Origin: a virus
IMG/VR virus record: IMGVR_UViG_3300042465_002807
Location: 1 to 60,708 of that record
DNA length: 60,708 nucleotides
Direction: 5' to 3' (one strand)
A program made the translations under genes and the position numbers. The notes below the pieces were generated by a model that was not told where the DNA came from, ran no database searches, and was given only the letters and a program-made list of their open reading frames with translations. Below are positions 1 to 60,708 of the stretch, piece by piece; the first letter of the stretch is position 1; each line of letters begins with the position of its first letter.

Positions 1-20
1 GAAAGCAAAAGTAATAGATC

Positions 21-1664
21 ATGAGTGAGGAATCCTCGTACCACGGTAATATTAACTTAAAGCCGATTGGTCATAAACACAACTTTACAATAGAGCAACT
101 GGCAGAAATTGAAAAGTGCCAGGAAGACCCTATTTACTTCATTGAAAATTACTGTATGATTGTTACGCTGGACTATGGTCTCCAGTTATTCAAGTTATAC
201 GATTGTCAGAAGGAAAAAGTTCTTCACATTCTTGGAAATCGTAAAGCAATTCTGATGGAAGGTCGCCAGCAGGGTAAGACCATTACTTCGGCTGCTTGCA
301 TTTTGTGGTATACACTCTTTCAAGATTCTAAAACAGTTGCTATCATGGCCAACAAGACAGCCGCGGCACGTGAAGTTATGGCTCGTTATCAGGGCATGTA
401 TGAGAACTTGCCGCTATGGATGCAACAAGGCGTTAAGACATGGAACAAGGGTGACGTAGAGCTAGAGAACGGCTCTAAGATTTTCACCGCTGCTACGACC
501 GCATCTGGTATTCGTGGTAAGTCTGTTAACTGGCTATACATTGACGAAGCAGCGATTATTCCAAACACCGTGGCGGAGCAATTCTTTGCTTCTGTTTATC
601 CTACCATTTCGGCTGGTCAGACAACAAAGATTCTTCTGACTTCTACTCCACTCGGCTACAATCACTTCTGGAAATTCTGGAACGAGGCTGAAAAAGGAAA
701 TAACGGCTTTGTGCCGATGTTCATTCCTTACCACAGAATTCCTGGTAGAGACGAAGCATGGGCAGAAGAACAACTACGCTTACTTGGAGAACTAAAGTTC
801 AACCAAGAAGTTCTTTGTGAGTTTCTTGGTTCAAGTAATACGCTTATTAATGCCAAGACGCTAGGTTCTATGAGTTCTATCGACCCAATTCATGCAAAAG
901 ATGGATTGGATATTTTCGAAGAACCCATCGACGGCCACATCTACGCAATGGGTGTAGATACAGCCAGAGGTGTAGGCGGAGACTACTCTGCTTTCACAGT
1001 TTTGGATGTTACAGAAGCGCCATATAGATTGGTGGCTAAGTATCGTGATAATAAAATTGCTCCGATGTTGTTTCCAAACATCGTAGCTAAAGTTGGTACA
1101 GACTACAACAAGGCGTATATTCTTGTTGAAATCAATGATATCGGTCAACAAGTGGCTGATATTCTACACATGGAGTTAGAGTATGATAATATTCTGACTA
1201 CCGTAAAGACAGCATTGAAACAATATCTATCACCTGGCTTTGGCACAAAGACCCAACGCGGTGTTAGAATGACTAAGCAAGTAAAGAGACAGGGTTGTTT
1301 TGCTCTCAAATCTCTACTTGAAGAACAAAAATTATTAGTATTTGATGCTGAAACTATTTCCGAGTTCTCTACATTCATTGAAAAGCAGGGTTCTTGGCAA
1401 GCAGATGAAGGTTACTTTGATGACCTCGTAATGAGTCTGGTTCTACTTGCTTGGATGACAAGCAATCCATACTTCAAAGATATGACGAATGTTGATATCA
1501 GAGAGAAGATGTATAAGGACCAGATGGATAGTATTGAAGATGAGTTAACTCCATTCGGTGAAATAAATAATGGTTCACAAGCAGATTATTTTGTGTCGAA
1601 TGGTGATTTATGGACAATAACTCAAGATGATGAGCCACCTGAACGTAAAAACTGGATGTTCTAA
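21..1664 (+). CDS. 17: Terminase large subunit (gp17-like packaging ATPase/nuclease)
   Basis: Motor protein that pumps DNA into the prohead through the portal and cuts the concatemer. The N-terminal ATPase shows a Walker A-type motif GRQQGKT near residue 90 and Walker B LYIDEAA near residue 175. The C-terminal RNase H-like nuclease shows MGVDTARG near residue 315, VEIND near 375 and an FDDLVMS motif near 470. At 547 aa it is somewhat shorter than T4 gp17 (610 aa), losing mainly peripheral sequence. It heads the sheath-tube-portal block, as in T4. The ATG at 21 has no strong ribosome binding site; the gene upstream (small terminase expected) lies outside the window. Family assignment is secure. 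Confidence 0.97.
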   Translation: MSEESSYHGNINLKPIGHKHNFTIEQLAEIEKCQEDPIYFIENYCMIVTLDYGLQLFKLYDCQKEKVLHILGNRKAILMEGRQQGKTITSAACILWYTLFQDSKTVAIMANKTAAAREVMARYQGMYENLPLWMQQGVKTWNKGDVELENGSKIFTAATTASGIRGKSVNWLYIDEAAIIPNTVAEQFFASVYPTISAGQTTKILLTSTPLGYNHFWKFWNEAEKGNNGFVPMFIPYHRIPGRDEAWAEEQLRLLGELKFNQEVLCEFLGSSNTLINAKTLGSMSSIDPIHAKDGLDIFEEPIDGHIYAMGVDTARGVGGDYSAFTVLDVTEAPYRLVAKYRDNKIAPMLFPNIVAKVGTDYNKAYILVEINDIGQQVADILHMELEYDNILTTVKTALKQYLSPGFGTKTQRGVRMTKQVKRQGCFALKSLLEEQKLLVFDAETISEFSTFIEKQGSWQADEGYFDDLVMSLVLLAWMTSNPYFKDMTNVDIREKMYKDQMDSIEDELTPFGEINNGSQADYFVSNGDLWTITQDDEPPERKNWMF

Positions 1665-1682
1665 CTGTAACTTTTACATTTT

Positions 1683-1690
1683 TATAAATA
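1683..1690 (+). promoter_or_regulatory. T4-type late promoter TATAAATA
   Basis: Exact match to the T4 late consensus TATAAATA, about 50 bases upstream of the tail sheath ATG, in the gap after the terminase. A gp55 late sigma is encoded in the same window, so the assignment is consistent. Confidence 0.8.
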
Positions 1691-1742
1691 AAAACATAAA
1701 ACGACAAGTTAATATTGTCAGGTTTACAACGAGGAGAAGAAT

Positions 1743-3425
1743 ATGGCTTTTCAATTATCGCCAGGAGTCCTAGTAACTGAGAAGGATCTAACAAACGTTA
1801 TTCCAGCCGTATCGACTTCGGCAGGCGCGTTTGTAGGTAATTTCAACTGGGGTCCTGTAGAAGAAATTTTTACCGTTGGTTCAGAAAATGAACTACGAAA
1901 GTATTTTGGTCTACCACTAAACAGCGTTGACTGGTTCACCGCAGCCAACTTCTTGGCATATGGTAACAACCTTCAGCTTGTTCGTGCAGTGGGTTCAGCC
2001 GCGAAGAATGCCACCGCTGAACGTAGCGGCGTTTTGATTACCAATCAAGACTCTTATGAAGCCACTTTTGCTGCCGGTGGCACCGCGAATGGTGAAGTAG
2101 CTGCTAAATACCCTGGTCTGTATGGTAATAGCCTTGCAGTTCAATATGCTGACGCCACTTCGTTCGCCGGCTGGGAATATGCTTCATACTTTGATGCTGC
2201 CCCTGGCACAAGTGCGCAAGCAGATGAAGTAGGCTGTTCGAATGACGAACTACACATTGTGGTTATCGATACACTTGGTCGTTTTTCTGGTGCACCTGGC
2301 ACAGTAGTTGAAAGATTTGCCTTCACTTCTAAGCAGTTTGGTAACAAACTAGCTGACGGAACAAACAATTACTACAAGGAAGTTCTCAACCAGCAATCAC
2401 AATATGTCTGGTGGATGAATCACCCTTCAGGCAGAAACTGGGGTGGCACTGCTGGAGTCGATTTTGACGGTACAGAAGCAGATGGACAAGCCACTGGCCA
2501 AGACCCACTAGTTATGGACTTAAATGGTGGTGCTAATGCTACACCGTCAACTGGTGATCTACAAGATGCTTACAGTCTGTTTGCAAACAAAGAAATTGTT
2601 GATATTTCACTTGTTCTAACCGGTGGTCACGCAGCCGCAGTAGTAAATCACGCTATCGACAGCGTGGCGTTAGCTCGTTTAGATTGCGTTGTGTTCCTAT
2701 CACCGCCTCTTGAGGCTGTATACAATAACGCAGGTAGCGAAGCAGCCGATATTGTAGCATATCGTCAAGAAGATATCAATCGCAACACTTCATACGCCGT
2801 TATGGACTCAGGTTGGAAGCGCCAATATGACCGTTACAACGATGCATATATCAATGTTCCTCTGAATGCTGATACTGCTGGTCTCTGTGCCCGCACTGAT
2901 CAGACGAACGATGCTTGGTGGTCACCCGCTGGCTTCAATCGCGGCCAGATCAAGAATGTTGTTAAGTTGGTTTGGGCTCCAAATCAAACAGAACGCGACA
3001 CACTTTACAAGAATGGTATTAACCCAGTAGCTACCTTCCCTGGTGAAGGCACACTACTTTACGGTGATAAGACGCTTCTTGCTAAACCAAGCGCATTCGA
3101 CCGTATCAACGTTCGTCGTCTATTCATTGTTCTTGAAAAGGCTATCGCAACTGCGGCTAAGTATCAACTCTTTGAGTTCAACGATGTCTTCACTCGCGCA
3201 CAGTTCCGTTCCATGGTTGAACCATTCCTACGTGACGTTCGTGGTCGTCGTGGTATCTTTGACTTCCGCGTTGTTTGCGACGAAACAAACAACACTGGTG
3301 AGGTTATTGACCGCAACGAATTCGTTGCTGACATCTACATCAAGCCAGCACGTTCGATCAACTTCATCTACCTGAACTTTGTTGCGGTTCGTACCTCAGT
3401 ATCGTTCACAGAAGTTGGCGCCTAA
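1743..3425 (+). CDS. 18: Tail sheath protein (gp18-like)
   Basis: Contractile sheath subunit that surrounds the tail tube and drives injection. The 560 aa protein starts with the typical sheath opening (LSPGVLVTEKDLT) and ends in the conserved sheath C-terminal domain, with TRAQFRSMVEPFLRDVRGRRG near residues 480-500 and a closing IYIKPARSINFIYLNF segment. It is shorter than T4 gp18 (659 aa), which usually reflects smaller surface-exposed domains. Strong ribosome binding site GAGGAGAA just before ATG 1743, preceded by a consensus late promoter. It sits directly before the tube gene, as expected for 18-19 synteny. Confidence 0.96.
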   Translation: MAFQLSPGVLVTEKDLTNVIPAVSTSAGAFVGNFNWGPVEEIFTVGSENELRKYFGLPLNSVDWFTAANFLAYGNNLQLVRAVGSAAKNATAERSGVLITNQDSYEATFAAGGTANGEVAAKYPGLYGNSLAVQYADATSFAGWEYASYFDAAPGTSAQADEVGCSNDELHIVVIDTLGRFSGAPGTVVERFAFTSKQFGNKLADGTNNYYKEVLNQQSQYVWWMNHPSGRNWGGTAGVDFDGTEADGQATGQDPLVMDLNGGANATPSTGDLQDAYSLFANKEIVDISLVLTGGHAAAVVNHAIDSVALARLDCVVFLSPPLEAVYNNAGSEAADIVAYRQEDINRNTSYAVMDSGWKRQYDRYNDAYINVPLNADTAGLCARTDQTNDAWWSPAGFNRGQIKNVVKLVWAPNQTERDTLYKNGINPVATFPGEGTLLYGDKTLLAKPSAFDRINVRRLFIVLEKAIATAAKYQLFEFNDVFTRAQFRSMVEPFLRDVRGRRGIFDFRVVCDETNNTGEVIDRNEFVADIYIKPARSINFIYLNFVAVRTSVSFTEVGA

Positions 3426-3458
3426 TAACCCGACTAAATAGAAATAGGAGATTTATAA

Positions 3459-3971
3459 ATGGATATTTCAAAGTTTAAGGGGTTACTAGGGGCTGGTGGT
3501 GCTAGACCAAACCAGTTTCGTGTTATTCTAACATTCCCAGGTTTCGTTGGTTCGGTTCCTGATACAGAATACTCACTGCTGGTTACTGGTGCAGCACTTC
3601 CTGCGTCAACAGTAAACCCAACAATCATTCAATACCGCGGTCGTGAAGTTAAGTTAGCTGGTGAGCGTATCTTTGATCCGTTCACAATCACAATCGTCAA
3701 CGATACTAACATGTCACTTCGTCGTCCATTCGAAGAGTGGATGAACGGCATGAATGACCTAGAAGCAAACACTGGCATTCTAAATCCAATTGATTATCAA
3801 GTGGATATGTCAGTAGAGCATCTAGATCGTAATGACGATCCGCTCATGACTTATGTTCTTTACAATGCTTTCCCGATTAACATGTCGGAAATTGGTCTAC
3901 AGTATGGTCAGAATGACGTAATTGAAGAGTTCACAGTAACCTTTAACTACTCACACTATCTGACTGCATAA
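3459..3971 (+). CDS. 19: Tail tube protein (gp19-like)
   Basis: Major subunit of the inner tail tube. Its 170 aa (T4 gp19 is 163 aa) contain the tube-fold pattern: N-terminal strands RPNQFRVILTFPGF, a central VKLAGERIFDPFTITIVND strand pair, an amphipathic FEEWMNGMND segment, and a C-terminal EEFTVTFNYSHY strand. An AGGAG ribosome binding site precedes ATG 3459. A degenerate late element (ACTAAATA at 3433) lies upstream; readthrough from the sheath promoter is more likely. Confidence 0.95.
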   Translation: MDISKFKGLLGAGGARPNQFRVILTFPGFVGSVPDTEYSLLVTGAALPASTVNPTIIQYRGREVKLAGERIFDPFTITIVNDTNMSLRRPFEEWMNGMNDLEANTGILNPIDYQVDMSVEHLDRNDDPLMTYVLYNAFPINMSEIGLQYGQNDVIEEFTVTFNYSHYLTA

Positions 3972-3994
3972 TTCCATCCAACTAGGATAATTTA

Positions 3995-5569
3995 ATGCAG
4001 ATATTTGGTTATAAAATTGAAAAGTCAACGGCGCCACAGACTGAGAAATCGTTTGTGGCGCCAACGGACGATGGTGGCGTAGAAACTATCAGAGCCGGTG
4101 GCTACTATGGTACATACATCGATATCGATGGTACCGCAAATAATGAAATAGAATTAATTCGTAAGTATCGTGACATTGCTATGATGGCAGATATCGATAC
4201 TGCTATTGACGATATCGTAAACGATTCTATCGCAAACCTGGATGATGAAGCTCCAGTAAAGATTGACCTTGATGAAGTAGATTTGTCAAAGAACATTAAG
4301 AAGATGGTTCAAGAAGAATTTGAACTACTACTTAATATGTTGGACTTCAATCTAAGAGCGCAAGATTACTTTAGACATTGGTATATCGACGGAAGACTTT
4401 TCTTTCATAAAGTCGTTGACACTGCCAATCTAAAGAAGGGTCTAGTAGATATTCGCTATATCGACCCAAGAAAAATCAAGAAGATGAGAGAGATCCTAAA
4501 AGAAAAGGATACAAAAACTGGCGTAGAGTTCATTAAAGACATTAAAGAATACTTTGTCTATAATGATAAAGGTCTAGTTCCAAACAAGACGTTCACGCCA
4601 TCCGCATCACTCACTTCTACAGCCGGTGCCACCATGCGCATCGAAAAGGATTCTATCTGCTTTGTTCCTTCTGGCTTGAAGGACATGGACAGAAACATGC
4701 CGCTATCTTATTTACACAAGGCTATCCGCCCAGCAAATCAGTTGCGTATGATGGAAAATGCCGCAGTCATCTATCGTATCACTAGAGCGCCAGAGCGCCG
4801 TGTATTCTACGTTGACGTTGGTAATCTTCCAAAGATTAAAGCCGAACAGTATCTCAAGGGTATTATGAACCAGTATCGTAATAAAGTTGTTTACGATTCT
4901 CAGACTGGTGAAATCCGCGATGATAAAAAGTTTATGTCAATGCTTGAAGATTTCTGGTTGCCTCGCCGCGAAGGTGGTAGAGGAACACAGATTGAAACTC
5001 TACCGGGTGGTCAGGGTCTAGGCGAAATGGGAGACATTGAATACTTCCAGCGCAAACTATATCAAGCGTTGAACGTTCCTATGTCAAGACTTGAACAGCA
5101 AACTGGCCTTAACTTTGGTCGTGCCGCTGAAATCAATAGAGACGAATGGAAGTTTACGAAGTTTATTTCTAAACTGCGCCGTCGTTTCACACTTCTATTT
5201 GATGATCTACTAAAGACACAACTCATTCTCAAAGGTATCATTACAGAAGCCGACTGGGAAAAGATGAAGTATGATATCAAGTATACTTTTGCAACAGATG
5301 CTTTCTATACAGAATCCAAAGAGCAACAAATTCTACAATCTAGAGTTGAGATTCTCCAAGGTGTTGCACCGTTTATCGGCACAATGTATAGTAAAGAATA
5401 CGTTCAAGAAAATATTCTTAAATTATCGGACGATGAAATTGAAGAGATTAAGAAACAGAATGATGCAAGTCCTCCTGAAGTTTCGCCGCCCGACTATTCA
5501 CCACTAGAAGGCGAACCACCAGCGGCGGTTCAACAACAAAATCAAGGACAAGATGATGGACAACAGTAA
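3995..5569 (+). CDS. 20: Portal protein (gp20-like)
   Basis: Dodecameric portal at the capsid vertex through which DNA enters and leaves. The 524 aa match T4 gp20 (524 aa) in length. Recognisable portal segments include DIAMMADIDTAIDDIVND near residue 60, FRHWYIDGRLFFHKV near 130, RIYRxxRAPERRVFY-type sequence near 260, and the clip/stem region MSRLEQQTGLNFGRAAEI near 365. The last 30 residues are rich in Pro and Gln. The coding end overlaps the next small acidic gene by 17 bases. Confidence 0.96.
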   Translation: MQIFGYKIEKSTAPQTEKSFVAPTDDGGVETIRAGGYYGTYIDIDGTANNEIELIRKYRDIAMMADIDTAIDDIVNDSIANLDDEAPVKIDLDEVDLSKNIKKMVQEEFELLLNMLDFNLRAQDYFRHWYIDGRLFFHKVVDTANLKKGLVDIRYIDPRKIKKMREILKEKDTKTGVEFIKDIKEYFVYNDKGLVPNKTFTPSASLTSTAGATMRIEKDSICFVPSGLKDMDRNMPLSYLHKAIRPANQLRMMENAAVIYRITRAPERRVFYVDVGNLPKIKAEQYLKGIMNQYRNKVVYDSQTGEIRDDKKFMSMLEDFWLPRREGGRGTQIETLPGGQGLGEMGDIEYFQRKLYQALNVPMSRLEQQTGLNFGRAAEINRDEWKFTKFISKLRRRFTLLFDDLLKTQLILKGIITEADWEKMKYDIKYTFATDAFYTESKEQQILQSRVEILQGVAPFIGTMYSKEYVQENILKLSDDEIEEIKKQNDASPPEVSPPDYSPLEGEPPAAVQQQNQGQDDGQQ

Positions 5570-5813
5570 CATTAGTGACTTAATAAATAACATTGAAAAC
5601 GGTACCTTTGCAGATGCCGAACAAGTTTTCAATGATATTATGGACCTTAAAGCAGGCGAACAATTAGATCAAATGCGTCAAGATATGGCAGCCGGAATTT
5701 ATAACGATACGCCGGAAGATAATGAAGTCGAAGATTTCGATCACTACGAAATCACCGATGAAAATGACCACGGCGATACAGAAGAAATAGAGGACACCGA
5801 TGAAGACCTATAA
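5553..5813 (+). CDS. Small acidic prohead core protein (gp67-like)
   Basis: A highly acidic protein of 86 aa (C-terminal half almost all Asp/Glu), placed between portal and prohead protease exactly where T4 has gene 67, whose product is an 80 aa acidic core protein cleaved to internal peptides. The N-terminal pattern (ENGTFADAEQVFNDIMDLKAG) resembles the gp67 helix. Start could be ATG 5553 or 5556; an AAGGA lies 4-7 bases upstream. The call rests on position, size and charge rather than clear homology. Product probably assembles with gp22 scaffold and is degraded by gp21. Confidence 0.6.
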   Translation: MMDNSNISDLINNIENGTFADAEQVFNDIMDLKAGEQLDQMRQDMAAGIYNDTPEDNEVEDFDHYEITDENDHGDTEEIEDTDEDL

Positions 5814-6654
5814 GCAACTTCAAGAGCGCATCAACATGGCGAAAGCCAAGATGGGTGATGTCATCAAGGACTTCCAGGACTCCGATGCTCCTCAATTCAA
5901 GGGTAAGAGCGACGAGAAGCGCCGTGAAATGGCAATTGCCGCTAAGATGTCTGCCGAAGAAGTTGAAGAACTTGATGAGATTTCTTCTGATATGGCTCAT
6001 CGCTATCTGAAAGGAAAGCACGAAAGAGATTACGATACTAGCGCAGATGGCAAATCTAGCAAGTTAAAGAAGCCACAGTCTTTTCGCAAGATGAACAACG
6101 ATGTAAAAAGTTCTATGCGGGCTCTTCGAACAATCGAGAAGGCTAAGAAAGCCAATGAAGAAATCGAACAAACTGACGAAGAACTAAAGGGCAATCAACA
6201 CAAGATTGATGCCAATAAGAATGGTAAGGTTGACGGACACGATTTCAAACTTCTTCGTTCGAAGAAGAAAGTTGAAGAAGAAGTCGAGGAACTTGATGAG
6301 CTATCAAAAGCGACACTTGCTTCTTATGTAGGTAAGGCGGCGAAAGATTTTTCAAAGCGTAAACCAAAAATGGGTTATGACGGCCAACTAAAAAAGATGC
6401 AGAATCGTAGCGTCGGTGTAGGTCGCGCCCTAGATAAGGTATACAAAGAAGAAGTTGAAGAACAGATTGAAGAATCTGATGGTCTAAAGCCATTCATTGT
6501 GGTTCACGCCAAGCATGGTAAGTTCGAAACTCATGCTGGTTCTACATATGAGGCTGCAAAGAATGCTGCCGCTCATTGGAAAACTAAAAAGGGAACTTCT
6601 GGCATGGATGTGCATCGTGCGGACATCACGCATTCGACGCAGCATGTCGGTTAA
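5800..6654 (+). CDS. Modular prohead core / internal head protein with EF-hand-like loop
   Basis: No named homologue is certain. The 284 aa begin MKTYKQLQE, close to the T4 capsid-targeting tag MKTYQEFIAE, followed by a segment common in phage head-region proteins (SDAPQFKGKSDEKRREM, residues 28-44). Two modules begin LDEIS (58) and LDELS (165); the second continues to SVGVGRALDKV (204-214) and recurs in the protein at 42032. Residues 137-148 (DANKNGKVDGHD) fit an EF-hand-type calcium loop. A C-terminal alpha/beta segment (230-278) resembles one in the 39260 protein. The gene occupies the T4 gene 68 position before the protease. AGAGGA precedes ATG 5800. Probably a scaffold-core or internal protein processed by gp21. 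Confidence 0.6.
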   Translation: MKTYKQLQERINMAKAKMGDVIKDFQDSDAPQFKGKSDEKRREMAIAAKMSAEEVEELDEISSDMAHRYLKGKHERDYDTSADGKSSKLKKPQSFRKMNNDVKSSMRALRTIEKAKKANEEIEQTDEELKGNQHKIDANKNGKVDGHDFKLLRSKKKVEEEVEELDELSKATLASYVGKAAKDFSKRKPKMGYDGQLKKMQNRSVGVGRALDKVYKEEVEEQIEESDGLKPFIVVHAKHGKFETHAGSTYEAAKNAAAHWKTKKGTSGMDVHRADITHSTQHVG

Positions 6655-6673
6655 TAAGTAAAGGGAATAGTAA

Positions 6674-7051
6674 ATGGCGACTAAAGCGGTACTAAAGTTA
6701 ACACAGGTTCACGGTGTTGTGAAGGTGCGCGGCACTGGGTCTGCCGAAATCGCCCTTGCCACCGACCTAAAGAAATCAACTGAAACACAAAGTTCGCCTA
6801 AAGCGAACATTCGCACCATTCATTGGGCATTGTCAGTAGGTTCTACAGCAACAATTACTAGAAATAGTCAAGTGTTATATTATCTTTCTGGAACAGGCAA
6901 GATGGAATTCATGGGCTGGTCTGACAATGAAGAGAATGGTTCTAACATTGTAGTTGACTTCTCTTCTGGTACAGGTGCAGTAGTTCTAGAACTTGCTAAG
7001 ATTTCTGGCTATGGTCCACAGCAACATCAAAATCAAGGAGACCTAGGCTAA
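6674..7051 (+). CDS. Conserved T4-like virion structural protein (beta-rich)
   Basis: 125 aa, mostly beta-strand and Ser/Thr/Gly rich, with the pattern IALATDLKKSTETQSSP then NIRTIHWALSVGSTATITRN and a closing VVLELAKISGYG. I recall very similar small proteins in the same place in cyanophage and other environmental T4-like genomes, where they are annotated as virion structural proteins; the function is not known to me. AAGGGA precedes ATG 6674, and the stop overlaps the start of the prohead protease (TAATG), so the two are translationally coupled. Confidence 0.65.
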   Translation: MATKAVLKLTQVHGVVKVRGTGSAEIALATDLKKSTETQSSPKANIRTIHWALSVGSTATITRNSQVLYYLSGTGKMEFMGWSDNEENGSNIVVDFSSGTGAVVLELAKISGYGPQQHQNQGDLG

Positions 7052-7707
7052 TGAAACTTATTACCGAAGTCAACGACCAAGTTCGTTATATTACAGAAGA
7101 GAAAGCTGGAAAGAAATCTTTATACATTGAGGGTGTCTTTCTGCAATCAAATCTAAAGAACCGCAATGGACGTATGTATCCGGCTGAAATCATGGAGAAA
7201 GAGATTTCTCGCTACATGAAAGAAGCGGTCGAGAACAACAGAGCATTCGGTGAACTAGGACACCCAGATGGACCTTCTATCAATCTGGATCGTGTATCGC
7301 ATATCGTAACAGAACTTCGCCGCGATGGCGATAACTGGATCGGTAAAGCGAAACTGACTGAAACACCAATGGGCAATATCGCTCGTGGTCTAATCGAGTC
7401 TGGTGGTCAACTTGGCGTTTCGTCAAGAGGCCTCGGTACTTTGAAGGAAAACAGAGACGGCGTCCAAGTTGTGCAAGATGACTTTCATCTAGCAACAGCG
7501 GCCGACATCGTAGCCGATCCTTCTGCACCAGATGCCTTTGTTCGTGGCATCATGGAAAATAAAGAATGGGTAGTTGTGAATGGTGTTTGGACCGAACAGC
7601 ATTGCGATATGTCCAAGAAGTATATTAAGAAAGCAAGTAAGAAACAACTTGAAGAAGCAAAGATTCAAGTCTTTGAACGTTTCTTGCGCCATCTTTCTTC
7701 AAAGTAA
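7051..7707 (+). CDS. 21: Prohead core maturation protease (gp21-like)
   Basis: Serine protease (herpesvirus-assemblin/S77 type) that digests the scaffold and trims capsid proteins after head assembly, usually at (L/I)xE sites. In 218 aa (T4 gp21 is 212 aa) it shows the NRNGRMYP block near residue 37, the candidate catalytic His in GELGHPDG near 70, and the nucleophile region GVSSRGLG near 125. It is followed by scaffold and major capsid genes in T4 order. The start codon overlaps the preceding stop. Confidence 0.95.
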   Translation: MKLITEVNDQVRYITEEKAGKKSLYIEGVFLQSNLKNRNGRMYPAEIMEKEISRYMKEAVENNRAFGELGHPDGPSINLDRVSHIVTELRRDGDNWIGKAKLTETPMGNIARGLIESGGQLGVSSRGLGTLKENRDGVQVVQDDFHLATAADIVADPSAPDAFVRGIMENKEWVVVNGVWTEQHCDMSKKYIKKASKKQLEEAKIQVFERFLRHLSSK

Positions 7708-7713
7708 TATTTT

Positions 7714-7721
7714 TATAAATA
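7714..7721 (+). promoter_or_regulatory. T4-type late promoter TATAAATA
   Basis: Exact TATAAATA just after the protease stop and 30 bases before the scaffold ATG. It would allow scaffold synthesis in excess over the upstream late transcript. Confidence 0.8.
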
Positions 7722-7750
7722 AAGTATAAAAATCCATTTAGGAGACGCAA

Positions 7751-8908
7751 ATGAGTGTAGAAAACAAAATCAGAGAGTTGCTAACTAAAAAGCAACTATC
7801 CGAGGAAGTTCTAGATGAGAAGGTTGCAGGTGATGCAACTAACCCTAAGCAGGGTTCTTCCGAAGACGCACCAGCTGCTGGCAAACTAGGCGCTGCCGGT
7901 GGTAAGGATACATCTATCCCAGCTAAGGTTGCAGGTGATCAAACTCAACCTCGCCAAGGCGATTCACAAGACGCTACTATTTCTAGTGAGCGTGATGAAG
8001 AAACTGATAATCCAGGTGCTAAGGAAGCTGCTCCAGTTTCTAGCAACCAGGCTACAGTTTCACAGGGCGGCGCAGGCGCAGCACCTAACTTCACAACTCA
8101 TAGCGATCCAACTTCGGTTGTAAATATGGCATCGTCAAAGGGTAACGTTCATCAAGAAGAAACAGAAGAAGAGGGCGAAATGATTGACGAAGATTTCACT
8201 GCCGATCTTGCTACTCTCTTTGATGGTAACGAAGACCTATCAGAAGAATTCCGTGGTAAAGCATCGTCGCTATTTGAAGCGATGGTAACTGCCCGTGTAG
8301 CCAATCAAGTTCAAAACATCGAGGAAGGCCTCATCTCAGAAGCCGCAGAATTGATGGAAGAGTTCAAGGCTGACTTGACCGAGAAGGTCGATTCTTATCT
8401 TAGCTATGTAATTGAAAAGTGGGTTGAAGACAACGCACTTGCTGTTGAAAATGGTCTGCGCACAGATATCGCGGAATCGTTCATCAACGGCATGAAGAAC
8501 CTGTTCGCAGAACATTACATTGATGTTCCCGAAGAGAAATATGATGTGCTTGGTGAAATGCAAGCCCAACTAGAAGAAGTATCTGCTAAGTTGGACGAGG
8601 CAATTGCTGCAAATGTAGAACTGCACAATAACAATGTAGACCTTATGAAGGAAGGCGTTTTCGCCGTCGTTGCTGAGGATCTTGCTAAGACCGATGCTGA
8701 AAAGTTCAAGTCGTTGGTTGCTGATGTAGAATTCGAGAACGCAGACATCTTTGAAGAAAAACTAAATGTCATCAAGGAAAATTATTTCCCAGCTTCTAAG
8801 TCAACCATTGTGGAAGACAAGCTAGAAGACGAAGGCGTTGAAGTTTTAGACGAATCGACAGTCAGTAAGTATGTCCAAGCACTGGATAAGATTGCTGCTC
8901 AAAAGTAA
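7751..8908 (+). CDS. 22: Prohead core scaffold protein (gp22-like)
   Basis: Major internal scaffold around which the capsid assembles; later degraded by gp21. 385 aa, acidic, largely helical, with a low-complexity N-terminal third that contains a direct repeat (VAGDATNPKQGSSEDA, then VAGDQTQPRQGDSQDA, residues about 25 and 60). Several (L/I)xE tripeptides occur, fitting gp21 processing. It is longer than T4 gp22 (269 aa); the repeat region accounts for much of the excess. A GGAG ribosome binding site and a dedicated late promoter precede it. Confidence 0.88.
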   Translation: MSVENKIRELLTKKQLSEEVLDEKVAGDATNPKQGSSEDAPAAGKLGAAGGKDTSIPAKVAGDQTQPRQGDSQDATISSERDEETDNPGAKEAAPVSSNQATVSQGGAGAAPNFTTHSDPTSVVNMASSKGNVHQEETEEEGEMIDEDFTADLATLFDGNEDLSEEFRGKASSLFEAMVTARVANQVQNIEEGLISEAAELMEEFKADLTEKVDSYLSYVIEKWVEDNALAVENGLRTDIAESFINGMKNLFAEHYIDVPEEKYDVLGEMQAQLEEVSAKLDEAIAANVELHNNNVDLMKEGVFAVVAEDLAKTDAEKFKSLVADVEFENADIFEEKLNVIKENYFPASKSTIVEDKLEDEGVEVLDESTVSKYVQALDKIAAQK

Positions 8909-8913
8909 TTTTT

Positions 8914-8921
8914 TATAAATA
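8914..8921 (+). promoter_or_regulatory. T4-type late promoter TATAAATA
   Basis: Exact TATAAATA after a T-run, 31 bases before the major capsid ATG. The stop-TAATTTTTTATAAATA arrangement is nearly the same as at 7714, showing a repeated design for the scaffold and capsid genes. Confidence 0.8.
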
Positions 8922-8951
8922 AAAGATATTGACACACAAGGAGAAAACTAA

Positions 8952-10247
8952 ATGTTTCTTTCAGAACAACTACAGAAGAAGTGGGAACCTGTTCTCAATC
9001 ACGACGGTCTCGGCGCGATTAAGGACAACTACCGTCGTGCAGTTACAGCCGTCGTTCTTGAAAACCAAGAAAAGGCTCTACGCGAAGAAAAGTCTGCACT
9101 TTTCGAAGACGCACCAGTAAATAACATTGCTGGTTCGGGTGCATCGAACATCGACCGTTATGATCCAATCCTCATCTCGCTCGTTCGTCGTTCACTTCCT
9201 AACCTAATGGCATATGACGTTGCTGGCGTTCAGCCAATGACTGGCCCAACTGGCTTGATCTTCGCAATGAAGTCAAACTACAGCGCACAAAACGGCGCAG
9301 AAGCTCTCTTCAACGAAGCAGATACCGACTTCTCGGGTGACGCAAACGGCGCAACTCATGAAGGTTCAAACCCAGTTGATGGTACTTACACAACTGGTGT
9401 TGCTATGCCAACATCAACCGCAGAAGCTCTTGGCACCGATGGTGGCGAAGCATTCGGCGAAATGGCATTCAGCATCGAAAAGACAACTGTAACTGCCAAG
9501 ACCCGTGCGCTTAAGGCTGAATACACAGTTGAACTGGCACAGGATCTTAAGGCTATCCACGGTCTTGATGCTGAATCAGAACTTTCGAATATTCTTTCGC
9601 AAGAAATTCTAAACGAAATCAACCGCGAAGTTATCCGCACAATCTACAAGGTTGCTAAGACTGGTGCTGCTTCAACAGCTACACCTGGTACTTTCGACCT
9701 TGACGTTGACTCGAACGGTCGTTGGAGCGTTGAGCGTTTCAAGGGTCTTCTGTTCAACATCGAACGTGACGCTAACGTAATCGCACAAGATACCCGTCGT
9801 GGTAAGGGTAACTTCATCATCTGTTCGTCAGACGTTGCCGCTGCTCTTGCAATGGCAGGTGTTCTAGACACAGGTCGCGCACTTCAAGGTTCGCCTTCGC
9901 TTGACGTTGATGATACTGGCAACACATTTGTTGGTACAATCAGCGGTAAGAAGGTTTACGTTGATCCTTACTCAGCTAACACAGGCGCTGCTAGCCAGTT
10001 CTACGTTGTTGGTTATAAGGGCGCTACAGCATATGATGCTGGTCTCTTCTATTGCCCATACGTTCCACTACAAATGGTTCGTGCAATCGACCCTAACAGC
10101 TTCCAGCCAAAGATTGGCTTCAAGACACGTTACGGCATGATCGCTAACCCATACGTAACACAGTCGAACGGCACAACTGACGGTGATACATTCACTGCCA
10201 ACCGCAACCAATACTATCGTCGCGTCAAGGTTACTAACCTTATGTAA
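8952..10247 (+). CDS. 23: Major capsid protein (gp23-like)
   Basis: Hexameric shell protein with the HK97 fold. 431 aa compared with 521 in T4. Conserved gp23 segments include LVRRSLPNLMAYDVAGVQPMTGPTG near residues 77-97, the ALKAEYTVELAQDLKAIHGLD helix near 185, and a C-terminal IGFKTRYGMIANPY. The N-terminus is basic/acidic with a candidate gp21 cleavage site LFE at residues 50-52, implying a propeptide of about 52 residues. Codon use is the most biased in the window (many TTC, AAC, CGT), as expected for the most abundant protein. AAGGAGA precedes ATG 8952. Confidence 0.97.
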   Translation: MFLSEQLQKKWEPVLNHDGLGAIKDNYRRAVTAVVLENQEKALREEKSALFEDAPVNNIAGSGASNIDRYDPILISLVRRSLPNLMAYDVAGVQPMTGPTGLIFAMKSNYSAQNGAEALFNEADTDFSGDANGATHEGSNPVDGTYTTGVAMPTSTAEALGTDGGEAFGEMAFSIEKTTVTAKTRALKAEYTVELAQDLKAIHGLDAESELSNILSQEILNEINREVIRTIYKVAKTGAASTATPGTFDLDVDSNGRWSVERFKGLLFNIERDANVIAQDTRRGKGNFIICSSDVAAALAMAGVLDTGRALQGSPSLDVDDTGNTFVGTISGKKVYVDPYSANTGAASQFYVVGYKGATAYDAGLFYCPYVPLQMVRAIDPNSFQPKIGFKTRYGMIANPYVTQSNGTTDGDTFTANRNQYYRRVKVTNLM

Positions 10248-10253
10248 TCGATA

Positions 10254-10314
10254 CCTTCCCATTAGAGGAAGGGTTGCAAGAAACTGGGGGGAGCAGAAAT
10301 GCTCTCCCCTTTTT
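10254..10314 (+). terminator. Tandem hairpins with intrinsic terminator after major capsid gene
   Basis: A first hairpin pairs CCTTCC (10254-10259) with GGAAGG (10267-10272). A second, stronger one pairs GGGGGGAGCA with TGCTCTCCCC (one G-U pair) around a GAAA tetraloop at 10286-10309, followed by five T residues. It closes the capsid transcript; a new late promoter starts immediately after. Confidence 0.9.
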
Positions 10315-10317
10315 CGT

Positions 10318-10325
10318 TATAAATA
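10318..10325 (+). promoter_or_regulatory. T4-type late promoter TATAAATA
   Basis: Exact TATAAATA directly downstream of the capsid terminator and 17 bases before the next ATG, so it restarts transcription for the tail-tube-fold gene. Confidence 0.78.
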
Positions 10326-10341
10326 ATAGACGGAGAAAGAT

Positions 10342-10878
10342 ATGTCAAGAAGAACATTAGATACCCCAAGCACCTTAAATTATCTGAAACCAAATGGTTT
10401 TCAGTTTAATATCGACACGCTTCCTAATGTCTCATTCTTTTGTCAGTCTGCTATGATTCCTGCACTGTCAATTGGTAATGCATATGTTGCTAACCCCTTA
10501 GTAGACTTCACTGTTCCTGGTACCAATCTTACATACGATGAATTGACCATAAAGTTTATTGTTCAAGAAAACTTTCAAAACTATATCGAACTTCACGATT
10601 GGTTAATTGGTCTAGGCTTTCCAGAAGAACGTGAACAATATAAACAATTTAAACAGGCTAGAGGCGGTACAGAAAAAGGATTTAGTAGCTCAGGTGACTA
10701 TTCCGATGGAACATTAGTTGTTCTAGATTCTGATCTAAATAAAACAATGGAAATCAAATTCATCGATTGTTATCCTACATCGTTGCAGGGTCTTGAATTT
10801 GACATTAGTGATGGTAATGCCCAGTATCTAACAGCACAAGTAACTTTTAGATATACAATGTATAAGTTTGTCCAATAA
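10342..10878 (+). CDS. Tail-tube-fold tail protein (gp19 paralogue or gp3-position tail completion protein)
   Basis: 178 aa with the same strand pattern as the tube protein: GFQFNIDTLPNVSFFCQSAMIP, then VPGTNLTYDELTIKFIVQENF, a helix YIELHDWLIGLGFP, and a C-terminal LTAQVTFRYTMYKF strand. In related T4-like phages the gene between 23 and uvsY is often annotated as gp3, tail completion and sheath stabiliser (T4 gp3 is 176 aa), so the size and position fit gp3 while the pattern fits a gp19/gp54-like tube initiator. I cannot decide between them. It has its own late promoter and a GGAG-like ribosome binding site. Confidence 0.6.
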   Translation: MSRRTLDTPSTLNYLKPNGFQFNIDTLPNVSFFCQSAMIPALSIGNAYVANPLVDFTVPGTNLTYDELTIKFIVQENFQNYIELHDWLIGLGFPEEREQYKQFKQARGGTEKGFSSSGDYSDGTLVVLDSDLNKTMEIKFIDCYPTSLQGLEFDISDGNAQYLTAQVTFRYTMYKFVQ

Positions 10879-10894
10879 CGATTGAGGTTATATT

Positions 10895-11335
10895 ATGAAA
10901 TTGTCAGAAGTCCAAGAAATGTGGACGAGTGATTCTAAAATAGATGAGTTAAATCTAGGTAGAGAATCCACAAAAACACCAGAATTACATGCAAAGTATT
11001 TGAATATTCTTTCGAATACTAAACTGCAACTGCGAAAAGCAGAAGCAGATTACTATCGTTTGCGCCGCGATAAAGCAAAATACTTTCGTGGTGAAATGAC
11101 TCATGATGAACTACAAGATAAGGGTTGGGACCAGTATCAGGGCCTAAAGCCATTGAAGCATGATATGGAAGACCGCATCAACTGCGATGAAGATATCATC
11201 CGTGCTATGGATAAAGTGGAATATGTCAAAGCTCTACTCTATCAGTTGGAGCAAATTATACGCTCACTAAATAGTAGAACATGGGATATTAAGAATGCCA
11301 TTGAGTGGACTAAATTTACAAACGGGCTAATGTGA
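10895..11335 (+). CDS. uvsY: Recombination mediator UvsY
   Basis: Loads UvsX recombinase onto single-stranded DNA covered by gp32. 146 aa (T4 UvsY 137 aa), helical and charged, with the recognisable N-terminal LSEVQEMWTSDSKID and the central LRKAEADYYRLRRDKAKYFRGEMT segment. It lies directly before uvsW, as in T4-like phages, and its stop overlaps the uvsW GTG start (ATGTGAGTG). Confidence 0.95.
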   Translation: MKLSEVQEMWTSDSKIDELNLGRESTKTPELHAKYLNILSNTKLQLRKAEADYYRLRRDKAKYFRGEMTHDELQDKGWDQYQGLKPLKHDMEDRINCDEDIIRAMDKVEYVKALLYQLEQIIRSLNSRTWDIKNAIEWTKFTNGLM

Positions 11336-12813
11336 GTGATCTAACAGTTTCCAAGAAAAACGAGGTGCACCTAAAGGTTGATTGTGACCCAGGTATCGCC
11401 CAAGAAATAAACGATTACTTCACTTTTGAAGTCCCGGGTGCACGTTTCATGCCAACGTATCGTGCCAAACTATGGGACGGTAAAGCTAGACTGTTCAACA
11501 TCTGGACAAAAGAACTTTACGTCGGTCTGCTACCGTATCTCAGAGAGTTTGCGGAGAGACTAGACTACACTGTAGACGTTGACATGGAACGGATTGGCGA
11601 CCCGGTTACTATGGAGGATGTGCAGAAGTTCGCGGAATCTTTGAACTTACATAGCCAAGATAAACCAATTGAGACTAGAGACTACCAGTTAGAAGCGGTT
11701 AAATACGCTATTCGTATCGGTCGCACACTGTTACTCTCGCCTACCGCATCTGGTAAATCGCTAATCATCTATCTGTTAATGCGCTATCACCAGCAATTTG
11801 GTCGGAAGCAATTGATTATTGTTCCTACAACTTCACTCGTAGAACAGATGTATAAGGACTTCCAAGACTACGCATCACACACTGACTGGTATGTATCTCA
11901 GAACTGCGCCAAGATTTACGCTGGACATGAAAAGTCAAACGAAGCATCGATTGTTATCTCCACGTGGCAGTCTATCTACAAGTTACCGAAGAAATTTTTC
12001 GCCGAGTTTGATGTTATCTATGGTGACGAAGCCCACTTGTTCAAAGCAAAGTCGCTGACATCTATCTTTGACAAATGCACTGAAACAAAGTATCGCATCG
12101 GTACCACAGGTACACTTGATGGGATGAAGACACACAAACTCATTCTTGAAGGTCTATTTGGTAAAGTCAAAAAAGTTATCTCGACTAAGGAACTGATGGA
12201 CCAAGGCTCAGTAGCCGATCTTGACATTCACTGCATTCTTCTGGACTACACGGACGAGGAAAAGAAGGCTCTAAAGACCTACACATACCAAGAAGAAATG
12301 GACTGGCTGGTCACACACCAAAAGCGCAACAACGTTATTAAGAATCTGGCTACCACACAGAAGGGCAATACGCTTGTTTTGTTTCAGTTTGTCGAAAAGC
12401 ATGGCCAAGTTTTGTATGACCTAATCAATAACAAGGTTGGAGATACTCGCCAAGTTTTCTTTGTCCATGGTGGCACAGATACACAACAGCGTGAGGCGAT
12501 TAGAGACATTACGGAAAAAGAAAAAGACGCAATAATAATTGCGTCCTACGGTACGTTTTCAACGGGTATAAATATAAGAAATCTGCACAATGTCATCTTC
12601 GCATCACCTTCGAAATCTCGTATTCGCAATCTACAATCTATCGGTAGAGGACTTCGAAAGGGTACTGACAAAACATCATGTAGACTATTTGATATCGGCG
12701 ACGACCTAACATGGAAGAGCCGTAAGAACTATACTCTTTCCCATATGGTGGAAAGAATTAAAATATATAATGAAGAAGGTTTCAACTACAAACTTGTGAG
12801 AATACAGCTATGA
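11332..12813 (+). CDS. uvsW: DNA/RNA helicase UvsW
   Basis: SF2 helicase that processes R-loops and branched recombination intermediates and helps switch replication from origin to recombination mode. 493 aa (T4 UvsW 503 aa). Motifs: Walker A SPTASGKS near residue 138, DEAH box GDEAH near 232, motif III TGTLDG near 262, and motif VI SIGRGLRKG near 440. Translation starts at GTG 11332, overlapping the uvsY stop, so it is coupled to uvsY. Confidence 0.96.
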   Translation: MSDLTVSKKNEVHLKVDCDPGIAQEINDYFTFEVPGARFMPTYRAKLWDGKARLFNIWTKELYVGLLPYLREFAERLDYTVDVDMERIGDPVTMEDVQKFAESLNLHSQDKPIETRDYQLEAVKYAIRIGRTLLLSPTASGKSLIIYLLMRYHQQFGRKQLIIVPTTSLVEQMYKDFQDYASHTDWYVSQNCAKIYAGHEKSNEASIVISTWQSIYKLPKKFFAEFDVIYGDEAHLFKAKSLTSIFDKCTETKYRIGTTGTLDGMKTHKLILEGLFGKVKKVISTKELMDQGSVADLDIHCILLDYTDEEKKALKTYTYQEEMDWLVTHQKRNNVIKNLATTQKGNTLVLFQFVEKHGQVLYDLINNKVGDTRQVFFVHGGTDTQQREAIRDITEKEKDAIIIASYGTFSTGINIRNLHNVIFASPSKSRIRNLQSIGRGLRKGTDKTSCRLFDIGDDLTWKSRKNYTLSHMVERIKIYNEEGFNYKLVRIQL

Positions 12814-13175
12814 CCGACGTGACTGTTCTACGATTAAAAAATGGCGAGACACTCATTGCTGGTGTTCGCCAAGAAGAAAATAATATGTGTTGGGTAGACG
12901 ACCCAATCCAAGTTGTGCCTATTCAGATAACTCACGAGGGAGTAAACGGAGAAACTTTTCTCTTGAAGCCGTGGATTGGAATTTCTAAGGATAAAAGTTT
13001 TCTTTTGAACGCCGGGGAGATACTCACCTCTGGGTCATTAAAAGAAAATCTGCTACAGCAATACCTCATGTATATCGGCAACGAAGCGCCTGCGCCGATA
13101 GAAGAAATCGATGACTTTGATGAGATGGAAATGCTTCAAGCAAGAATACTAAGAAGCAAAGGATTACTTAATTGA
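12810..13175 (+). CDS. Small Sm-like (LSm-type) phage protein, copy 1
   Basis: 121 aa. The N-terminal half has the Sm-like strand pattern TVLRLKNGETLIAGV followed by a 'DP' turn and hydrophobic strands (DDPIQVVPI), which is shared with the 99 aa protein at 28876 (KLISGEEIIADI). Proteins of this kind in T4-like cyanophages are annotated as Sm/LSm-like or hypothetical. RNA binding is a family-level guess. The acidic C-terminal tail (IEEIDDFDEME) is unique to this copy. Starts on an ATGA overlap with uvsW. Confidence 0.5.
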   Translation: MTDVTVLRLKNGETLIAGVRQEENNMCWVDDPIQVVPIQITHEGVNGETFLLKPWIGISKDKSFLLNAGEILTSGSLKENLLQQYLMYIGNEAPAPIEEIDDFDEMEMLQARILRSKGLLN

Positions 13176-13249
13176 TTCATTCTTGAAGAGCTACACTCTT
13201 CTTATACCACAAGAATCACTACCTGTAAATACTTTTTTCAATAAAAATG

Positions 13250-13278
13250 TTGCTATATACAAAAAAATGTAGTATAAC
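13250..13278 (+). promoter_or_regulatory. Sigma70-type promoter for late sigma gene 55
   Basis: TTGCTA (13250-13255), 17-base spacer, TATAAC (13273-13278). The spacer end and -10 read AAATGTAGTATAA, shared with promoters at 28191 and 34791. The gp55 ATG follows with a GGAG site. Confidence 0.7.
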
Positions 13279-13302
13279 AAAATATATCATGATGGAGCCC
13301 AA

Positions 13303-13887
13303 ATGGTCAAGAATAGAAAAAATAATGTTCACTACGTAGATAACGCTTTGTTTCTTGAAAAGATTACAGAGTATAGAGAAAAGGTTTTGGCAGCTAAAGC
13401 TGAACCCGATTATGACCGTAGTAAAAAACCTCGCGTGCCTAATTATCTAGGTGAATGCTTCCTTAAGATTGCCAATCACTTGGCATATAAATCTAACTTC
13501 ATCAATTATACTTATCGTGAGGAAATGATTCTTGATGGAATTGAAAACTGCATTACTTACATCGATAACTTCGATCCTGCTAAGTCTAAGAACCCCTTTG
13601 CTTACTTCACACAGATTACATATTATGCCTTCTTACGCCGTATTGCGAAAGAGAAGAAGCAACAAGCAGCCAAGTATCGATACATCCGTAATCTAGATGT
13701 CCATGATTTGATTACACAAGATCATGACGGTGGTGATTATGGCAATGAGTTTATCGACTATCTCAAAAAGACTATCGATTTAGTAGAAGACTTCGACAAA
13801 CCAGCGGAAGTCAGTAACATTCCAAAGCGCCGACCTAAATATCTGGACAAGCAAAAAACTGTTGACTCTGGACTAGATTTAGAGTAA
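13303..13887 (+). CDS. 55: Late-transcription sigma factor gp55
   Basis: Directs host RNA polymerase to TATAAATA late promoters, acting with the gp45 sliding clamp. 194 aa (T4 gp55 185 aa). The sigma-region-2-like stretch is clear: ANHLAYKSNFINYTYREEM, then NCITYIDNFDPAKSKNPFAYFTQITYYAFLRRI near residues 85-118. It follows uvsW closely, as in T4-like relatives, and has its own sigma70-type promoter so it can be made before late genes. No gp33 co-activator gene was recognised in the window. Confidence 0.95.
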   Translation: MVKNRKNNVHYVDNALFLEKITEYREKVLAAKAEPDYDRSKKPRVPNYLGECFLKIANHLAYKSNFINYTYREEMILDGIENCITYIDNFDPAKSKNPFAYFTQITYYAFLRRIAKEKKQQAAKYRYIRNLDVHDLITQDHDGGDYGNEFIDYLKKTIDLVEDFDKPAEVSNIPKRRPKYLDKQKTVDSGLDLE

Positions 13888-13922
13888 TATGTAAATATCA
13901 CTCTAATTGAAAAGGTACATTT

Positions 13923-14264
13923 ATGGTTGATTCTCCTAAAGTTAATACTGCCGTTAAGTTTGTTTCTGACAACTGGTTCTCCCTGTTGATGCTCGGCGTT
14001 GTTTCTACCTCGTTGATTTCTGTTGTTAGTAGCGTTGCTGGACACCGCGAAGAGGTTCAAAATATTTCGGTTCAGAATGCCGGATGCATCTATCTCGAAT
14101 CATCTGATCTTGGCGAAGGCCAACACTACATGATTTGTAATGGGCAAATTGCATTGAAGCGCCTGCAGGATGCCGAAGCTATTGACCCTGAACAGGCGCT
14201 AGAGAAAGCAATTCCTGATGTCTCCAATGCTGCAACTCCTACGCCGGTTGCAGATAAAAAATAA
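13923..14264 (+). CDS. Hypothetical single-span membrane protein
   Basis: 113 aa with one hydrophobic segment near residues 19-38 (WFSLLMLGVVSTSLISVVSS), a short N-terminal cytoplasmic side, and a 75-residue soluble part containing two Cys (GCIYLESS and MICNG). I do not recognise it. AAAGG precedes the ATG at 13923. A TGTAAATA element at 13890 is one base off the late consensus. It lies between late sigma and the recombination nuclease operon. Confidence 0.6.
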   Translation: MVDSPKVNTAVKFVSDNWFSLLMLGVVSTSLISVVSSVAGHREEVQNISVQNAGCIYLESSDLGEGQHYMICNGQIALKRLQDAEAIDPEQALEKAIPDVSNAATPTPVADKK

Positions 14265-14272
14265 GGTAAATT

Positions 14273-14449
14273 ATGAGTAAGGAACTAAATGTTCCTGCAA
14301 TCGTTCAGCAGATGGTCGATACTATGCAGGACAAGGCAACGCCGTCTAATATCAGACATAACTATATGGTCACTGTAGAAAACATTCGTGACTATTGTGA
14401 TAAGGCGCTGGCACAATATGCAAAAGATAATGGATTGAAGCGTAAATGA
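14273..14449 (+). CDS. Hypothetical 58 aa protein
   Basis: Small open frame starting MSKELNVPAIVQQM, helical, with an AAGG ribosome binding site and a 4-base ATGA overlap with the exonuclease start. Its spacing and coupling support it as a real gene although no family is recognised. Confidence 0.6.
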   Translation: MSKELNVPAIVQQMVDTMQDKATPSNIRHNYMVTVENIRDYCDKALAQYAKDNGLKRK

Positions 14450-14985
14450 AAGTAACCGATCATAATACCGTTCATGTAATGATTGACTTGGAAACTCTAT
14501 CTACTAGAGCCAACGCGACCATTCTTTCTATTGGTGCTACCAAGTTCACTATCGGTGAAGGTATTATCGATAAGTTCTACTGTAACATCGATGCTAAATC
14601 TTGTAAGGCTGCGGGGCTTCATGTGGACAAGTCTACCATTGACTGGTGGATGCAGCAAAGCGCCGCTGCAAGAGACGCACTTCTTATCGATCAACTACCT
14701 CTCACGGATGCTCTACAGCGGTTTACTGACTGGATTGGCAAAGATAAAGTCATGCCATGGGGCAACGGCGCTTCGTTTGATATCACCATTTTGGAGTCCG
14801 CATACACTGCGGTCGAAATGATATATCCGTGGCGTTACAGCAACATCATGTGTTATCGCACGGTGATGAACCTTATGGGTCTTAGTAATGCTAAGATTCG
14901 TGCAGCCGAAAATGATACTCATCACCATGCCCTAGATGATGCTATCAGCCAGACCAATACACTACTTGGAATTCTAAAGTCATGA
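14446..14985 (+). CDS. DEDDh 3'-5' exonuclease (DexA-like / Rv2179c-like)
   Basis: Probable 3'-5' exonuclease acting on DNA or RNA ends. 179 aa with MIDLETLS (Exo I, D and E ligands) near residue 12, WGNGASFDITIL (Exo II) near 105, and HHALDDAISQ (Exo III with DEDDh His) near 163. The WWMQQ segment near residue 67 is typical of the T4 DexA and Rv2179c-like group. It is shorter than T4 DexA (227 aa). Coupled by an ATGA overlap to gene 47, so it belongs to the recombination-repair operon. Confidence 0.8.
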   Translation: MKVTDHNTVHVMIDLETLSTRANATILSIGATKFTIGEGIIDKFYCNIDAKSCKAAGLHVDKSTIDWWMQQSAAARDALLIDQLPLTDALQRFTDWIGKDKVMPWGNGASFDITILESAYTAVEMIYPWRYSNIMCYRTVMNLMGLSNAKIRAAENDTHHHALDDAISQTNTLLGILKS

Positions 14986-16037
14986 AAATTGCGTTGATTA
15001 CAGACACACACTTCGGTGCTAGGTCTGATTCCATTCCGTTCGATAACTTCTTTGCGAAGTTTTACACAGAAACATTCTTCCCACATCTGGAACGGGAAGG
15101 CATCAAGACTATCATTCACCTCGGTGATGTCTTCGATCGGCGCAAGTTTATAAATTATAATACGTTGAAGAAGTGTCGTGAGTATTTCTTTGACAAGACC
15201 AGGGATTTGGGCATCGATGTTCATATGATTGCTGGTAACCACGACACTTTCTTCAAGAATACAAATGATGTAAACTCTCTGGACCTTCTGCTCCGTGAAT
15301 ATGAGAACATTATTACATATTCAGATGCGGAAGAAATTAGATTGGACGGAAAGAATCTACTGCTTGTTCCATGGATTTGTTCTGGGAATTATTCAGAAAC
15401 TATGGAGGTAGTAAAGAAAAGTAATGCACAAGCAGTTTTTGGACACTTTGAATTTTCAGGTTTCGAAATGTATCGTGGGCATAAAAATGACCACGGAATG
15501 GACACTGTTGACTTTGATAGATTTCCTCTCGTTTGTAGTGGTCATTTTCATCATCGCAGCAGGTCTGGCAATATTGTCTATCTTGGTAATACCTATGAGT
15601 TTACTTGGAATGATTATAATGATCCGAGAGGCTACCACATTTACGATACGGAAACTAATGAGGTAGAATTCTATGAGAACCCATTTAAAATCTTTCATAA
15701 GATTTACTATGATGACACTACTAACGACATCGATCTGCTTGATCTTAGCGCACTTGTGGGGAGTTGCGTTCGGTTAGTAGTCGTCAAGAAAACCGATTTT
15801 TATAAGTTTGACCGCTTCGTTGATAAGTTGTATGACCTAAATCTTATCGAACTAAAAATCATTGAAGACTTTTCTGAATTTGAAGCAGAAGCAATGGATG
15901 ACGAGGAACTAAATGTAGAAGATACTATGTCTGTTCTGTCTGATTTTGTTGACACTATTCAAACCGACCTTGAAAAGAACCGGATTAAGAACATTCTACA
16001 AACACTCTATGTTGAGGCACAGAACGTTACAGTATGA
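14982..16037 (+). CDS. 47: Recombination endonuclease subunit gp47 (SbcD/Mre11-like)
   Basis: Metallophosphoesterase subunit that with gp46 resects DNA ends and degrades host DNA. 351 aa (T4 gp47 339 aa). All phosphoesterase motifs are visible: ITDTHFGAR at residues 5-13, HLGDVFDRR near 46, AGNHDTF near 86, FGHFEF near 152 and SGHFHHRS near 180. It overlaps the exonuclease before it and gene 46 after it by four bases each. Confidence 0.97.
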   Translation: MKIALITDTHFGARSDSIPFDNFFAKFYTETFFPHLEREGIKTIIHLGDVFDRRKFINYNTLKKCREYFFDKTRDLGIDVHMIAGNHDTFFKNTNDVNSLDLLLREYENIITYSDAEEIRLDGKNLLLVPWICSGNYSETMEVVKKSNAQAVFGHFEFSGFEMYRGHKNDHGMDTVDFDRFPLVCSGHFHHRSRSGNIVYLGNTYEFTWNDYNDPRGYHIYDTETNEVEFYENPFKIFHKIYYDDTTNDIDLLDLSALVGSCVRLVVVKKTDFYKFDRFVDKLYDLNLIELKIIEDFSEFEAEAMDDEELNVEDTMSVLSDFVDTIQTDLEKNRIKNILQTLYVEAQNVTV

Positions 16038-17749
16038 TTATTTTTAACACTATTCGTTGGAAGAACTTTCTTTCAACCGGCAATCAGTTTACTGAAATCA
16101 AACTGGACCGCTCACCCAATACCCTCATAGTCGGTGAGAACGGCGGTGGAAAGTCCACGATGCTTGACGCATTGTGTTATAGCCTTTTCGGTAAGCCGTT
16201 TCGTAATATCAATAAACCGCAGCTGGTAAACTCCATCAACAAGAAGCAACTGTTGGTTGAGGTGGAATTCCAATCTGGGCGTAAGTCTTATAAGATTGTT
16301 CGTGGTATCAAGCCAGGTCTTTTTGAAATCTATGTTGATGGTGAACTGTTGAACCAAGATGCAGCCGCTAGAGATTATCAAAAGTATCTTGAGGAATCAA
16401 TTCTCAAGTTGAACTACAAGTCTTTCACTCAGATTGTAATTCTTGGTTCAGCCTCATTCACGCCGTTTATGCAGTTGCCGTCTGGTACTCGCCGTGAAAT
16501 CATTGAAGACCTACTTGACATTCAAATCTTTACCACTATGAATGTGGTGTTGCGTGACAAGTTGAATGCTCTTAAAGACCAAATTCAAGATGCTGACGGT
16601 AAGCTGGAAGTTTTGAAGCAGAAAGCATCAATTCAAAAGGAATATGTTGACACACTGGAGACAAATCGTGAAAAGAGAGTTGACGAGATATTGGGACGTA
16701 TTGAGGCTGGCGAAAGGCAGATTGAAAGTCTTACAAATCTCGCCGCTGATTTGGAGGGGCAGAAAGTTTCGGTTGAAGAAGCCCAAAAGAGTCTCGGAGA
16801 CCTTGCAGACAAGCAAAAGAAACTCGACTCCTTTAAAACCAAATTTTCCACCCAACTCCGCGATCTCCAAAAAGAGGTGGCATTCTACAAGGAAACAGAT
16901 GAGTGTCCGACCTGTCGGCAGGGGATTGCTCACGACCATAAAGAAACCATCGTATCATCCAGACAAGAGAAAATGCAAGAACTATCTTCTGGAATGGAGA
17001 AGTTACAAGAAGAGTTTACAAAACTTGAGGAACTTATCGCGGAAAATGAGACTCTCTCCGAACAAATTTCTAAACTGAATAAAGAAATTATCACGCACAA
17101 CAACGAAATGATTGTTCAACAAAGATTGATTCAAACTCTTAATCTGGAACTGAATGATATTACATCTAAAACTGGTGATATAGATACTGAAAAGAATAAG
17201 CTAAAGACTTATGCTAAGGAAGTTCTGGCTCAGAACGAAGAAAAGGCCAAGTTGAATGAAGAAAAGCATTACATGGATGCTGTCTCCACTCTCCTCAAGG
17301 ACACTGGTATTAAGACTAAGATTATTCGGCAGTATCTTCCAGTTATCAATAAATTGGTGAATAAATACTTACAATCAATGGACTTCTTTGTGCAGTTTAA
17401 TCTGGATGAAAAGTTCGATGAAACTATCAAGTCTCGCCATCGCGATGACTTTAGTTATGCTTCATTCTCAGAAGGTGAAAAGCAACGTATTGACCTAGCA
17501 CTTCTCTTTACATGGAGAACTATTGCTAAGATGAAGAATAGCGTGGCTACCAATCTTTTGATTTTGGATGAGGTATTTGATAGTTCACTAGATAACAACG
17601 GTACAGATTATGTTATGTCTCTACTTGATACTTTGGGTGAAGACACCAATGTATTTGTTATCAGTCATAAGGGTGACCAACTGTTCGATAAGTTCCGCAG
17701 TTTGATTAAGTTTGAAAAGAAAAATAACTACAGTGAGATGGTGATATAA
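16034..17749 (+). CDS. 46: Recombination endonuclease subunit gp46 (SbcC/Rad50-like)
   Basis: ABC-type ATPase partner of gp47. 571 aa (T4 gp46 560 aa). Walker A GENGGGKST near residue 36; long coiled coils flank a zinc hook CPTC near residue 293; ABC signature SFSEGEKQRIDLA near 485; Walker B LLILDEVFD near 515. The stop overlaps the deformylase start (TAATG). Confidence 0.97.
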   Translation: MIIFNTIRWKNFLSTGNQFTEIKLDRSPNTLIVGENGGGKSTMLDALCYSLFGKPFRNINKPQLVNSINKKQLLVEVEFQSGRKSYKIVRGIKPGLFEIYVDGELLNQDAAARDYQKYLEESILKLNYKSFTQIVILGSASFTPFMQLPSGTRREIIEDLLDIQIFTTMNVVLRDKLNALKDQIQDADGKLEVLKQKASIQKEYVDTLETNREKRVDEILGRIEAGERQIESLTNLAADLEGQKVSVEEAQKSLGDLADKQKKLDSFKTKFSTQLRDLQKEVAFYKETDECPTCRQGIAHDHKETIVSSRQEKMQELSSGMEKLQEEFTKLEELIAENETLSEQISKLNKEIITHNNEMIVQQRLIQTLNLELNDITSKTGDIDTEKNKLKTYAKEVLAQNEEKAKLNEEKHYMDAVSTLLKDTGIKTKIIRQYLPVINKLVNKYLQSMDFFVQFNLDEKFDETIKSRHRDDFSYASFSEGEKQRIDLALLFTWRTIAKMKNSVATNLLILDEVFDSSLDNNGTDYVMSLLDTLGEDTNVFVISHKGDQLFDKFRSLIKFEKKNNYSEMVI

Positions 17750-18264
17750 TGGATTTAATTAAGTTTACTGACCCCACACTTCGGGTTGAGCCAACAGCGT
17801 TTGATTTTGAAAAAGAAGATGCTAAGGATTTGACTGACAGACTATGGACAAAGTGCCGAGAACTAAAAGGTCTTGGCCTTTCTGCCAATCAAGTTGGTAT
17901 TGATGCTAAAGTTTTTGTCATGGGTACCGATGAAGAGAATAGAAAAAATGTTTTTAATCCTAAGATTGTTTCCTCGTCGGAAGAAACAAATCTTGCTAAA
18001 GAGGGTTGTCTAAGTTATCCTGGTCTGTGGCTGTCCATCAAACGCCCAGCCTCTATCACTGCATCATATCAGAATGTTGAAGGCGAATATATAGTTGAAG
18101 AGTTTACGGGATTACCTGCTAGAATCTTTCAACATGAATATGATCATATGCTTGGGTTGAATTTCTCTGACCATGCCTCTGAAATGAAAATGAAGATGGC
18201 TATGAAGTCCCTAGAAAAACGAGCAAAAAGGTATATTAGAAAATATGTCCAACACAACCTATGA
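17749..18264 (+). CDS. Peptide deformylase
   Basis: Removes the formyl group from N-terminal Met of new proteins. 171 aa with all three deformylase motifs: GLSANQVG at residues 43-50, EGCLSYPG with metal-ligand Cys87, and QHEYDH with His129, Glu130 and His133. Viral deformylases are known from marine T4-like phages. It is an auxiliary enzyme inserted in the 47/46 operon by TAATG coupling, and it overlaps the following hypothetical gene by 20 bases. Confidence 0.93.
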   Translation: MDLIKFTDPTLRVEPTAFDFEKEDAKDLTDRLWTKCRELKGLGLSANQVGIDAKVFVMGTDEENRKNVFNPKIVSSSEETNLAKEGCLSYPGLWLSIKRPASITASYQNVEGEYIVEEFTGLPARIFQHEYDHMLGLNFSDHASEMKMKMAMKSLEKRAKRYIRKYVQHNL

Positions 18265-18613
18265 TTTCGGATTTACATTCGAAGACCCAACTGAAACAGT
18301 AATCCATGTTCCAGAACCATATAGTTCTCAGCCCATCGACACCGGCGAATTAAAAGATGAGATTATGGCCAAACTATATGACCTCGAAGCTAGACTTCTT
18401 AACGTGGACCAATCGACACTTATCTCAGAACATAAGCGATTGGTCGAAATGGAAGTTGCGGAAAAATTGAAGCAGGTAGAAGATATGATTCTACCATTAT
18501 TATATAACCTGATGAAAAATCCTGAAAAGGAATACATCCACTGGCCGAATAGGACACCAATCATTGATAACCAAATTGAAAAGATCACCGCAATCACACG
18601 ATTCTATGAATGA
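18245..18613 (+). CDS. Conserved hypothetical helical protein
   Basis: 122 aa. N-terminal 35 residues are extended and acidic/Pro-rich (DFGFTFEDPTETVIHVPEPY); the rest is helical (LKDEIMAKLYDLEARL) and ends in PNRTPIIDNQIEKI. I associate this layout with small proteins of T4-like cyanophages but know no function. It overlaps the deformylase end and the ClpP start, so it is embedded in the operon. Confidence 0.65.
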   Translation: MSNTTYDFGFTFEDPTETVIHVPEPYSSQPIDTGELKDEIMAKLYDLEARLLNVDQSTLISEHKRLVEMEVAEKLKQVEDMILPLLYNLMKNPEKEYIHWPNRTPIIDNQIEKITAITRFYE

Positions 18614-19208
18614 CTTTGATGGCCCCTCTAAACCCAGGTTCTTTGCGCAACCTGCCTCTACTGTAGTAAATCTATATCTCTGTGGTGAAATTAAAGCAGC
18701 CGAAGAATATGTAGAATGGTTCCAGTTGTTCCGTGCCGCTGGTGAAAACGACATCATTTACATTCGTATCAACAGCGAAGGTGGTGACCTGTTTGCCGCT
18801 CTACAGATTGTAAGAGCAATTCAAGAATCAAATGCCACTATCATCTGTTCGGTAGAAGGCATCTGTATGTCGGCTGCAACTCTAATCTTCCTGAGTGCGG
18901 ACCGCTTTGAACTCTCTGACCACACCATGTTTATGTTCCACAATTATTCGAGTGGCACAATCGGTAAGGGCGGCGAAATGTATGACCAGATTACACACTT
19001 CCGTGCTTGGTCTGACAAGCTATTCAATTCTTTCTACAAGGACTTTCTGACGCCAGAAGAAATCAAGTCGATGCTTGACAACAAAGACATCTGGCTTGAC
19101 GCGGAAGAAGTTGCAAAGCGTTTGAAGCATCGCATCGAAGCAGATAACGACGAGCCAGAAGAAGCTCCAAAGCCCAAGAAAACACGGAAGAAAGCCGTTC
19201 CTGCATAA
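18606..19208 (+). CDS. ClpP-like serine protease
   Basis: Proteolytic subunit of the Clp family. 200 aa from ATG 18606; a longer in-frame start at 18564 would overlap the previous gene by 50 bases and adds an unlike, basic leader, so I reject it. Visible motifs: INSEGGDLFAA (oxyanion glycines, residues 55-65), catalytic Ser89 in ICMSAATL, and His112 in FHNYSSG. The lysine-rich C-terminal tail (PKPKKTRKKAV) is not typical of ClpP. Viral ClpP-like genes occur in T4-like cyanophages and are sometimes proposed as head proteases; gp21 is also present here, so this one more likely acts on host or phage proteins in the cell. Confidence 0.88.
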   Translation: MNDFDGPSKPRFFAQPASTVVNLYLCGEIKAAEEYVEWFQLFRAAGENDIIYIRINSEGGDLFAALQIVRAIQESNATIICSVEGICMSAATLIFLSADRFELSDHTMFMFHNYSSGTIGKGGEMYDQITHFRAWSDKLFNSFYKDFLTPEEIKSMLDNKDIWLDAEEVAKRLKHRIEADNDEPEEAPKPKKTRKKAVPA

Positions 19209-19211
19209 ATA
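19204..19211 (+). promoter_or_regulatory. Near-consensus late element CATAAATA
   Basis: One base off TATAAATA and overlapping the ClpP stop codon, 40 bases before the HAD gene. It may be chance, but late expression would fit the capsid-targeting-like tag on the HAD protein. Confidence 0.35.
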
Positions 19212-19215
19212 CTAC

Positions 19216-19244
19216 TTGACATTTCCTTGCGAATCGAGTAGTAT
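19216..19244 (+). promoter_or_regulatory. Sigma70-type promoter with GANTC in spacer (HAD gene)
   Basis: TTGACA (19216-19221), 17-base spacer holding CGAATCG (19230-19236), -10 TAGTAT (19239-19244). The next gene's ATG is at 19251, about where transcription should start, and no ribosome binding site is visible, so the mRNA may be leaderless. Confidence 0.72.
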
Positions 19245-19250
19245 ATAAAC

Positions 19251-19856
19251 ATGATCAGTTTTAAAGAGTTTCTAAACGAGTCGCAAGATGGTGCCGGATT
19301 AACAATCTGGGACATTGATGAAACTCTATTCCGTACCAAAGCCCGTGTCCATATCGTCAAAGGCGGTAAGATAATCAAGACATTGGGTAACAAGCAATAC
19401 AATACATATATTCTACAGCCGGGTGAGTCCTTCGACTTTAGCGAGTTTAGGGACGCCCGGCATTTTCGTGACACCAGCGAACCCATCGCCAAAGCGATTC
19501 GCAAATTGATTGCGATGCATAAGAATATCAAAGCCCGTGGCAGTAAGATGGTTGTCATCACAGCCCGTTCTGACTTCGATGACCGAGATATTTTCCTAGA
19601 TACTTTCCGTCAGCATGGCATTGACATTGATGACATTCATGTCCATCGTGCTGGCAATCTTGGTGCCATGCCCTCTGCGGCTGCTAAGAAAATCTATATT
19701 AAACAATACCTTGACACTGGTAAATACACTCGCGCCCGTCTCTTTGATGACGCGGTGTCCAATCTCCAGATGTTCAAAGACCTTGCACATGAATATCCCA
19801 ATGTAAAGTTTGAGCCGTTCTTGGCTCACGAAGATGGTTCAATGACTCGTTTTTAA
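19251..19856 (+). CDS. HAD-family phosphatase with capsid-targeting-like N-terminal tag
   Basis: 201 aa phosphatase of the HAD superfamily: DIDET (Asp21 nucleophile, Asp23) near the N-terminus, VVITARSD near residue 103 as motif II, and LFDDA near 163 as the acidic motif. The substrate is unknown; nucleotide or polynucleotide 3'-phosphatases share this layout. The first ten residues, MISFKEFLNE, resemble the T4 internal-protein tag MKTYQEFIAE, and LNE followed by Ser fits a gp21-type (L/I)xE cleavage site. This suggests packaging into the head. It has its own sigma70-type promoter and no Shine-Dalgarno sequence. Confidence 0.75.
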   Translation: MISFKEFLNESQDGAGLTIWDIDETLFRTKARVHIVKGGKIIKTLGNKQYNTYILQPGESFDFSEFRDARHFRDTSEPIAKAIRKLIAMHKNIKARGSKMVVITARSDFDDRDIFLDTFRQHGIDIDDIHVHRAGNLGAMPSAAAKKIYIKQYLDTGKYTRARLFDDAVSNLQMFKDLAHEYPNVKFEPFLAHEDGSMTRF

Positions 19857-19857
19857 C

Positions 19858-19885
19858 TTGACATTACCATCGATTCGTGTATACT
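19858..19885 (+). promoter_or_regulatory. Sigma70-type promoter with GANTC in spacer (exported protein gene)
   Basis: TTGACA (19858-19863), 16-base spacer with CGATTCG (19871-19877), TATACT (19880-19885). Followed by AAGGAGA (19894-19900). Confidence 0.75.
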
Positions 19886-19906
19886 AATAATATAAGGAGA
19901 ATGATT

Positions 19907-20269
19907 ATGATTAAGTCTATTGTTTCTAGTATTGTTGCTATCAGTGTTCTTGCTACTCCTGTAGTTGCAGAAGCCAAGGGTCGCGGTGAACACCGCAGCG
20001 AACGCCACGAGCGCAAGCGCGGCAATCATATTAATACCGGCGAAGCTATTGCTATCGGTCTCGGTGCCTTTATTCTCGGTGCTGCTATTAAAAACAACAA
20101 TGGCCGCGATGAGGAAGTTGAGCGTGAAGTTTATGACCGCGAGTATGAATATCACTATCGTAACCGTGATGCATATTATCGCCGGGATCGCAACTGCCGC
20201 ACCACAGAAGTTACGGAATATGACTACTACGGCAATCGATATATTCGCCGTGAGCGCCGTTGTTTCTAA
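19907..20269 (+). CDS. Small exported glycine-zipper-like protein
   Basis: 120 aa from ATG 19907, chosen because AAGGAGA ends 6 bases upstream; an ATG at 19901 would be too close. Residues 1-23 form a signal peptide with an AEA cleavage site before Lys24. Then come a basic stretch (ERHERKRG), a glycine-zipper-like hydrophobic segment (AIAIGLGAFILGAAI), and a Tyr/Arg-rich tail with two Cys. Short exported proteins with this layout are common in alphaproteobacteria, so it may be host-derived. It could act in the periplasm or inner membrane, for example in exclusion of other phages; this is speculation. A strong early-type promoter drives it alone. Confidence 0.7.
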   Translation: MIKSIVSSIVAISVLATPVVAEAKGRGEHRSERHERKRGNHINTGEAIAIGLGAFILGAAIKNNNGRDEEVEREVYDREYEYHYRNRDAYYRRDRNCRTTEVTEYDYYGNRYIRRERRCF

Positions 20270-20340
20270 ACGAATCACTTGACATTTGGTCGCGAATCGA
20301 CTATAGTAAATAATGTGATTGATTGATTGATGAGGTTTTG
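20270..20340 (+). repeat. Type A promoter-leader cassette, copy 1
   Basis: About 45 bases around the VWA promoter (CTTGACATTTGGTCGCGAAT through TAATGTGATTGAT) recur almost unchanged at 23095-23145 upstream of the MoxR-type ATPase. This indicates a recent duplication or strong selection on a shared control site. Confidence 0.85.
20279..20307 (+). promoter_or_regulatory. Sigma70-type promoter with GANTC in spacer (VWA gene), type A
   Basis: TTGACA (20279-20284), 17-base spacer with CGAATCG (20293-20299), TATAGT (20302-20307). Nearly identical over about 45 bases to the promoter at 23097. Confidence 0.85.
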
Positions 20341-20342
20341 TG

Positions 20343-22583
20343 ATGTCCCAGTTTGCTGAAAAGTCGATTCTCGCCAAGTTGTTGGCGACCGAAAACGTAA
20401 TGGTCGAACACCAGAAGGTGCCGACTGCCTATTTTGACCTGCAAAATCGCACGGTCGTTCTTCCCATCTTTAAAGAAATGTCCGCTGACCTCTATGACCT
20501 CTTGATTGGTCATGAAGTAGGTCACGCTCTCGAAACGCCTGCCGCCGGTTGGCATAGCAGTCTCTCTGAGAAGGGTGCTGGCTTCAAGTCGTTCCTTAAC
20601 ATCATTGAAGATGCCCGCATCGAACGCAAGATGAAGGACCGCTACCCCGGTATCCGTCGCTCGTTTTTCAACGGCTACAAAGAACTGTTCGACCAGAATT
20701 TCTTCGGCGTTGAAGGCATGGACCTCACCAAGTTGAAGTTCATTGACCGCATCAACCTTCACGCTAAGGTTGGTGCTTTCCTCAACATCAAGTTCTCTGC
20801 CGAAGAGCAGGCTTACGTTGACCGTCTCGACCAGCTCCAGACTTGGGATGATGTGGTTGCTCTGGCTACCGAACTCTACGAACGTGCCGAGACTTCGACC
20901 GAAGAACTTGACTTCGAAGAATTCATGAACGCCATGAGTAGCATGGCTGACAGCGACGGTGAGTTTGACCCCACCGCAGATTATGTCGAAGTTCCTGGCG
21001 CACCTGCGGCAGAGCAGGCTGAAAAGCAAGACAAGCCTCAGCCGTCTGCTGGCAAGTCCGAAGAAGAAACTTCCGACGACCAGCAAAGTGGTGGTCAGAC
21101 TGACAAGACCGAAGAAAAGTCGGACGAAGAAACCGACCAAGCATCTGACAAAGCCTCAGACGAATCTTCTGACAAAGATGCCGAGAAGACCGAAAGCGAT
21201 ATCGAACCATCTTCGTTCACTGACCAGAACTTCCGTGACAACGAGGACAGTCTTCTGGACGCCAGCGCCCGTGAGACTTTCTACTCCAAGTTGCCAGTTC
21301 TGAACCCTGCTGATTATGTTGTCGGTATCAAGACTGTTGAACAGATGCTTAAATTCACCGTTGGTGGCCGAGCAAAGATGAACGGCAAGACTGTCGAACA
21401 AGTCAAGATGGACCTCTACAAGGACTTTCTGGCTACGAACGGTAAGTACCTGTCTGCTATGGCTCAGGACTTCGAGCGTAAGAAGACCGCCCAGTCGCTT
21501 ATGCGCGCCCAGACTTCTAAGACTGGTCGTATCAATATGGACAAGGTATGGGCTTACAAGATTACGGAAGACCTGTTCCTTCAGAACACGGTAGTTCCTA
21601 ATGGTAAGAACCACGGCATGATTCTGTATCTTGATATGTCGGGCAGCATGTCGCCCAACATGGCTGGTACCATGGAGCAGTTGGTTCTGCTTGCTTCGTT
21701 CTGCCAAAAGGTTCGCATCCCGTTTGAAGTTTATGGCTTCATCACCAACTCATATGCGCCTGATGACTATAGTCGGTCAATTCGTAGCCGTAACGATTAC
21801 ACCGACAAAAAGAACCTCGTGATTAACGACCCTAACTTCCGTATGCTCCAGCTTGTTGCTACTGGTGTTTCTGGCGCTAAGTTCAAGACCCAGATGGCAA
21901 ATCTTCTAGCACTCGGTAAGTCTTATGACCGTCACTATGTTGACCTCTATCTTGACCATTCAGCCCAGACCGCGTTCGGTCTTGGTAGCACTCCTCTTGA
22001 GGAAGCTATCATCATCGGCCGCTACATTGCCGAAGAATTCAAGACCCGTAATCGGATTGAGGTTCTCTCGTCGGTGTTTCTGACAGACGGTCAGGGTGAT
22101 GCCAACTTTGGTGTTGCTGGTGGTCGCGACGGTGATAGCTTTCGTAAGAACCTTGCGATTGTTGACACAAAGACTCGTCGCACCTTTAAGGGTGAATATG
22201 ATGGTGGTAGCTATCGTTCTACGGCTTTCTGCCACGCTTTGCTCGACCTTTACAAGACCACTACTGGTTCGCGCCTGATTAACTTCTATCTAATGAACCC
22301 CTATGACCTCAAGTATATCATTGCTCGTTCTGGTCTTGATGGTGTGGTACAGGACGCTGTCCGTAAGTCATTCAAGAAAGAGGGTGCTGCCCTCCTCAAG
22401 AATGCGAACGGCTTTGATGACCAGTTCCTTATCAAGTCTGGTCGCAGCCTCCAGGTTCAGGAAGATACTCTTACTGTAGACTCGAACGATAAGAAGGAAC
22501 TTATGAAAGCCTTCAAATCGTTCCAGGACAAGAAAGCAATGGGTCGTGTAATCCTTTCTAAGATGGTCGAAGCGGTAGCCTAA
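20343..22583 (+). CDS. HExxH metallopeptidase-like / VWA domain protein (CobT-like)
   Basis: 746 aa from ATG 20343 (GAGG 7 bases upstream; GTG 20340 rejected). Residues 57-61 are HEVGH, a zinc-binding HExxH motif with a following conserved EDARIERKM helix near residue 100. A long acidic, Ser/Gln-rich linker covers about residues 215-300. The C-terminal half is a VWA domain with MIDAS motif DMSGS (Asp431) and a later TDGQGD. This architecture matches CobT-like VWA proteins that partner MoxR/CobS-type AAA+ ATPases; such an ATPase is encoded at 23173 under a near-identical promoter. Cobalt chelation is unlikely in a phage; a chaperone-protease machine is more plausible. Confidence 0.85.
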   Translation: MSQFAEKSILAKLLATENVMVEHQKVPTAYFDLQNRTVVLPIFKEMSADLYDLLIGHEVGHALETPAAGWHSSLSEKGAGFKSFLNIIEDARIERKMKDRYPGIRRSFFNGYKELFDQNFFGVEGMDLTKLKFIDRINLHAKVGAFLNIKFSAEEQAYVDRLDQLQTWDDVVALATELYERAETSTEELDFEEFMNAMSSMADSDGEFDPTADYVEVPGAPAAEQAEKQDKPQPSAGKSEEETSDDQQSGGQTDKTEEKSDEETDQASDKASDESSDKDAEKTESDIEPSSFTDQNFRDNEDSLLDASARETFYSKLPVLNPADYVVGIKTVEQMLKFTVGGRAKMNGKTVEQVKMDLYKDFLATNGKYLSAMAQDFERKKTAQSLMRAQTSKTGRINMDKVWAYKITEDLFLQNTVVPNGKNHGMILYLDMSGSMSPNMAGTMEQLVLLASFCQKVRIPFEVYGFITNSYAPDDYSRSIRSRNDYTDKKNLVINDPNFRMLQLVATGVSGAKFKTQMANLLALGKSYDRHYVDLYLDHSAQTAFGLGSTPLEEAIIIGRYIAEEFKTRNRIEVLSSVFLTDGQGDANFGVAGGRDGDSFRKNLAIVDTKTRRTFKGEYDGGSYRSTAFCHALLDLYKTTTGSRLINFYLMNPYDLKYIIARSGLDGVVQDAVRKSFKKEGAALLKNANGFDDQFLIKSGRSLQVQEDTLTVDSNDKKELMKAFKSFQDKKAMGRVILSKMVEAVA

Positions 22584-22655
22584 AAATTACCGCTTGACTT
22601 CTCCATCGAATCTGCTATTGTAAAATAGTAGACAGAAGAGAGAAAGTGATTCGTT
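22581..22655 (+). repeat. Type B promoter-leader cassette, copy 1
   Basis: Block starting TAAAAATTACCGCTTGAC, including AAAATAGTAGACAGAAGAGA and ending GTGATTCG before the HNH ATG. Aligns with 35270-35343 with few changes and one or two single-base gaps. Confidence 0.82.
22594..22621 (+). promoter_or_regulatory. Sigma70-type promoter with GANTC in spacer (HNH gene), type B
   Basis: TTGACT (22594-22599), 16-base spacer with GAATC (22608-22612), TATTGT (22616-22621). The leader contains TGATTCG (22647-22653). The block from 22581 to 22653 is closely repeated at 35270-35343. Confidence 0.75.
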
Positions 22656-23093
22656 ATGAACCTTGGTGTCCAGATGAAGCAGAAATTTTTCGCCGAAGGA
22701 AATGTTTTACCGAAATGTGTTAATCCTGGTTGTGTCCGTTTCGTCCAGGTGCGAGATTGGAAAAACTGGTCTATTAAGTCCGAGTGTGGTAGCTGCTACA
22801 AAGCCCGTGTAACTGGCTTTCGTGGGCCTGCTATGAATGGTATAGAAATTCATAAAAAAGAATATTGTGAAAATGCTGATGGTCGATTGGGCTGGGAATG
22901 TCCCGTGCCAGTTCGTTCTTGGAAAGAACTTGGTATGTTAAATGCTCTTGACCTCGAGCATCTGGACGGCGACCATTTTAATAATGCTCCAGAGAATGTC
23001 GATACAATCTGCAAACTCTGTCATGGTAAGAAGTCCACTATCAATAATGATTTTTCAAATACCAAAGAATCTGCACGGCGAATCGTGCATTAA
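22656..23093 (+). CDS. HNH endonuclease (probable free-standing homing endonuclease)
   Basis: 145 aa. N-terminal Cys pairs (CVNPGC, CGSC) form a likely zinc-binding region. The HNH core is visible at the C-terminus: LEHLDGDHFNN, then ENVDTICKLCHGKK with the final zinc Cys pair. Such genes move as free-standing mobile elements in T-even-type phages. It is inserted between the VWA protein and its presumed MoxR-type partner and carries its own promoter cassette. Confidence 0.87.
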   Translation: MNLGVQMKQKFFAEGNVLPKCVNPGCVRFVQVRDWKNWSIKSECGSCYKARVTGFRGPAMNGIEIHKKEYCENADGRLGWECPVPVRSWKELGMLNALDLEHLDGDHFNNAPENVDTICKLCHGKKSTINNDFSNTKESARRIVH

Positions 23094-23094
23094 T

Positions 23095-23145
23095 GCTTGA
23101 CATTTGGTCGCGAATCGACTATAGTGAATAATGTGATTGATGATG
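23095..23145 (+). repeat. Type A promoter-leader cassette, copy 2
   Basis: Second copy of the 20279-type cassette; differs at one position in the TATAGT-AATAA junction (GAATAA versus AAATAA) and in leader length. Confidence 0.85.
23097..23125 (+). promoter_or_regulatory. Sigma70-type promoter with GANTC in spacer (MoxR/CobS gene), type A
   Basis: TTGACA (23097-23102), 17-base spacer with CGAATCG (23111-23117), TATAGT (23120-23125). Matches the 20279 promoter almost base for base, through to the TAATGTGATTGAT leader. Confidence 0.85.
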
Positions 23146-23172
23146 TTTGTTTATGAAAAAGGTGATTTTATT

Positions 23173-24348
23173 ATGACTAATACCCGTGAAGCAATGCTTG
23201 CTGCCCTCCGTGCCTCTGATACAAATGGTGGCATTTTCCGCAAGCGTGAAGTTATTGCCGTGTCGAATGCTCTTGGACTCAAGAGCCGCATTGCAGACAA
23301 GATTATGGAAGAGGGTCTGAAGGTCTCTCGCGGCGTTTACGATTTGTCGGCTGCAATGGCTGGCGTGACTGCCATCCCCGCTCCAGTGATGCCCCAACCT
23401 GTTGCTGAAATTGTGTCGAAGCCTGTTGCCAAGACCTTGATGCAACCTAAGCTGGAAGTCACAATTGACAATCTGGTGCCCCGTGTCGATACGACCTACG
23501 TGCCGTTCGGTTTCTACAAGGACCTTGTCAAGGTTCTCAAAGCAGAGGCCTTCTACCCCACGTTCATCTCTGGTCTGTCTGGTAACGGTAAGACCACGAT
23601 GGTTGAACAGGCTTGCGCTAAGTTGAAGCGCGAGGTTATGCGTGTCAATATCTCGGTTGAGACCGACGAGGATGACCTGATTGGTGGCAACACCCTTGTC
23701 GATGGCAACGTGGTGTACCGCGAAGGTCCTGTTCTCACCGCCATGAAGCGTGGTGCAATCCTTATTCTTGATGAAATCGACCGTGGTTCGAACAAGATGA
23801 TGTGTATGCAAGCCATTCTCGAAGGCAAGCCTTACTTCAATAAGAAGACTGGTGAGACGGTCTACCCTGCAAAGGGCTTCAACGTGATTGCCACTGCTAA
23901 CACCAAGGGTCGTGGTTCCGACGATGGCAAGTTCATCTCGGCCCAGATTCTTGATGACGCCTTCCTTGAGCGTTTCGCCATCACCGTTGAGCAAGAATAC
24001 CCATCTGCTAAGGTTGAAAAGCAGATTGTCATGAACAAGATGGAAAAGGCTGGTGCGATTGATGAAGAATTCGCCGATAACCTTGTCACTTGGGCTGAAA
24101 TCATCCGTAAGACTTTTTACGATGGTGGCATTGACGACCTGATTTCGACCCGCCGTCTTGAACACATTGTCAACGCCTTTGCCATGTTCAAGTCGCGTAA
24201 CAAGGCTGTAGAACTTTGCGTCAATCGCTTTGATGCTGATACCAAGTCCGCATTCCTTGACCTCTACGGTAAGGTTGATGCTAAGGTTGATATCGCACCT
24301 ACCGAAGATGCAAATGATGACAAGTTTTTTGATGAAACCCCTTTCTAA
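23173..24348 (+). CDS. MoxR/CobS-type AAA+ ATPase
   Basis: 391 aa from ATG 23173 (AAGGTGA upstream). An in-frame ATG at 23137 would sit about 5 bases from the predicted transcription start, so I chose the inner one. Walker A GLSGNGKT at residues 134-141, Walker B ILILDEIDRGS near 197, sensor/arginine region near 260-300. T4-like cyanophages carry relatives annotated cobS. Its likely partner is the VWA protein at 20343, as MoxR ATPases act with VWA proteins to remodel or mature client complexes. It heads the replisome operon that continues through regA. Confidence 0.9.
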   Translation: MTNTREAMLAALRASDTNGGIFRKREVIAVSNALGLKSRIADKIMEEGLKVSRGVYDLSAAMAGVTAIPAPVMPQPVAEIVSKPVAKTLMQPKLEVTIDNLVPRVDTTYVPFGFYKDLVKVLKAEAFYPTFISGLSGNGKTTMVEQACAKLKREVMRVNISVETDEDDLIGGNTLVDGNVVYREGPVLTAMKRGAILILDEIDRGSNKMMCMQAILEGKPYFNKKTGETVYPAKGFNVIATANTKGRGSDDGKFISAQILDDAFLERFAITVEQEYPSAKVEKQIVMNKMEKAGAIDEEFADNLVTWAEIIRKTFYDGGIDDLISTRRLEHIVNAFAMFKSRNKAVELCVNRFDADTKSAFLDLYGKVDAKVDIAPTEDANDDKFFDETPF

Positions 24349-24357
24349 GGAGATAGT

Positions 24358-24876
24358 ATGACAATTAAATATAAGTATAACGAAGGTGACCTGTTAAAGC
24401 AGGTCACCGAGTATGTCAACGCCACTTATGGGCAGCACTACTCGCAAAACAAGTACCAAGCTACCGAGTTTATCATTGATGGTGGACATGGCGTAGGCTT
24501 CACGGTTGGAAATATCATGAAGTATGCCCAGCGTTACGGTCATAAGGGAACTCCCGAAGACTGGCGCAAGGACCTCATGAAGGTTATTCACTATGCCATC
24601 ATTGCACTACATGTTCATGATAAGCAACAACAGCCCAGTCTAACAGGACTTTACGAGGATGTCAAGCTAAAACCTGCTCTAGCTACCGCCTTGTCTACGG
24701 TCACTTTGGGCGACTACCAAAATAGTGATGATACTATTACTTTTAGTCCCGACTTTGACCTTATGTTCGTTCCTAACTGGAATGAAAACCTTATGAACAC
24801 TAGTTCTCTCTTGACAACTGAGACAAATTCTGTTATATCAAATACTGGTACTAAGACCAAAAAGAAAAAGGGTTAA
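24358..24876 (+). CDS. DUF3310-like phage protein
   Basis: 172 aa. The N-terminal 90 residues fit the DUF3310 pattern: HYSQNKYQ, then VGNIMKYAQRYGHKG, then DLMKVIHYAIIAL. Members are common in phage replication regions; a nucleotide-related role has been suggested but not shown. The C-terminal 80 residues are low complexity (Thr/Ser/Asn) and end in a lysine run. AAGGAGA precedes the ATG, 9 bases after the AAA+ ATPase stop. Confidence 0.65.
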   Translation: MTIKYKYNEGDLLKQVTEYVNATYGQHYSQNKYQATEFIIDGGHGVGFTVGNIMKYAQRYGHKGTPEDWRKDLMKVIHYAIIALHVHDKQQQPSLTGLYEDVKLKPALATALSTVTLGDYQNSDDTITFSPDFDLMFVPNWNENLMNTSSLLTTETNSVISNTGTKTKKKKG

Positions 24877-24882
24877 TATATT

Positions 24883-25542
24883 ATGAAGATTTCCAATGAA
24901 ACACTTTCACTTCTAAAGAACTACGCTGGTATCAATACCAATATTCTGTTTCGGCAGGGTAATGTAATTGGTACCGTTAGTCCTGGGAAGAACATCTTTT
25001 CACGCGCCACGGTTACTGAAACCTTCCCGCGTGAATTTGCCATCTACGACCTGAATACTCTTCTGGCTCTTCTCACTTTGATGGAAGATCAGGATGTAGA
25101 TTTTGGCGAGAGTAGCATCAAGGTTAGCAAGGACGGTTCGAAGTTCGAATACTTCTATTCTGATCCCGGCACCGTGACCGCTGCTCCCGACAAGAACCTT
25201 GAGATTGAACCTGTGTGGTCGTTCGACCTTTCGGCGGACGCAATCAGTATGCTTCTCCGCGCCGCATCAATCACCTCGGCACCAATCATCAGCATTGTAT
25301 CGGATGGCGCCCAGGTTCAACTCAAGGTTGGCGACCCCACCAATTCTTCGGCAAACTCTTACACTAAGACTATCAGCACCGATGCTGCTCCCGTGTTTGA
25401 TTGCCGAGTGAAGACCGAGAACCTCAAAGTCCTGTCTGATAACTACACTGTCACGCTTGGTAAGAAGCGCGCCATGGAGTTTAAGAGCAAGGGTCGTGAA
25501 CTCGTTTATTACATTGCAATGGACCCTGCGTCCTCTATCTAA
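24883..25542 (+). CDS. 45: Sliding clamp gp45
   Basis: Processivity clamp for polymerase gp43 and mobile activator of late transcription through gp55. 219 aa (T4 gp45 228 aa). The protein has the clamp layout with FPREFAIYDLNTLLALL near residue 50, a central linker, and a C-terminal LSDNYTVTLGKKRAMEFKS near residue 185. It is followed by the clamp loader genes 44 and 62, as in T4, but with two extra genes in between. Confidence 0.93.
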   Translation: MKISNETLSLLKNYAGINTNILFRQGNVIGTVSPGKNIFSRATVTETFPREFAIYDLNTLLALLTLMEDQDVDFGESSIKVSKDGSKFEYFYSDPGTVTAAPDKNLEIEPVWSFDLSADAISMLLRAASITSAPIISIVSDGAQVQLKVGDPTNSSANSYTKTISTDAAPVFDCRVKTENLKVLSDNYTVTLGKKRAMEFKSKGRELVYYIAMDPASSI

Positions 25543-25553
25543 GGAGAAATAAT

Positions 25554-25721
25554 ATGACCAAGTTTGAATTTACATTTAATGCCCGCATTCCTTATGATGC
25601 CGAAGAAGACCCACGGGATGTAACCATTTCGTTTACCACAAGTGACGCGGACGAAGTTATTCGCCAGTTCAATAAGCTCCTCGTTCTTAATGACTTTGAT
25701 GCACAGGTGGCTGTAGTATAA
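25554..25721 (+). CDS. Hypothetical 55 aa protein
   Basis: Small acidic protein starting MTKFEFTFNARIPYD, predicted beta then helix (DADEVIRQFNKLL). AAGGAGA lies 6 bases before ATG 25554, and its stop overlaps the peroxiredoxin start (TAATG). Strong translation signals support it; no family recognised. Confidence 0.7.
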   Translation: MTKFEFTFNARIPYDAEEDPRDVTISFTTSDADEVIRQFNKLLVLNDFDAQVAVV

Positions 25722-26305
25722 TGGCAGAGAAGTTTAAATTTAAAAACAAGTGGGATGATGAAGCCAGCGAACAGGAACTACCTGAGATTGTTCCTGCCGT
25801 AGTCTTCAAGACCCGTGTCCGTGATGACTCGATTGAAGGTCCAAACCCATTCCGTTGGGAAGATAAGACAACCTATGATTACTTTGCAGGTAAGCGTGTA
25901 GTTCTGTTCTCTCTTCCTGGTGCATTTACTCCAACATGTTCCACGATGCAACTTCCTGGTTTCGAACAGAAGTTTGCCGAGTTTAAGGCACTTGGTATCA
26001 AGGACATCTACTGTGTATCTGTCAATGATGCCTTTGTTATGAATTGCTGGGCCAAAGACCAGAAAATCAAGAAGGTCAAGATGATTCCTGATGGTTCTGC
26101 CAACTTCACTTCTGCAATGAGGATGGATGTTTACAAGGACAATCTTGGCTTTGGTCGTCGCTCGTGGCGTTATGCATGTGTTGTGAACAACGGCCAGATT
26201 GAGAAGTGGTTTATTGAAGGCGATGTCGTTGAAGATAACATCGATTCAGATCCCTATGGTGTAACTTCACCAGAAAATATTCTTGACTGGTTGCGCAACA
26301 ACTGA
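25721..26305 (+). CDS. Peroxiredoxin (Prx5-type)
   Basis: Thiol peroxidase that reduces hydrogen peroxide or organic peroxides. 194 aa; the active-site block GAFTPTCS with peroxidatic Cys73 is intact, and the surrounding VVLFSLPGAF and LPGFEQKFAEF segments are typical of the Prx5/hybrid group. The ending differs from bacterial Prx5 by a longer acidic tail (EGDVVEDNIDSDPYG). It sits between clamp 45 and clamp loader 44 and is coupled to the small gene before it, so it would be made with the replisome. It is a host-derived auxiliary gene by inference. Confidence 0.9.
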   Translation: MAEKFKFKNKWDDEASEQELPEIVPAVVFKTRVRDDSIEGPNPFRWEDKTTYDYFAGKRVVLFSLPGAFTPTCSTMQLPGFEQKFAEFKALGIKDIYCVSVNDAFVMNCWAKDQKIKKVKMIPDGSANFTSAMRMDVYKDNLGFGRRSWRYACVVNNGQIEKWFIEGDVVEDNIDSDPYGVTSPENILDWLRNN

Positions 26306-26389
26306 TATATTGAATGCTGGTCACTAAGCCAGAGTCCGTGGATGCACTAACTTCGCGACGGACATTTTACTTTATTATGGAGAATGAAT

Positions 26390-27322
26390 ATGCGTGATGA
26401 CTTCCTCTGGGTTGAGAAGTATCGTCCTCGTAAGCTGGACGATTGTATCTTGCCCGACGAACAACTTAATACCTTTCGCCAGTTTGTGGCGACTGGTGAG
26501 ATTCCCAATATGCTCCTGTGTGGCTCGGCTGGTGTAGGTAAGACTACTATCGCCCGAGCCATTTGTGAGGAACTGGGTTGTGACTATATCGTTATCAACG
26601 GTTCAGAAGAATCTGGTATCGATGTTCTCCGCACCAAGATTCGTGAGTTTGCATCCTCTGTCTCGTTTACTGGCAAGACTAAGGTTGTTATTCTAGACGA
26701 AGCGGATTACCTGAATCCAAACTCTACTCAGCCAGCCCTTCGTGCCTTCATTGAAGAGTTTGCCAACAACTGCCGCTTCATCTTTACATGTAACTTCAAG
26801 AACCGCATCATTGCTCCTCTCCATAGTCGAACTGCGGTGATTGAATTCAAGTTGACTAAGGCTGATAGACCTAAGATGGCTGGTCGTTTCATGAAACGCC
26901 TTGGTGATATTCTTGAAGCCGAGGGTGTGCAGTATGATGACAAGGTTGTAGCCGAAGTCCTCAAGAAGCACTTCCCAGATTATCGCCGTGTTCTTAATGA
27001 ACTCCAGCGATACAGTGTAAGTGGTACTATCGATGCTGGCATTCTAGCCAACGTCCAAGAAATCAACATGAAAGAACTTGTTGATGCCCTGCGTGGCAAG
27101 GACTTCAAGAAGGTCCGTCAGTGGGTTGTAGATAATATCGACAACGATCCTGGTATCATCTTCCGTAAGATTTATGATTCCATTCTAGATGATGTTAAGT
27201 ATCCTGCCGCTCTTATCGTTCTGTTGGCCGACTATCAATACAAGTCTGCTTTCGCTGCTAACCAAGAAATCAATCTCGTAGCCTGTCTGGTTGAGATTAT
27301 GGCTGGAGTGGAGTGGAAGTAA
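26390..27322 (+). CDS. 44: Clamp loader ATPase subunit gp44
   Basis: AAA+ ATPase that opens and loads gp45 with gp62. 310 aa (T4 gp44 319 aa). Walker A CGSAGVGKTT near residue 45, Walker B VVILDEADYL near 100, and the sensor/SRC-like FTCNFKNRI...LHSRTAVIEF region near 130-148. ATG 26390 is chosen over ATG 26384 because GGAGA abuts the latter. The 84-base gap before it contains only a short leader. Its stop overlaps the gp62 start. Confidence 0.96.
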   Translation: MRDDFLWVEKYRPRKLDDCILPDEQLNTFRQFVATGEIPNMLLCGSAGVGKTTIARAICEELGCDYIVINGSEESGIDVLRTKIREFASSVSFTGKTKVVILDEADYLNPNSTQPALRAFIEEFANNCRFIFTCNFKNRIIAPLHSRTAVIEFKLTKADRPKMAGRFMKRLGDILEAEGVQYDDKVVAEVLKKHFPDYRRVLNELQRYSVSGTIDAGILANVQEINMKELVDALRGKDFKKVRQWVVDNIDNDPGIIFRKIYDSILDDVKYPAALIVLLADYQYKSAFAANQEINLVACLVEIMAGVEWK

Positions 27323-27777
27323 TGAATGGTATTCTAGAGGGTCTAGGTGATCCGAAGGTAGAATACAAGCCAGAAGACTTTGTAGAGAAAAAAGCTAAGA
27401 TTTCTCCCTTCGATTTCATCAACGATATTAACCACAAAAAGACCAATCTTATTGTAGATGAGTGGTCTGAGAAGCAATACAATCCTTGGATTATCAATCG
27501 TGGTTTGAGTTTCAGTGCCGACACTGTTATTCCAGCCAACGAGATGAACTGCCGTCCACACCTGGACAAGTCTATGCAAAACTCTTTTCTTATAAATACA
27601 ATTAGGTCTAGAAAGCGATTCGACAAATGGATCAAACTCGAAGACGATGTAGAAATTGAGATGATTAAAGAGTATTATGGCTATAGTAATGAAAAAGCTC
27701 GCCAGGCTCTTACAATTCTCTCGGAAGAACAAAAACAAAAAATAAAAGAGAAATTGTATAAAGGTGGTAGAAAATGA
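27322..27777 (+). CDS. 62: Clamp loader small subunit gp62
   Basis: Non-ATPase partner of gp44. 151 aa from ATG 27322 (TAATG overlap with gp44 stop); shorter than T4 gp62 (187 aa). Recognised from position and from SPFDFINDINHKKTNLI plus the NPWIINRGLSFSADTV motif, which recurs in gp62 proteins. The C-terminal half is helical and basic. It overlaps regA by four bases. Confidence 0.9.
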   Translation: MNGILEGLGDPKVEYKPEDFVEKKAKISPFDFINDINHKKTNLIVDEWSEKQYNPWIINRGLSFSADTVIPANEMNCRPHLDKSMQNSFLINTIRSRKRFDKWIKLEDDVEIEMIKEYYGYSNEKARQALTILSEEQKQKIKEKLYKGGRK

Positions 27778-28190
27778 GCGAAGATTTTTTTGATATTAAC
27801 TATCCCGGGTATGCTCCCTTGGAAGTTAAGTTGGAGAATCCAGACGACTTTCTAAAGGTTCGTGAAACTCTTTCGCGCATCGGTGTAGCGTCCCGTAAGG
27901 ATAAGATTCTTTATCAGTCCTGTCATATCTTGCATAAGCAAGGTAGATATTTCATTGTTCACTTTAAGGAACTCTTTGCCCTCGACGGCAAGGATGCAGA
28001 CTTTAGTGATAATGATTTGCAACGTAGAAATACTGTTGCACATCTTCTTTCGGACTGGGGCTTGATTACTATCCTCAATCCAGAAATTCATGAGGACAAA
28101 GCTCCTCTGAATCAAATCAAAGTAATTGCTCACAAAGAAAAGAACGACTGGGAACTTATTCAAAAGTATAACATCGGTCGTAAAAAGTAA
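27774..28190 (+). CDS. regA: Translational repressor RegA
   Basis: Binds ribosome-binding regions of early mRNAs and represses their translation. 138 aa (T4 RegA 122 aa). Motifs include the N-terminal VKLENPDDFLKVRETLSRIGVAS, LYQSCHILHKQGRYFIVHFKELFALDG near residues 45-70, and DWGLI near 99. It closes the 45-44-62-regA block in T4 order. A promoter-hairpin element follows directly. Confidence 0.95.
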   Translation: MSEDFFDINYPGYAPLEVKLENPDDFLKVRETLSRIGVASRKDKILYQSCHILHKQGRYFIVHFKELFALDGKDADFSDNDLQRRNTVAHLLSDWGLITILNPEIHEDKAPLNQIKVIAHKEKNDWELIQKYNIGRKK

Positions 28191-28221
28191 TTGACTTTCT
28201 TCTAAAAATGTAGTATAAATA
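28191..28221 (+). promoter_or_regulatory. Overlapping sigma70-type and late promoter before terminator hairpin
   Basis: TTGACT (28191-28196), 17-base spacer, TATAAA (28214-28219). The -10 extends to TATAAATA (28214-28221), an exact T4 late consensus. Expected start is near 28226, at the foot of the hairpin. Confidence 0.72.
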
Positions 28222-28222
28222 A

Positions 28223-28253
28223 AAAGTGCCACGCTTCGGGTGGCACTTTTTTT
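28223..28253 (+). terminator. Intrinsic terminator with UUCG loop after regA
   Basis: AGTGCCAC (28225-28232) pairs with GTGGCACT (28240-28247), with a C-UUCG-G tetraloop and one bulged G, followed by a run of seven T. Flanking A and T runs make it potentially bidirectional. It lies immediately downstream of a promoter, so it may also end a very short transcript. Confidence 0.9.
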
Positions 28254-28278
28254 AATCTCGCTTAATAGGAGAACAATT

Positions 28279-28767
28279 ATGAAATTTAATACAACTAATC
28301 TAGCAGACTTCGACCGTTATTTTGTAGGTGCAGATCGTGTTATGAAGAGGCTGGCAGATATTGCCGATCAATCTTCGCAGATGATGCCAATTAAATATCC
28401 CCCTTACAATATCAAGAAGGTCGATGAAGACCGCTACGTGATTGAACTGGCAGTTGCCGGTTTCGGTAAGTCCGAGATTGATATTGAATTACAAGAAGGT
28501 CTGTTGAGTATTCGTGGTAAAATCGACCCGGTCGATAATACCGAATACCTCTACAAAGGAATTGCCGAAAGAGGATTCAAGCGTGAATTCACTCTTGCGG
28601 ATAATGTAGAAGTAAAAAGTTCTACTCTGGTAAATGGTATGCTGAAAATTTTTCTTGAAGCATTCGTTCCAGAAGAAAAGAAAGCCAAGAAGATAGACAT
28701 TACCGATGGTGATAATGAATATCCATCACAAGCTGCCGAATTTTTAGCAGAAGGTAAAACTAAGTAA
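28279..28767 (+). CDS. Hsp20 small heat-shock protein
   Basis: ATP-independent chaperone that holds unfolding proteins. 162 aa from ATG 28279 (AGGAGA upstream). The alpha-crystallin domain spans about residues 40-130: YNIKKVDEDRYVIELAVAG, EGLLSIRGK, then YLYKGIAERGFKREFTL and NGMLKIFLEA. Small Hsp20 genes are common in T4-like cyanophages. Expressed after the regA terminator; either the promoter at 28191 reads through or upstream transcription passes it. Confidence 0.93.
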   Translation: MKFNTTNLADFDRYFVGADRVMKRLADIADQSSQMMPIKYPPYNIKKVDEDRYVIELAVAGFGKSEIDIELQEGLLSIRGKIDPVDNTEYLYKGIAERGFKREFTLADNVEVKSSTLVNGMLKIFLEAFVPEEKKAKKIDITDGDNEYPSQAAEFLAEGKTK

Positions 28768-28865
28768 TGTTTAATCATAAGTTTATGGTGCCCGTTTCGC
28801 GGGCAGCCCATCTGGCAGTAGCAAGTTTGCTAATGTTGGTGGGTTATGCAATTTTAACTATTTAA
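28767..28865 (+). CDS. Membrane microprotein (32 aa)
   Basis: ATG overlaps the hsp20 stop (TAATG). The frame encodes a short basic N-terminus (MFNHKFMVPVSRAAH) and one hydrophobic segment (LAVASLLMLVGYAILTI) to the end. The following gene's AAGGTGA ribosome binding site overlaps its stop, so translation is coupled on both sides. Size makes the call tentative. Confidence 0.5.
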   Translation: MFNHKFMVPVSRAAHLAVASLLMLVGYAILTI

Positions 28866-28875
28866 GGTGAATGCT

Positions 28876-29175
28876 ATGTCCAATATCAAATGTATAAAGC
28901 TAATCAGTGGCGAGGAAATCATCGCCGATATTGATGAAAGTGTTGAAGGTCTCGTTCTTCTGAAAAAGCCTCTATTGATTATGATGGTACCTAACCAGAA
29001 CAATCAGTTTGGTATTGGACTAGCACCCTTTTGTCCGTATGCTCAGACCGGAGATATTCCCATCCGTGCTGGTGCAGTAGTTTCCATTTTCGAACCAGAC
29101 ACTGGAATGAAGAACGAATATAATACTCGTTTCGGTAGTGGTATCGTCATTCCAGAAAGTAAGATTATCGTATGA
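28876..29175 (+). CDS. Small Sm-like (LSm-type) phage protein, copy 2
   Basis: 99 aa from ATG 28876 (AAGGTGA five bases upstream). N-terminal KCIKLISGEEIIADI matches the Sm-like pattern of the 12810 gene, followed by LLKKPLLIMM and a FGIGLAPFCPY segment. Such proteins are frequent in T4-like cyanophages; the role is not established, and RNA binding is inference. ATGA overlap with the exported nuclease gene. Confidence 0.55.
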   Translation: MSNIKCIKLISGEEIIADIDESVEGLVLLKKPLLIMMVPNQNNQFGIGLAPFCPYAQTGDIPIRAGAVVSIFEPDTGMKNEYNTRFGSGIVIPESKIIV

Positions 29176-29597
29176 AATTATTTACCGCATTTCTAGTAGC
29201 CGCATCCCTAGTTGCCACACCTGCTCTAGCAGCCACCCATAATTGGAAGGTTATTAGAGTAATGGATGGTGATACGATTGAAGTCGAAGCACCATGGGTA
29301 CCAACACCACTTAAACCTGTAATTAAGATTCGTGTTCTGGGTGTAGACACCCCCGAAAAGGGCGGCCGCGCACAGTGTCCTAAGGAAGCTGCCGGTGGCG
29401 AAGCAGCAACAAACTTTACTAAGTCTGTTATCAAACCTGGTCAAGTAGTTCAGGTAGATCTTCAGGACTGGGATAAGTTTGGCGGTCGTGTGCTTGGCTA
29501 TGTCAAGTATAATGGCAAAGACTTGACACAGGAACTAATCAAGGGTGGTTTCGCCCGTGCCTATATGGGCGAAAAGAAAGCATCATGGTGCAACTAA
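29172..29597 (+). CDS. Exported thermonuclease-like (SNase) nuclease
   Basis: Staphylococcal-nuclease-fold enzyme that cuts DNA and RNA with calcium. 141 aa: a signal peptide (residues 1-20, ending ALA) and the SNase domain with DGDT (32-35), RVLGVDTPE (Arg54, Asp59, Glu62) and Arg106 in GGRVLGY. Spacing of Arg54-Asp59-Glu62 equals the R35-D40-E43 set of the staphylococcal enzyme, so it looks active. Export to the periplasm would protect the phage's own DNA and attack incoming DNA; that role is inference. It lies among early replication genes. Confidence 0.9.
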   Translation: MKLFTAFLVAASLVATPALAATHNWKVIRVMDGDTIEVEAPWVPTPLKPVIKIRVLGVDTPEKGGRAQCPKEAAGGEAATNFTKSVIKPGQVVQVDLQDWDKFGGRVLGYVKYNGKDLTQELIKGGFARAYMGEKKASWCN

Positions 29598-29603
29598 AAC
29601 CTC

Positions 29604-29632
29604 TTTACTTTTGTTATGTTTTATAGTATAGT
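29604..29632 (+). promoter_or_regulatory. Sigma70-type promoter for DNA polymerase
   Basis: TTTACT (29604-29609), 17-base spacer, TATAGT (29627-29632). An AGAGG ribosome binding site follows before ATG 29659. No GANTC in the spacer. Confidence 0.7.
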
Positions 29633-29658
29633 AGTATTTGAATTGAAAAGAGGTTTAC

Positions 29659-32184
29659 ATGAAGTTTTATACCAGCGCACACCAATATGGCTCCAAGATT
29701 CTCGTTCGAGGTGTTCATAATGGTGTGCGCTTCAACCGCAGGGAAGACTTCTCTCCCGTTCTTTATGTGAAGAGCAAAGAAGAAGGTGTTCACAAGTCCT
29801 TGTATGGTGACAATCTCCAGCCGATTGAGTTTGAGAACAACAACGCAGCCAAAGAGTTTATTCAAACCTATGGTGAAGTAGATAACTTTCCTATCTATGG
29901 TCAGACAAACTTTGGTTATCAGTATATCACACATAAGTTTCCTGGTGAAATCCAGTGGGACATTAATGCACTAAAGATTGAGACTATCGATATCGAAACG
30001 AAGACCGAGTTTGGTTTTCCAGACATCAATAATCCGATTGAAGAGATTCTTCTCATCACAGTCAAAGACCTAATCTCTCGCCAGATTATTACCTATGGCT
30101 GCGGTGAGTTTGATGATGTTAACTCGGAAGAAATTCGCAACCTTCGTGCCGCTGGTAATAAGTTCCTGTATGTCAAGTGTGATGATGAGCGTGACTTGCT
30201 AGAAACTTATGTTCGATTCCATTCTGACAATCATCCAGATATCATCACTGGTTGGAACGTTGAACTTTTCGATATTGCATATCTGATTGCCCGAATTGAG
30301 CGGATGTTCAATGATGAAAACGCCACCAAGAAGAAGTTTTCTCCTTGGGGTCTAGTGCAACGTAAGAACATGAACGTCATGGGGCGTGAAATGTTTACCT
30401 ATGAAATGAAGGGCATCGCCGTTCTAGATTACCTGGACCTCTATAAGAAGTTCACGTATTCTAACCAAGAGTCTTATAAGCTAGACCATATTGCCTCTGT
30501 AGAACTTGGTAAGAACAAGCTGGAAAATCCTTATGAAAGTTTCCGTGAGTTTTATACTAAAGACTGGCAGAAGTTTGTTGAATACAACGTCCGAGACGTT
30601 GAAATCGTGGACGAACTTGAACGTAAGTTGAAGCTGATTGAACTAATTCTTACAATGGCATATGACGCCAAGTGTAATTACAATGACGTTTTCTCACAGG
30701 TTCGCACCTGGGATTGTCTTCTCTACAATCACCTGTATGATAAGAACATCCACATTCCGCAGAAGAGAGACCAGCAAGGTCGTGGTATCGAAGGTGCTTA
30801 CGTTCAAGAACCTAAGCCGGGTAAGTATGACTGGGTAGTTTCTTTCGATGCTACCTCTCTGTATCCGTCGATCATTATGCAGTATAACATGTCACCTGAA
30901 ACCATGGTAAATGGTTATGTCAAAGACACCACCGTGCGTGGACTTCTTGATAAGACCTTTGACCTTGATGACCTCAAAGCCAATGATTATTGCATGACCT
31001 CTAATGGGTATTGTTATAATCGCACGAAGCAAGGCCTGTTTCCTGAAATCGTAGAGAAGTTCTTCGGTGACCGCCAACGTTATAAGAAGTTGATGATTGC
31101 CGCGCAGAAAGAATATGAAAAGACTAAAGACGAAAAACTAAAGAACGACATCTCGAAGTATAATAACTTCCAGATGGCAAGAAAGATTCAGTTGAACTCT
31201 CTCTTTGGTGCCATGGGCAATGAATACTTCCGCTATTATGATGCTCGTGTGGCTGAAGGCATCACAATGACCGGTCAGTATATCATTCAAGAAGTTGGTA
31301 AAGCACTTGACGTTTATCTCAACAAGGTCGTAGGAACAAATGGACACAACTACTCTTTCTACAGCGATACTGATTCTTGTTACATTTCCCTGGAGCCTCT
31401 TGTTAGTAAGTTTTATCCTGATATGGACCGCGATAAACTCATTGGCGTTCTCGATAAAATCTGCGAAGAGAAAATCACAGAGGCAATCAACAAGAGTTGT
31501 GATGGACTTGCGAACTACACGAACGCATTTCAAAAGAAGATTATCTTCAAACGTGAAGCAATCGCGGAACGTGGCATCTGGGTTGCAAAGAAAAGGTATG
31601 CGCTTAATGTCTATGACAACGAAGGGGTCCGCTACAAAGAGCCAAAGCTCAAGGTCATGGGTCTCGAAATCGTCCGCTCGTCTACGCCCGCGCCGGTTCG
31701 CACGAGCCTCAAAGAAGCCGTCAGACTCTGCCTGACTTCCGACGAAGCAACTCTACAGAAGTTCATTGAAGAAACCCGCGATGCCTTCTACAAGATGTCG
31801 CCAGAAGAGATTGCATTCCCGCGTGGTGTCAATGGGCTGTCTAAGTATACATCTACGGCTGATATTTATGGCAAGGGGACACCGATGCATGTTCGAGGTG
31901 CCTTGATGTATAACCATATGATCAAGAAAGCCAACCTTGATAGGAAGTATGAATTGATTCAAGAAGGTGAGAAGATTAAATTTCTTTATCTAAAAGAGCC
32001 AAATACAATGCATGAAAATTGTATCGCTTTTCTTGGAATCCTTCCAAAAGAGCTTGACATCCACAGGTATATAGACTATAAGATGATGTTCCAGAAAGCA
32101 TTTCTTGACCCACTTAACATGATTGTCGGTGGCCTTGGTTGGTCTACTGAGAAAAAAGCAACATTAGAGGACTTATTCGCATGA
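29659..32184 (+). CDS. 43: DNA polymerase gp43 (family B)
   Basis: Replicative polymerase with 3'-5' proofreading. 841 aa (T4 gp43 898 aa). Exo motifs: TIDIETKTEF near residue 112, ITGWNVELFDIAYL near 197, YNVRDVEIVDEL near 312. Polymerase motifs: DATSLYPSIIMQYN near 397, KIQLNSLFGAMGNEYFRYY near 510, and YSDTDSCYI near 570. All catalytic Asp are present. No intein or split is seen. The gene ends in a 4-base overlap with uvsX. Confidence 0.98.
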   Translation: MKFYTSAHQYGSKILVRGVHNGVRFNRREDFSPVLYVKSKEEGVHKSLYGDNLQPIEFENNNAAKEFIQTYGEVDNFPIYGQTNFGYQYITHKFPGEIQWDINALKIETIDIETKTEFGFPDINNPIEEILLITVKDLISRQIITYGCGEFDDVNSEEIRNLRAAGNKFLYVKCDDERDLLETYVRFHSDNHPDIITGWNVELFDIAYLIARIERMFNDENATKKKFSPWGLVQRKNMNVMGREMFTYEMKGIAVLDYLDLYKKFTYSNQESYKLDHIASVELGKNKLENPYESFREFYTKDWQKFVEYNVRDVEIVDELERKLKLIELILTMAYDAKCNYNDVFSQVRTWDCLLYNHLYDKNIHIPQKRDQQGRGIEGAYVQEPKPGKYDWVVSFDATSLYPSIIMQYNMSPETMVNGYVKDTTVRGLLDKTFDLDDLKANDYCMTSNGYCYNRTKQGLFPEIVEKFFGDRQRYKKLMIAAQKEYEKTKDEKLKNDISKYNNFQMARKIQLNSLFGAMGNEYFRYYDARVAEGITMTGQYIIQEVGKALDVYLNKVVGTNGHNYSFYSDTDSCYISLEPLVSKFYPDMDRDKLIGVLDKICEEKITEAINKSCDGLANYTNAFQKKIIFKREAIAERGIWVAKKRYALNVYDNEGVRYKEPKLKVMGLEIVRSSTPAPVRTSLKEAVRLCLTSDEATLQKFIEETRDAFYKMSPEEIAFPRGVNGLSKYTSTADIYGKGTPMHVRGALMYNHMIKKANLDRKYELIQEGEKIKFLYLKEPNTMHENCIAFLGILPKELDIHRYIDYKMMFQKAFLDPLNMIVGGLGWSTEKKATLEDLFA

Positions 32185-33245
32185 ACGCACTACTTGACAA
32201 ACTAAGAAAGAATAGCACAATCAAAGAAACCAATGTGCTATCAGAAAGCAAACTGTTTAGCACTAAGGATTTAATCCAGACTTCTGTTCCCGCATTGAAT
32301 GTGGCTCTGTCTGGTAAGTTAGATGGTGGTCTGACACCTGGACTGACCATCTTTGCTGGTCCATCGAAGCACTTCAAGACAGCGTTTGCTATGATGCTAG
32401 TGAAGAGTTTCTTGGACAAGTATGATGATGGTATTGTTCTGTTCTATGACTCGGAGTTTGGTGCTCCTCAGTCATACTTTGAGAACTTTGGTATTGATAC
32501 TGGTAAGGTTGTTCATACTCCCATTACCGATATCGAACAATTGAAGCACGATATCATGAAGCAAGTCAACGAAATTGAGCGCAAGGATCGTGTCATGATT
32601 GTTGTTGACTCTGTTGGTAACCTTGCTTCTAAGAAAGAAGTTGATGATGCTCTAGATGGCAAGTCTGTTGCAGATATGACTCGTGCCAAGCAGATGAAGT
32701 CTCTCTTCCGTATGATTACGCCACACCTTACCATCAAGGACATTCCTATGGTAGTTGTCAATCATACTTACATGGAAATCGGTATGTTCCCGAAAGCCAT
32801 TGTCTCTGGTGGTACAGGCATCTACTACTCGGCCGACAATATCTTTATCATTGGTCGCCAACAAGAGAAGCAAGGTACCGAGATTATCGGTTACAACTTC
32901 ATCATCAACGTAGAGAAGTCTCGTTACGTCCGTGAGAAGTCCAAGATTCCTATCGAAGTTACCTTCGAAGGTGGTATCAGCAAGTGGTCTGGTCTACTAG
33001 ACATTGCTCTTGAAAGTGGTCACGTAATCAAGCCTTCTAACGGTTGGTACCAGCTGGCCACAGAAGAAAAGAAGTATCGCTTGAATGATACATACAACAA
33101 GGAATTCTGGCTGCCAGTGTTGACTGACCCAACCTTTAGTGAGTGGGTTGAGAAGCGGTATCGTATGGCTGGTGGACAAATGATGGAGGGTGAAAATGTG
33201 GAAATTCCTGACGAAGATATTTCAGAAGAATACGAAAATCTGTGA
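32181..33245 (+). CDS. uvsX: RecA-like recombinase UvsX
   Basis: Strand-exchange protein for recombination-dependent replication. 354 aa (T4 UvsX about 390). Walker A GPSKHFKT near residue 55, the acidic DSEFG near 93, Walker B MIVVDSVGNLASKKE near 140, and an L2-like VSGGTGIYYSAD near 205. The last 50 bases are shared in another frame with a zinc-binding gene. Confidence 0.96.
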   Translation: MNALLDKLRKNSTIKETNVLSESKLFSTKDLIQTSVPALNVALSGKLDGGLTPGLTIFAGPSKHFKTAFAMMLVKSFLDKYDDGIVLFYDSEFGAPQSYFENFGIDTGKVVHTPITDIEQLKHDIMKQVNEIERKDRVMIVVDSVGNLASKKEVDDALDGKSVADMTRAKQMKSLFRMITPHLTIKDIPMVVVNHTYMEIGMFPKAIVSGGTGIYYSADNIFIIGRQQEKQGTEIIGYNFIINVEKSRYVREKSKIPIEVTFEGGISKWSGLLDIALESGHVIKPSNGWYQLATEEKKYRLNDTYNKEFWLPVLTDPTFSEWVEKRYRMAGGQMMEGENVEIPDEDISEEYENL

Positions 33246-33417
33246 CCAATGTGGTTGCGGCATCAATCCTAAGAAAGATGCCGCAATCTGTCTTCATGGT
33301 TCAGAACATGGCCTAACTTTTGAGAAGTGGGTCTGTGAAGATTGTTGCATGAAGATTGCTAATGAGTATGAAGAATATTTTGAACTAGAGGATGCGGCAG
33401 TTGCAGAAGAAAATTGA
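33196..33417 (+). CDS. Small zinc-binding protein overlapping uvsX
   Basis: 73 aa from ATG 33196 (GGAGGG five bases upstream, inside uvsX). Six or more Cys in pairs: CDQCGCG near residue 17, CLHG near 32, and CEDCC near 47, with a His nearby, suggest a zinc ribbon. The C-terminus is acidic. The first 50 bases overlap uvsX in the +2 frame and the end overlaps the helicase start. Function unknown; a protein- or nucleic-acid-binding role in the replisome is possible. Confidence 0.65.
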   Translation: MWKFLTKIFQKNTKICDQCGCGINPKKDAAICLHGSEHGLTFEKWVCEDCCMKIANEYEEYFELEDAAVAEEN

Positions 33418-34789
33418 AACTATTATCCTAAGTAAGTTGATTTCGGATGAGGATTACCTGCGTAAGGTAATCCCATTCCTTAAAGACGAGTATTTCTCCG
33501 ATAACGCCGAGAAGTTAATCTACCGTTACATCAATGAGTTTGTGACAAAATACAATTCACTTCCGACAATTGATGCCATTAACATTGCCCTACAGAATGA
33601 CCGCAAGGTAAATGAGAAAGAGTATCAGCATGTTACCGAAACTCTGACTGCACTTGATGATGACGTAGATGCCAATGAGAAGTGGCTTCTAGACCAGACT
33701 GAAAAGTTCTGTAAAGACCGAGCGGTGTATAATGCCATCATGCAATCTATTCAGATTATCGATGGTGAAGATAAGGTTCATTCGCAAGATGGTATTCCAT
33801 CCATTCTTCAAGATGCCCTGTCCGTGGGGTTCGACAACAACGTAGGCCATGACTACATTGATAACGCCGAAGAACGTTTTGATTTCTATCACCGCGCAGA
33901 AACCAAGCTGCCGTTTGACCTTGAAATGTTTAACAAGATTACCAATGGTGGTCTGCCGAACAAGACATTGAACATTGCTCTTGCTGGTACTGGGGTTGGT
34001 AAGTCGCTGTTCATGTGTCACATGGCTGCAGGTGCCTTGGGTCAGAACAAGAACGTTCTGTATATCACCATGGAAATGGCAGAAGAACGTATCGCAGAAC
34101 GTATTGACGCCAACTTAATGAACGTCAACATCCAAGAACTCAAGGACCTGTCCAAGTCTATGTTCGACCAACGCATTGCTAAGATACGTTCGAAGACAGA
34201 AGGTCGTTTGATTGTCAAAGAATATCCAACAGCCAGCGCCCATGTCGGTCACTTCAAGGCACTGTTGAACGAACTCCAGTTGAAGCGAAACTTTAAACCA
34301 GATGTCATCTTCATTGACTATCTGAATATCTGTGCCTCTAGTCGCTACAAGGCTTCGTCTGGGGCTAACTCCTACACTGTCATTAAGGGTATCGCAGAAG
34401 AACTCCGTGGTCTGGCTGTAGAGTTTGATTTGCCAATCGTCTCGGCTACTCAGACAACCCGTAGTGGTTATGCCAACTCCGACGTTGAACTGACAGACAC
34501 ATCGGAATCATTTGGTCTACCAGCAACCGCTGACTTGATGTTTGCCCTAATTGCAACAGAAGAACTCGACAAGATGGGTCAGTTGATGATTAAACAGTTG
34601 AAGAATCGTTACAACGACCCTGGAATGAACAAGCGTTTCATGGTTGGTATTGACCGAGGCAAGATGAAGTTGTATGACTTGGAAGAAGAAGCCCAGTCTG
34701 GCATCATGGACTCTGGTCAAGATGACGTTCCCGTGTTTGAAAATACTACGATTGGTAAGCGGAGAGATTTTTCAAAATTTGATTTTTGA
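33392..34789 (+). CDS. 41: Replicative DNA helicase gp41 (DnaB-like)
   Basis: Hexameric 5'-3' helicase that works with primase gp61. 465 aa (T4 gp41 475 aa). N-terminal linker-type domain, then Walker A AGTGVGKS near residue 201, ITMEMAEERIAERIDAN near 227, Walker B VIFIDYLN near 305, and TQTTRSGYA near 355. Start ATG 33392 lies within the end of the zinc-binding gene. Confidence 0.96.
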   Translation: MRQLQKKIETIILSKLISDEDYLRKVIPFLKDEYFSDNAEKLIYRYINEFVTKYNSLPTIDAINIALQNDRKVNEKEYQHVTETLTALDDDVDANEKWLLDQTEKFCKDRAVYNAIMQSIQIIDGEDKVHSQDGIPSILQDALSVGFDNNVGHDYIDNAEERFDFYHRAETKLPFDLEMFNKITNGGLPNKTLNIALAGTGVGKSLFMCHMAAGALGQNKNVLYITMEMAEERIAERIDANLMNVNIQELKDLSKSMFDQRIAKIRSKTEGRLIVKEYPTASAHVGHFKALLNELQLKRNFKPDVIFIDYLNICASSRYKASSGANSYTVIKGIAEELRGLAVEFDLPIVSATQTTRSGYANSDVELTDTSESFGLPATADLMFALIATEELDKMGQLMIKQLKNRYNDPGMNKRFMVGIDRGKMKLYDLEEEAQSGIMDSGQDDVPVFENTTIGKRRDFSKFDF

Positions 34790-34790
34790 C

Positions 34791-34819
34791 TTGACAAACC
34801 GTTATAAATGTAGTATAAA
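34791..34819 (+). promoter_or_regulatory. Sigma70-type promoter for tRNA-Arg
   Basis: TTGACA (34791-34796), 17-base spacer, TATAAA (34814-34819), giving a start near 34826, two bases before the mature tRNA. Shares AAATGTAGTATAA with the promoters at 13250 and 28191. Confidence 0.8.
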
Positions 34820-34827
34820 ATAGTTAT

Positions 34828-34905
34828 GCGCCGTTAGCTCATCTGGATCAGAGCGCGAGACTTCTAATCTTGAGGCAGCAGGTTCGAGTCCTGCACGGCG
34901 CACCA
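34828..34905 (+). tRNA. tRNA-Arg (anticodon TCT)
   Basis: Complete cloverleaf: acceptor GCGCCGT pairs with ACGGCGC; D-arm TAGCTCATCTGGATCAGAGC; anticodon stem CGAGA/TCTTG with loop CTTCTAA, giving anticodon TCT (reads AGA/AGG); T-arm GCAGGTTCGAGTCCTGC; discriminator A and an encoded CCA (34903-34905). AGA is a fairly frequent codon in the late and accessory genes here and often rare in GC-rich alphaproteobacteria, so it may supplement the host. Confidence 0.96.
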
Positions 34906-34921
34906 GTTTTTAGGAAATAAT

Positions 34922-35272
34922 ATGGACGAATTGAATCTAAAACTTGTAGTATCGTCATTTGTTTGGGCAAATGTGGGTAGTCAGAGTATGCCTCTATGGA
35001 AAACAATGGGTGGTAAAGAATACATTGTCAAATATTTCCGGGGTGAACCAACCTTCGAAATGATTAATGAGGAACTTGACAAAGTTGCCCACATGTTTGA
35101 GGGTGGCGATGCATTCACAAGAGAAACCGTTGCTGGCTTTGAAGTTTATTTCGCAGATGCACCGACCAATTCTGAAACATTTCAAGTCAATCTAAATGGC
35201 GCTATCGATTTTCCACCTATAGACCTCAGCGCGGTGGATGTCACCGAAGAATTGGATGCCATACTGCCATAA
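34922..35272 (+). CDS. Hypothetical protein
   Basis: 116 aa, mixed alpha/beta, starting MDELNLKLVVSSFVWANVG and ending acidic. AGGAAA precedes the ATG. No family recognised. It probably shares the tRNA promoter, and its stop codon is the first base block of the duplicated type B promoter cassette. Confidence 0.6.
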   Translation: MDELNLKLVVSSFVWANVGSQSMPLWKTMGGKEYIVKYFRGEPTFEMINEELDKVAHMFEGGDAFTRETVAGFEVYFADAPTNSETFQVNLNGAIDFPPIDLSAVDVTEELDAILP

Positions 35273-35345
35273 AAATACCGCTTGACATTTCCTCAGAATA
35301 TGCTACTATAAAATAGTAGACAGAAAAGAGAAAATGTGATTCGAA
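35270..35345 (+). repeat. Type B promoter-leader cassette, copy 2
   Basis: Second copy (TAAAAATACCGCTTGACA, then AAAATAGTAGACAGAAAAGA and GTGATTCG). The ATG at the HNH-equivalent position leads only to ATG-TTA-TAA, and a late promoter begins inside that short frame, so the original downstream gene seems to have been replaced. Confidence 0.8.
35282..35310 (+). promoter_or_regulatory. Sigma70-type promoter, type B cassette copy 2
   Basis: TTGACA (35282-35287), 16-base spacer, TACTAT (35304-35309). This copy has GAATA instead of GAATC in the spacer but keeps TGATTCG in the leader (35337-35343), as in the HNH cassette. Confidence 0.7.
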
Positions 35346-35350
35346 AATGT

Positions 35351-35358
35351 TATAAATA
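35351..35358 (+). promoter_or_regulatory. T4-type late promoter TATAAATA
   Basis: Exact consensus, 29 bases before the DUF6267-like ATG and just downstream of the early-type cassette, giving this operon both early and late promoters. Confidence 0.78.
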
Positions 35359-35386
35359 TAGGGTAATTTATAGAGATGGAAACCCT

Positions 35387-36523
35387 ATGTTATCTTTCAG
35401 TCAATTTCTTTCAGAGGAAAAGAAGCCAGCAGCTGGCATTCAACACATTGAACATCCGTCGGATAGAACATTCGATAATAAAGACGCTGCACACCACGCA
35501 TTGGAAACTCTGCGTGGTGTTGCGCATGGGAAAACGCCTATCACTCGCAAGATTGATGATAGAATGTCCTTTCATGCCGTGCGCACACCAGATGGTAAAG
35601 TCGGCGTAAAGTATAAGGGTCCAGGCGCCCACTATAATTTCTCTGCATCTGATATCGACAAGCAACATGGTCATAAACCATATCTTGTTGGTCCAATGAA
35701 GGCTTTACATAAGCACTTGGGTAAAGTTTTACCTAAGCATCCTGGTGAATATCAGGGTGGCTATATGAGTGAACCACATAACCGCGAAGTTAAAGATGGT
35801 CATATCGGCCACACACCTAACACCATTGAATATCATGCACCACTCCATAGCGAAGAAGGTCAAAAACTACACAAGTCTAAAGTAAGTATGACTATTCATA
35901 CTGAATTGAAGGGTGAACATAAGACACCTCATCCCATCACTAGCACCACGCACTTCCAAAGCCATCCAGACGTTCACATGGTACAGCATCTTGTGGCACC
36001 ACATGAACGTAAACTTTCTTCCGAAGTAAAGTCATCGGCTGAACACCATTTGAACTCGGCAGAAAAGTTGATGAAAGACCACTCGTATCATCATCTTTCA
36101 GGTCACGAAATACATCTCCGCTCTTACGTCAATAAGACTGTTACTAGTGGTGAAACACCATCTGTTGGTGGATATAAGAAGCACCTCGAAGCTGTTCATC
36201 AAAAGAGAATTGATGGCGTAAAGACTGCCGCCGCTAAAGAGCGTAAAGCGGAAGCAATGAAGGTTGATGTTTCTCATGTCACGAAAAACAAATCTGCTTT
36301 CGAAAAATCACTGGCTATTCACCATCATCTACAACAAGCAACTAATCATCTAGCACGTGGTCTTGACCATGCTGGTGGGGGTGGATTCCACACTCGTATC
36401 AGTGGTAAGGCATCCGGTGGCGAAGGTTATGTTGCCAATGGTCTGAAGGTTGTTGACCGCGAAGGCTTCTCAAAAGCTAACCGAGAGCGTAGTGCAATTC
36501 TAAGAGCAAGCAAGGGTAAATAA
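35387..36523 (+). CDS. DUF6267-like protein, ligase-like nucleotidyltransferase candidate, with capsid-targeting-like tag
   Basis: 378 aa from ATG 35387; a GTG at 35336 would start upstream of the late promoter and is rejected. The N-terminus MLSFSQFLSEE resembles the T4 capsid-targeting tag, with LSE as a possible gp21 cut. Residues 85-215 follow the pattern I recall for DUF6267 phage proteins: SASDIDKQHGH, EYQGGYM, PNTIEYHAPL, and SMTIHTELKG. Lys55 in RKIDDR aligns with the KxDG position of covalent nucleotidyltransferases, though the Gly is replaced by Asp. It is very His-rich. Stop overlaps the NMNAT-like start, so the two form a pair. Activity is inference. Confidence 0.6.
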   Translation: MLSFSQFLSEEKKPAAGIQHIEHPSDRTFDNKDAAHHALETLRGVAHGKTPITRKIDDRMSFHAVRTPDGKVGVKYKGPGAHYNFSASDIDKQHGHKPYLVGPMKALHKHLGKVLPKHPGEYQGGYMSEPHNREVKDGHIGHTPNTIEYHAPLHSEEGQKLHKSKVSMTIHTELKGEHKTPHPITSTTHFQSHPDVHMVQHLVAPHERKLSSEVKSSAEHHLNSAEKLMKDHSYHHLSGHEIHLRSYVNKTVTSGETPSVGGYKKHLEAVHQKRIDGVKTAAAKERKAEAMKVDVSHVTKNKSAFEKSLAIHHHLQQATNHLARGLDHAGGGGFHTRISGKASGGEGYVANGLKVVDREGFSKANRERSAILRASKGK

Positions 36524-37131
36524 TGGCTGACGTTCATCATCATATCACACAAGGTAGAATGAACCCAATCACCGTTGGTCATGAAGCCGTTGTCAATCAG
36601 GTTCGTAAGACTGCTGGCTCACACGGTCACACCATCGTTCTTACTGGCACACATGATGCCAAGAAAAATCCTCTATCGCCAGAACAGAAGTTGAAGCATG
36701 CCAAGAGAGCATTTCCTGGTGCTAATGTTCGTCTGCTAGATAAAGAACATCCAACTCTATTGCACCAACTGTCAAGGTTGCACAAGCAGGGCGTCACACA
36801 TTTGCACTTGCACGTTGGTTCGGACCGAGCCCATGAGTTTCATGCGCTGACACATAAGTATAATGGTAAAGAAGGTCGTCACGGTCATTACGACTTCAAA
36901 AAGATTACTATTCATACAGTAGGTAAAGAGCGTTCGGATGCCGACACTGGTGTGGCAGGCGCTTCTGGTACGAAGATGCGCCAACATGCATCTGCTGGTA
37001 ATGAAAAAGAATTTCATAAGATGGCACCTAGTGCCATGTCTACTAAACATAAGCACGAACTCTACAAAGATGTTCGCCATGGTATGGGGCTCCATGAAGC
37101 AATGTCCTTCAAGAACTTTCTAGGAGTCTAA
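36523..37131 (+). CDS. NMNAT/cytidylyltransferase-like nucleotidyltransferase with terminal SFxxFL tag
   Basis: 202 aa enzyme of the HIGH-type nucleotidylyltransferase superfamily. GRMNPITVGH (residues 11-20) is the nucleotide-binding GxxxPxxxGH motif, and ASGTKMR (147-153) corresponds to the ISSTxxR motif. NMN adenylyltransferases and cytidylyltransferases are the nearest groups; the substrate cannot be told. The last residues MSFKNFLGV repeat the SFxxFL tag, here at the C-terminus. It is coupled (TAATG) to the ligase-like protein, so the two may act on the same nucleotide, for example in NAD or RNA-end metabolism. Confidence 0.78.
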   Translation: MADVHHHITQGRMNPITVGHEAVVNQVRKTAGSHGHTIVLTGTHDAKKNPLSPEQKLKHAKRAFPGANVRLLDKEHPTLLHQLSRLHKQGVTHLHLHVGSDRAHEFHALTHKYNGKEGRHGHYDFKKITIHTVGKERSDADTGVAGASGTKMRQHASAGNEKEFHKMAPSAMSTKHKHELYKDVRHGMGLHEAMSFKNFLGV

Positions 37132-37132
37132 A

Positions 37133-38428
37133 ATGGCACAAATAATCAAACCGCATAATGGTGCACCCAGTGAATTTTTTGAAGTAGTAGTTACTGCCGA
37201 CCAATTTGGTAATGTCACACATCCTGGAAATCCCGGAGGTACCGCAGTTGATGCATTTGGTCGTCAACGTGTATCAAATCCATTTACCCTTTTTGATTCT
37301 TCGCATAGATTTAAAGATAACAATCTCTGGGTAACAGCAACTACAGGAACTGCAACGGCGACATTCAATGCCAACCAAGGGTTGATTGACTTGACGGTGA
37401 ATAATGCAGAAAACGCTGAAGTTGTTCGAGAAACCACAAAAGTTTTCTCATACCAACCTGGAAAATCTTTATTAGTATTGAATACATTTGTTATGTCACC
37501 AGCGAAAGCAGGTCTCAGACAAAGAGTTGGTTACTATGGCGCCAAGAATGGGATATATCTAGAACTAGACGGTTCTGTGTTGTCTTTCGTCAAAAGAAGT
37601 TTCGTAAGCGGTGGTCTGGTCGACACTAAAATAGAACAATCAACATGGAATATTGATACGTTAGACGGTAATGGACCTTCAGGTATCACATTAGACATTA
37701 GTAAAGCGCAAATTTTATGGATGGATATTGAGTGGTTGGGTGTTGGTTCAGTAAGACTGGGTTTTGTTATTGATGGGCAGTTTATTCATTGTCACACAAT
37801 TCACCATGCAAATATAATTGCATCAACATATATTACCACTGCATCTTTGCCATTAAGATATGAAATAAAAAATACAACTGCTACTTCAGGTAGTAGCACA
37901 ATGAAACAGATTTGTTCCACTGTAATTTCTGAAGGTGGTTATGTTTTATCAGGAGCGCAACAGGCAATTGGCATTCCAGTAAATTCGCCGAGAACATTGG
38001 GGACTGCTGGAACATTTTATCCTGTTATTGGTCTCAGATTAAAAACATCAGGAGATTTCTTAGATGCAATTATAATTCTTACCGCACTCTCTGTGATGCC
38101 AATATCCACGGGTGCATATAACTGGCAAATACGAGCATCTGGCACCATTACTGGTGGTGAATGGGTGGATGCTGCTGTTGACAGTGCCGTGCAATACAAT
38201 ATTACGGGCACTTCTAATTCTGGTGGAAGAATTCTTGCAAGTGGTTTCTTTAGTGCATCAAACCAAGGAACTACACAGATAGATATCTTGAAAGAAGCAT
38301 TATTTAAGTTCCAACTCGAAAGAAATAGTCTGGCATCCACTCCATATGAACTCACACTTGTTGTTGCTTCTAATAGTTCCGATGACACGGTAGTTGCTTC
38401 CATGGACTGGGAAGAAATTTCTAGATAA
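37133..38428 (+). CDS. Virion structural protein (beta-rich, fibre/tail-associated)
   Basis: 431 aa, mostly short beta strands with many Thr/Ser/Gly. The opening IKPHNGAPSEFFEVVVTADQFG and VDAFGRQRVSNPFTLFDSSHRF is a conserved layout in marine T4-like structural proteins. No enzymatic motif. AGGAG lies before ATG 37133. Its exact place in the particle is unknown; a neck, fibre or decoration role is possible. Confidence 0.6.
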   Translation: MAQIIKPHNGAPSEFFEVVVTADQFGNVTHPGNPGGTAVDAFGRQRVSNPFTLFDSSHRFKDNNLWVTATTGTATATFNANQGLIDLTVNNAENAEVVRETTKVFSYQPGKSLLVLNTFVMSPAKAGLRQRVGYYGAKNGIYLELDGSVLSFVKRSFVSGGLVDTKIEQSTWNIDTLDGNGPSGITLDISKAQILWMDIEWLGVGSVRLGFVIDGQFIHCHTIHHANIIASTYITTASLPLRYEIKNTTATSGSSTMKQICSTVISEGGYVLSGAQQAIGIPVNSPRTLGTAGTFYPVIGLRLKTSGDFLDAIIILTALSVMPISTGAYNWQIRASGTITGGEWVDAAVDSAVQYNITGTSNSGGRILASGFFSASNQGTTQIDILKEALFKFQLERNSLASTPYELTLVVASNSSDDTVVASMDWEEISR

Positions 38429-38439
38429 GGAGATAATAG

Positions 38440-38688
38440 ATGGGTAACTTTCTAACATACCTCAAAGATATGATGTCAGAAAATGGTAATCCATCTTCTA
38501 AGCGTTGGGTTGCTGTTGTTGCAACACTTCTTATCGTTATTGGTTACATTGCTAATCTATTCTGGGACTACACCATCGAAGAGTTTATCTTCAACGGTGT
38601 AATGTATATTGTTATCGGCACTCTTGGTATTACTGGTGTTGAGAAGTTCGCACCAAAGAAACCTACCAAGAAGTCAGAAGAAGAATAA
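38440..38688 (+). CDS. Small two-span membrane protein, holin candidate
   Basis: 82 aa with two hydrophobic segments (WVAVVATLLIVIGYIANLF and FIFNGVMYIVIGTLGITGV) and a charged C-terminal tail (PKKPTKKSEEE), the pattern of small holins. AAGGAG precedes the ATG. The spanin genes follow directly, which supports a lysis role; a second candidate lies next to the endolysin at 46577. Confidence 0.6.
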   Translation: MGNFLTYLKDMMSENGNPSSKRWVAVVATLLIVIGYIANLFWDYTIEEFIFNGVMYIVIGTLGITGVEKFAPKKPTKKSEEE

Positions 38689-38698
38689 GGAATTAAAT

Positions 38699-39214
38699 AT
38701 GTTCGGTATGATCCCTCTACCATATAAATTATTAGCAGGTGCAGCACTAATTATTGGTGTTTTCTTTTATGGATACATGAAGGGATCTGCATATGCCGAA
38801 GCAGAACTACAAAGGTTTGCGGCTGAAAAGAATAAAGTTGTTGCCGAACTTGAAAAGAAAAATGCTGAAATATCTAACACCGTTGTTACTGAATATGTCG
38901 ACCGTGTTAACGTTGTTAAGGAAAAAGAATATGTCTACAAGAACCTTGCTGAAACCGTTGTTCCTAGTCAGTCTGTTATGTCTAACGGCTGGGTGTTCAC
39001 GCACGACTCTAGTGCCAGTGCCCGTGATGCCGACCCCACCAGAGCTTCTGATGCGACCTCCTCAGGAATTACAGACACTACAGCCCTCGTCGGAATCATC
39101 ACAAACTACTCCAGATGCCAGCAAAACGCCCAGCAATTAATCGCACTGCAAAAGTGGATTACAGATAACAAAACTGAGGTTGATCGTATCAACGCCGAGA
39201 AATCGAAGAAGTAA
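38699..39214 (+). CDS. Rz-like inner-membrane spanin
   Basis: 171 aa from ATG 38699. One N-terminal membrane span (LLAGAALIIGVFFYGYMKG) is followed by a charged coiled coil (AELQRFAAEKNKVVAELEKKNAEI) and a periplasmic end, the design of i-spanins that fuse inner and outer membranes at lysis. A separate lipoprotein frame is embedded in it. No sequence family is claimed; the call rests on topology plus the nested partner. Confidence 0.78.
   Translation: MFGMIPLPYKLLAGAALIIGVFFYGYMKGSAYAEAELQRFAAEKNKVVAELEKKNAEISNTVVTEYVDRVNVVKEKEYVYKNLAETVVPSQSVMSNGWVFTHDSSASARDADPTRASDATSSGITDTTALVGIITNYSRCQQNAQQLIALQKWITDNKTEVDRINAEKSKK
38931..39140 (+). CDS. Rz1-like outer-membrane spanin embedded in Rz
   Basis: 69 aa in another frame inside the Rz-like gene. 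Starts MSTRTLLKPLFLVSLL and reaches a lipobox LTAGC with the lipidated Cys at residue 22; the mature part is Pro-rich (VPVPVMPTPPELL), as in o-spanins. AAGGA is 8 bases upstream of ATG 38931. It ends before the Rz stop, so it is fully nested. Confidence 0.82.
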   Translation: MSTRTLLKPLFLVSLLCLTAGCSRTTLVPVPVMPTPPELLMRPPQELQTLQPSSESSQTTPDASKTPSN

Positions 39215-39218
39215 TTGT

Positions 39219-39226
39219 TATAAATA
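39219..39226 (+). promoter_or_regulatory. T4-type late promoter TATAAATA
   Basis: Exact consensus between the spanin stop and the 768 aa gene, 34 bases before its ATG. Confidence 0.78.
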
Positions 39227-39259
39227 TAGCAAACGTTTTAGCTTCTGGAGATACTTTTA

Positions 39260-41566
39260 ATGGCTAATATTATTGAAAAAGCAAAGGCTAGACTTGCTGA
39301 AAAGCGCGGGTCAGATTACACACTGTATCACAAATCGTATACAGATGCAATCAATCATGCACTATCACACCACCAAAAGTCTGGTCTTCATGTAAGTGAC
39401 GATGACCGATTCCAACATGTAAGTGTTGGTTCTAAGAAGCCGAGTGAAGGCAATACAACTTCGCTTCATATTCCTGCTACTCATTCTAATGGTAAGAAGC
39501 ATCTTCTTCACGTTCAAGTATTCAACAAGGGCGGCACACACCCATACGAACTCAATACCTATTCGAGTGGTATGGGTCGTCATGTCAAAGAAGATACCGA
39601 GCATGACAACTGCGGTACTCCAGAATGCTGCGGTCAATGTGATACTGCCGACATCGAAGAAGCTAATGCTCATTATCCACGCCCAGGCTTTCCTAAAGAG
39701 GGCGACTACGGCTATCATTCTAATGAAGGACTAAAGCCTCAAGAGAGCGATAAAGACCAAGACATGGACGTTGCATACAAGAAAGCTACCGAGAAAGAAG
39801 GTCGCAAGCCATTGAATGCGCAGACGACCGAAGTATCAAACAAGGTCGAAGAAGCATACGGCATGTGGAAGGTAGACTTCCCTAAACAACATGCGGGTAA
39901 AGCTGTTGCTGCTGGTTCAGTCCACGTTAAAGCACAGAACACCGCCCATGCACACAAGGTTGCTGCAAAGAGAGTCGGTGTTGACCACACAGTATTCAAG
40001 TCTAAGGTTACCAAGTCTTCAATTCTTCCAGAAGAAAATATCATGGAGCGCGGCGAAGATTCCAAGGGTCACTACCGTTCAACAGAAGATGGCGCTGGCC
40101 TTACTCGCAAGGGTGCTAAAGCCATGGGTATCAAGACCGCCGTTACTACTCCTCCTAGCAAGTTGGATCCAAAAGGTGAAGCTGCTGGTCGTCGTAGATC
40201 ATTCTGCGCCCGCATGGGTGGCATGAAAGGTCCAATGAAGGACGAGAAGGGTCGCCCAACTCGTAAAGCTATGTCACTTCGTCGCTGGAATTGCAACGAA
40301 GAATTGGGTGAGCAAATGGAGCCTGGTACTGGTTATACGCCGAAAACGCCACCAAAACGTCCGCCGATTGCTAAACCTACGATGCATCCTGCGGCTGAAA
40401 AACCAAGAACACCACAAAGCAGTGTTGGGTCTCTCTCGCGAATTCGCGGTGCTATGGCAAAACGTTTAAACAACGGCACTGTCAAAGAAGAACTCGGTAA
40501 AGAAAATGAATGGGGTCGCCCAGAACTCCGTAAGAAGTTTGCTGCTATGACTCCTGGACAAGAAGGTCTTGCCGCCGATGAGATTCCAACAATGAATCCA
40601 TTTTCTGGTGATGCTATCCACGAACAACAACTTGACGAAATCTCCGCCCTAGGTGCCAAGAAGCGTTCTGAATTTGCTGCCAAACTACAAAAGACACTTG
40701 CCGATCCGAAAAAAATCGCAAAGGCCAAGAAAGATATTGCAAAGAAAAAGGCAGTCCAGAAAGCAGAAGAACCTAAGCATCTTGTTATGCAACTTCGCAA
40801 AGCAACTTCTATCGGCTCCAAGGTTAAGTTCTATGATGGTGCAGAACACCACGTGGCACCTAATCATGTAGAGAAGTTCAATGACCGCTATCATTCATTG
40901 AAGTCTTCAATCGAAAAAGAAAGCCTAGTGAAGAGAGCACACAAGTCACATGCTGACTTCATGCGAGCCATCTCAGAAGAGACAATGGGTCAGACAATGG
41001 GACCTTGCACTGATGGCATTTCGCCAGCAAATTATCCTTCGCCATATCAGCTATCACCTCTACCTGGTTTAGATGATATGAACGCCGACGATGCTGCAAA
41101 TCAATGGACCGAGGGTGACTTGGCTGCAATTGAGGCCGATGTCACAAACGAAATCGAAACCTCTTCATGGCAAGACCTAAGTAAATACTATGACGCCGAA
41201 GAAGACGAAGATGAGGGTGAAGAAGGTCTTGATGAGGCTATCACACCACAGGGTCGTCTAAAGAAAAAGTTTGCTGCGATGCGCAACAAGACCCGCCGCA
41301 ATCTTGCGAAGAACATGGCGCTAAAGCGTATCGCTACACCAGATGTAATTAAGGGCCGCTCAATTCGTGCCGCTCGTAGAATGGTTTACAAGCGCATTCT
41401 TCGTAACCGCGACCCATCTTCTGTATCAGCCTCAGAAAAGGCCCGTATCGAAGCACAAGTTAAGCGTATGGCACCAATGGTATCAAGAATTTCTATTCGC
41501 CTGCAACAAAGCGAAAGAAAGCGTGACCAAGCCCGCGTGACAAACGCAAGAACAAAGAAGAAATAA
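39260..41566 (+). CDS. Large modular late protein with DUF6321-like segment, probable internal head or structural polyprotein
   Basis: 768 aa with no enzyme motif. In order: a His-rich N-terminal domain; a Cys cluster CGTPECCGQC near residue 118; an alpha/beta segment near 210-260 resembling the end of the 5800 protein; a block near 275-350 (STEDGAGLTRKGAKAMGIK, then GRRRSFCARMGGM and LRRWNCNE) that I recall as DUF6321 in phages; two KKFAAM repeats; an LDEIS module; an acidic spacer (DAEEDEDEGEEGLDEA); and a basic, Arg-rich C-terminal domain. Several LxE sites at domain borders suggest gp21 processing. Basic ends suit DNA contact inside the head. Not recognised as a whole. Confidence 0.55.
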   Translation: MANIIEKAKARLAEKRGSDYTLYHKSYTDAINHALSHHQKSGLHVSDDDRFQHVSVGSKKPSEGNTTSLHIPATHSNGKKHLLHVQVFNKGGTHPYELNTYSSGMGRHVKEDTEHDNCGTPECCGQCDTADIEEANAHYPRPGFPKEGDYGYHSNEGLKPQESDKDQDMDVAYKKATEKEGRKPLNAQTTEVSNKVEEAYGMWKVDFPKQHAGKAVAAGSVHVKAQNTAHAHKVAAKRVGVDHTVFKSKVTKSSILPEENIMERGEDSKGHYRSTEDGAGLTRKGAKAMGIKTAVTTPPSKLDPKGEAAGRRRSFCARMGGMKGPMKDEKGRPTRKAMSLRRWNCNEELGEQMEPGTGYTPKTPPKRPPIAKPTMHPAAEKPRTPQSSVGSLSRIRGAMAKRLNNGTVKEELGKENEWGRPELRKKFAAMTPGQEGLAADEIPTMNPFSGDAIHEQQLDEISALGAKKRSEFAAKLQKTLADPKKIAKAKKDIAKKKAVQKAEEPKHLVMQLRKATSIGSKVKFYDGAEHHVAPNHVEKFNDRYHSLKSSIEKESLVKRAHKSHADFMRAISEETMGQTMGPCTDGISPANYPSPYQLSPLPGLDDMNADDAANQWTEGDLAAIEADVTNEIETSSWQDLSKYYDAEEDEDEGEEGLDEAITPQGRLKKKFAAMRNKTRRNLAKNMALKRIATPDVIKGRSIRAARRMVYKRILRNRDPSSVSASEKARIEAQVKRMAPMVSRISIRLQQSERKRDQARVTNARTKKK

Positions 41567-41567
41567 T

Positions 41568-42005
41568 ATGGACGAATTGAATACTGCCCTTAAAATTGTG
41601 TTGGCTAATACATATGCAATGTATTTTAAGGCACATGGCTTTCACTGGAATGTAGAAGGCAAAGACTTCTCCCAGATGCATGATTTCTTTTCTGGTATCT
41701 ACGAAGAACTATTTGCTGCTATAGATACCATCGCAGAACAGATCAGGGCATTAGATGAATATGCTCCATATAATATGACCGAGTTGGCTTCTATTACTAC
41801 AATCAAAGAATCTAATATCTATGGTGTAGATGTTTCTGGTATGCTGGCTGACCTTAATGACGCTAATGCTTCTGTTATCGAAGCATTGAATTCGGCTCAT
41901 AAATTAGCAGACGCGGAAAATAATAGAGGTCTATTAAATCTAATCGAAGAACGTTTAGATGTTCATGCCAAGCACGGTTGGATGATCCGTGCATCCTCTA
42001 AGTGA
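41568..42005 (+). CDS. Dps-family ferritin-like protein
   Basis: DNA-protecting, iron-oxidising 12-mer family. 145 aa, four-helix bundle. Ferroxidase residues His26 and His38 (GFHW and QMHDFF), Asp53 and Glu57 (AAIDTIAE) keep exactly the 12-15-4 spacing of classical Dps, so iron and peroxide chemistry is likely retained. No lysine-rich DNA-binding tail is present. It lies between two probable internal head protein genes in the late block, under the late promoter at 39219, so it may be packaged or may protect DNA late in infection. Confidence 0.88.
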   Translation: MDELNTALKIVLANTYAMYFKAHGFHWNVEGKDFSQMHDFFSGIYEELFAAIDTIAEQIRALDEYAPYNMTELASITTIKESNIYGVDVSGMLADLNDANASVIEALNSAHKLADAENNRGLLNLIEERLDVHAKHGWMIRASSK

Positions 42006-42011
42006 TAAATA
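42004..42011 (+). promoter_or_regulatory. Near-consensus late promoter GATAAATA
   Basis: One mismatch to TATAAATA, overlapping the Dps stop and 21 bases before the 533 aa gene's ATG. Confidence 0.5.
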
Positions 42012-42031
42012 TAGAGGATAAGGAGATACTA

Positions 42032-43633
42032 ATGTCACTCGAACAAACAATTAAAGACACTGTGATGGCAGAGTCCGTAGATTTGGATATGCGTTTGCAG
42101 CAACTAGTCCGCGCTGGACTAATGCCATCGAATACTATTCCTCTGTTGCGCAAAGCCATCACCAAGATACAAGGTGGTTATCCACTTCAAGGCGCCGAGC
42201 GCGATGTCATGGCAAACTTCTTAAATTCCATGATGTTCATCGTTCTGGGTGATGATGCTATCTTTAATAAGGCTAGAGTTGGCGCCAAATCTTATGCGAC
42301 CGAAGCTAAAGAAAAGCAAGAGTATGACTACGAAGGTGACATGGCAATGTCACAACTAAAGTCTATCATTGCTAACTCACAACGTATGCATGACTCGATG
42401 AGTGAAGATACCAATCTTCCTGAGTGGGTTCAATCAAAGATTACCTTAGCAGAAGATTATATCTCAACCGCCGCCAACTATCTTCAAAGTGAGATGAACG
42501 AAGAAAACGATATGTGGCGTGGCGGTACAAGGGCTAGGGGTTGGAGTAAAACTAAAGAAACTTCAAATCGCAAAGATGTTGGTCGATATACATCTTCCAG
42601 AAGAGATCATCCAAACGATCAAGCTGGTGGAAAACTTGCTGCCGCTGCGCTACGTAGAGAAAAAATGAAGGAAGAATCTGAAACAATTGATGAATTGTCA
42701 AAGAAAACTCTTGGTTCTTATATTGGCTCCGCTAGTGCAGATAAAAGTTTTGCGGCGCACGATGTCGGAGCTATCAATCAAATAGCACAAACCACAGGCA
42801 CAACAGCTAGAGATCGTGAAGAAAGAGAGCAATTAAATAAAAGGCATGCAAAACGTTCGAGTGGTATTGGTCGTGCTGTTAATAAACTGACTAAAGAAGA
42901 TGTCGAACTTGAAGAGAAGCGTGGTCTATGGGATAACATTCATGCCAAGCGCAAGAGAATTAAAGCTGGTTCGGGTGAGCGTATGCGTAAGCCGGGTTCA
43001 GAAGGTGCACCTAGTGCCGCAGACCTGAAGAACTCTCGCACTGAGGAAGTCGAACAGGTTACCGAAGCAACATATTTTGTTCACACGGCTAATAAGGCGC
43101 ATCATGTTAACAAAAAAATTCCCACTGGGAAAAAAGATGCGATGGGCCAGGCATTGATGACATCAAAGGTTGTTAAATCGTTTCCTTACGGAGACACTCA
43201 ATCAAAACAAACATCTCCTGACCAGCACAAGGCTGCACACGCTCATGCGAAAAAACTGAATGCTGGTATGAAAGAAGAAGTTGAAACAATTGATGAACTT
43301 TCAAAAGGTAAACTTCAATCTTATATGGATAAGGCAAAGACTAAACCAGGTGAAGTCGTTGCAAATGTTAATGACTCGGGTAGTATGAAAAAGTATGGAA
43401 ATCGTCTAAATGGCCGCATTCGTGCTGGTCGTAAACTTCTTGCAAAAGAATCTCGCCGCACAGAAGCACTTGCCGATATCGCAGCCGTTGCACAGATGAA
43501 CGAATCATATAAGACCACATTTGATGCTGCACTCACACAATATGGCATCAAGTCTCCCTCGGAACTTGATGAAGAAAAACGTAAAGAATTTTTTAACTTT
43601 GTAGATCAAGAATATAAAAAGGGAGACAATTAA
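42032..43633 (+). CDS. Modular late protein with two LDELS-type modules, probable internal head protein
   Basis: 533 aa from ATG 42032 (AAGGAGA upstream). An N-terminal conserved region includes LPEWVQSKITLAEDYIS (129-145), a segment I recall widely in phage head-region proteins. Two modules start IDELS at 219 and 420 and carry SYIGSA or SYMDKA; the first ends in SSGIGRAVNKL, like the module in the 5800 protein. A GLWDNIHAKRKRIKAGSG block (298-315), also widespread in phages, lies between them. The C-terminus reads LTQYGIKSPSELDEEKRKEF. Very basic overall. Function unknown; late expression and motifs suggest a DNA-associated internal protein. Confidence 0.55.
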   Translation: MSLEQTIKDTVMAESVDLDMRLQQLVRAGLMPSNTIPLLRKAITKIQGGYPLQGAERDVMANFLNSMMFIVLGDDAIFNKARVGAKSYATEAKEKQEYDYEGDMAMSQLKSIIANSQRMHDSMSEDTNLPEWVQSKITLAEDYISTAANYLQSEMNEENDMWRGGTRARGWSKTKETSNRKDVGRYTSSRRDHPNDQAGGKLAAAALRREKMKEESETIDELSKKTLGSYIGSASADKSFAAHDVGAINQIAQTTGTTARDREEREQLNKRHAKRSSGIGRAVNKLTKEDVELEEKRGLWDNIHAKRKRIKAGSGERMRKPGSEGAPSAADLKNSRTEEVEQVTEATYFVHTANKAHHVNKKIPTGKKDAMGQALMTSKVVKSFPYGDTQSKQTSPDQHKAAHAHAKKLNAGMKEEVETIDELSKGKLQSYMDKAKTKPGEVVANVNDSGSMKKYGNRLNGRIRAGRKLLAKESRRTEALADIAAVAQMNESYKTTFDAALTQYGIKSPSELDEEKRKEFFNFVDQEYKKGDN

Positions 43634-45228
43634 TGTCCGCATGGGGTAAATCAGATAATAAATCATCAGATGGTTCAGTAACTCTTACTGCACCTTCCAT
43701 CACTTTCGATGCTGCTACAGGTCACGCCGCTGGCGTATATACTTCAGCCGCACACCCATTCCAACTAGGCGACCCTGTTGTTTATAATAACGGCAGTGGT
43801 ACTTCGGTAGTTGGTCTGACTTCTGGCAGCACATATTATGTAACTAATGTTACCACTGATACTTTTAGTCTCGCAACAACAGAAGCCAGGGCACTTCACA
43901 ATAATCCAACTATCATCGCTTCGACCGATGGTATTGGTTCATCGCACACTTTCACAGTACCTCTTGCACTTGGTCGCGGAACTCTAACGGGCACCGACAC
44001 CGAATTCGAAACTGAACTTCTGGTCGGTGACATTGTTCGAGCATCGACAGTGAATGGTAATCAGGAAATGATTGCAATCGCAGTTGCTAGTGATACGCTT
44101 GCCACTGTAATTAATGCAAATCCGGGCACACCTCTAACTGCATTCGCCGATGACGAAGACTACAGAATCCACGAGAAACCAACTTCGGTTGCCTCTGTTG
44201 CAACGACAGACTTCGAATCGACACAAGTATTCGGTGTAAGAAGCACTGAAATCCATGGCGACCAACAAGGTGGTTATATTTCGGCAGTTTCTCTACAAAC
44301 TGCTGGTGTTGCGAAGTATGTTGAAGTTCCTGCTGTAACATTCTCTGGTGGTGGCGGCGCTGATGCGGAAGCAACTGCTGTTATCACTGCTGGTGCTGTA
44401 TCAACAATTACAGTAACAAATAATGGTGAAAGTTATGAAACTGCACCAACTGTAGCAGTTGAAACTCCAAGACTGACAATTCCGTCAACGATGTTCAACA
44501 CTAACGACACTATCACTTACAGTGCCAATCACTTACTCGTAACTGGTGATGCAGTTAATTTCATCATCGGTACTGGCGATCGTCCGCACTTTGATGCTGT
44601 AACTGTTAATGCTGACACTGGTGCTTTCAATCTTTCGACCGAAGAAGTTACTTCTGCGGCGCATCCTTTCATCACTGGCGATTACGTTCGTTATAGCACT
44701 GCTGGAACTCCACCAACAGGTCTAACATCGGGTAACTATTACTTCATCGTTAAGACTGGTGCTAATACGTTCAAGTTGGCAGCATCATACGCCGATGCTG
44801 TTGCAACCTCGCCAGTTATTATTGGTCTGAGTGGAAGTCCTGCTGGAACAAGTCATACTTTCACCGCTCACTTGACTAATGATAAACCATTCTACATCAT
44901 TAAGACAGGTGATACTACATTCAAGTTGGCACGTACCGCTGCTCTAGCAACTGCTGGTACTGCGGTTGACATTACATATGCTGGAACCGACGGTTCGGAC
45001 AGAAAAATGTTCCTTACAACTGGCGCACCAGTCTTCAAGGCCGCACTCGGTGTAAACCAAGGTATTGACAACGCAGAATCTGGTGCAGTTGCTCACACTG
45101 GTTGGGTTCGTCGTAAGGTTCTGACAGGTGCTCACGCTGGTCGTATCCAGTATGAAGTTCTGGTTGCAATGTCTAAGAACGGCATCTCAAGTGATGCTGG
45201 TGATGACATTCAATTCCCAGAGGATTAA
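43633..45228 (+). CDS. Repeat-containing virion structural protein
   Basis: 531 aa, beta-rich. A repeated unit runs HPFQLGDPVVYNNG...GLTSGSTYYVTNV...TFSLAT (residues about 37-80) and again HPFITGDYVRYSTAG...GLTSGNYYFIVKT...TFKLAA (about 346-385); partial copies appear at NHLLVTGDAVNF and PFYIIKTGDTTFKLA. This is a tandem beta-unit typical of fibre or baseplate-peripheral proteins. A GGGGADAEATA linker near residue 240 resembles Gly-rich hinges of tail proteins. It shares the previous gene's stop (TAATG). Confidence 0.65.
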   Translation: MSAWGKSDNKSSDGSVTLTAPSITFDAATGHAAGVYTSAAHPFQLGDPVVYNNGSGTSVVGLTSGSTYYVTNVTTDTFSLATTEARALHNNPTIIASTDGIGSSHTFTVPLALGRGTLTGTDTEFETELLVGDIVRASTVNGNQEMIAIAVASDTLATVINANPGTPLTAFADDEDYRIHEKPTSVASVATTDFESTQVFGVRSTEIHGDQQGGYISAVSLQTAGVAKYVEVPAVTFSGGGGADAEATAVITAGAVSTITVTNNGESYETAPTVAVETPRLTIPSTMFNTNDTITYSANHLLVTGDAVNFIIGTGDRPHFDAVTVNADTGAFNLSTEEVTSAAHPFITGDYVRYSTAGTPPTGLTSGNYYFIVKTGANTFKLAASYADAVATSPVIIGLSGSPAGTSHTFTAHLTNDKPFYIIKTGDTTFKLARTAALATAGTAVDITYAGTDGSDRKMFLTTGAPVFKAALGVNQGIDNAESGAVAHTGWVRRKVLTGAHAGRIQYEVLVAMSKNGISSDAGDDIQFPED

Positions 45229-45234
45229 TAACTA

Positions 45235-45687
45235 ATGGCAGATAGCAAAGTAACCGCCATGAATCCAGCGACATCGGTCTCACCGACCGATGTCCTGTAT
45301 CTCGTGAAACCAAATACAAGTCCATATGATCACAAGATTACTGTTGCCAATCTGTTTGGTGGTATTCCAGTTCCTGTAGTTCTGGAAGATAAACTAGTAT
45401 TGAGTGGCACTCCTCAGACCATGTCGTCTGCGGGTGCCATTTCGATAACATCAATTGTCACCAAGATTACTTCACCAGATAACAATGGCACACTGACAAT
45501 TGCAGATGGTGTCGATGGTCAGATTAAGACAATCATCATGGTATCGAATGCCGGTAATCACACGTTATCAATTACGTCCAATATCGGACATTCTAGTATT
45601 GCTTTTAATAGCGCAGGAGATACCGCTACTCTAATGTTCCAAGGAACAGTGTGGTATTTCGTTGGGGGAACGGCGACAGTATCATAA
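45235..45687 (+). CDS. Small virion structural protein
   Basis: 150 aa, beta-rich, with an N-terminal SPTDVLYLVKPNTSPYDHKITVANLF resembling tail-fibre or particle-surface proteins, and a C-terminal strand repeat ending in LMFQGTVWYFVGG, a typical phage carbohydrate-binding or trimer-tip motif. Follows the repeat protein closely. Function not known. Confidence 0.55.
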   Translation: MADSKVTAMNPATSVSPTDVLYLVKPNTSPYDHKITVANLFGGIPVPVVLEDKLVLSGTPQTMSSAGAISITSIVTKITSPDNNGTLTIADGVDGQIKTIIMVSNAGNHTLSITSNIGHSSIAFNSAGDTATLMFQGTVWYFVGGTATVS

Positions 45688-45688
45688 T

Positions 45689-46051
45689 ATGTTTGAACTT
45701 AATGATGATAATTTTTTGATCTTTGCTATTAAGAGTTATGACAATCGAGGTTGCCTCGGAATGTCAGACTTAGAAGAAGATTTAAAACGATTTAAATATA
45801 TCAAGCGATTATTTCGCCGATATGAAACAACAGATGTTTTAAGTGAAAGATTGATACTCAATCACTTAATAGTTTTATACAATGTTTTTGGTGAAAATAC
45901 TTCATTGATGCTTTTATATAAAGTAGAGAAGAAGTATTGGAGTTATCTAAAGACGTTTCTAGTCTATCTAAATAGAATGACCGCAGATGATATACCAGAT
46001 GTATCTTTAGATTTACGAGTTGCTACCGCGCTAAGGAAAATAGATGTCTAA
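45689..46051 (+). CDS. Conserved T4-like protein (DUF7207-like)
   Basis: 120 aa from ATG 45689; an upstream start at 45662 would overlap the structural gene and is less likely. The pattern FELNDDNFLIFAIKSYDN, FKYIKRLFRRYE and ILNHLIVLYNVFGEN is shared by a family found in nearly all T4-like phages; no function is established to my knowledge. Predicted all-helical. It overlaps the next gene by 8 bases, and the pair seems conserved. Confidence 0.65.
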   Translation: MFELNDDNFLIFAIKSYDNRGCLGMSDLEEDLKRFKYIKRLFRRYETTDVLSERLILNHLIVLYNVFGENTSLMLLYKVEKKYWSYLKTFLVYLNRMTADDIPDVSLDLRVATALRKIDV

Positions 46052-46580
46052 GTTAATCGATAATGCTATTACAATGCGCGTCCTATGGATGCTAACTACT
46101 CCGTTTGACAGAACGGATGCATATCGTCTGGGCATTATCGACAAGACCGGTAAAGAAATTAAACCAATTTCAAAACTTAATACAGATGTTGAGAGAGAAG
46201 CATACACTTATCTCCATCGGTTAGTTTTTAGATTGAAAAGAATTATTCATATGGTCCCAGTAGAAAGTAAAAACTTTCTTTCTTTTGCCGCAGCGGTTGC
46301 ATTGGTAAAAGAAGGCGTAGAATATGATGAAGATATATTAGAGGAACTATTCTTTATGGCACACCAAGAACCAGACGCTATCGCTCTAGCCGAAGAGTTG
46401 GAGAACAGAACACTATCATTCAGACAGTTTGTTGAAGAGATGGGTGTCGGTGGAGGTGCCGTTGCTGGTATTGGTATCAACAATCCAAATATTCCAAATC
46501 AAGCAGAACCAGGTGTCTCTAAGAAGGCGCAAGCAAATTATAAAAAGAAGAAGAAAATTATAAGAAGGAATGCACAATGA
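46044..46580 (+). CDS. Conserved T4-like hypothetical protein with internal SFRQFVEE motif
   Basis: 178 aa. Helical N-terminal part (LWMLTTPFDRTDAYRLGIID), then LSFRQFVEE (124-132), similar to the capsid-targeting-like tag seen at other protein ends here, followed by a flexible GVGGGAVAGIGINNPNIPN linker and a lysine-rich end. Not recognised beyond its presence in T4-like phages. Coupled to genes on both sides by short overlaps. Confidence 0.55.
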   Translation: MSKLIDNAITMRVLWMLTTPFDRTDAYRLGIIDKTGKEIKPISKLNTDVEREAYTYLHRLVFRLKRIIHMVPVESKNFLSFAAAVALVKEGVEYDEDILEELFFMAHQEPDAIALAEELENRTLSFRQFVEEMGVGGGAVAGIGINNPNIPNQAEPGVSKKAQANYKKKKKIIRRNAQ

Positions 46581-47029
46581 GTTTGTTAAATTTTTTCTCG
46601 GTGGGTAAAGAAATTGATACCCTCCAAGAACTAGAAATCGAGAAGGGTAAGATCCAACTTACTATCATGAAGATGGCTGCGGCCATTCTAGGCATCATTA
46701 TGATGTCGGTTGTTGTAACCATGATGATTGGCCTGTTTGTTCCAAATGAGACAATCGATAACAACGAAATCTTTAAGATTATTGGTCCTGCATTCTCGAC
46801 TATTGTTGGTGCTTTCGTCGGTGCATTTGCTACGATGATGGGCATGAAAGTTTCAGAACTTGATCCTAATGTCAAAGTTCAAGAGCTAGGTAAGACTGAT
46901 CATAAGGCACTAGCAGAAGCGCATGTTATCAATGCCCAAGCAGAATCAATTGAAGCTGACACAGAAATCAAACTGATGGCAGCAATTGACAAGTATAAAG
47001 ATTCAGACGAAGATCACGGACCATTCTAA
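46577..47029 (+). CDS. Two-span membrane protein, second holin candidate
   Basis: 150 aa. Two hydrophobic segments (MAAAILGIIMMSVVVTMMIGLFV and IIGPAFSTIVGAFVGAFATMM, the second with small-residue spacing) are separated by an acidic loop. A long soluble C-terminal helix follows. The gene ends at the endolysin ATG, a typical holin-endolysin arrangement, but the soluble tail is long for a holin. It might instead be an accessory membrane protein. Confidence 0.5.
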   Translation: MSLLNFFSVGKEIDTLQELEIEKGKIQLTIMKMAAAILGIIMMSVVVTMMIGLFVPNETIDNNEIFKIIGPAFSTIVGAFVGAFATMMGMKVSELDPNVKVQELGKTDHKALAEAHVINAQAESIEADTEIKLMAAIDKYKDSDEDHGPF

Positions 47030-48204
47030 TGACACAGCTAACAGAACATTTTACTCTCGCAGAAATGATTGTATCGCCAACCGCAAAGCGTCTTGGCATC
47101 CCTAACACACCAACAGCCGAGCATATTGAAAACATGCGCTACTGTTGTGAGAAAATTCTTGAGCCAGTAAGAGCGAAGTTTGGTCCAGTTACCATCAACT
47201 CTTCTTACCGTGCGCCACTTGTCAATAAGGCAGTTGGTGGTTCTGCTACTTCACAACACGTTAACGGACAAGCAATTGACTTCGAAGTTAAGGGTGTTGA
47301 CAACAAGACCGTTGCTGACTGGGTTGCAGACAATCTAGAATTTGACCAGGTCATCCTTGAGTTTTACTCAGCCGGTGATAAGAACTCTGGTTGGGTTCAC
47401 GCCTCAATCAAGAAGGCTGGTGGCAATCGCCGTCAACGTTTGATTGCTTCTAAGTCCAAAGCTGGTGGCACAAAGTATACACCTGTTGCTGACTTTGACC
47501 CTCGCACAACTAAGGAAGCTGGTGCACCTGTAGTTGAAGCAGCCGCGCAAGTTGCTAAAGCTGCCGTTCAGGCGACATCAACTGCTGGACTTGGACCAAT
47601 GCAATCACTACAAGCGAAGTGTGGTGTAACGGCTGATGGTAAATGGGGACCTGGTACATTCAAGGCTGCTAGAGATTACTTCAAGCTATCAACTGCACAA
47701 GCAGCCCACTTCTTTGGTCAATGCGCCCACGAATCCGGCGGCTTTAAGGTATTCCAAGAGAACCTGAACTACTCAGACAAGGGTCTAAACGGCATCTTCA
47801 AGAAGTATTTCCCAACAATCGCTTCGACTGCTGGGTATGCTCGTAAGCCTGAAAAGATTGCGAACAAGGTCTATGCCAATCGTATGGGTAACGGACCAGA
47901 GTCATCGGGTGATGGCTGGAAGTTCCGCGGTCGTGGTCCAATCCAGCTGACAGGTAAGTCGAACTACACACAGTTTGCTTCCGATGTTGGACGCCCAGAC
48001 GTTCTAACAAATCCAGATATCGTCGCAACTGAATTAGCATTTGAATCCGCACTGTGGTTCTTTAATAAGAACGGTCTGTTCGCAATTGCTGGCAAGGGCG
48101 TAAGCGATGCCGTGATTGGCCAGATTACGCGCCGCGTAAACGGTGGTACACACGGACTTGATGACCGTATTAAGAAAACAAAACAATTTGCAAACTGGGG
48201 ATAA
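47029..48204 (+). CDS. Two-domain endolysin (peptidase M15 + GH19-like)
   Basis: 391 aa. Residues 1-150: an M15-type D-Ala-D-Ala peptidase (SSYRAPLVN, SQHVNGQAIDFEV, and WVHAS with the zinc ligand His). A Thr/Ala-rich linker with a possible helical spacer lies near 165-185. Residues about 195-390: a chitinase-type (GH19) lysozyme-like domain with HFFGQCAHESGGF, where Glu is the likely acid, and GRGPIQLTGKSNY. It would cut both peptide stems and glycan strands. No signal peptide, so release needs a holin. Spanins lie about 8 kb upstream. Confidence 0.92.
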   Translation: MTQLTEHFTLAEMIVSPTAKRLGIPNTPTAEHIENMRYCCEKILEPVRAKFGPVTINSSYRAPLVNKAVGGSATSQHVNGQAIDFEVKGVDNKTVADWVADNLEFDQVILEFYSAGDKNSGWVHASIKKAGGNRRQRLIASKSKAGGTKYTPVADFDPRTTKEAGAPVVEAAAQVAKAAVQATSTAGLGPMQSLQAKCGVTADGKWGPGTFKAARDYFKLSTAQAAHFFGQCAHESGGFKVFQENLNYSDKGLNGIFKKYFPTIASTAGYARKPEKIANKVYANRMGNGPESSGDGWKFRGRGPIQLTGKSNYTQFASDVGRPDVLTNPDIVATELAFESALWFFNKNGLFAIAGKGVSDAVIGQITRRVNGGTHGLDDRIKKTKQFANWG

Positions 48205-48208
48205 AACC

Positions 48209-48433
48209 ATGGAAAAGATTAAAGCATTTATTCTAAAATATCTTCCGTTCCTTGACTTCAATAAGGACGGAAAGATTGATGCTGCCGATGCGGCAGAGGC
48301 AAAGGTAAGAGCCGAAGAAATAAAAACAGAGGCAGCCGATGTGGTTGTTGCTGTCAAGGAAGCAGTAAAGCAATCGAAAGATGTTGTCTCTGCCGCCAAG
48401 GGCAAGAAGCGCACTGGGCCAAAGAAGAAGTAA
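48209..48433 (+). CDS. Small protein with EF-hand-like loop
   Basis: 74 aa from ATG 48209. Hydrophobic N-terminal helix (IKAFILKYLPFL), then DFNKDGKIDAAD, a good match to a calcium-binding EF-hand loop (D-x-N-x-D-G-x-I-D-x-x-D), followed by an Ala/Val/Lys-rich helix and a lysine-rich end. No family known to me. It starts four bases after the endolysin stop and may assist at the membrane; that is a guess. Confidence 0.6.
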   Translation: MEKIKAFILKYLPFLDFNKDGKIDAADAAEAKVRAEEIKTEAADVVVAVKEAVKQSKDVVSAAKGKKRTGPKKK

Positions 48434-48898
48434 ATGGATTCTTTGGAAACAAAAGTCGCGGTAATCGAACATGACCTGAAACAAATTCAGGTTGTGTTCA
48501 GCCGTCTTGACTTGGCGATTGAAAAGATCGGCGATGTTTCCAACTGCATCAATAAAATGCTTGCGGTTCACGATACTAAACTTGAGGCGCAAGAAAATGT
48601 CAACGAAGATATCTACCAGAGTTTAGAGGTGCACCGCAACGAAACTAAGGCGAGTAATGCTGAGTTACATTCGCGTATCACCACGACCACTCGGGAACTT
48701 GAAGCAAAAATTCAAAACACCGAAGATAAACTTCTCAATGCTATCGGCGATCTTAAAAGGTCGGTAGAAAAAGAAGAAGAAAAACATAAAGAACGTATTG
48801 ACAAACTGGAAAAAACCAAGTATGTCATGATAGGTGGTGGCATAGTTATTGGTGCTATCATCACAAAAATTCTACCAATGGTGATGAAGTTCTTCTAA
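48434..48898 (+). CDS. Coiled-coil protein with C-terminal membrane anchor
   Basis: 154 aa. A long charged coiled coil (LETKVAVIEHDLKQIQ through KERIDKLEKT) ends in a single C-terminal membrane span (YVMIGGGIVIGAIITKILP). The topology resembles XhlA-type lysis accessory proteins, but no sequence match is claimed. It follows the EF-hand gene without a gap. Confidence 0.6.
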   Translation: MDSLETKVAVIEHDLKQIQVVFSRLDLAIEKIGDVSNCINKMLAVHDTKLEAQENVNEDIYQSLEVHRNETKASNAELHSRITTTTRELEAKIQNTEDKLLNAIGDLKRSVEKEEEKHKERIDKLEKTKYVMIGGGIVIGAIITKILPMVMKFF

Positions 48899-48903
48899 AA
48901 GGG

Positions 48904-48932
48904 TTGACTTGCACCAGCTAATGGTGTATAGT
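48904..48932 (+). promoter_or_regulatory. Sigma70-type promoter at primase start
   Basis: TTGACT (48904-48909), 17-base spacer, TATAGT (48927-48932). The primase ATG at 48940 lies 7 bases after the -10, where transcription should begin, and there is no Shine-Dalgarno sequence. Confidence 0.78.
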
Positions 48933-48939
48933 GAAATCT

Positions 48940-49980
48940 ATGAGCGCATATATTGATATTCAGTTTCTCCATGCCATTTCGTATCGTCTGGAGAACTTCA
49001 AGAAAAAATCTAATGATCTTTGGAACTGCAGGTGTCCCATCTGCGGTGACTCCTCGCGTAACAAGAGAAAAGCCAGAGGTTATTTCTTCTTGGGTAAGAA
49101 CGACTTGAACTACAAGTGCCATAACTGCGGCGTATCTATGGGGTTCGGCAACTTTCTCAAACAGTTTGATGACAATCAATATAAACAGTATGTGATTCAA
49201 CGTTACGCCGATACAGCTAAAGTTGGACCTGCAAAGTCACACAAGAAAATTCAAGACGTTCTAGATTTTTCGCCGCCCGTATTCACTAAGAAGCCAGACC
49301 CTAAACTCATCGACCAGATTATGGATCGACTTGACACACTACCAGACGACCATGAGGTAATTCAATATGTTACTGACCGCAAAATCCCTCGCGATGCTTT
49401 TAGTCGGTTGTATTTCATACCTAATGTTAAAGACATCATACAACTTAATTCCAAATACAAAGACTCCATCATCACAACCGAACCGCGGCTTGCGATTCCT
49501 TTTTTTGATGGCTCTGGTAAACTCTTGGTTGTTAGCCTTCGCGGAATCAGAGGCGAGTCGTTACGTTATATTAATGTTAAGGTAGATGAAGATGCGCCTT
49601 CTATTTTTGGTTTGGATCAGGTCGATACTAGCAAAGAAATACTTGTCGTCGAAGGGCCGCTTGACTCCCTTTTTCTGGATAATTCTATTGCTTGTGCTGG
49701 AACATCATTCGGAAAAATCGATCAACTCCCAATCGAAAAAGAAAACTTAACAATTATTTTCGATAATCAACCAAAAAATCGAGACGTTGGTAAGTTGATG
49801 AATAAGTATATAGAGATGGGATATAAGATGGTCATTTGGCCAGACAGTGTTCCCGGTAAAGATATTAATGAAATGATTGAAAACGGATTGACATCCTCTG
49901 AGATTCAGTCCATTATAAATGATAATACTTTTAAAGGACTGGCAGCAAAGGCGAGATACGCCATGTGGAGGAAGATATGA
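48940..49980 (+). CDS. 61: DNA primase gp61
   Basis: Makes RNA primers for lagging-strand synthesis with helicase gp41. 346 aa from ATG 48940 (T4 gp61 342 aa). N-terminal zinc-binding domain with CRCPICGD near residue 31 and CHNCG near 62; Toprim core with VVEGPLDSLFL near 230 and IIFDNQ near 267. A GTG at 48931 falls inside the promoter -10 region, so ATG 48940 is preferred. It has moved away from gene 41, which is 14 kb upstream. Confidence 0.94.
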   Translation: MSAYIDIQFLHAISYRLENFKKKSNDLWNCRCPICGDSSRNKRKARGYFFLGKNDLNYKCHNCGVSMGFGNFLKQFDDNQYKQYVIQRYADTAKVGPAKSHKKIQDVLDFSPPVFTKKPDPKLIDQIMDRLDTLPDDHEVIQYVTDRKIPRDAFSRLYFIPNVKDIIQLNSKYKDSIITTEPRLAIPFFDGSGKLLVVSLRGIRGESLRYINVKVDEDAPSIFGLDQVDTSKEILVVEGPLDSLFLDNSIACAGTSFGKIDQLPIEKENLTIIFDNQPKNRDVGKLMNKYIEMGYKMVIWPDSVPGKDINEMIENGLTSSEIQSIINDNTFKGLAAKARYAMWRKI

Positions 49981-50675
49981 AGTTTAAACCTAATGATATA
50001 TTAATACTGGGTGATAGCTTCTGCGCTTACCGGGAAGCACCCACCGACTGGCCCATGGTAGTAAGTCAAAAATTGACTGGACAAAACCATATTCCAAGAG
50101 GAGCAGGTTTTGCTGGTGGAAGCTGGTGGAGTGTTCGGCAAGCATTACTTAAAGAAATTAAAAGACGAATTCCAAAAGTATTAATATTATGTCATACCGA
50201 AGCTAATAGAATTCCTAACGACTATAACTTAGGAATAAATTCATCAAGTGCATTGAGAGGCACATTTTCAAACCAGCATTGTAAAGAGTATATTAGTGAA
50301 GAAAAATTACAGCGTATTGCAGAAGCTAGTAAATTATATTATGAAGAACTATGGTCAGATGAATACTGCCAATGGGCACAAAAATCATGGTTTCGAGAAT
50401 TGGACCAAATGATAGAAAAATGGGGTATTCCGTATGTTATACACTTACAATGTTGGCCAAATGACTACACGTTTAAAAATTCTATAACTATCCGAGAAAA
50501 TTTAGTCTCAATACAGTCGCATGATCCATTTATGGTTTCAACCCTGCACAATCACTTTACAGATGATTTGAACCAAAAATTTGGAAATAAAATAGTTGAA
50601 CTAATACTGAATTATAAGACAGGCCTGCAAAAAATCAATTTGCCGGTAAACTATCCCGCGGGGAGGAAAGTATGA
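49977..50675 (+). CDS. SGNH/GDSL-like hydrolase
   Basis: 232 aa from ATG 49977 (GGAGGA upstream, ATGA overlap with primase). Block I ILGDSFCAY contains the candidate Ser14 nucleophile after GDS; a C-terminal HNHFTDDLN could provide the His; a central CHTEANRIPND is a plausible block III-like Asn. Family members hydrolyse esters on glycans or lipids. AT-rich and ATA-rich codons compared with the replication genes suggest an accessory gene acquired later. Substrate unknown. Confidence 0.65.
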   Translation: MKFKPNDILILGDSFCAYREAPTDWPMVVSQKLTGQNHIPRGAGFAGGSWWSVRQALLKEIKRRIPKVLILCHTEANRIPNDYNLGINSSSALRGTFSNQHCKEYISEEKLQRIAEASKLYYEELWSDEYCQWAQKSWFRELDQMIEKWGIPYVIHLQCWPNDYTFKNSITIRENLVSIQSHDPFMVSTLHNHFTDDLNQKFGNKIVELILNYKTGLQKINLPVNYPAGRKV

Positions 50676-50938
50676 GCGAACTAGTCGCTAATGAATATGG
50701 CGTAGAAATTCGCCATACCAGAATTACAAAGCTACGTATTCATCGAACAGACGATATGTGGCTGGTCGAATACCGCCGCGAACCTCGCTGGTTCCTTGGT
50801 CTTGACCGCTGGTGGTGGTTCGATGATGGTAGATATGCAAATTATGCCGACGCAACTGACCGTGTAGACCATCTATTGGGTGTTGGTTTCGTAAGCAAGG
50901 CACAGTTCCAGGCAGTTAAAGAATTTGAAGTTGAGTAA
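50672..50938 (+). CDS. Hypothetical 88 aa protein
   Basis: Small, Trp/Arg-rich protein (EPRWFLGLDRWWWFDDGRY) with predicted antiparallel strands and a C-terminal helix. Coupled on both sides (ATGA start, TAATG end). No family recognised. Confidence 0.6.
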   Translation: MSELVANEYGVEIRHTRITKLRIHRTDDMWLVEYRREPRWFLGLDRWWWFDDGRYANYADATDRVDHLLGVGFVSKAQFQAVKEFEVE

Positions 50939-51861
50939 TGCAAGACACTCTAGATGATTGGATCTCTGTTTCATTTACAGATACCGATATGGTCTGGAAT
51001 GTAAACATCACAGAAGAAATGCTGGACATTGCTAACTCAGCAACACTAGAAGAAAATTGTAAACTTGCGGTAACTAATCTACCTTCTACAATTGGTAGTC
51101 GACCTGCTGTTTGTTTCAGTGGTGGTATAGATAGCCAAACTGTTGTTGACACCTTTCTATATGCAGGAGTTACACCTGAAGTTGTAATATTCAACTTCCT
51201 AGATGACCATAATATACATGATGTTAGCCATGCTATAAAGTTTTGTGAGTCTCGAAACATAACTCCGCGTTTGATCGACTTCGATGTTATACGGTTTCTA
51301 AATAACCAGTCGTATGATTTTGCTACCAAGTATAAAATCTCAAGTCCGCAATTTGCTGTGCATTTATATCTGGCAGGTAAATTGAAAGATTTGGGATATA
51401 CCTCTGTAATTTTTGGTGGGAATACTCTATCACAATATGTAAGAGGAGGGTTTTATACTCCTAGTAAAGAAGAAACTGATTGGTGTAAATATTCACGAGA
51501 AATAAACTTTCCGATCATAGGCAGTTTTTGGTTACAGGACTGGAGATTATCTTTGATGGCAACAATATACTTGCCATACTATGATGAAGGCATCGATAAT
51601 TATCAGTCAAAGATTACAGGGTATAGAACTATGGGGTATGATGTAATACCTCAAGAGCAAAAATACAATGGGTTTGAAACTATTAAAAAATATTATGAAG
51701 AAATGACTGGTGATGGATGGACATTCGAACATCGATTTCGAGAACCAATAAAGAGATATGCGGGCATCTATAAAAATAATCGTATTGTAGTTGATCCTAA
51801 GATTTCAAATCGAATACGTGATATGAAACAGAAAATCTATCAGGAAATACTCTATGCTTGA
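50938..51861 (+). CDS. PP-loop ATP pyrophosphatase-like protein (AANH superfamily)
   Basis: 307 aa. SGGIDS at residues 61-66 is the PP-loop that binds ATP pyrophosphate in asparagine synthetase, PAPS reductase, tRNA-modifying and NAD-synthetase enzymes. A following strand VVIFNF and FGGNTLSQY near residue 160 fit the fold. The N-terminal 50 residues are not a glutaminase domain. It would adenylate a substrate for amidation, thiolation or similar; which one cannot be read. Its C-terminal tail (VDPKISNRIRDMKQKIYQE) is echoed by a tiny frame at 54117. TAATG start. Confidence 0.7.
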   Translation: MQDTLDDWISVSFTDTDMVWNVNITEEMLDIANSATLEENCKLAVTNLPSTIGSRPAVCFSGGIDSQTVVDTFLYAGVTPEVVIFNFLDDHNIHDVSHAIKFCESRNITPRLIDFDVIRFLNNQSYDFATKYKISSPQFAVHLYLAGKLKDLGYTSVIFGGNTLSQYVRGGFYTPSKEETDWCKYSREINFPIIGSFWLQDWRLSLMATIYLPYYDEGIDNYQSKITGYRTMGYDVIPQEQKYNGFETIKKYYEEMTGDGWTFEHRFREPIKRYAGIYKNNRIVVDPKISNRIRDMKQKIYQEILYA

Positions 51862-52840
51862 CCCACAGAAACTTCTCATATTAAGAGAACAGTTGATTGG
51901 TGGACACAGTGATATACTGGAGATAGCACAATCCTACGCACGTTTGGCGGAAGAAACACTTGTGTCACTGACAAATGCAACAGTGACCGAATTTGAACGG
52001 ACACATGGGAAGATTTCAGGCTGTGAACTGGTGATTGTTGCGCTAGGTAGTCTGGGCTGTGGGCAGATGACGCATACATCGGACTTGGACATTATTCTAC
52101 TGTTCACTGGTAATCCTTCATCACAATCTGATGGCCTGAACACACTGGATGCTACACAATACTATAATCAGTTAGCAAAGCAGGTAGTTACTACTCTAAA
52201 TGCAGTATATGAAACTAATATAGGATTTCAACCATGGCATACAGAAGATAGGTTTTGCACACCCTTGGAAAGTTTTGAGCAATATCATAGAGAAATTGCG
52301 TGGCCTCATGAACATGTAGCACTTGCTAGGGCGCGTGTGGTATTTGGCTCTTCCGACACAAGAACACATATTGATACAATTATTTGTGATATTTTACTTG
52401 CACAGCGCAATGCTGATAAACTGCGCAACCGGATAGCAGCAAGACGCGAGGACATTGCGGTGCAACACCGCCCCGCAGAGGGTCCGCTGGATGTGAAATA
52501 TTTGACCGGCGGATTACTGGATATGGAGTATATCGCTCACACTTTGCAGTTGGAGACGCAAGTTGGTATGAAACCCCAACTTGCTCTTGTAATAGATGAA
52601 TTAATTGCAGCAGGTTATCTAACATCTGACTTCGCCGATGCACATAGCATGATGATGTGTTTGAAGATGCTTGTGTGTATACTCGCACCCGATTATGCAG
52701 TCCCAGATGAGGAAACAAGACAACTGATTGCAAACAGATTAGACTATGACGGCTGGGATGAATTGATGCAAGCACTCATGTATTATCGCGGAGTTGTTAT
52801 GTCTCAGTGGCAAAATATATTCGACCCTGCATTTTTTTGA
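51854..52840 (+). CDS. Half-length GlnE-like adenylyltransferase
   Basis: 328 aa resembling one half of glutamine synthetase adenylyltransferase/deadenylylase (bacterial GlnE is about 950 aa with two such halves). The nucleotidyltransferase core shows GSLGCGQMTHTSDLD (Gly65-Ser66, Asp77, Asp79), and DVKYLTGGLLDMEYIAHTLQL near 210-230 matches the GlnE segment with K, GG and DxE, followed by a helical domain as in GlnE. Catalytic residues look intact. Possible role: nucleotidylating or releasing host glutamine synthetase or another target. It overlaps the PP-loop gene by 8 bases. Confidence 0.75.
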   Translation: MLDPQKLLILREQLIGGHSDILEIAQSYARLAEETLVSLTNATVTEFERTHGKISGCELVIVALGSLGCGQMTHTSDLDIILLFTGNPSSQSDGLNTLDATQYYNQLAKQVVTTLNAVYETNIGFQPWHTEDRFCTPLESFEQYHREIAWPHEHVALARARVVFGSSDTRTHIDTIICDILLAQRNADKLRNRIAARREDIAVQHRPAEGPLDVKYLTGGLLDMEYIAHTLQLETQVGMKPQLALVIDELIAAGYLTSDFADAHSMMMCLKMLVCILAPDYAVPDEETRQLIANRLDYDGWDELMQALMYYRGVVMSQWQNIFDPAFF

Positions 52841-52852
52841 TTGGACTAACTG

Positions 52853-53359
52853 ATGAGTTATAAGATATATCGAAATATATTTACACCTGAAATATGTGCG
52901 GAACTGATTGATATGGTACCCACATTATCAGAAAACTTCACCACATTCGCGGGCGTAGAAACAATAAGAAAACTGGAGTCAACTAGACGTTCTGATATTG
53001 CATTCTATTTGAACCAACTATCTGAGTCAGAGTCGCAAAAGTATTGTGATATGATTTATTCTCATATTCCTAATGTTAGAGCAACTGCATTTAGAATAAT
53101 GCATTATCCTCCGGGGTCTTGCATTAGAGACCATCGAGATACATGGGCAAAAATAGATGGTGAATCTAATTCTGGTTTAATAATTCAATTAAATGATCCT
53201 AACTCATATGAAGGCGGATATCTTGCAATCGAAAGAGAATTTATAAACCTAGATATCGGCGATGGTGTTTATTATGGATATGAAAATTTACATGGTGTAT
53301 CAACTATAAAGAAATCTGAACGTTGGATTCTCAATGTTCGAATGCTCACGGAGAGATAA
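52853..53359 (+). CDS. 2-oxoglutarate/Fe(II)-dependent oxygenase (P4H-like)
   Basis: 168 aa with the complete iron set: His94 and Asp96 (HRD), distal His147 (LHGVS), and Arg157 or a nearby Lys for 2OG. The strand core IIQLNDPNSYEGGYLAI is typical of prolyl-4-hydroxylase-type dioxygenases, which are common in T4-like cyanophages. It hydroxylates protein, nucleotide or small-molecule substrates; the target is unknown. Part of the AT-rich accessory cassette. Confidence 0.85.
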   Translation: MSYKIYRNIFTPEICAELIDMVPTLSENFTTFAGVETIRKLESTRRSDIAFYLNQLSESESQKYCDMIYSHIPNVRATAFRIMHYPPGSCIRDHRDTWAKIDGESNSGLIIQLNDPNSYEGGYLAIEREFINLDIGDGVYYGYENLHGVSTIKKSERWILNVRMLTER

Positions 53360-53360
53360 A

Positions 53361-54083
53361 ATGCAGGGATTTGAGAACGATAAATTCATATTCTATACAG
53401 CAGGTAAAATCGGGACAAGAACTCTGATGTATACCGATGGTATGAGAGATCTTACGATGCCTTGGGATATACCTACGCACCTACAATTTTCATTGCGTAA
53501 AGAAGCACTCAATGTCATACTTGGGCAAAAAGAAATTACAGGTAAGAAGATTATAATCTTGATCCGCGAACCTGTATCGAGGTTTCATAGTGGAATGTTT
53601 GAACTCATTGCTAAGATTTTGGGTGGGCCATATATTAAGCAGATTCTGTCACAAGGCGGTGATGTATCCTTTCTTAATGACCCATCTTTCTGGGGAAGAA
53701 TGAACGAACAATGTTTGCGGTTTTCTTCTAGAAGTTGGTCACCACATAAAGAATTTGAGAGCCACAGGTGGCAATATCATATAGGCAACTGGTTACATGA
53801 CGCAGAAATGGTTTCTGAAATTTATCCTGATAGTATCATATTAAACATCAAAGACCTAAGTAGTTTCTTAGTCTCAAACAACATACCTAACTCGCACTTG
53901 AATAAATATTCAAATATCGTTCCAGATGAATATGAATACGATACTAAAACCGTATTTGATGCATATATTCAAGGATTAGAAATGTTAACACATAGAAAAC
54001 CTAGATTTGATACATACCTGGCACCTGAAAAAGAGTGCTATGAAAGACTAATAAATAGTCAACAATATTATAGAGTAGAATGA
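53361..54083 (+). CDS. Sulfotransferase-like protein
   Basis: 240 aa from ATG 53361 (GGAGAG upstream). FYTAGKIGTRTL near residue 11 has the 5'-phosphosulfate loop shape (KxGT), and IILIREPVSRFHSGM near 70 resembles the 3'-phosphate PAPS motif (RxPxxRxxS). The middle and C-terminal parts are unlike any family I can name. If active it would transfer sulfate to a glycan or other acceptor. Same cassette as the PP-loop enzyme. Confidence 0.6.
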   Translation: MQGFENDKFIFYTAGKIGTRTLMYTDGMRDLTMPWDIPTHLQFSLRKEALNVILGQKEITGKKIIILIREPVSRFHSGMFELIAKILGGPYIKQILSQGGDVSFLNDPSFWGRMNEQCLRFSSRSWSPHKEFESHRWQYHIGNWLHDAEMVSEIYPDSIILNIKDLSSFLVSNNIPNSHLNKYSNIVPDEYEYDTKTVFDAYIQGLEMLTHRKPRFDTYLAPEKECYERLINSQQYYRVE

Positions 54084-54116
54084 ATTAATTACGGAAATCT
54101 ATAAAATAATTCTGCC

Positions 54117-54194
54117 ATGATTGATTCCAAGGTGTTGAAACGAATAAATAGTATGAAACAACAGATGTATGAGGAAAATCTAAATGAATTTTAA
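54117..54194 (+). pseudogene. 25-codon echo of the PP-loop protein C-terminal tail
   Basis: Frame M-I-D-S-K, then KRINSMKQQMYEENLNEF, parallel to the end of the PP-loop protein (VDPKISNRIRDMKQKIYQE), with shared bases such as the ATGAAACA core. Probably a leftover of a duplicated or replaced gene copy. It overlaps the subtilase start. It could instead be a tiny functional peptide. Confidence 0.4.
54143..54150 (+). promoter_or_regulatory. Near-consensus late promoter AATAAATA
   Basis: One base off TATAAATA, about 34 bases before the subtilase ATG. If used, the protease is a late product. Confidence 0.4.
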
Positions 54195-55857
54195 TGTTCA
54201 ATTTGAAACTGCGGATGCAAGAAACAGTTTTGCCAATAAAGTCGGGCTCGCAACTGAAGCCACAACTAGTATTGCAGTTAATGCAAATCTATTTACGTAT
54301 GCGATGCGGTATCCAGACGCACAGGTGTCATATGATGGCGCAACGATAAACCTTATTGTTGAAACTTCATATTTACCTAACTGTCCAGAGCATAGTGTGA
54401 TTTCCACCGAGGGTTCGTATTCGGTTGTCGAGACTACAGACCCTATTGGGTTTTATACTGCTTGTTCTGGTAATGTCGATTGCGCAGACGTTTCAATAAA
54501 ACTTCTGTCGCCGCTTTCGGGTACATCAATTACGACACCGAATGATTGGGCGAGACGCAGAACTTCTAATCGCTTTAGACCGTTCAAAGAATTTAAAACT
54601 TTTAATATTACCACCACAAATAAACCTGTTGTTTTTGTTGTCGATTCGGGGATAAGTTCTCACCAAGAACTCGAAGGTGTCGAAATAGTAAACTTTGGTA
54701 AACTATCTTATGATTCTTATACAGATAACCTAGGACACGGAACTGCGATTGCTTCTTGCATAGCGGGTGCAAATGTTGGTGTTACGCAAAATGTCACTCT
54801 TTATAACTATAAGGTAATTGATGATACAAAACCAACGATGCTTGAACTCGGAACTGTTCTAGACGAGATTAAAGAATTTAAACTAAACAATCCATCTTCC
54901 AATGTGACCATCAATGTCAGTTGGGCAACTCCATACAGTCCTTACTTGATTAACAAGTTTCTTGATGTGATTTCCGCTGGATGTGTTGTTGTCTGTGCTG
55001 CTGGTAATGGAGCAGATGATGTTTCCAATTATACTCCAGCCGGTATGCCAGAAGTTATCACGGTTGGTGCTATCGACGATGATGATATCGTTGCTGGATT
55101 TACTGCAACTTCAACAGCGGATGCATCTGTATCTTCTCCATATGGGCAATCTCTAGACATCTTTGCGCCAGGGGTTGATGTAGATGTTGCCTCCATAAAT
55201 GGTAACTATACAAGAGTGAGTGGTACTTCTTTCGCCGCACCATATGTTACAGCGGCCGCTGCACTAATTCAATCAATTTCAGTTACTCCGCCATCTCATG
55301 CACAAGTTTTAAATCTTATATCTGCAACTTCGTCGAAGGGTTCTGTGTTGTTCAACAGAGAAAACTTTAGCGCCAATCAAAATAAGATTGTTCAAATTAT
55401 CAATGGTGATATTACTGAGAGTAAACAATATTATCTTGGAACGTTAAGTGGCTCCACTGAAAGTCTTTTGGTACGCTCGGCCGTTTATGGTTTTAATTAT
55501 ATTAACAATTTAGATGTTCTTTTCCCAGAGACTACAGGCGTGGCATACACATTGGCGTGGGAAGATTCTGATCAGCAACAAAGATATGCGGAACATGTTG
55601 TATTTGACGGACAGACCGGAGAAACAACCATCAATATTCCAACATCCTTATTAGCAGAAGATGTTGATTTTGAAAGAGTCAATATTAGCCTTTCAAAAGT
55701 TACACAATATTCGGCGCAAACATGTAGTGGATTTTTCTACATTACTTCCAGTGAAGAACCACCAGTGTCTATAAGCGAAGATTTAAGTTTTGCTGACTAT
55801 GTTGATGTTAGCACTATGTCTTCTGGATTGATACTGGCCCGTACCGCTAAACCATAA
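54184..55857 (+). CDS. Subtilisin-like serine protease (S8)
   Basis: 557 aa. Catalytic triad Asp154 (VVDSGIS), His185 (GHGTAIA) and Ser349 (SGTSFAAP), with the oxyanion Asn275 in AAGNG; all intact. Residues 1-140 precede the catalytic domain as a possible propeptide or attachment domain. Residues about 385-557 form a beta-rich C-terminal domain. No signal peptide is seen. Subtilases are occasionally virion-associated in marine phages; late-type promoter sequence upstream supports this. Roles might be tail maturation or attack on host surface proteins. Confidence 0.9.
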   Translation: MNFNVQFETADARNSFANKVGLATEATTSIAVNANLFTYAMRYPDAQVSYDGATINLIVETSYLPNCPEHSVISTEGSYSVVETTDPIGFYTACSGNVDCADVSIKLLSPLSGTSITTPNDWARRRTSNRFRPFKEFKTFNITTTNKPVVFVVDSGISSHQELEGVEIVNFGKLSYDSYTDNLGHGTAIASCIAGANVGVTQNVTLYNYKVIDDTKPTMLELGTVLDEIKEFKLNNPSSNVTINVSWATPYSPYLINKFLDVISAGCVVVCAAGNGADDVSNYTPAGMPEVITVGAIDDDDIVAGFTATSTADASVSSPYGQSLDIFAPGVDVDVASINGNYTRVSGTSFAAPYVTAAAALIQSISVTPPSHAQVLNLISATSSKGSVLFNRENFSANQNKIVQIINGDITESKQYYLGTLSGSTESLLVRSAVYGFNYINNLDVLFPETTGVAYTLAWEDSDQQQRYAEHVVFDGQTGETTINIPTSLLAEDVDFERVNISLSKVTQYSAQTCSGFFYITSSEEPPVSISEDLSFADYVDVSTMSSGLILARTAKP

Positions 55858-55860
55858 TGT

Positions 55861-56325
55861 ATGATACAACTTATATTATTTGAGGAAATACTTCCTCTTT
55901 GGAAAAAATTATGGCCCGATACCGAAGTAATCAAACCGCATAATGAGTGGGAATTTCTGGGTGGATATAACCCAGAAGTTCCCTGCTCTGATGTTTGGTT
56001 TATAGGTTACTATGACGATGATAAATTAGTTGGTTGTAACTCTTGCTTCATGTCATCAAAGAACCATCTGCGGTCCAGAGGAATTTACATCCTACCAGAA
56101 TATCGTGGCAAGGGTATATCTAAGTTTCTCTTTGACAAAACAATAGAAATTGCCAAACAAAACCATGCGGAACTCATATGGAGTTATCCTCGTCTAGATG
56201 CTCTACCCAGTTATTTAGCAGCAGGGTTTGAAACAATCGGCGATCCGTTTACGGATTTTGATTATGGTCCAAATATATGGGCAGCAAAATATTTGAAAAA
56301 AGGGTTGACGGCTATCCAAAAATAG
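55861..56325 (+). CDS. GNAT-family N-acetyltransferase
   Basis: 154 aa. Motif A is recognisable as RGIYILPEYRGKGISKFLF near residue 78 (RxxGxG for acetyl-CoA), with a following helix AKQNHAELIWSYPR. The N-terminal half is short. Substrate unknown. It starts four bases after the subtilase stop and contains the ThyX promoter at its end. Confidence 0.82.
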   Translation: MIQLILFEEILPLWKKLWPDTEVIKPHNEWEFLGGYNPEVPCSDVWFIGYYDDDKLVGCNSCFMSSKNHLRSRGIYILPEYRGKGISKFLFDKTIEIAKQNHAELIWSYPRLDALPSYLAAGFETIGDPFTDFDYGPNIWAAKYLKKGLTAIQK

Positions 56326-56333
56326 CGTATAAC
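56305..56333 (+). promoter_or_regulatory. Sigma70-type promoter for thyX
   Basis: TTGACG (56305-56310), 17-base spacer, TATAAC (56328-56333), overlapping the GNAT stop. A GGAG site precedes ATG 56363. Confidence 0.7.
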
Positions 56334-56362
56334 TTAATTAATGAATAATAATGGAGTCTTGA

Positions 56363-57067
56363 ATGAGTGAAGTAAATCTAGTCGGTATTACAAAACCGAG
56401 TGCCTATACAGAATGTACCACAGCAAATGAACTTGTTGCGTGGGCAGCAAGAGTATCAAATCCCAGTAACCAAAACAATACCGCAACAGCACCCAAGTTG
56501 GTTCAATATCTTATTAAGAACCAACACTGGTCACCTTTGGAGATGGTTCATGTATCGATGGAAATTAAAACGACTCGTGATATCGCTCGTCAAATCCTTC
56601 GCCATCGATCTTTTTCCTTCCAAGAATTTTCGCAGAGATATGCAGATGCGACTACAGACCTTGGATTCTTCGTTAGAGAAGCACGTTTACAGGATGCCAA
56701 GAACAGGCAAAACTCGGTCGAGTTGGGATCCGACGACAACGGATTGGCCGAAGAATGGTCGATGAGGCAGGCTGTATTAATTGACCAAGCCGAGGAGGCA
56801 TATAATTGGGCAATTGAAAATGGTATTGCTAAGGAACAGGCTCGTGCAGTTCTCCCCGAAGGCAATACAGCGTCTGTCATGATTATGTCTGGTTCACTTC
56901 GTTCATGGGTTCACTATTGTCAGTTGCGTATGGATAAGGCAACTCAAAAGGAACACCGTATCGTAGCAGAACAGTGCTGGGATATTATCAGTCACCACTT
57001 CCCTGATGTAAAGGCGGCACTTGATAGTATGGCAGCACGGGCTGAGTTCGAGAGAAAACTACCTTGA
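56363..57067 (+). CDS. thyX: Flavin-dependent thymidylate synthase ThyX
   Basis: Converts dUMP to dTMP using folate and FADH2. 234 aa. The ThyX signature RHRSFSFQEFSQRY (RHRxxSxxxxSxR) is near residues 79-92, and the C-terminal LRSWVHYCQLRMDKATQKEHR, with the active-site Ser/Arg and stacked residues, is present. Replaces T4 td. It opens the nucleotide-synthesis block with its own promoter. Confidence 0.97.
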   Translation: MSEVNLVGITKPSAYTECTTANELVAWAARVSNPSNQNNTATAPKLVQYLIKNQHWSPLEMVHVSMEIKTTRDIARQILRHRSFSFQEFSQRYADATTDLGFFVREARLQDAKNRQNSVELGSDDNGLAEEWSMRQAVLIDQAEEAYNWAIENGIAKEQARAVLPEGNTASVMIMSGSLRSWVHYCQLRMDKATQKEHRIVAEQCWDIISHHFPDVKAALDSMAARAEFERKLP

Positions 57068-57134
57068 CCAAAATCTGGAAACTTTTTCAAAACCGGGCGA
57101 CCCAATTTTTTTCGCTCCAAAATTTTGACCAAAA
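57064..57134 (+). repeat. Short direct repeat TTGACCAAAA in thyX-epimerase gap
   Basis: TTGACCAAAA occurs at 57064-57073 and 57125-57134, flanking T-rich sequence with a 3-bp GGG-CGA-CCC hairpin and a run of seven T. No strong promoter or terminator is evident. Confidence 0.5.
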
Positions 57135-57152
57135 AAAGTCGGGTGGAAAATA

Positions 57153-57872
57153 ATGAAAATACTTGTTACTGGCCATGAGGGATTTATCGGTAGAAATGCC
57201 ATGCGCATTCTATCAGAGGATTTTGAAGTTATTCCATATCAAGGTGATATTAGAGATTTTAAGATTTCGGAATATTACTATGGCGTCTTACATTTGGCCG
57301 CGCTTGCCGGAGTTAGAAAGAGCTGGTTAAATCCAGAAGAATATTGGGATGTAAATGTCGCCGGTTCAAAGAAAGTATTTGATGAATGTGAACGTCTCAA
57401 TCTTAGATGCGTCTATGCGTCATCATCTTCAATATACGAATGGTGGCAAAATCCATACGCAACATCTAAAAAAGCGATGGAAGAACTAGCACCCAAGTAT
57501 TCTGTTGGTATGAGATTTCATACTGTATATGGGCCAGACTCTCGTCCTGATATGTTCTACGATATGATGCTTAACGACAAGATAGAGTATCTAACCGAAC
57601 ATAAACGTGACTGGACACATGTTGAAGATGTTGTCTCAGCAATCAAAATTATCTTGACAGACACAAGAATTTCGTGTAAGTTAGATATTGGTTCTGGTAA
57701 TCCAGTATCAGTAATGGATGTAGCTAAAGCATATGGTTATAGAGACGTTCCAATAAAAGAAGTCTCTGGAGAAAGACAAGAGACACATGCCGACCTATCC
57801 ATACTAAAAAGTTATGGTTGGGAACCAAAGTTCAACATTCTAGAGGAAGCGAAAAATGCCAGAAACAGTTAA
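57153..57872 (+). CDS. NAD-dependent sugar epimerase/dehydratase-like protein
   Basis: 239 aa extended SDR. N-terminal VTGHEGFIG (TGxxGxxG), catalytic YATSK (Tyr-x-x-x-Lys) near residue 107, and an SSSSIYEW stretch carrying the Ser/Thr. The length is short compared with typical 300-330 aa epimerases, so the C-terminal substrate domain is reduced. Cyanophages carry similar genes. It may modify nucleotide sugars; substrate unknown. The 85-base gap before it holds a T-rich direct repeat. Confidence 0.85.
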   Translation: MKILVTGHEGFIGRNAMRILSEDFEVIPYQGDIRDFKISEYYYGVLHLAALAGVRKSWLNPEEYWDVNVAGSKKVFDECERLNLRCVYASSSSIYEWWQNPYATSKKAMEELAPKYSVGMRFHTVYGPDSRPDMFYDMMLNDKIEYLTEHKRDWTHVEDVVSAIKIILTDTRISCKLDIGSGNPVSVMDVAKAYGYRDVPIKEVSGERQETHADLSILKSYGWEPKFNILEEAKNARNS

Positions 57873-58398
57873 AGTTCAATACGACCCTGTATCAGACGAA
57901 CATTATATCGCTTGGGATGGACTAGAAGAAGAGACCGGTTGGAAGCCCGGCGACACAATAATTTGGATTGAAAATGAAGATGGGAGTTATACATTGACTA
58001 AGAAGATTAATAATTATCAGAATGATGTTGAACAGTTTATGGCCGCAGCCGACCAATATATCGGTGCTACTCCACATCTAAATGAAAATAACGAGGCTCA
58101 AGCCAAGCTATATATTGATCTAATTGACGAGGAATTCCGTGAACTTTGTGATGGATTTCTTCGTCGCCACATCGGAGATGTTGCTGATGGCGGCGCAGAC
58201 CTAGTATGGGTCGTAAAGGGTTTGTTTACCACACTGGGCATCAACTTTGATGCTGTATGGGAAGAAGTCCGTGCGTCGAATATGAGTAAGGTTTCCGAAG
58301 GCGGAAAGATTAAGAAGCGGGCAGACGGTAAGATTCTAAAGCCAGATACTTACTTTAAGCCAAACATCGAAAAAGTTTTGAAGGATCAGGGTCTATAA
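57856..58398 (+). CDS. AbrB-like domain fused to MazG/HisE-type pyrophosphohydrolase
   Basis: 180 aa. Residues 1-50 (VQYDPVSDEHYIAWDGL, then GWKPGDTIIWIENEDGSYTLTK) fit a SpoVT/AbrB-type DNA-binding fold. The rest is an all-alpha NTP pyrophosphohydrolase: EEFRELCDG with metal-binding Glu/Asp near residue 94, ADLVWVVKGL, and the NMSK plus KRADGKILKP ending seen in HisE/MazG-like enzymes. Probably hydrolyses dNTPs or signalling nucleotides. It overlaps the epimerase by 17 bases. Confidence 0.82.
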   Translation: MPETVKVQYDPVSDEHYIAWDGLEEETGWKPGDTIIWIENEDGSYTLTKKINNYQNDVEQFMAAADQYIGATPHLNENNEAQAKLYIDLIDEEFRELCDGFLRRHIGDVADGGADLVWVVKGLFTTLGINFDAVWEEVRASNMSKVSEGGKIKKRADGKILKPDTYFKPNIEKVLKDQGL

Positions 58399-60198
58399 AT
58401 GGCAAAAGAAAACTATCTCGGAATTGAAATTGATTTATCACGCGACAACCTGTTTGATAAGCTAGGTATTCAGCGACTACAGGAATCGTATATGCGGGAT
58501 GATGAAACATCTCCGCAGCATAGATTTGCTTTTGTATCTAAAACTTTCGGTTCTAATCCAGAACACGCCCAGCGCCTGTATGAGTATGCGTCAAAGCATT
58601 GGCTTTCGTATGCAACTCCCATTCTTTCGTTTGGTCGTTCCAAGCGGGGAATGCCAATCAGTTGCTTTTTAAACTTCATTGACGATACAGCGGAGGGACT
58701 AGTTGACAATCTTTCAGAAACCAATTGGCTGTCTATGCTTGGGGGTGGCGTTGGTATTGGTTTTGGCATTCGCGCCGCAGATGATAAGTCTACTGGCGTT
58801 ATGCCTCACCTTCGCACTTATGATGCTTCTAGTATGGCTTACCGTCAAGGTCGCACTCGCCGTGGGTCTTATGCTGCTTATCTGGATATTTCTCATCCTG
58901 ATGTTGGGCTTTTTCTAGAAATGCGCAAGCCGACGGGTGACCCCAATATGCGGGCGCTCAACTTGCACCACGGTATCAACATTACCGACGATTTTATGCA
59001 AATCATCGAACGTTGTATGGCAGATGATGATACCGACGATAGCTGGAACCTAACTGACCCTAAGTCAGGTGAAATTCGTGATACTGTGTCTGCTAAGGAA
59101 CTTTGGCAGAAGATTCTCGAACTTCGAATGATGACAGGTGAACCATATATTCACTTCATCGACACTTCGAACCGTGCAATGCCTCAGTTCCAGAAAGACC
59201 TTGGACTAAAAATTCACCAGTCCAATCTTTGCTCGGAAATCATTCTTCCTACTGACAGAAAGCGCACAGCCGTTTGTTGCTTGTCTTCTGTCAACTTGGA
59301 ATACTATGATGCATGGTCGAAAGACCAATTGTTCCTGAAGGACATGGCAGAAATGCTAGACAACGTTCTCCAGTATTTCATTGACAATGCACCAAAGCAA
59401 GTTTCGAGAGCAATCTACTCAGCCAAGCGTGAACGTTCTATCGGTATCGGCGCTCTAGGCTTTCACGCATATCTTCAACGCAAGGGTATTGCGTGGGAAT
59501 CAGCGGTTGCTAAGGGTACCAATATGCGTATCTTTAAGCATATCAAGACACGCCTCGATAATGCTAATCTAGAACTTGGTGCAGAACGCGGTGAAGCGCC
59601 AGATGCTGCTGGTACGGGTCGTCGTTTCAGCCACATGCAGGCAATCGCACCGAACGCATCTTCGTCAATCATCATGGGCAACACCAGTCCGTCGATTGAA
59701 CCGTGGAGAGCAAATGCATATCGTCAGGACACGCTATCTGGTTCATTCCTGAACAAGAACAAGTATCTTGACGGAATCATTAAGTTTGAAGCAGTGAACC
59801 AGAAAGATGGTTGGTATGACGAAGTTTGGTCTTCGATTATTGCCAACGATGGTTCTGTGCAGCATCTTTCTTGGATGGATGAAATCACGAAAGAGATATA
59901 TAAGACATCAATGGAAATAGATCAGCGGTGGGTTATCGAACATGCCGCAGACCGACAGAAGTTTATTGACCAGGCTCAGTCCCTCAATATCTTCTTCCGT
60001 CCTGACTGCAATATCAAGTATCTCCATGCGGTACATTATCTTGCATGGAAACAAGGTCTAAAAACGCTATACTACTGCCGTTCCGAGAAAATCGGTAAGG
60101 CAGATAAGGTGTCGAAGCGCATTGAGCGAGAAGCGATTAAAGAAATCGACTTCAAGGCAATGATTGACGGTGATGCTTGTATAGCCTGCGAAGGATAA
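58399..60198 (+). CDS. nrdA: Ribonucleotide reductase large subunit NrdA
   Basis: Makes deoxynucleotides with NrdB. 599 aa versus 754 in T4, mainly because the N-terminal ATP-cone is absent. Active site: MPISCFLN (redox Cys), SNLCSEI (thiyl Cys and Glu), VCCLSSVNL (second redox Cys), and ANASSSIIMGNTSPSIEP. The C-terminus keeps a CIACEG redox pair for glutaredoxin. Lack of the ATP-cone suggests freedom from dATP shut-off, as in other phage NrdA forms. Abuts MazG and is followed by glutaredoxin and nrdB. Confidence 0.96.
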   Translation: MAKENYLGIEIDLSRDNLFDKLGIQRLQESYMRDDETSPQHRFAFVSKTFGSNPEHAQRLYEYASKHWLSYATPILSFGRSKRGMPISCFLNFIDDTAEGLVDNLSETNWLSMLGGGVGIGFGIRAADDKSTGVMPHLRTYDASSMAYRQGRTRRGSYAAYLDISHPDVGLFLEMRKPTGDPNMRALNLHHGINITDDFMQIIERCMADDDTDDSWNLTDPKSGEIRDTVSAKELWQKILELRMMTGEPYIHFIDTSNRAMPQFQKDLGLKIHQSNLCSEIILPTDRKRTAVCCLSSVNLEYYDAWSKDQLFLKDMAEMLDNVLQYFIDNAPKQVSRAIYSAKRERSIGIGALGFHAYLQRKGIAWESAVAKGTNMRIFKHIKTRLDNANLELGAERGEAPDAAGTGRRFSHMQAIAPNASSSIIMGNTSPSIEPWRANAYRQDTLSGSFLNKNKYLDGIIKFEAVNQKDGWYDEVWSSIIANDGSVQHLSWMDEITKEIYKTSMEIDQRWVIEHAADRQKFIDQAQSLNIFFRPDCNIKYLHAVHYLAWKQGLKTLYYCRSEKIGKADKVSKRIEREAIKEIDFKAMIDGDACIACEG

Positions 60199-60201
60199 GA
60201 A

Positions 60202-60438
60202 ATGACACAATTTTTTGCACAAATAGTATCAAAACCAGAATGCCCGTATTGCGTAAAGGCAAAAGAGTTCATGGTAGGCATGGACATTCAATACACTGAA
60301 ATGGTAGTCGGAAAAGACTGCCAGTGGGAAGACATTACATCACAACTTCCTAATGTTACCACTGTTCCACAAATCTGGATCAATGGTGAACATGTTGGTG
60401 GTTACGATGATCTAGTTAATTGGGCAGCGGAGGTATAA
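60202..60438 (+). CDS. Glutaredoxin
   Basis: 78 aa thiol-disulfide carrier with CPYC at the N-terminal helix, TTVPQIWINGEHVGG (cis-Pro and GSH-binding loop) and a closing helix. Encoded between nrdA and nrdB, so it presumably reduces NrdA. T4 nrdC plays the equivalent role. TAATG coupling to nrdB. Confidence 0.94.
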   Translation: MTQFFAQIVSKPECPYCVKAKEFMVGMDIQYTEMVVGKDCQWEDITSQLPNVTTVPQIWINGEHVGGYDDLVNWAAEV

Positions 60439-60708
60439 TGTCTAATCTTTTAAGCGAACGTTCTTATTTTAAACCCTTTAATTATCCATGGGCATATGAC
60501 GCATGGTTGAAGCATGAACAGTCACACTGGCTTCATACAGAAGTTCCAATGATTGAAGATGTAAACGATTGGAAGAAGCGCCTCACTGATGGTGAGAAGC
60601 ACTTCCTCACAAATATTTTCCGTTTCTTTACACAAGGTGATATCGATGTTGCGGGTGGTTATGTAAAGAACTATCTACCATATTTCCCTCAGCCTGAAAT
60701 CCGTATGA
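60438..60708 (+). CDS. nrdB: Ribonucleotide reductase small subunit NrdB (partial, runs off window end)
   Basis: First 90 codons of the di-iron subunit. SYFKPFNYPWAYDAWLKHEQSHWLHTE contains the family's substrate-facing start with an early metal-ligand-type region, followed by TDGEKHFLTNIFRFFTQGDIDVAGGY. It starts at ATG 60438, overlapping the glutaredoxin stop, and is cut by the window edge. Confidence 0.93.
   Translation, partial: MSNLLSERSYFKPFNYPWAYDAWLKHEQSHWLHTEVPMIEDVNDWKKRLTDGEKHFLTNIFRFFTQGDIDVAGGYVKNYLPYFPQPEIRM

What the first reader, a model, noticed from the sequence alone, without database searches (positions are those of the whole stretch)
19216..23125. CcrM-site (GANTC) heptamer built into the spacer of early phage promoters
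Promoters at 19216, 20279 and 23097 carry CGAATCG, and 19858 carries its reverse complement CGATTCG, always between -35 and -10. The 22594 promoter has GAATC there. The two type B leaders also contain TGATTCG. As I recall, Caulobacter GcrA, a sigma70 cofactor, activates promoters with methylated GANTC of type YGAKTCG between -10 and -35; the phage sites match that form. This suggests that the VWA/MoxR pair, the replisome operon and the HAD gene are tuned to host CcrM/GcrA cell-cycle control. The other sigma70 promoters (13250, 28191, 29604, 34791, 48904, 56305) lack the site in the spacer.
Basis: partly seen in the sequence, partly recalled or inferred. Interest (0 to 1): 0.85.

Follow-up and report, generated by a model that had tools for sequence, protein, structure and literature searches.

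The report
Phage early promoters with CcrM-GcrA sites
A T4-like virus of water bacteria carries, in many of its early gene switches, the short DNA word GANTC at one fixed place just ahead of the start signal, which suggests that it borrows a methylation-reading helper protein (GcrA) of its probable alphaproteobacterial host; the pattern is real, the helper is inferred and untested.

Summary
All five promoters carry GANTC in the spacer, always ending exactly 3 bp before the -10 hexamer, with 16- or 17-bp spacers. Related phage contigs carry 5-15 more such promoters each. In an unselected test of 16 gapped palindromes at every register, GANTC at register 3 ranked first in the window, three relatives and two more distant phage records. 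Five isolated phages used as controls had 1 of 182. In the HAD and MoxR promoters CGAATCG does not vary among relatives while the rest of the spacer does. Many leaders carry a second site, TGATTCG or its reverse complement, just before the start codon.

The host is unknown. However, the phage tRNA-Arg(TCT) is closest to those of GcrA+/CcrM-type+ alphaproteobacteria (up to 92%), and GANTC is depleted as in several alphaproteobacterial phages. Best explanation: host GcrA, bound to sigma70 RNA polymerase, reads CcrM-methylated GANTC and boosts phage early promoters (0.6). Cell-cycle tuning is not shown. No such register was found in alphaproteobacterial genomes by simple patterns, and no isolated phage examined with a known host has this promoter class. 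GcrA-type sites in phage promoters were not found described in the held literature.

The parts
19216..19244 (+). Promoter of the HAD/polynucleotide-kinase-like gene (19251-19856): -35 TTGACA 19216-19221, CGAATCG 19230-19236, -10 TAGTAT 19239-19244
   Evidence: CGAATCG invariant among 28 relatives while 5 upstream spacer columns vary
19858..19885 (+). Promoter of a small secreted-protein-like gene: -35 19858-19863, CGATTCG 19871-19877, -10 TATACT 19880-19885
   Evidence: 2 of 29 relatives have CGTTTCG, a loss of GANTC
20279..20307 (+). Promoter of the VWA/peptidase-family gene (20340-22583): -35 20279-20284, CGAATCG 20293-20299, -10 TATAGT 20302-20307
   Evidence: identical in 34 relatives
22594..22621 (+). 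Type B promoter of the HNH-like ORF: -35 TTGACT 22594-22599, CGAATCT 22607-22613 overlapping TGC (extended -10), -10 TATTGT 22616-22621
   Evidence: type B family with 16-bp spacer in relatives
22647..22653 (+). TGATTCG in the type B leader, just before the start codon of the HNH-like ORF
   Evidence: 28 of 59 distinct leaders in the family carry a GANTC
23097..23125 (+). Promoter of MoxR-like AAA ATPase / DUF3310 / sliding clamp genes: -35 23097-23102, CGAATCG 23111-23117, -10 TATAGT 23120-23125
   Evidence: CGAATCG invariant among relatives while spacer bases on both sides vary
35282..35309 (+). Type B sister promoter without GANTC (GAATA in its place); the orthologous promoter in G004 has AGAATCTGC
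35337..35343 (+). TGATTCG in the second type B leader
20340..22583 (+). VWA/peptidase-family protein (PHROG 459), driven by promoter 20279
22656..23093 (+). HNH endonuclease-like ORF (weak PHROG matches) with its own type B promoter, between VWA and MoxR genes; no such interval in G001/G004
23137..24348 (+). MoxR/CbbQ-like AAA ATPase (PHROG 249), driven by promoter 23097
24883..25542 (+). gp45-like sliding clamp, downstream of the MoxR gene
34828..34905 (+). tRNA-Arg(TCT) used for host inference; best match 92% in an alphaproteobacterium with GcrA and a CcrM-type methylase

Best explanation
These are early sigma70 promoters of a lytic T4-like phage of a GcrA/CcrM-bearing alphaproteobacterium. 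They keep a GANTC site in one helical register, 3 bp upstream of the -10, so that host GcrA, tethered to sigma region 2 of RNA polymerase, can read the CcrM-methylated site and speed recruitment and open-complex formation. Shown here: the site, its register, its excess over chance, its conservation, and its presence in separate T4-like lineages. Not shown: any dependence on the cell cycle.
For: Register: GANTC by distance to -10 is {3:5} in the window, {3:14, 9:2} in G001, {3:15} in G004, {3:11, 8:1} in G271, {3:8} in G284, {3:6, 7:1} in G269. Five isolated phages (Melnitz, HTVC008M, S-PM2, phiN3, C48C1) have 1 at register 3 among 182 promoter-like places. GANTC at register 3 ranks first of 16 palindromes at all registers in the window, G001, G004, G271, G269 and G023. 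IMG/VR: at least 120 stretches at register 3 (capped, many with 2-3 sites), against 27 single hits with the site shifted 3 bp and 11 with the site reversed. Footprinting in relatives. Leaders with TGATTCG or CGAATCA; TGATTCG is named as the extended GcrA activation motif in PMC7987155. GcrA binds sigma2 and stimulates open complexes at methylated promoters (PMC7403470). Host: the best tRNA-Arg match is 92% in an alphaproteobacterium, and all eight best-matching genomes carry GcrA and a RAMA-domain methylase. GANTC O/E 0.73-0.80 in the window family, against 0.61-0.73 in Sinorhizobium phages, 0.17 in a Pelagibacter phage and 0.89-1.07 in non-alpha phages. GANTC 1.6-3.1 times denser between genes than in them, like CcrM hosts (PMC3973325). 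gp41 of G269 groups with Sinorhizobium phages, apart from the window family.
Against: The host is not known; core genes gp41 and gp23 are nearest a Methylophilales phage. Isolated phages of Caulobacter, Sinorhizobium, Rhizobium and Pelagibacter examined lack the architecture (one hit in CcrColossus, none in the others). No GcrA gene in 26 related or pattern-matched records. Type B sites (CGAATCT) and marine AGAATCA sites do not fit YGAKTCG. The sense strand is nearly always GAATC, more asymmetric than a palindromic site needs. In 240 alphaproteobacterial genomes TTGAC/TANNNT promoters show no excess of GANTC at register 3 over register 6 (43 v 44), and 1.2 Mb of the best tRNA-matching genome shows none. 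About half of the leader-bearing predicted promoters of the family lack the site.
Confidence: 0.6

Rival explanations
1. The element is read by another sequence-specific factor, phage- or host-encoded, that works in register with RNA polymerase (an activator of early or middle promoters), and its overlap with the CcrM site is coincidental or secondary.
For: Sense-strand GAATC is strongly preferred and flanks differ between lineages (C/A/G before, G/A/T after); type B sites do not fit YGAKTCG; no register signal in the alphaproteobacterial genomes scanned.
Against: 19858 keeps the site in the opposite orientation (CGATTCG), and leaders alternate TGATTCG and its reverse complement, as expected for a GANTC-centred signal. 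No candidate factor gene was identified, though the search for one was limited.
Confidence: 0.2
2. An intrinsic promoter feature: bases upstream of the -10 that sigma70 RNA polymerase itself favours, without any accessory factor or methylation.
For: Type B has GAATC directly followed by TGC, an extended -10. One Clostridia genome also shows 12 GANTC-register-3 promoters. The unselected IMG/VR sample at register 3 is enriched in GAATC and TGn.
Against: Related phages with similar -35/-10 boxes (Melnitz, S-PM2, HTVC008M, C48C1, phiN3) have it at background level (1 of 182). In type A no TGn follows, yet CGAATCG is invariant while neighbours change.
Confidence: 0.12
3. Operator of a repressor that shuts early promoters off.
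For: CGAWTCG is palindromic. In the unrelated 197-kb phage G022 a longer palindrome (CTCGAWTCGAG) sits on the -10 or -35 of many promoters, and XRE-gene promoters (L006, L085) have ACGATTCGT-type operators.
Against: In the window family the symmetry does not extend beyond 7 bp, type B breaks it, and the register hardly changes, unlike G022, where registers 3, 4, 5 and 11 occur.
Confidence: 0.08

Closest known systems
GcrA/CcrM-dependent sigma70 promoters of Caulobacter crescentus and Brevundimonas subvibrioides (PMC3667746, PMC7987155)
   Same: Methylatable GANTC at or between -10 and -35; C before GANTC mildly preferred (Brevundimonas); TGATTCG/YGAKTCG form in 4 of 5 window spacers and in most leader sites.
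   Different: Here in a lytic T4-like phage, at one fixed register, in many promoters of one genome, with consensus TTGACA/TATANT boxes; GcrA dependence and methylation untested.
CtrA-controlled promoters in phages of Alphaproteobacteria (PMC9437464)
   Same: Phage genes put under a host cell-cycle regulator through its binding sites.
   Different: Different regulator; that study found no positional asymmetry of GcrA sites in the phages it examined; CtrA-like TTAA-N7-TTAA sites are not enriched here.
phiCbK-group phages that encode a GcrA homologue (PMC3556154, cited in PMC7987155)
   Same: Phage use of the GcrA pathway.
   Different: Those phages carry the regulator gene; the window and relatives carry sites but no GcrA gene.

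Membership tests
GcrA-activated methylated sigma70 promoter | GANTC between -35 and -10 | tested here: met
   5 of 5 reported promoters, always 3 bp from -10
GcrA-activated methylated sigma70 promoter | extended motif YGAKTCG (either strand) | tested here: inconclusive
   19216, 19858, 20279, 23097 fit; 22594 and type B promoters (CGAATCT) do not. Brevundimonas GcrA promoters do not require it (PMC7987155)
GcrA-activated methylated sigma70 promoter | host encodes GcrA and CcrM | tested here: inconclusive
   Host unknown; the eight best tRNA-matching genomes all have PF07750 and a RAMA methylase
GcrA-activated methylated sigma70 promoter | site is m6A-methylated | not testable with these tools
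   Needs long-read methylation calls
GcrA-activated methylated sigma70 promoter | transcription falls without GcrA or CcrM | not testable with these tools
   Needs a reporter assay
Register shared with host promoters (not a defining feature) | GANTC at register 3 in host TTGAC/TANNNT promoters | tested here: not met
   43 at register 3 v 44 at register 6 in 240 genomes; no signal in 1.2 Mb of G174. A simple pattern test only
Phage-encoded GcrA/CcrM system | gcrA gene in the phage | tested here: not met
   No PF07750 match in 26 records, many of them fragments

The most novel reading that the evidence does not exclude
A replication-coupled epigenetic switch: virion DNA methylated at GANTC in the previous host turns GcrA-dependent early promoters on at entry; phage DNA replication outruns host CcrM, so new copies are hemi- or unmethylated and the early promoters shut off, timing the early-to-late change without a phage-encoded early repressor.
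Probability: 0.15. Interest if true: 0.85.

Novelty: new variant of a known kind. Interest (0 to 1): 0.62.

Why it matters
If GcrA drives these promoters, a lytic phage lineage common in public aquatic metagenome contigs uses a host epigenetic sigma70 cofactor for its early genes. That would link phage timing to DNA methylation and make methylation-dependent phage transcription testable with simple reporters. The register rule (GANTC 3 bp from -10) is also a ready-made search tool for phages of GcrA/CcrM hosts.

Tried and rejected
Pattern scan of genome contigs: the capped list is mostly Clostridia and other low-GC genomes, as expected for chance hits in promoter-rich genomes; not informative on host. 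Class-wide search for TTGAC/TATANT promoters with the site: 6 of 240 genomes. Phage-encoded GcrA: none. PF01555 methylases in relatives (G004, G019, G022, G023, G024): inspected by eye only; their motifs did not look CcrM-like, specificity untested. CtrA sites: no enrichment. Nucleotide searches for isolates related to other site-bearing lineages gave only weak matches to conserved genes, tRNAs and methylases. G022 first counted as support, then moved to a probable repressor-operator class. Caulobacter phage Cr30 has almost no TTGAC-type promoters in its first 50 kb, so it is a weak negative. The papers by Haakonsen 2015 and Wu 2018 are not held, so the natural register of Caulobacter GcrA promoters could not be checked.

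Full report
What is there. The window is a 60.7-kb fragment of a T4-like phage genome from IMG/VR: terminase, sheath, portal, major head protein, clamp, clamp loader, DNA polymerase, UvsX, late sigma factor. Each has a TTGACA/T -35, a spacer of 16 or 17 bp, a TANNNT -10, and GANTC ending exactly 3 bp before the -10. Two of the five (20279, 23097) are copies of one sequence. The promoters are followed by a HAD/polynucleotide-kinase-like gene, a small secreted-protein-like gene, the VWA gene, an HNH-like ORF and the MoxR-like gene, with DUF3310 and the sliding clamp downstream.

More than chance. GANTC is under-represented in the window (162 against 267 in dinucleotide shuffles). Shuffling the spacers of seven promoters (the five plus 35282 and 48904) gives P = 2e-5 for five with GANTC at any place, and P = 1.8e-4 when the duplicate is dropped; no shuffle of 200,000 reached the observed count at register 3. 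An unselected comparison of 16 gapped palindromes at all registers puts GANTC at register 3 first in the window (4 of 14 distinct spacers), in relatives G001 (13 of 57), G004 (14 of 42) and G271 (10 of 21), and in the more distant records G269 (5 of 16) and G023 (7 of 44), where about 1 in 256 is expected per cell. Records within one family share ancestry and are not independent.

Relatives. The 171-kb relative G001 has 14 such promoters, all on the gene strand, and the 104-kb G004 has 15. They fall into type A (CGAATCGNN, 17-bp spacer) and type B (CGAATCTGC, 16-bp spacer with an extended -10). Isolated phages tested with the same pattern have 0 or 1. In IMG/VR the strict pattern gives at least 120 stretches, often 2-3 sites each; the site moved 3 bp upstream gives 27 single hits and the reversed site 11. 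These totals mix all hosts, and the first is capped. Footprinting: in the HAD and MoxR promoters the upstream spacer half varies among relatives while CGAATCG does not; two relatives have lost GANTC in the 19858 promoter. The gp41 tree places G269 with Sinorhizobium phages and not with the window family, so the trait occurs in at least two T4-like lineages.

Second site. Of 59 distinct leaders of the family 28 carry a GANTC against about 8 expected, most at the same place before the start codon; 20 are TGATTCG and most others CGAATCA-type, its reverse complement. TGATTCG is given in PMC7987155 as the extended GcrA activation motif. Leader homology inflates these counts.

Host. No host is recorded. 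Core genes are nearest the Methylophilales phage Melnitz (65-67%), which would argue against GcrA, although its authors infer a past host change from alphaproteobacterial SAR11 (PMC9004378). UvsX, in contrast, falls with rhizobial phages, C48C1, G023 and G269. The phage tRNA-Arg(TCT) is the best clue: among 299 Pseudomonadota genomes the best match is G174, an alphaproteobacterium, 92% over the full length. The eight best-matching genomes of the class and phylum samples all carry GcrA and a RAMA-domain (CcrM-type) methylase; eight of the nine tested with no GcrA match also lack the methylase. tRNA genes can be exchanged between phages, so this is strong but indirect. GANTC O/E is 0.73-0.80 in the family, 0.61-0.73 in three Sinorhizobium phages and one Rhizobium phage, 0.95 in another Rhizobium phage, 0.85-0.86 in two Caulobacter phages, 0.17 in Pelagibacter phage HTVC008M, 0.89 in Melnitz and 0.97-1.07 in cyanophages and T4. 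Pelagibacter is reported to methylate GANTC (PMC12570018). In the family GANTC is 1.6-3.1 times denser between genes, as reported for CcrM-bearing bacteria (PMC3973325).

Mechanism. GcrA binds sigma region 2 and stimulates open complexes at methylated promoters (PMC7403470); its footprint on ctrA P1 spans -35 to -10 (PMC3667746). A site 3 bp from the -10 in constant register is what a sigma2-tethered reader would need. The probable repressor operators of G022 show, by contrast, a longer palindrome at several registers. This makes GcrA the best candidate, at 0.6. The steps shown here are site, register, conservation and probable host class; methylation, GcrA binding and effect are inferred.

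Limits. Promoters are consensus predictions. The register is absent from alphaproteobacterial genomes by simple patterns (43 against 44 hits at registers 3 and 6) and from 1.2 Mb of G174, possibly because host promoters rarely have consensus boxes, possibly because the idea is wrong. GANTC O/E in G174 is 0.43, as expected with CcrM. Type B flanks do not fit YGAKTCG, the sense strand is almost always GAATC, and about half of the leader-bearing predicted promoters of the family lack the site (46 of 94 with it).

Novelty. The literature found here describes CtrA sites in alphaproteobacterial phages with no GcrA site asymmetry (PMC9437464), GcrA homologues in phiCbK-group phages, and a GcrA-dependent prophage operon in Brevundimonas (PMC7987155). 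In-register GANTC early promoters in lytic phages were not found described, but only open-licence papers could be searched. Cell-cycle tuning is one possible use; plain promoter strengthening, or an off-switch as new phage DNA loses methylation, are others.

Noticed in passing
window 22584-23130: An HNH-like ORF with its own type B promoter and leader lies between the VWA and MoxR genes in the window and G008; in G001 and G004 the two genes are too close for it, which suggests insertion of a promoter-HNH cassette.
   Followed up: partly
G022 (L368-L377; IMGVR_UViG_3300027908_000001): A 197-kb phage with CTCGAWTCGAG-like palindromes on the -10 or -35 of many promoters at several registers: a probable repressor-operator network.
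   Followed up: partly
L006, L010, L051, L075, L085: Promoters, in several cases of XRE-type regulator genes, with ACGATTCGT palindromes overlapping the -10; probable autoregulatory operators, a different class from the window sites.
   Followed up: no
L168 (G023:57946-61578): CGAATCG promoters precede an endonuclease-like ORF and an adjacent PF01555 methylase in a 203-kb phage; the methylase is similar in DNA to one of Prochlorococcus phage P-SSM7.
   Followed up: partly
HTVC008M (L355-L361): Very strong avoidance of GANTC (O/E 0.17) in a Pelagibacter phage, far beyond any other phage compared.
   Followed up: no
G001:120341-120369, G004:44045-44073: A promoter-like TTGACA...AGAATCAGAT... sequence inside an open frame, with near-identical copies in several other viral loci (L436, L464, L493, L499, L514).
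   Followed up: no
window, whole: The T4-type late promoter word TATAAATA occurs 9 times on the gene strand and never on the other.
   Followed up: no
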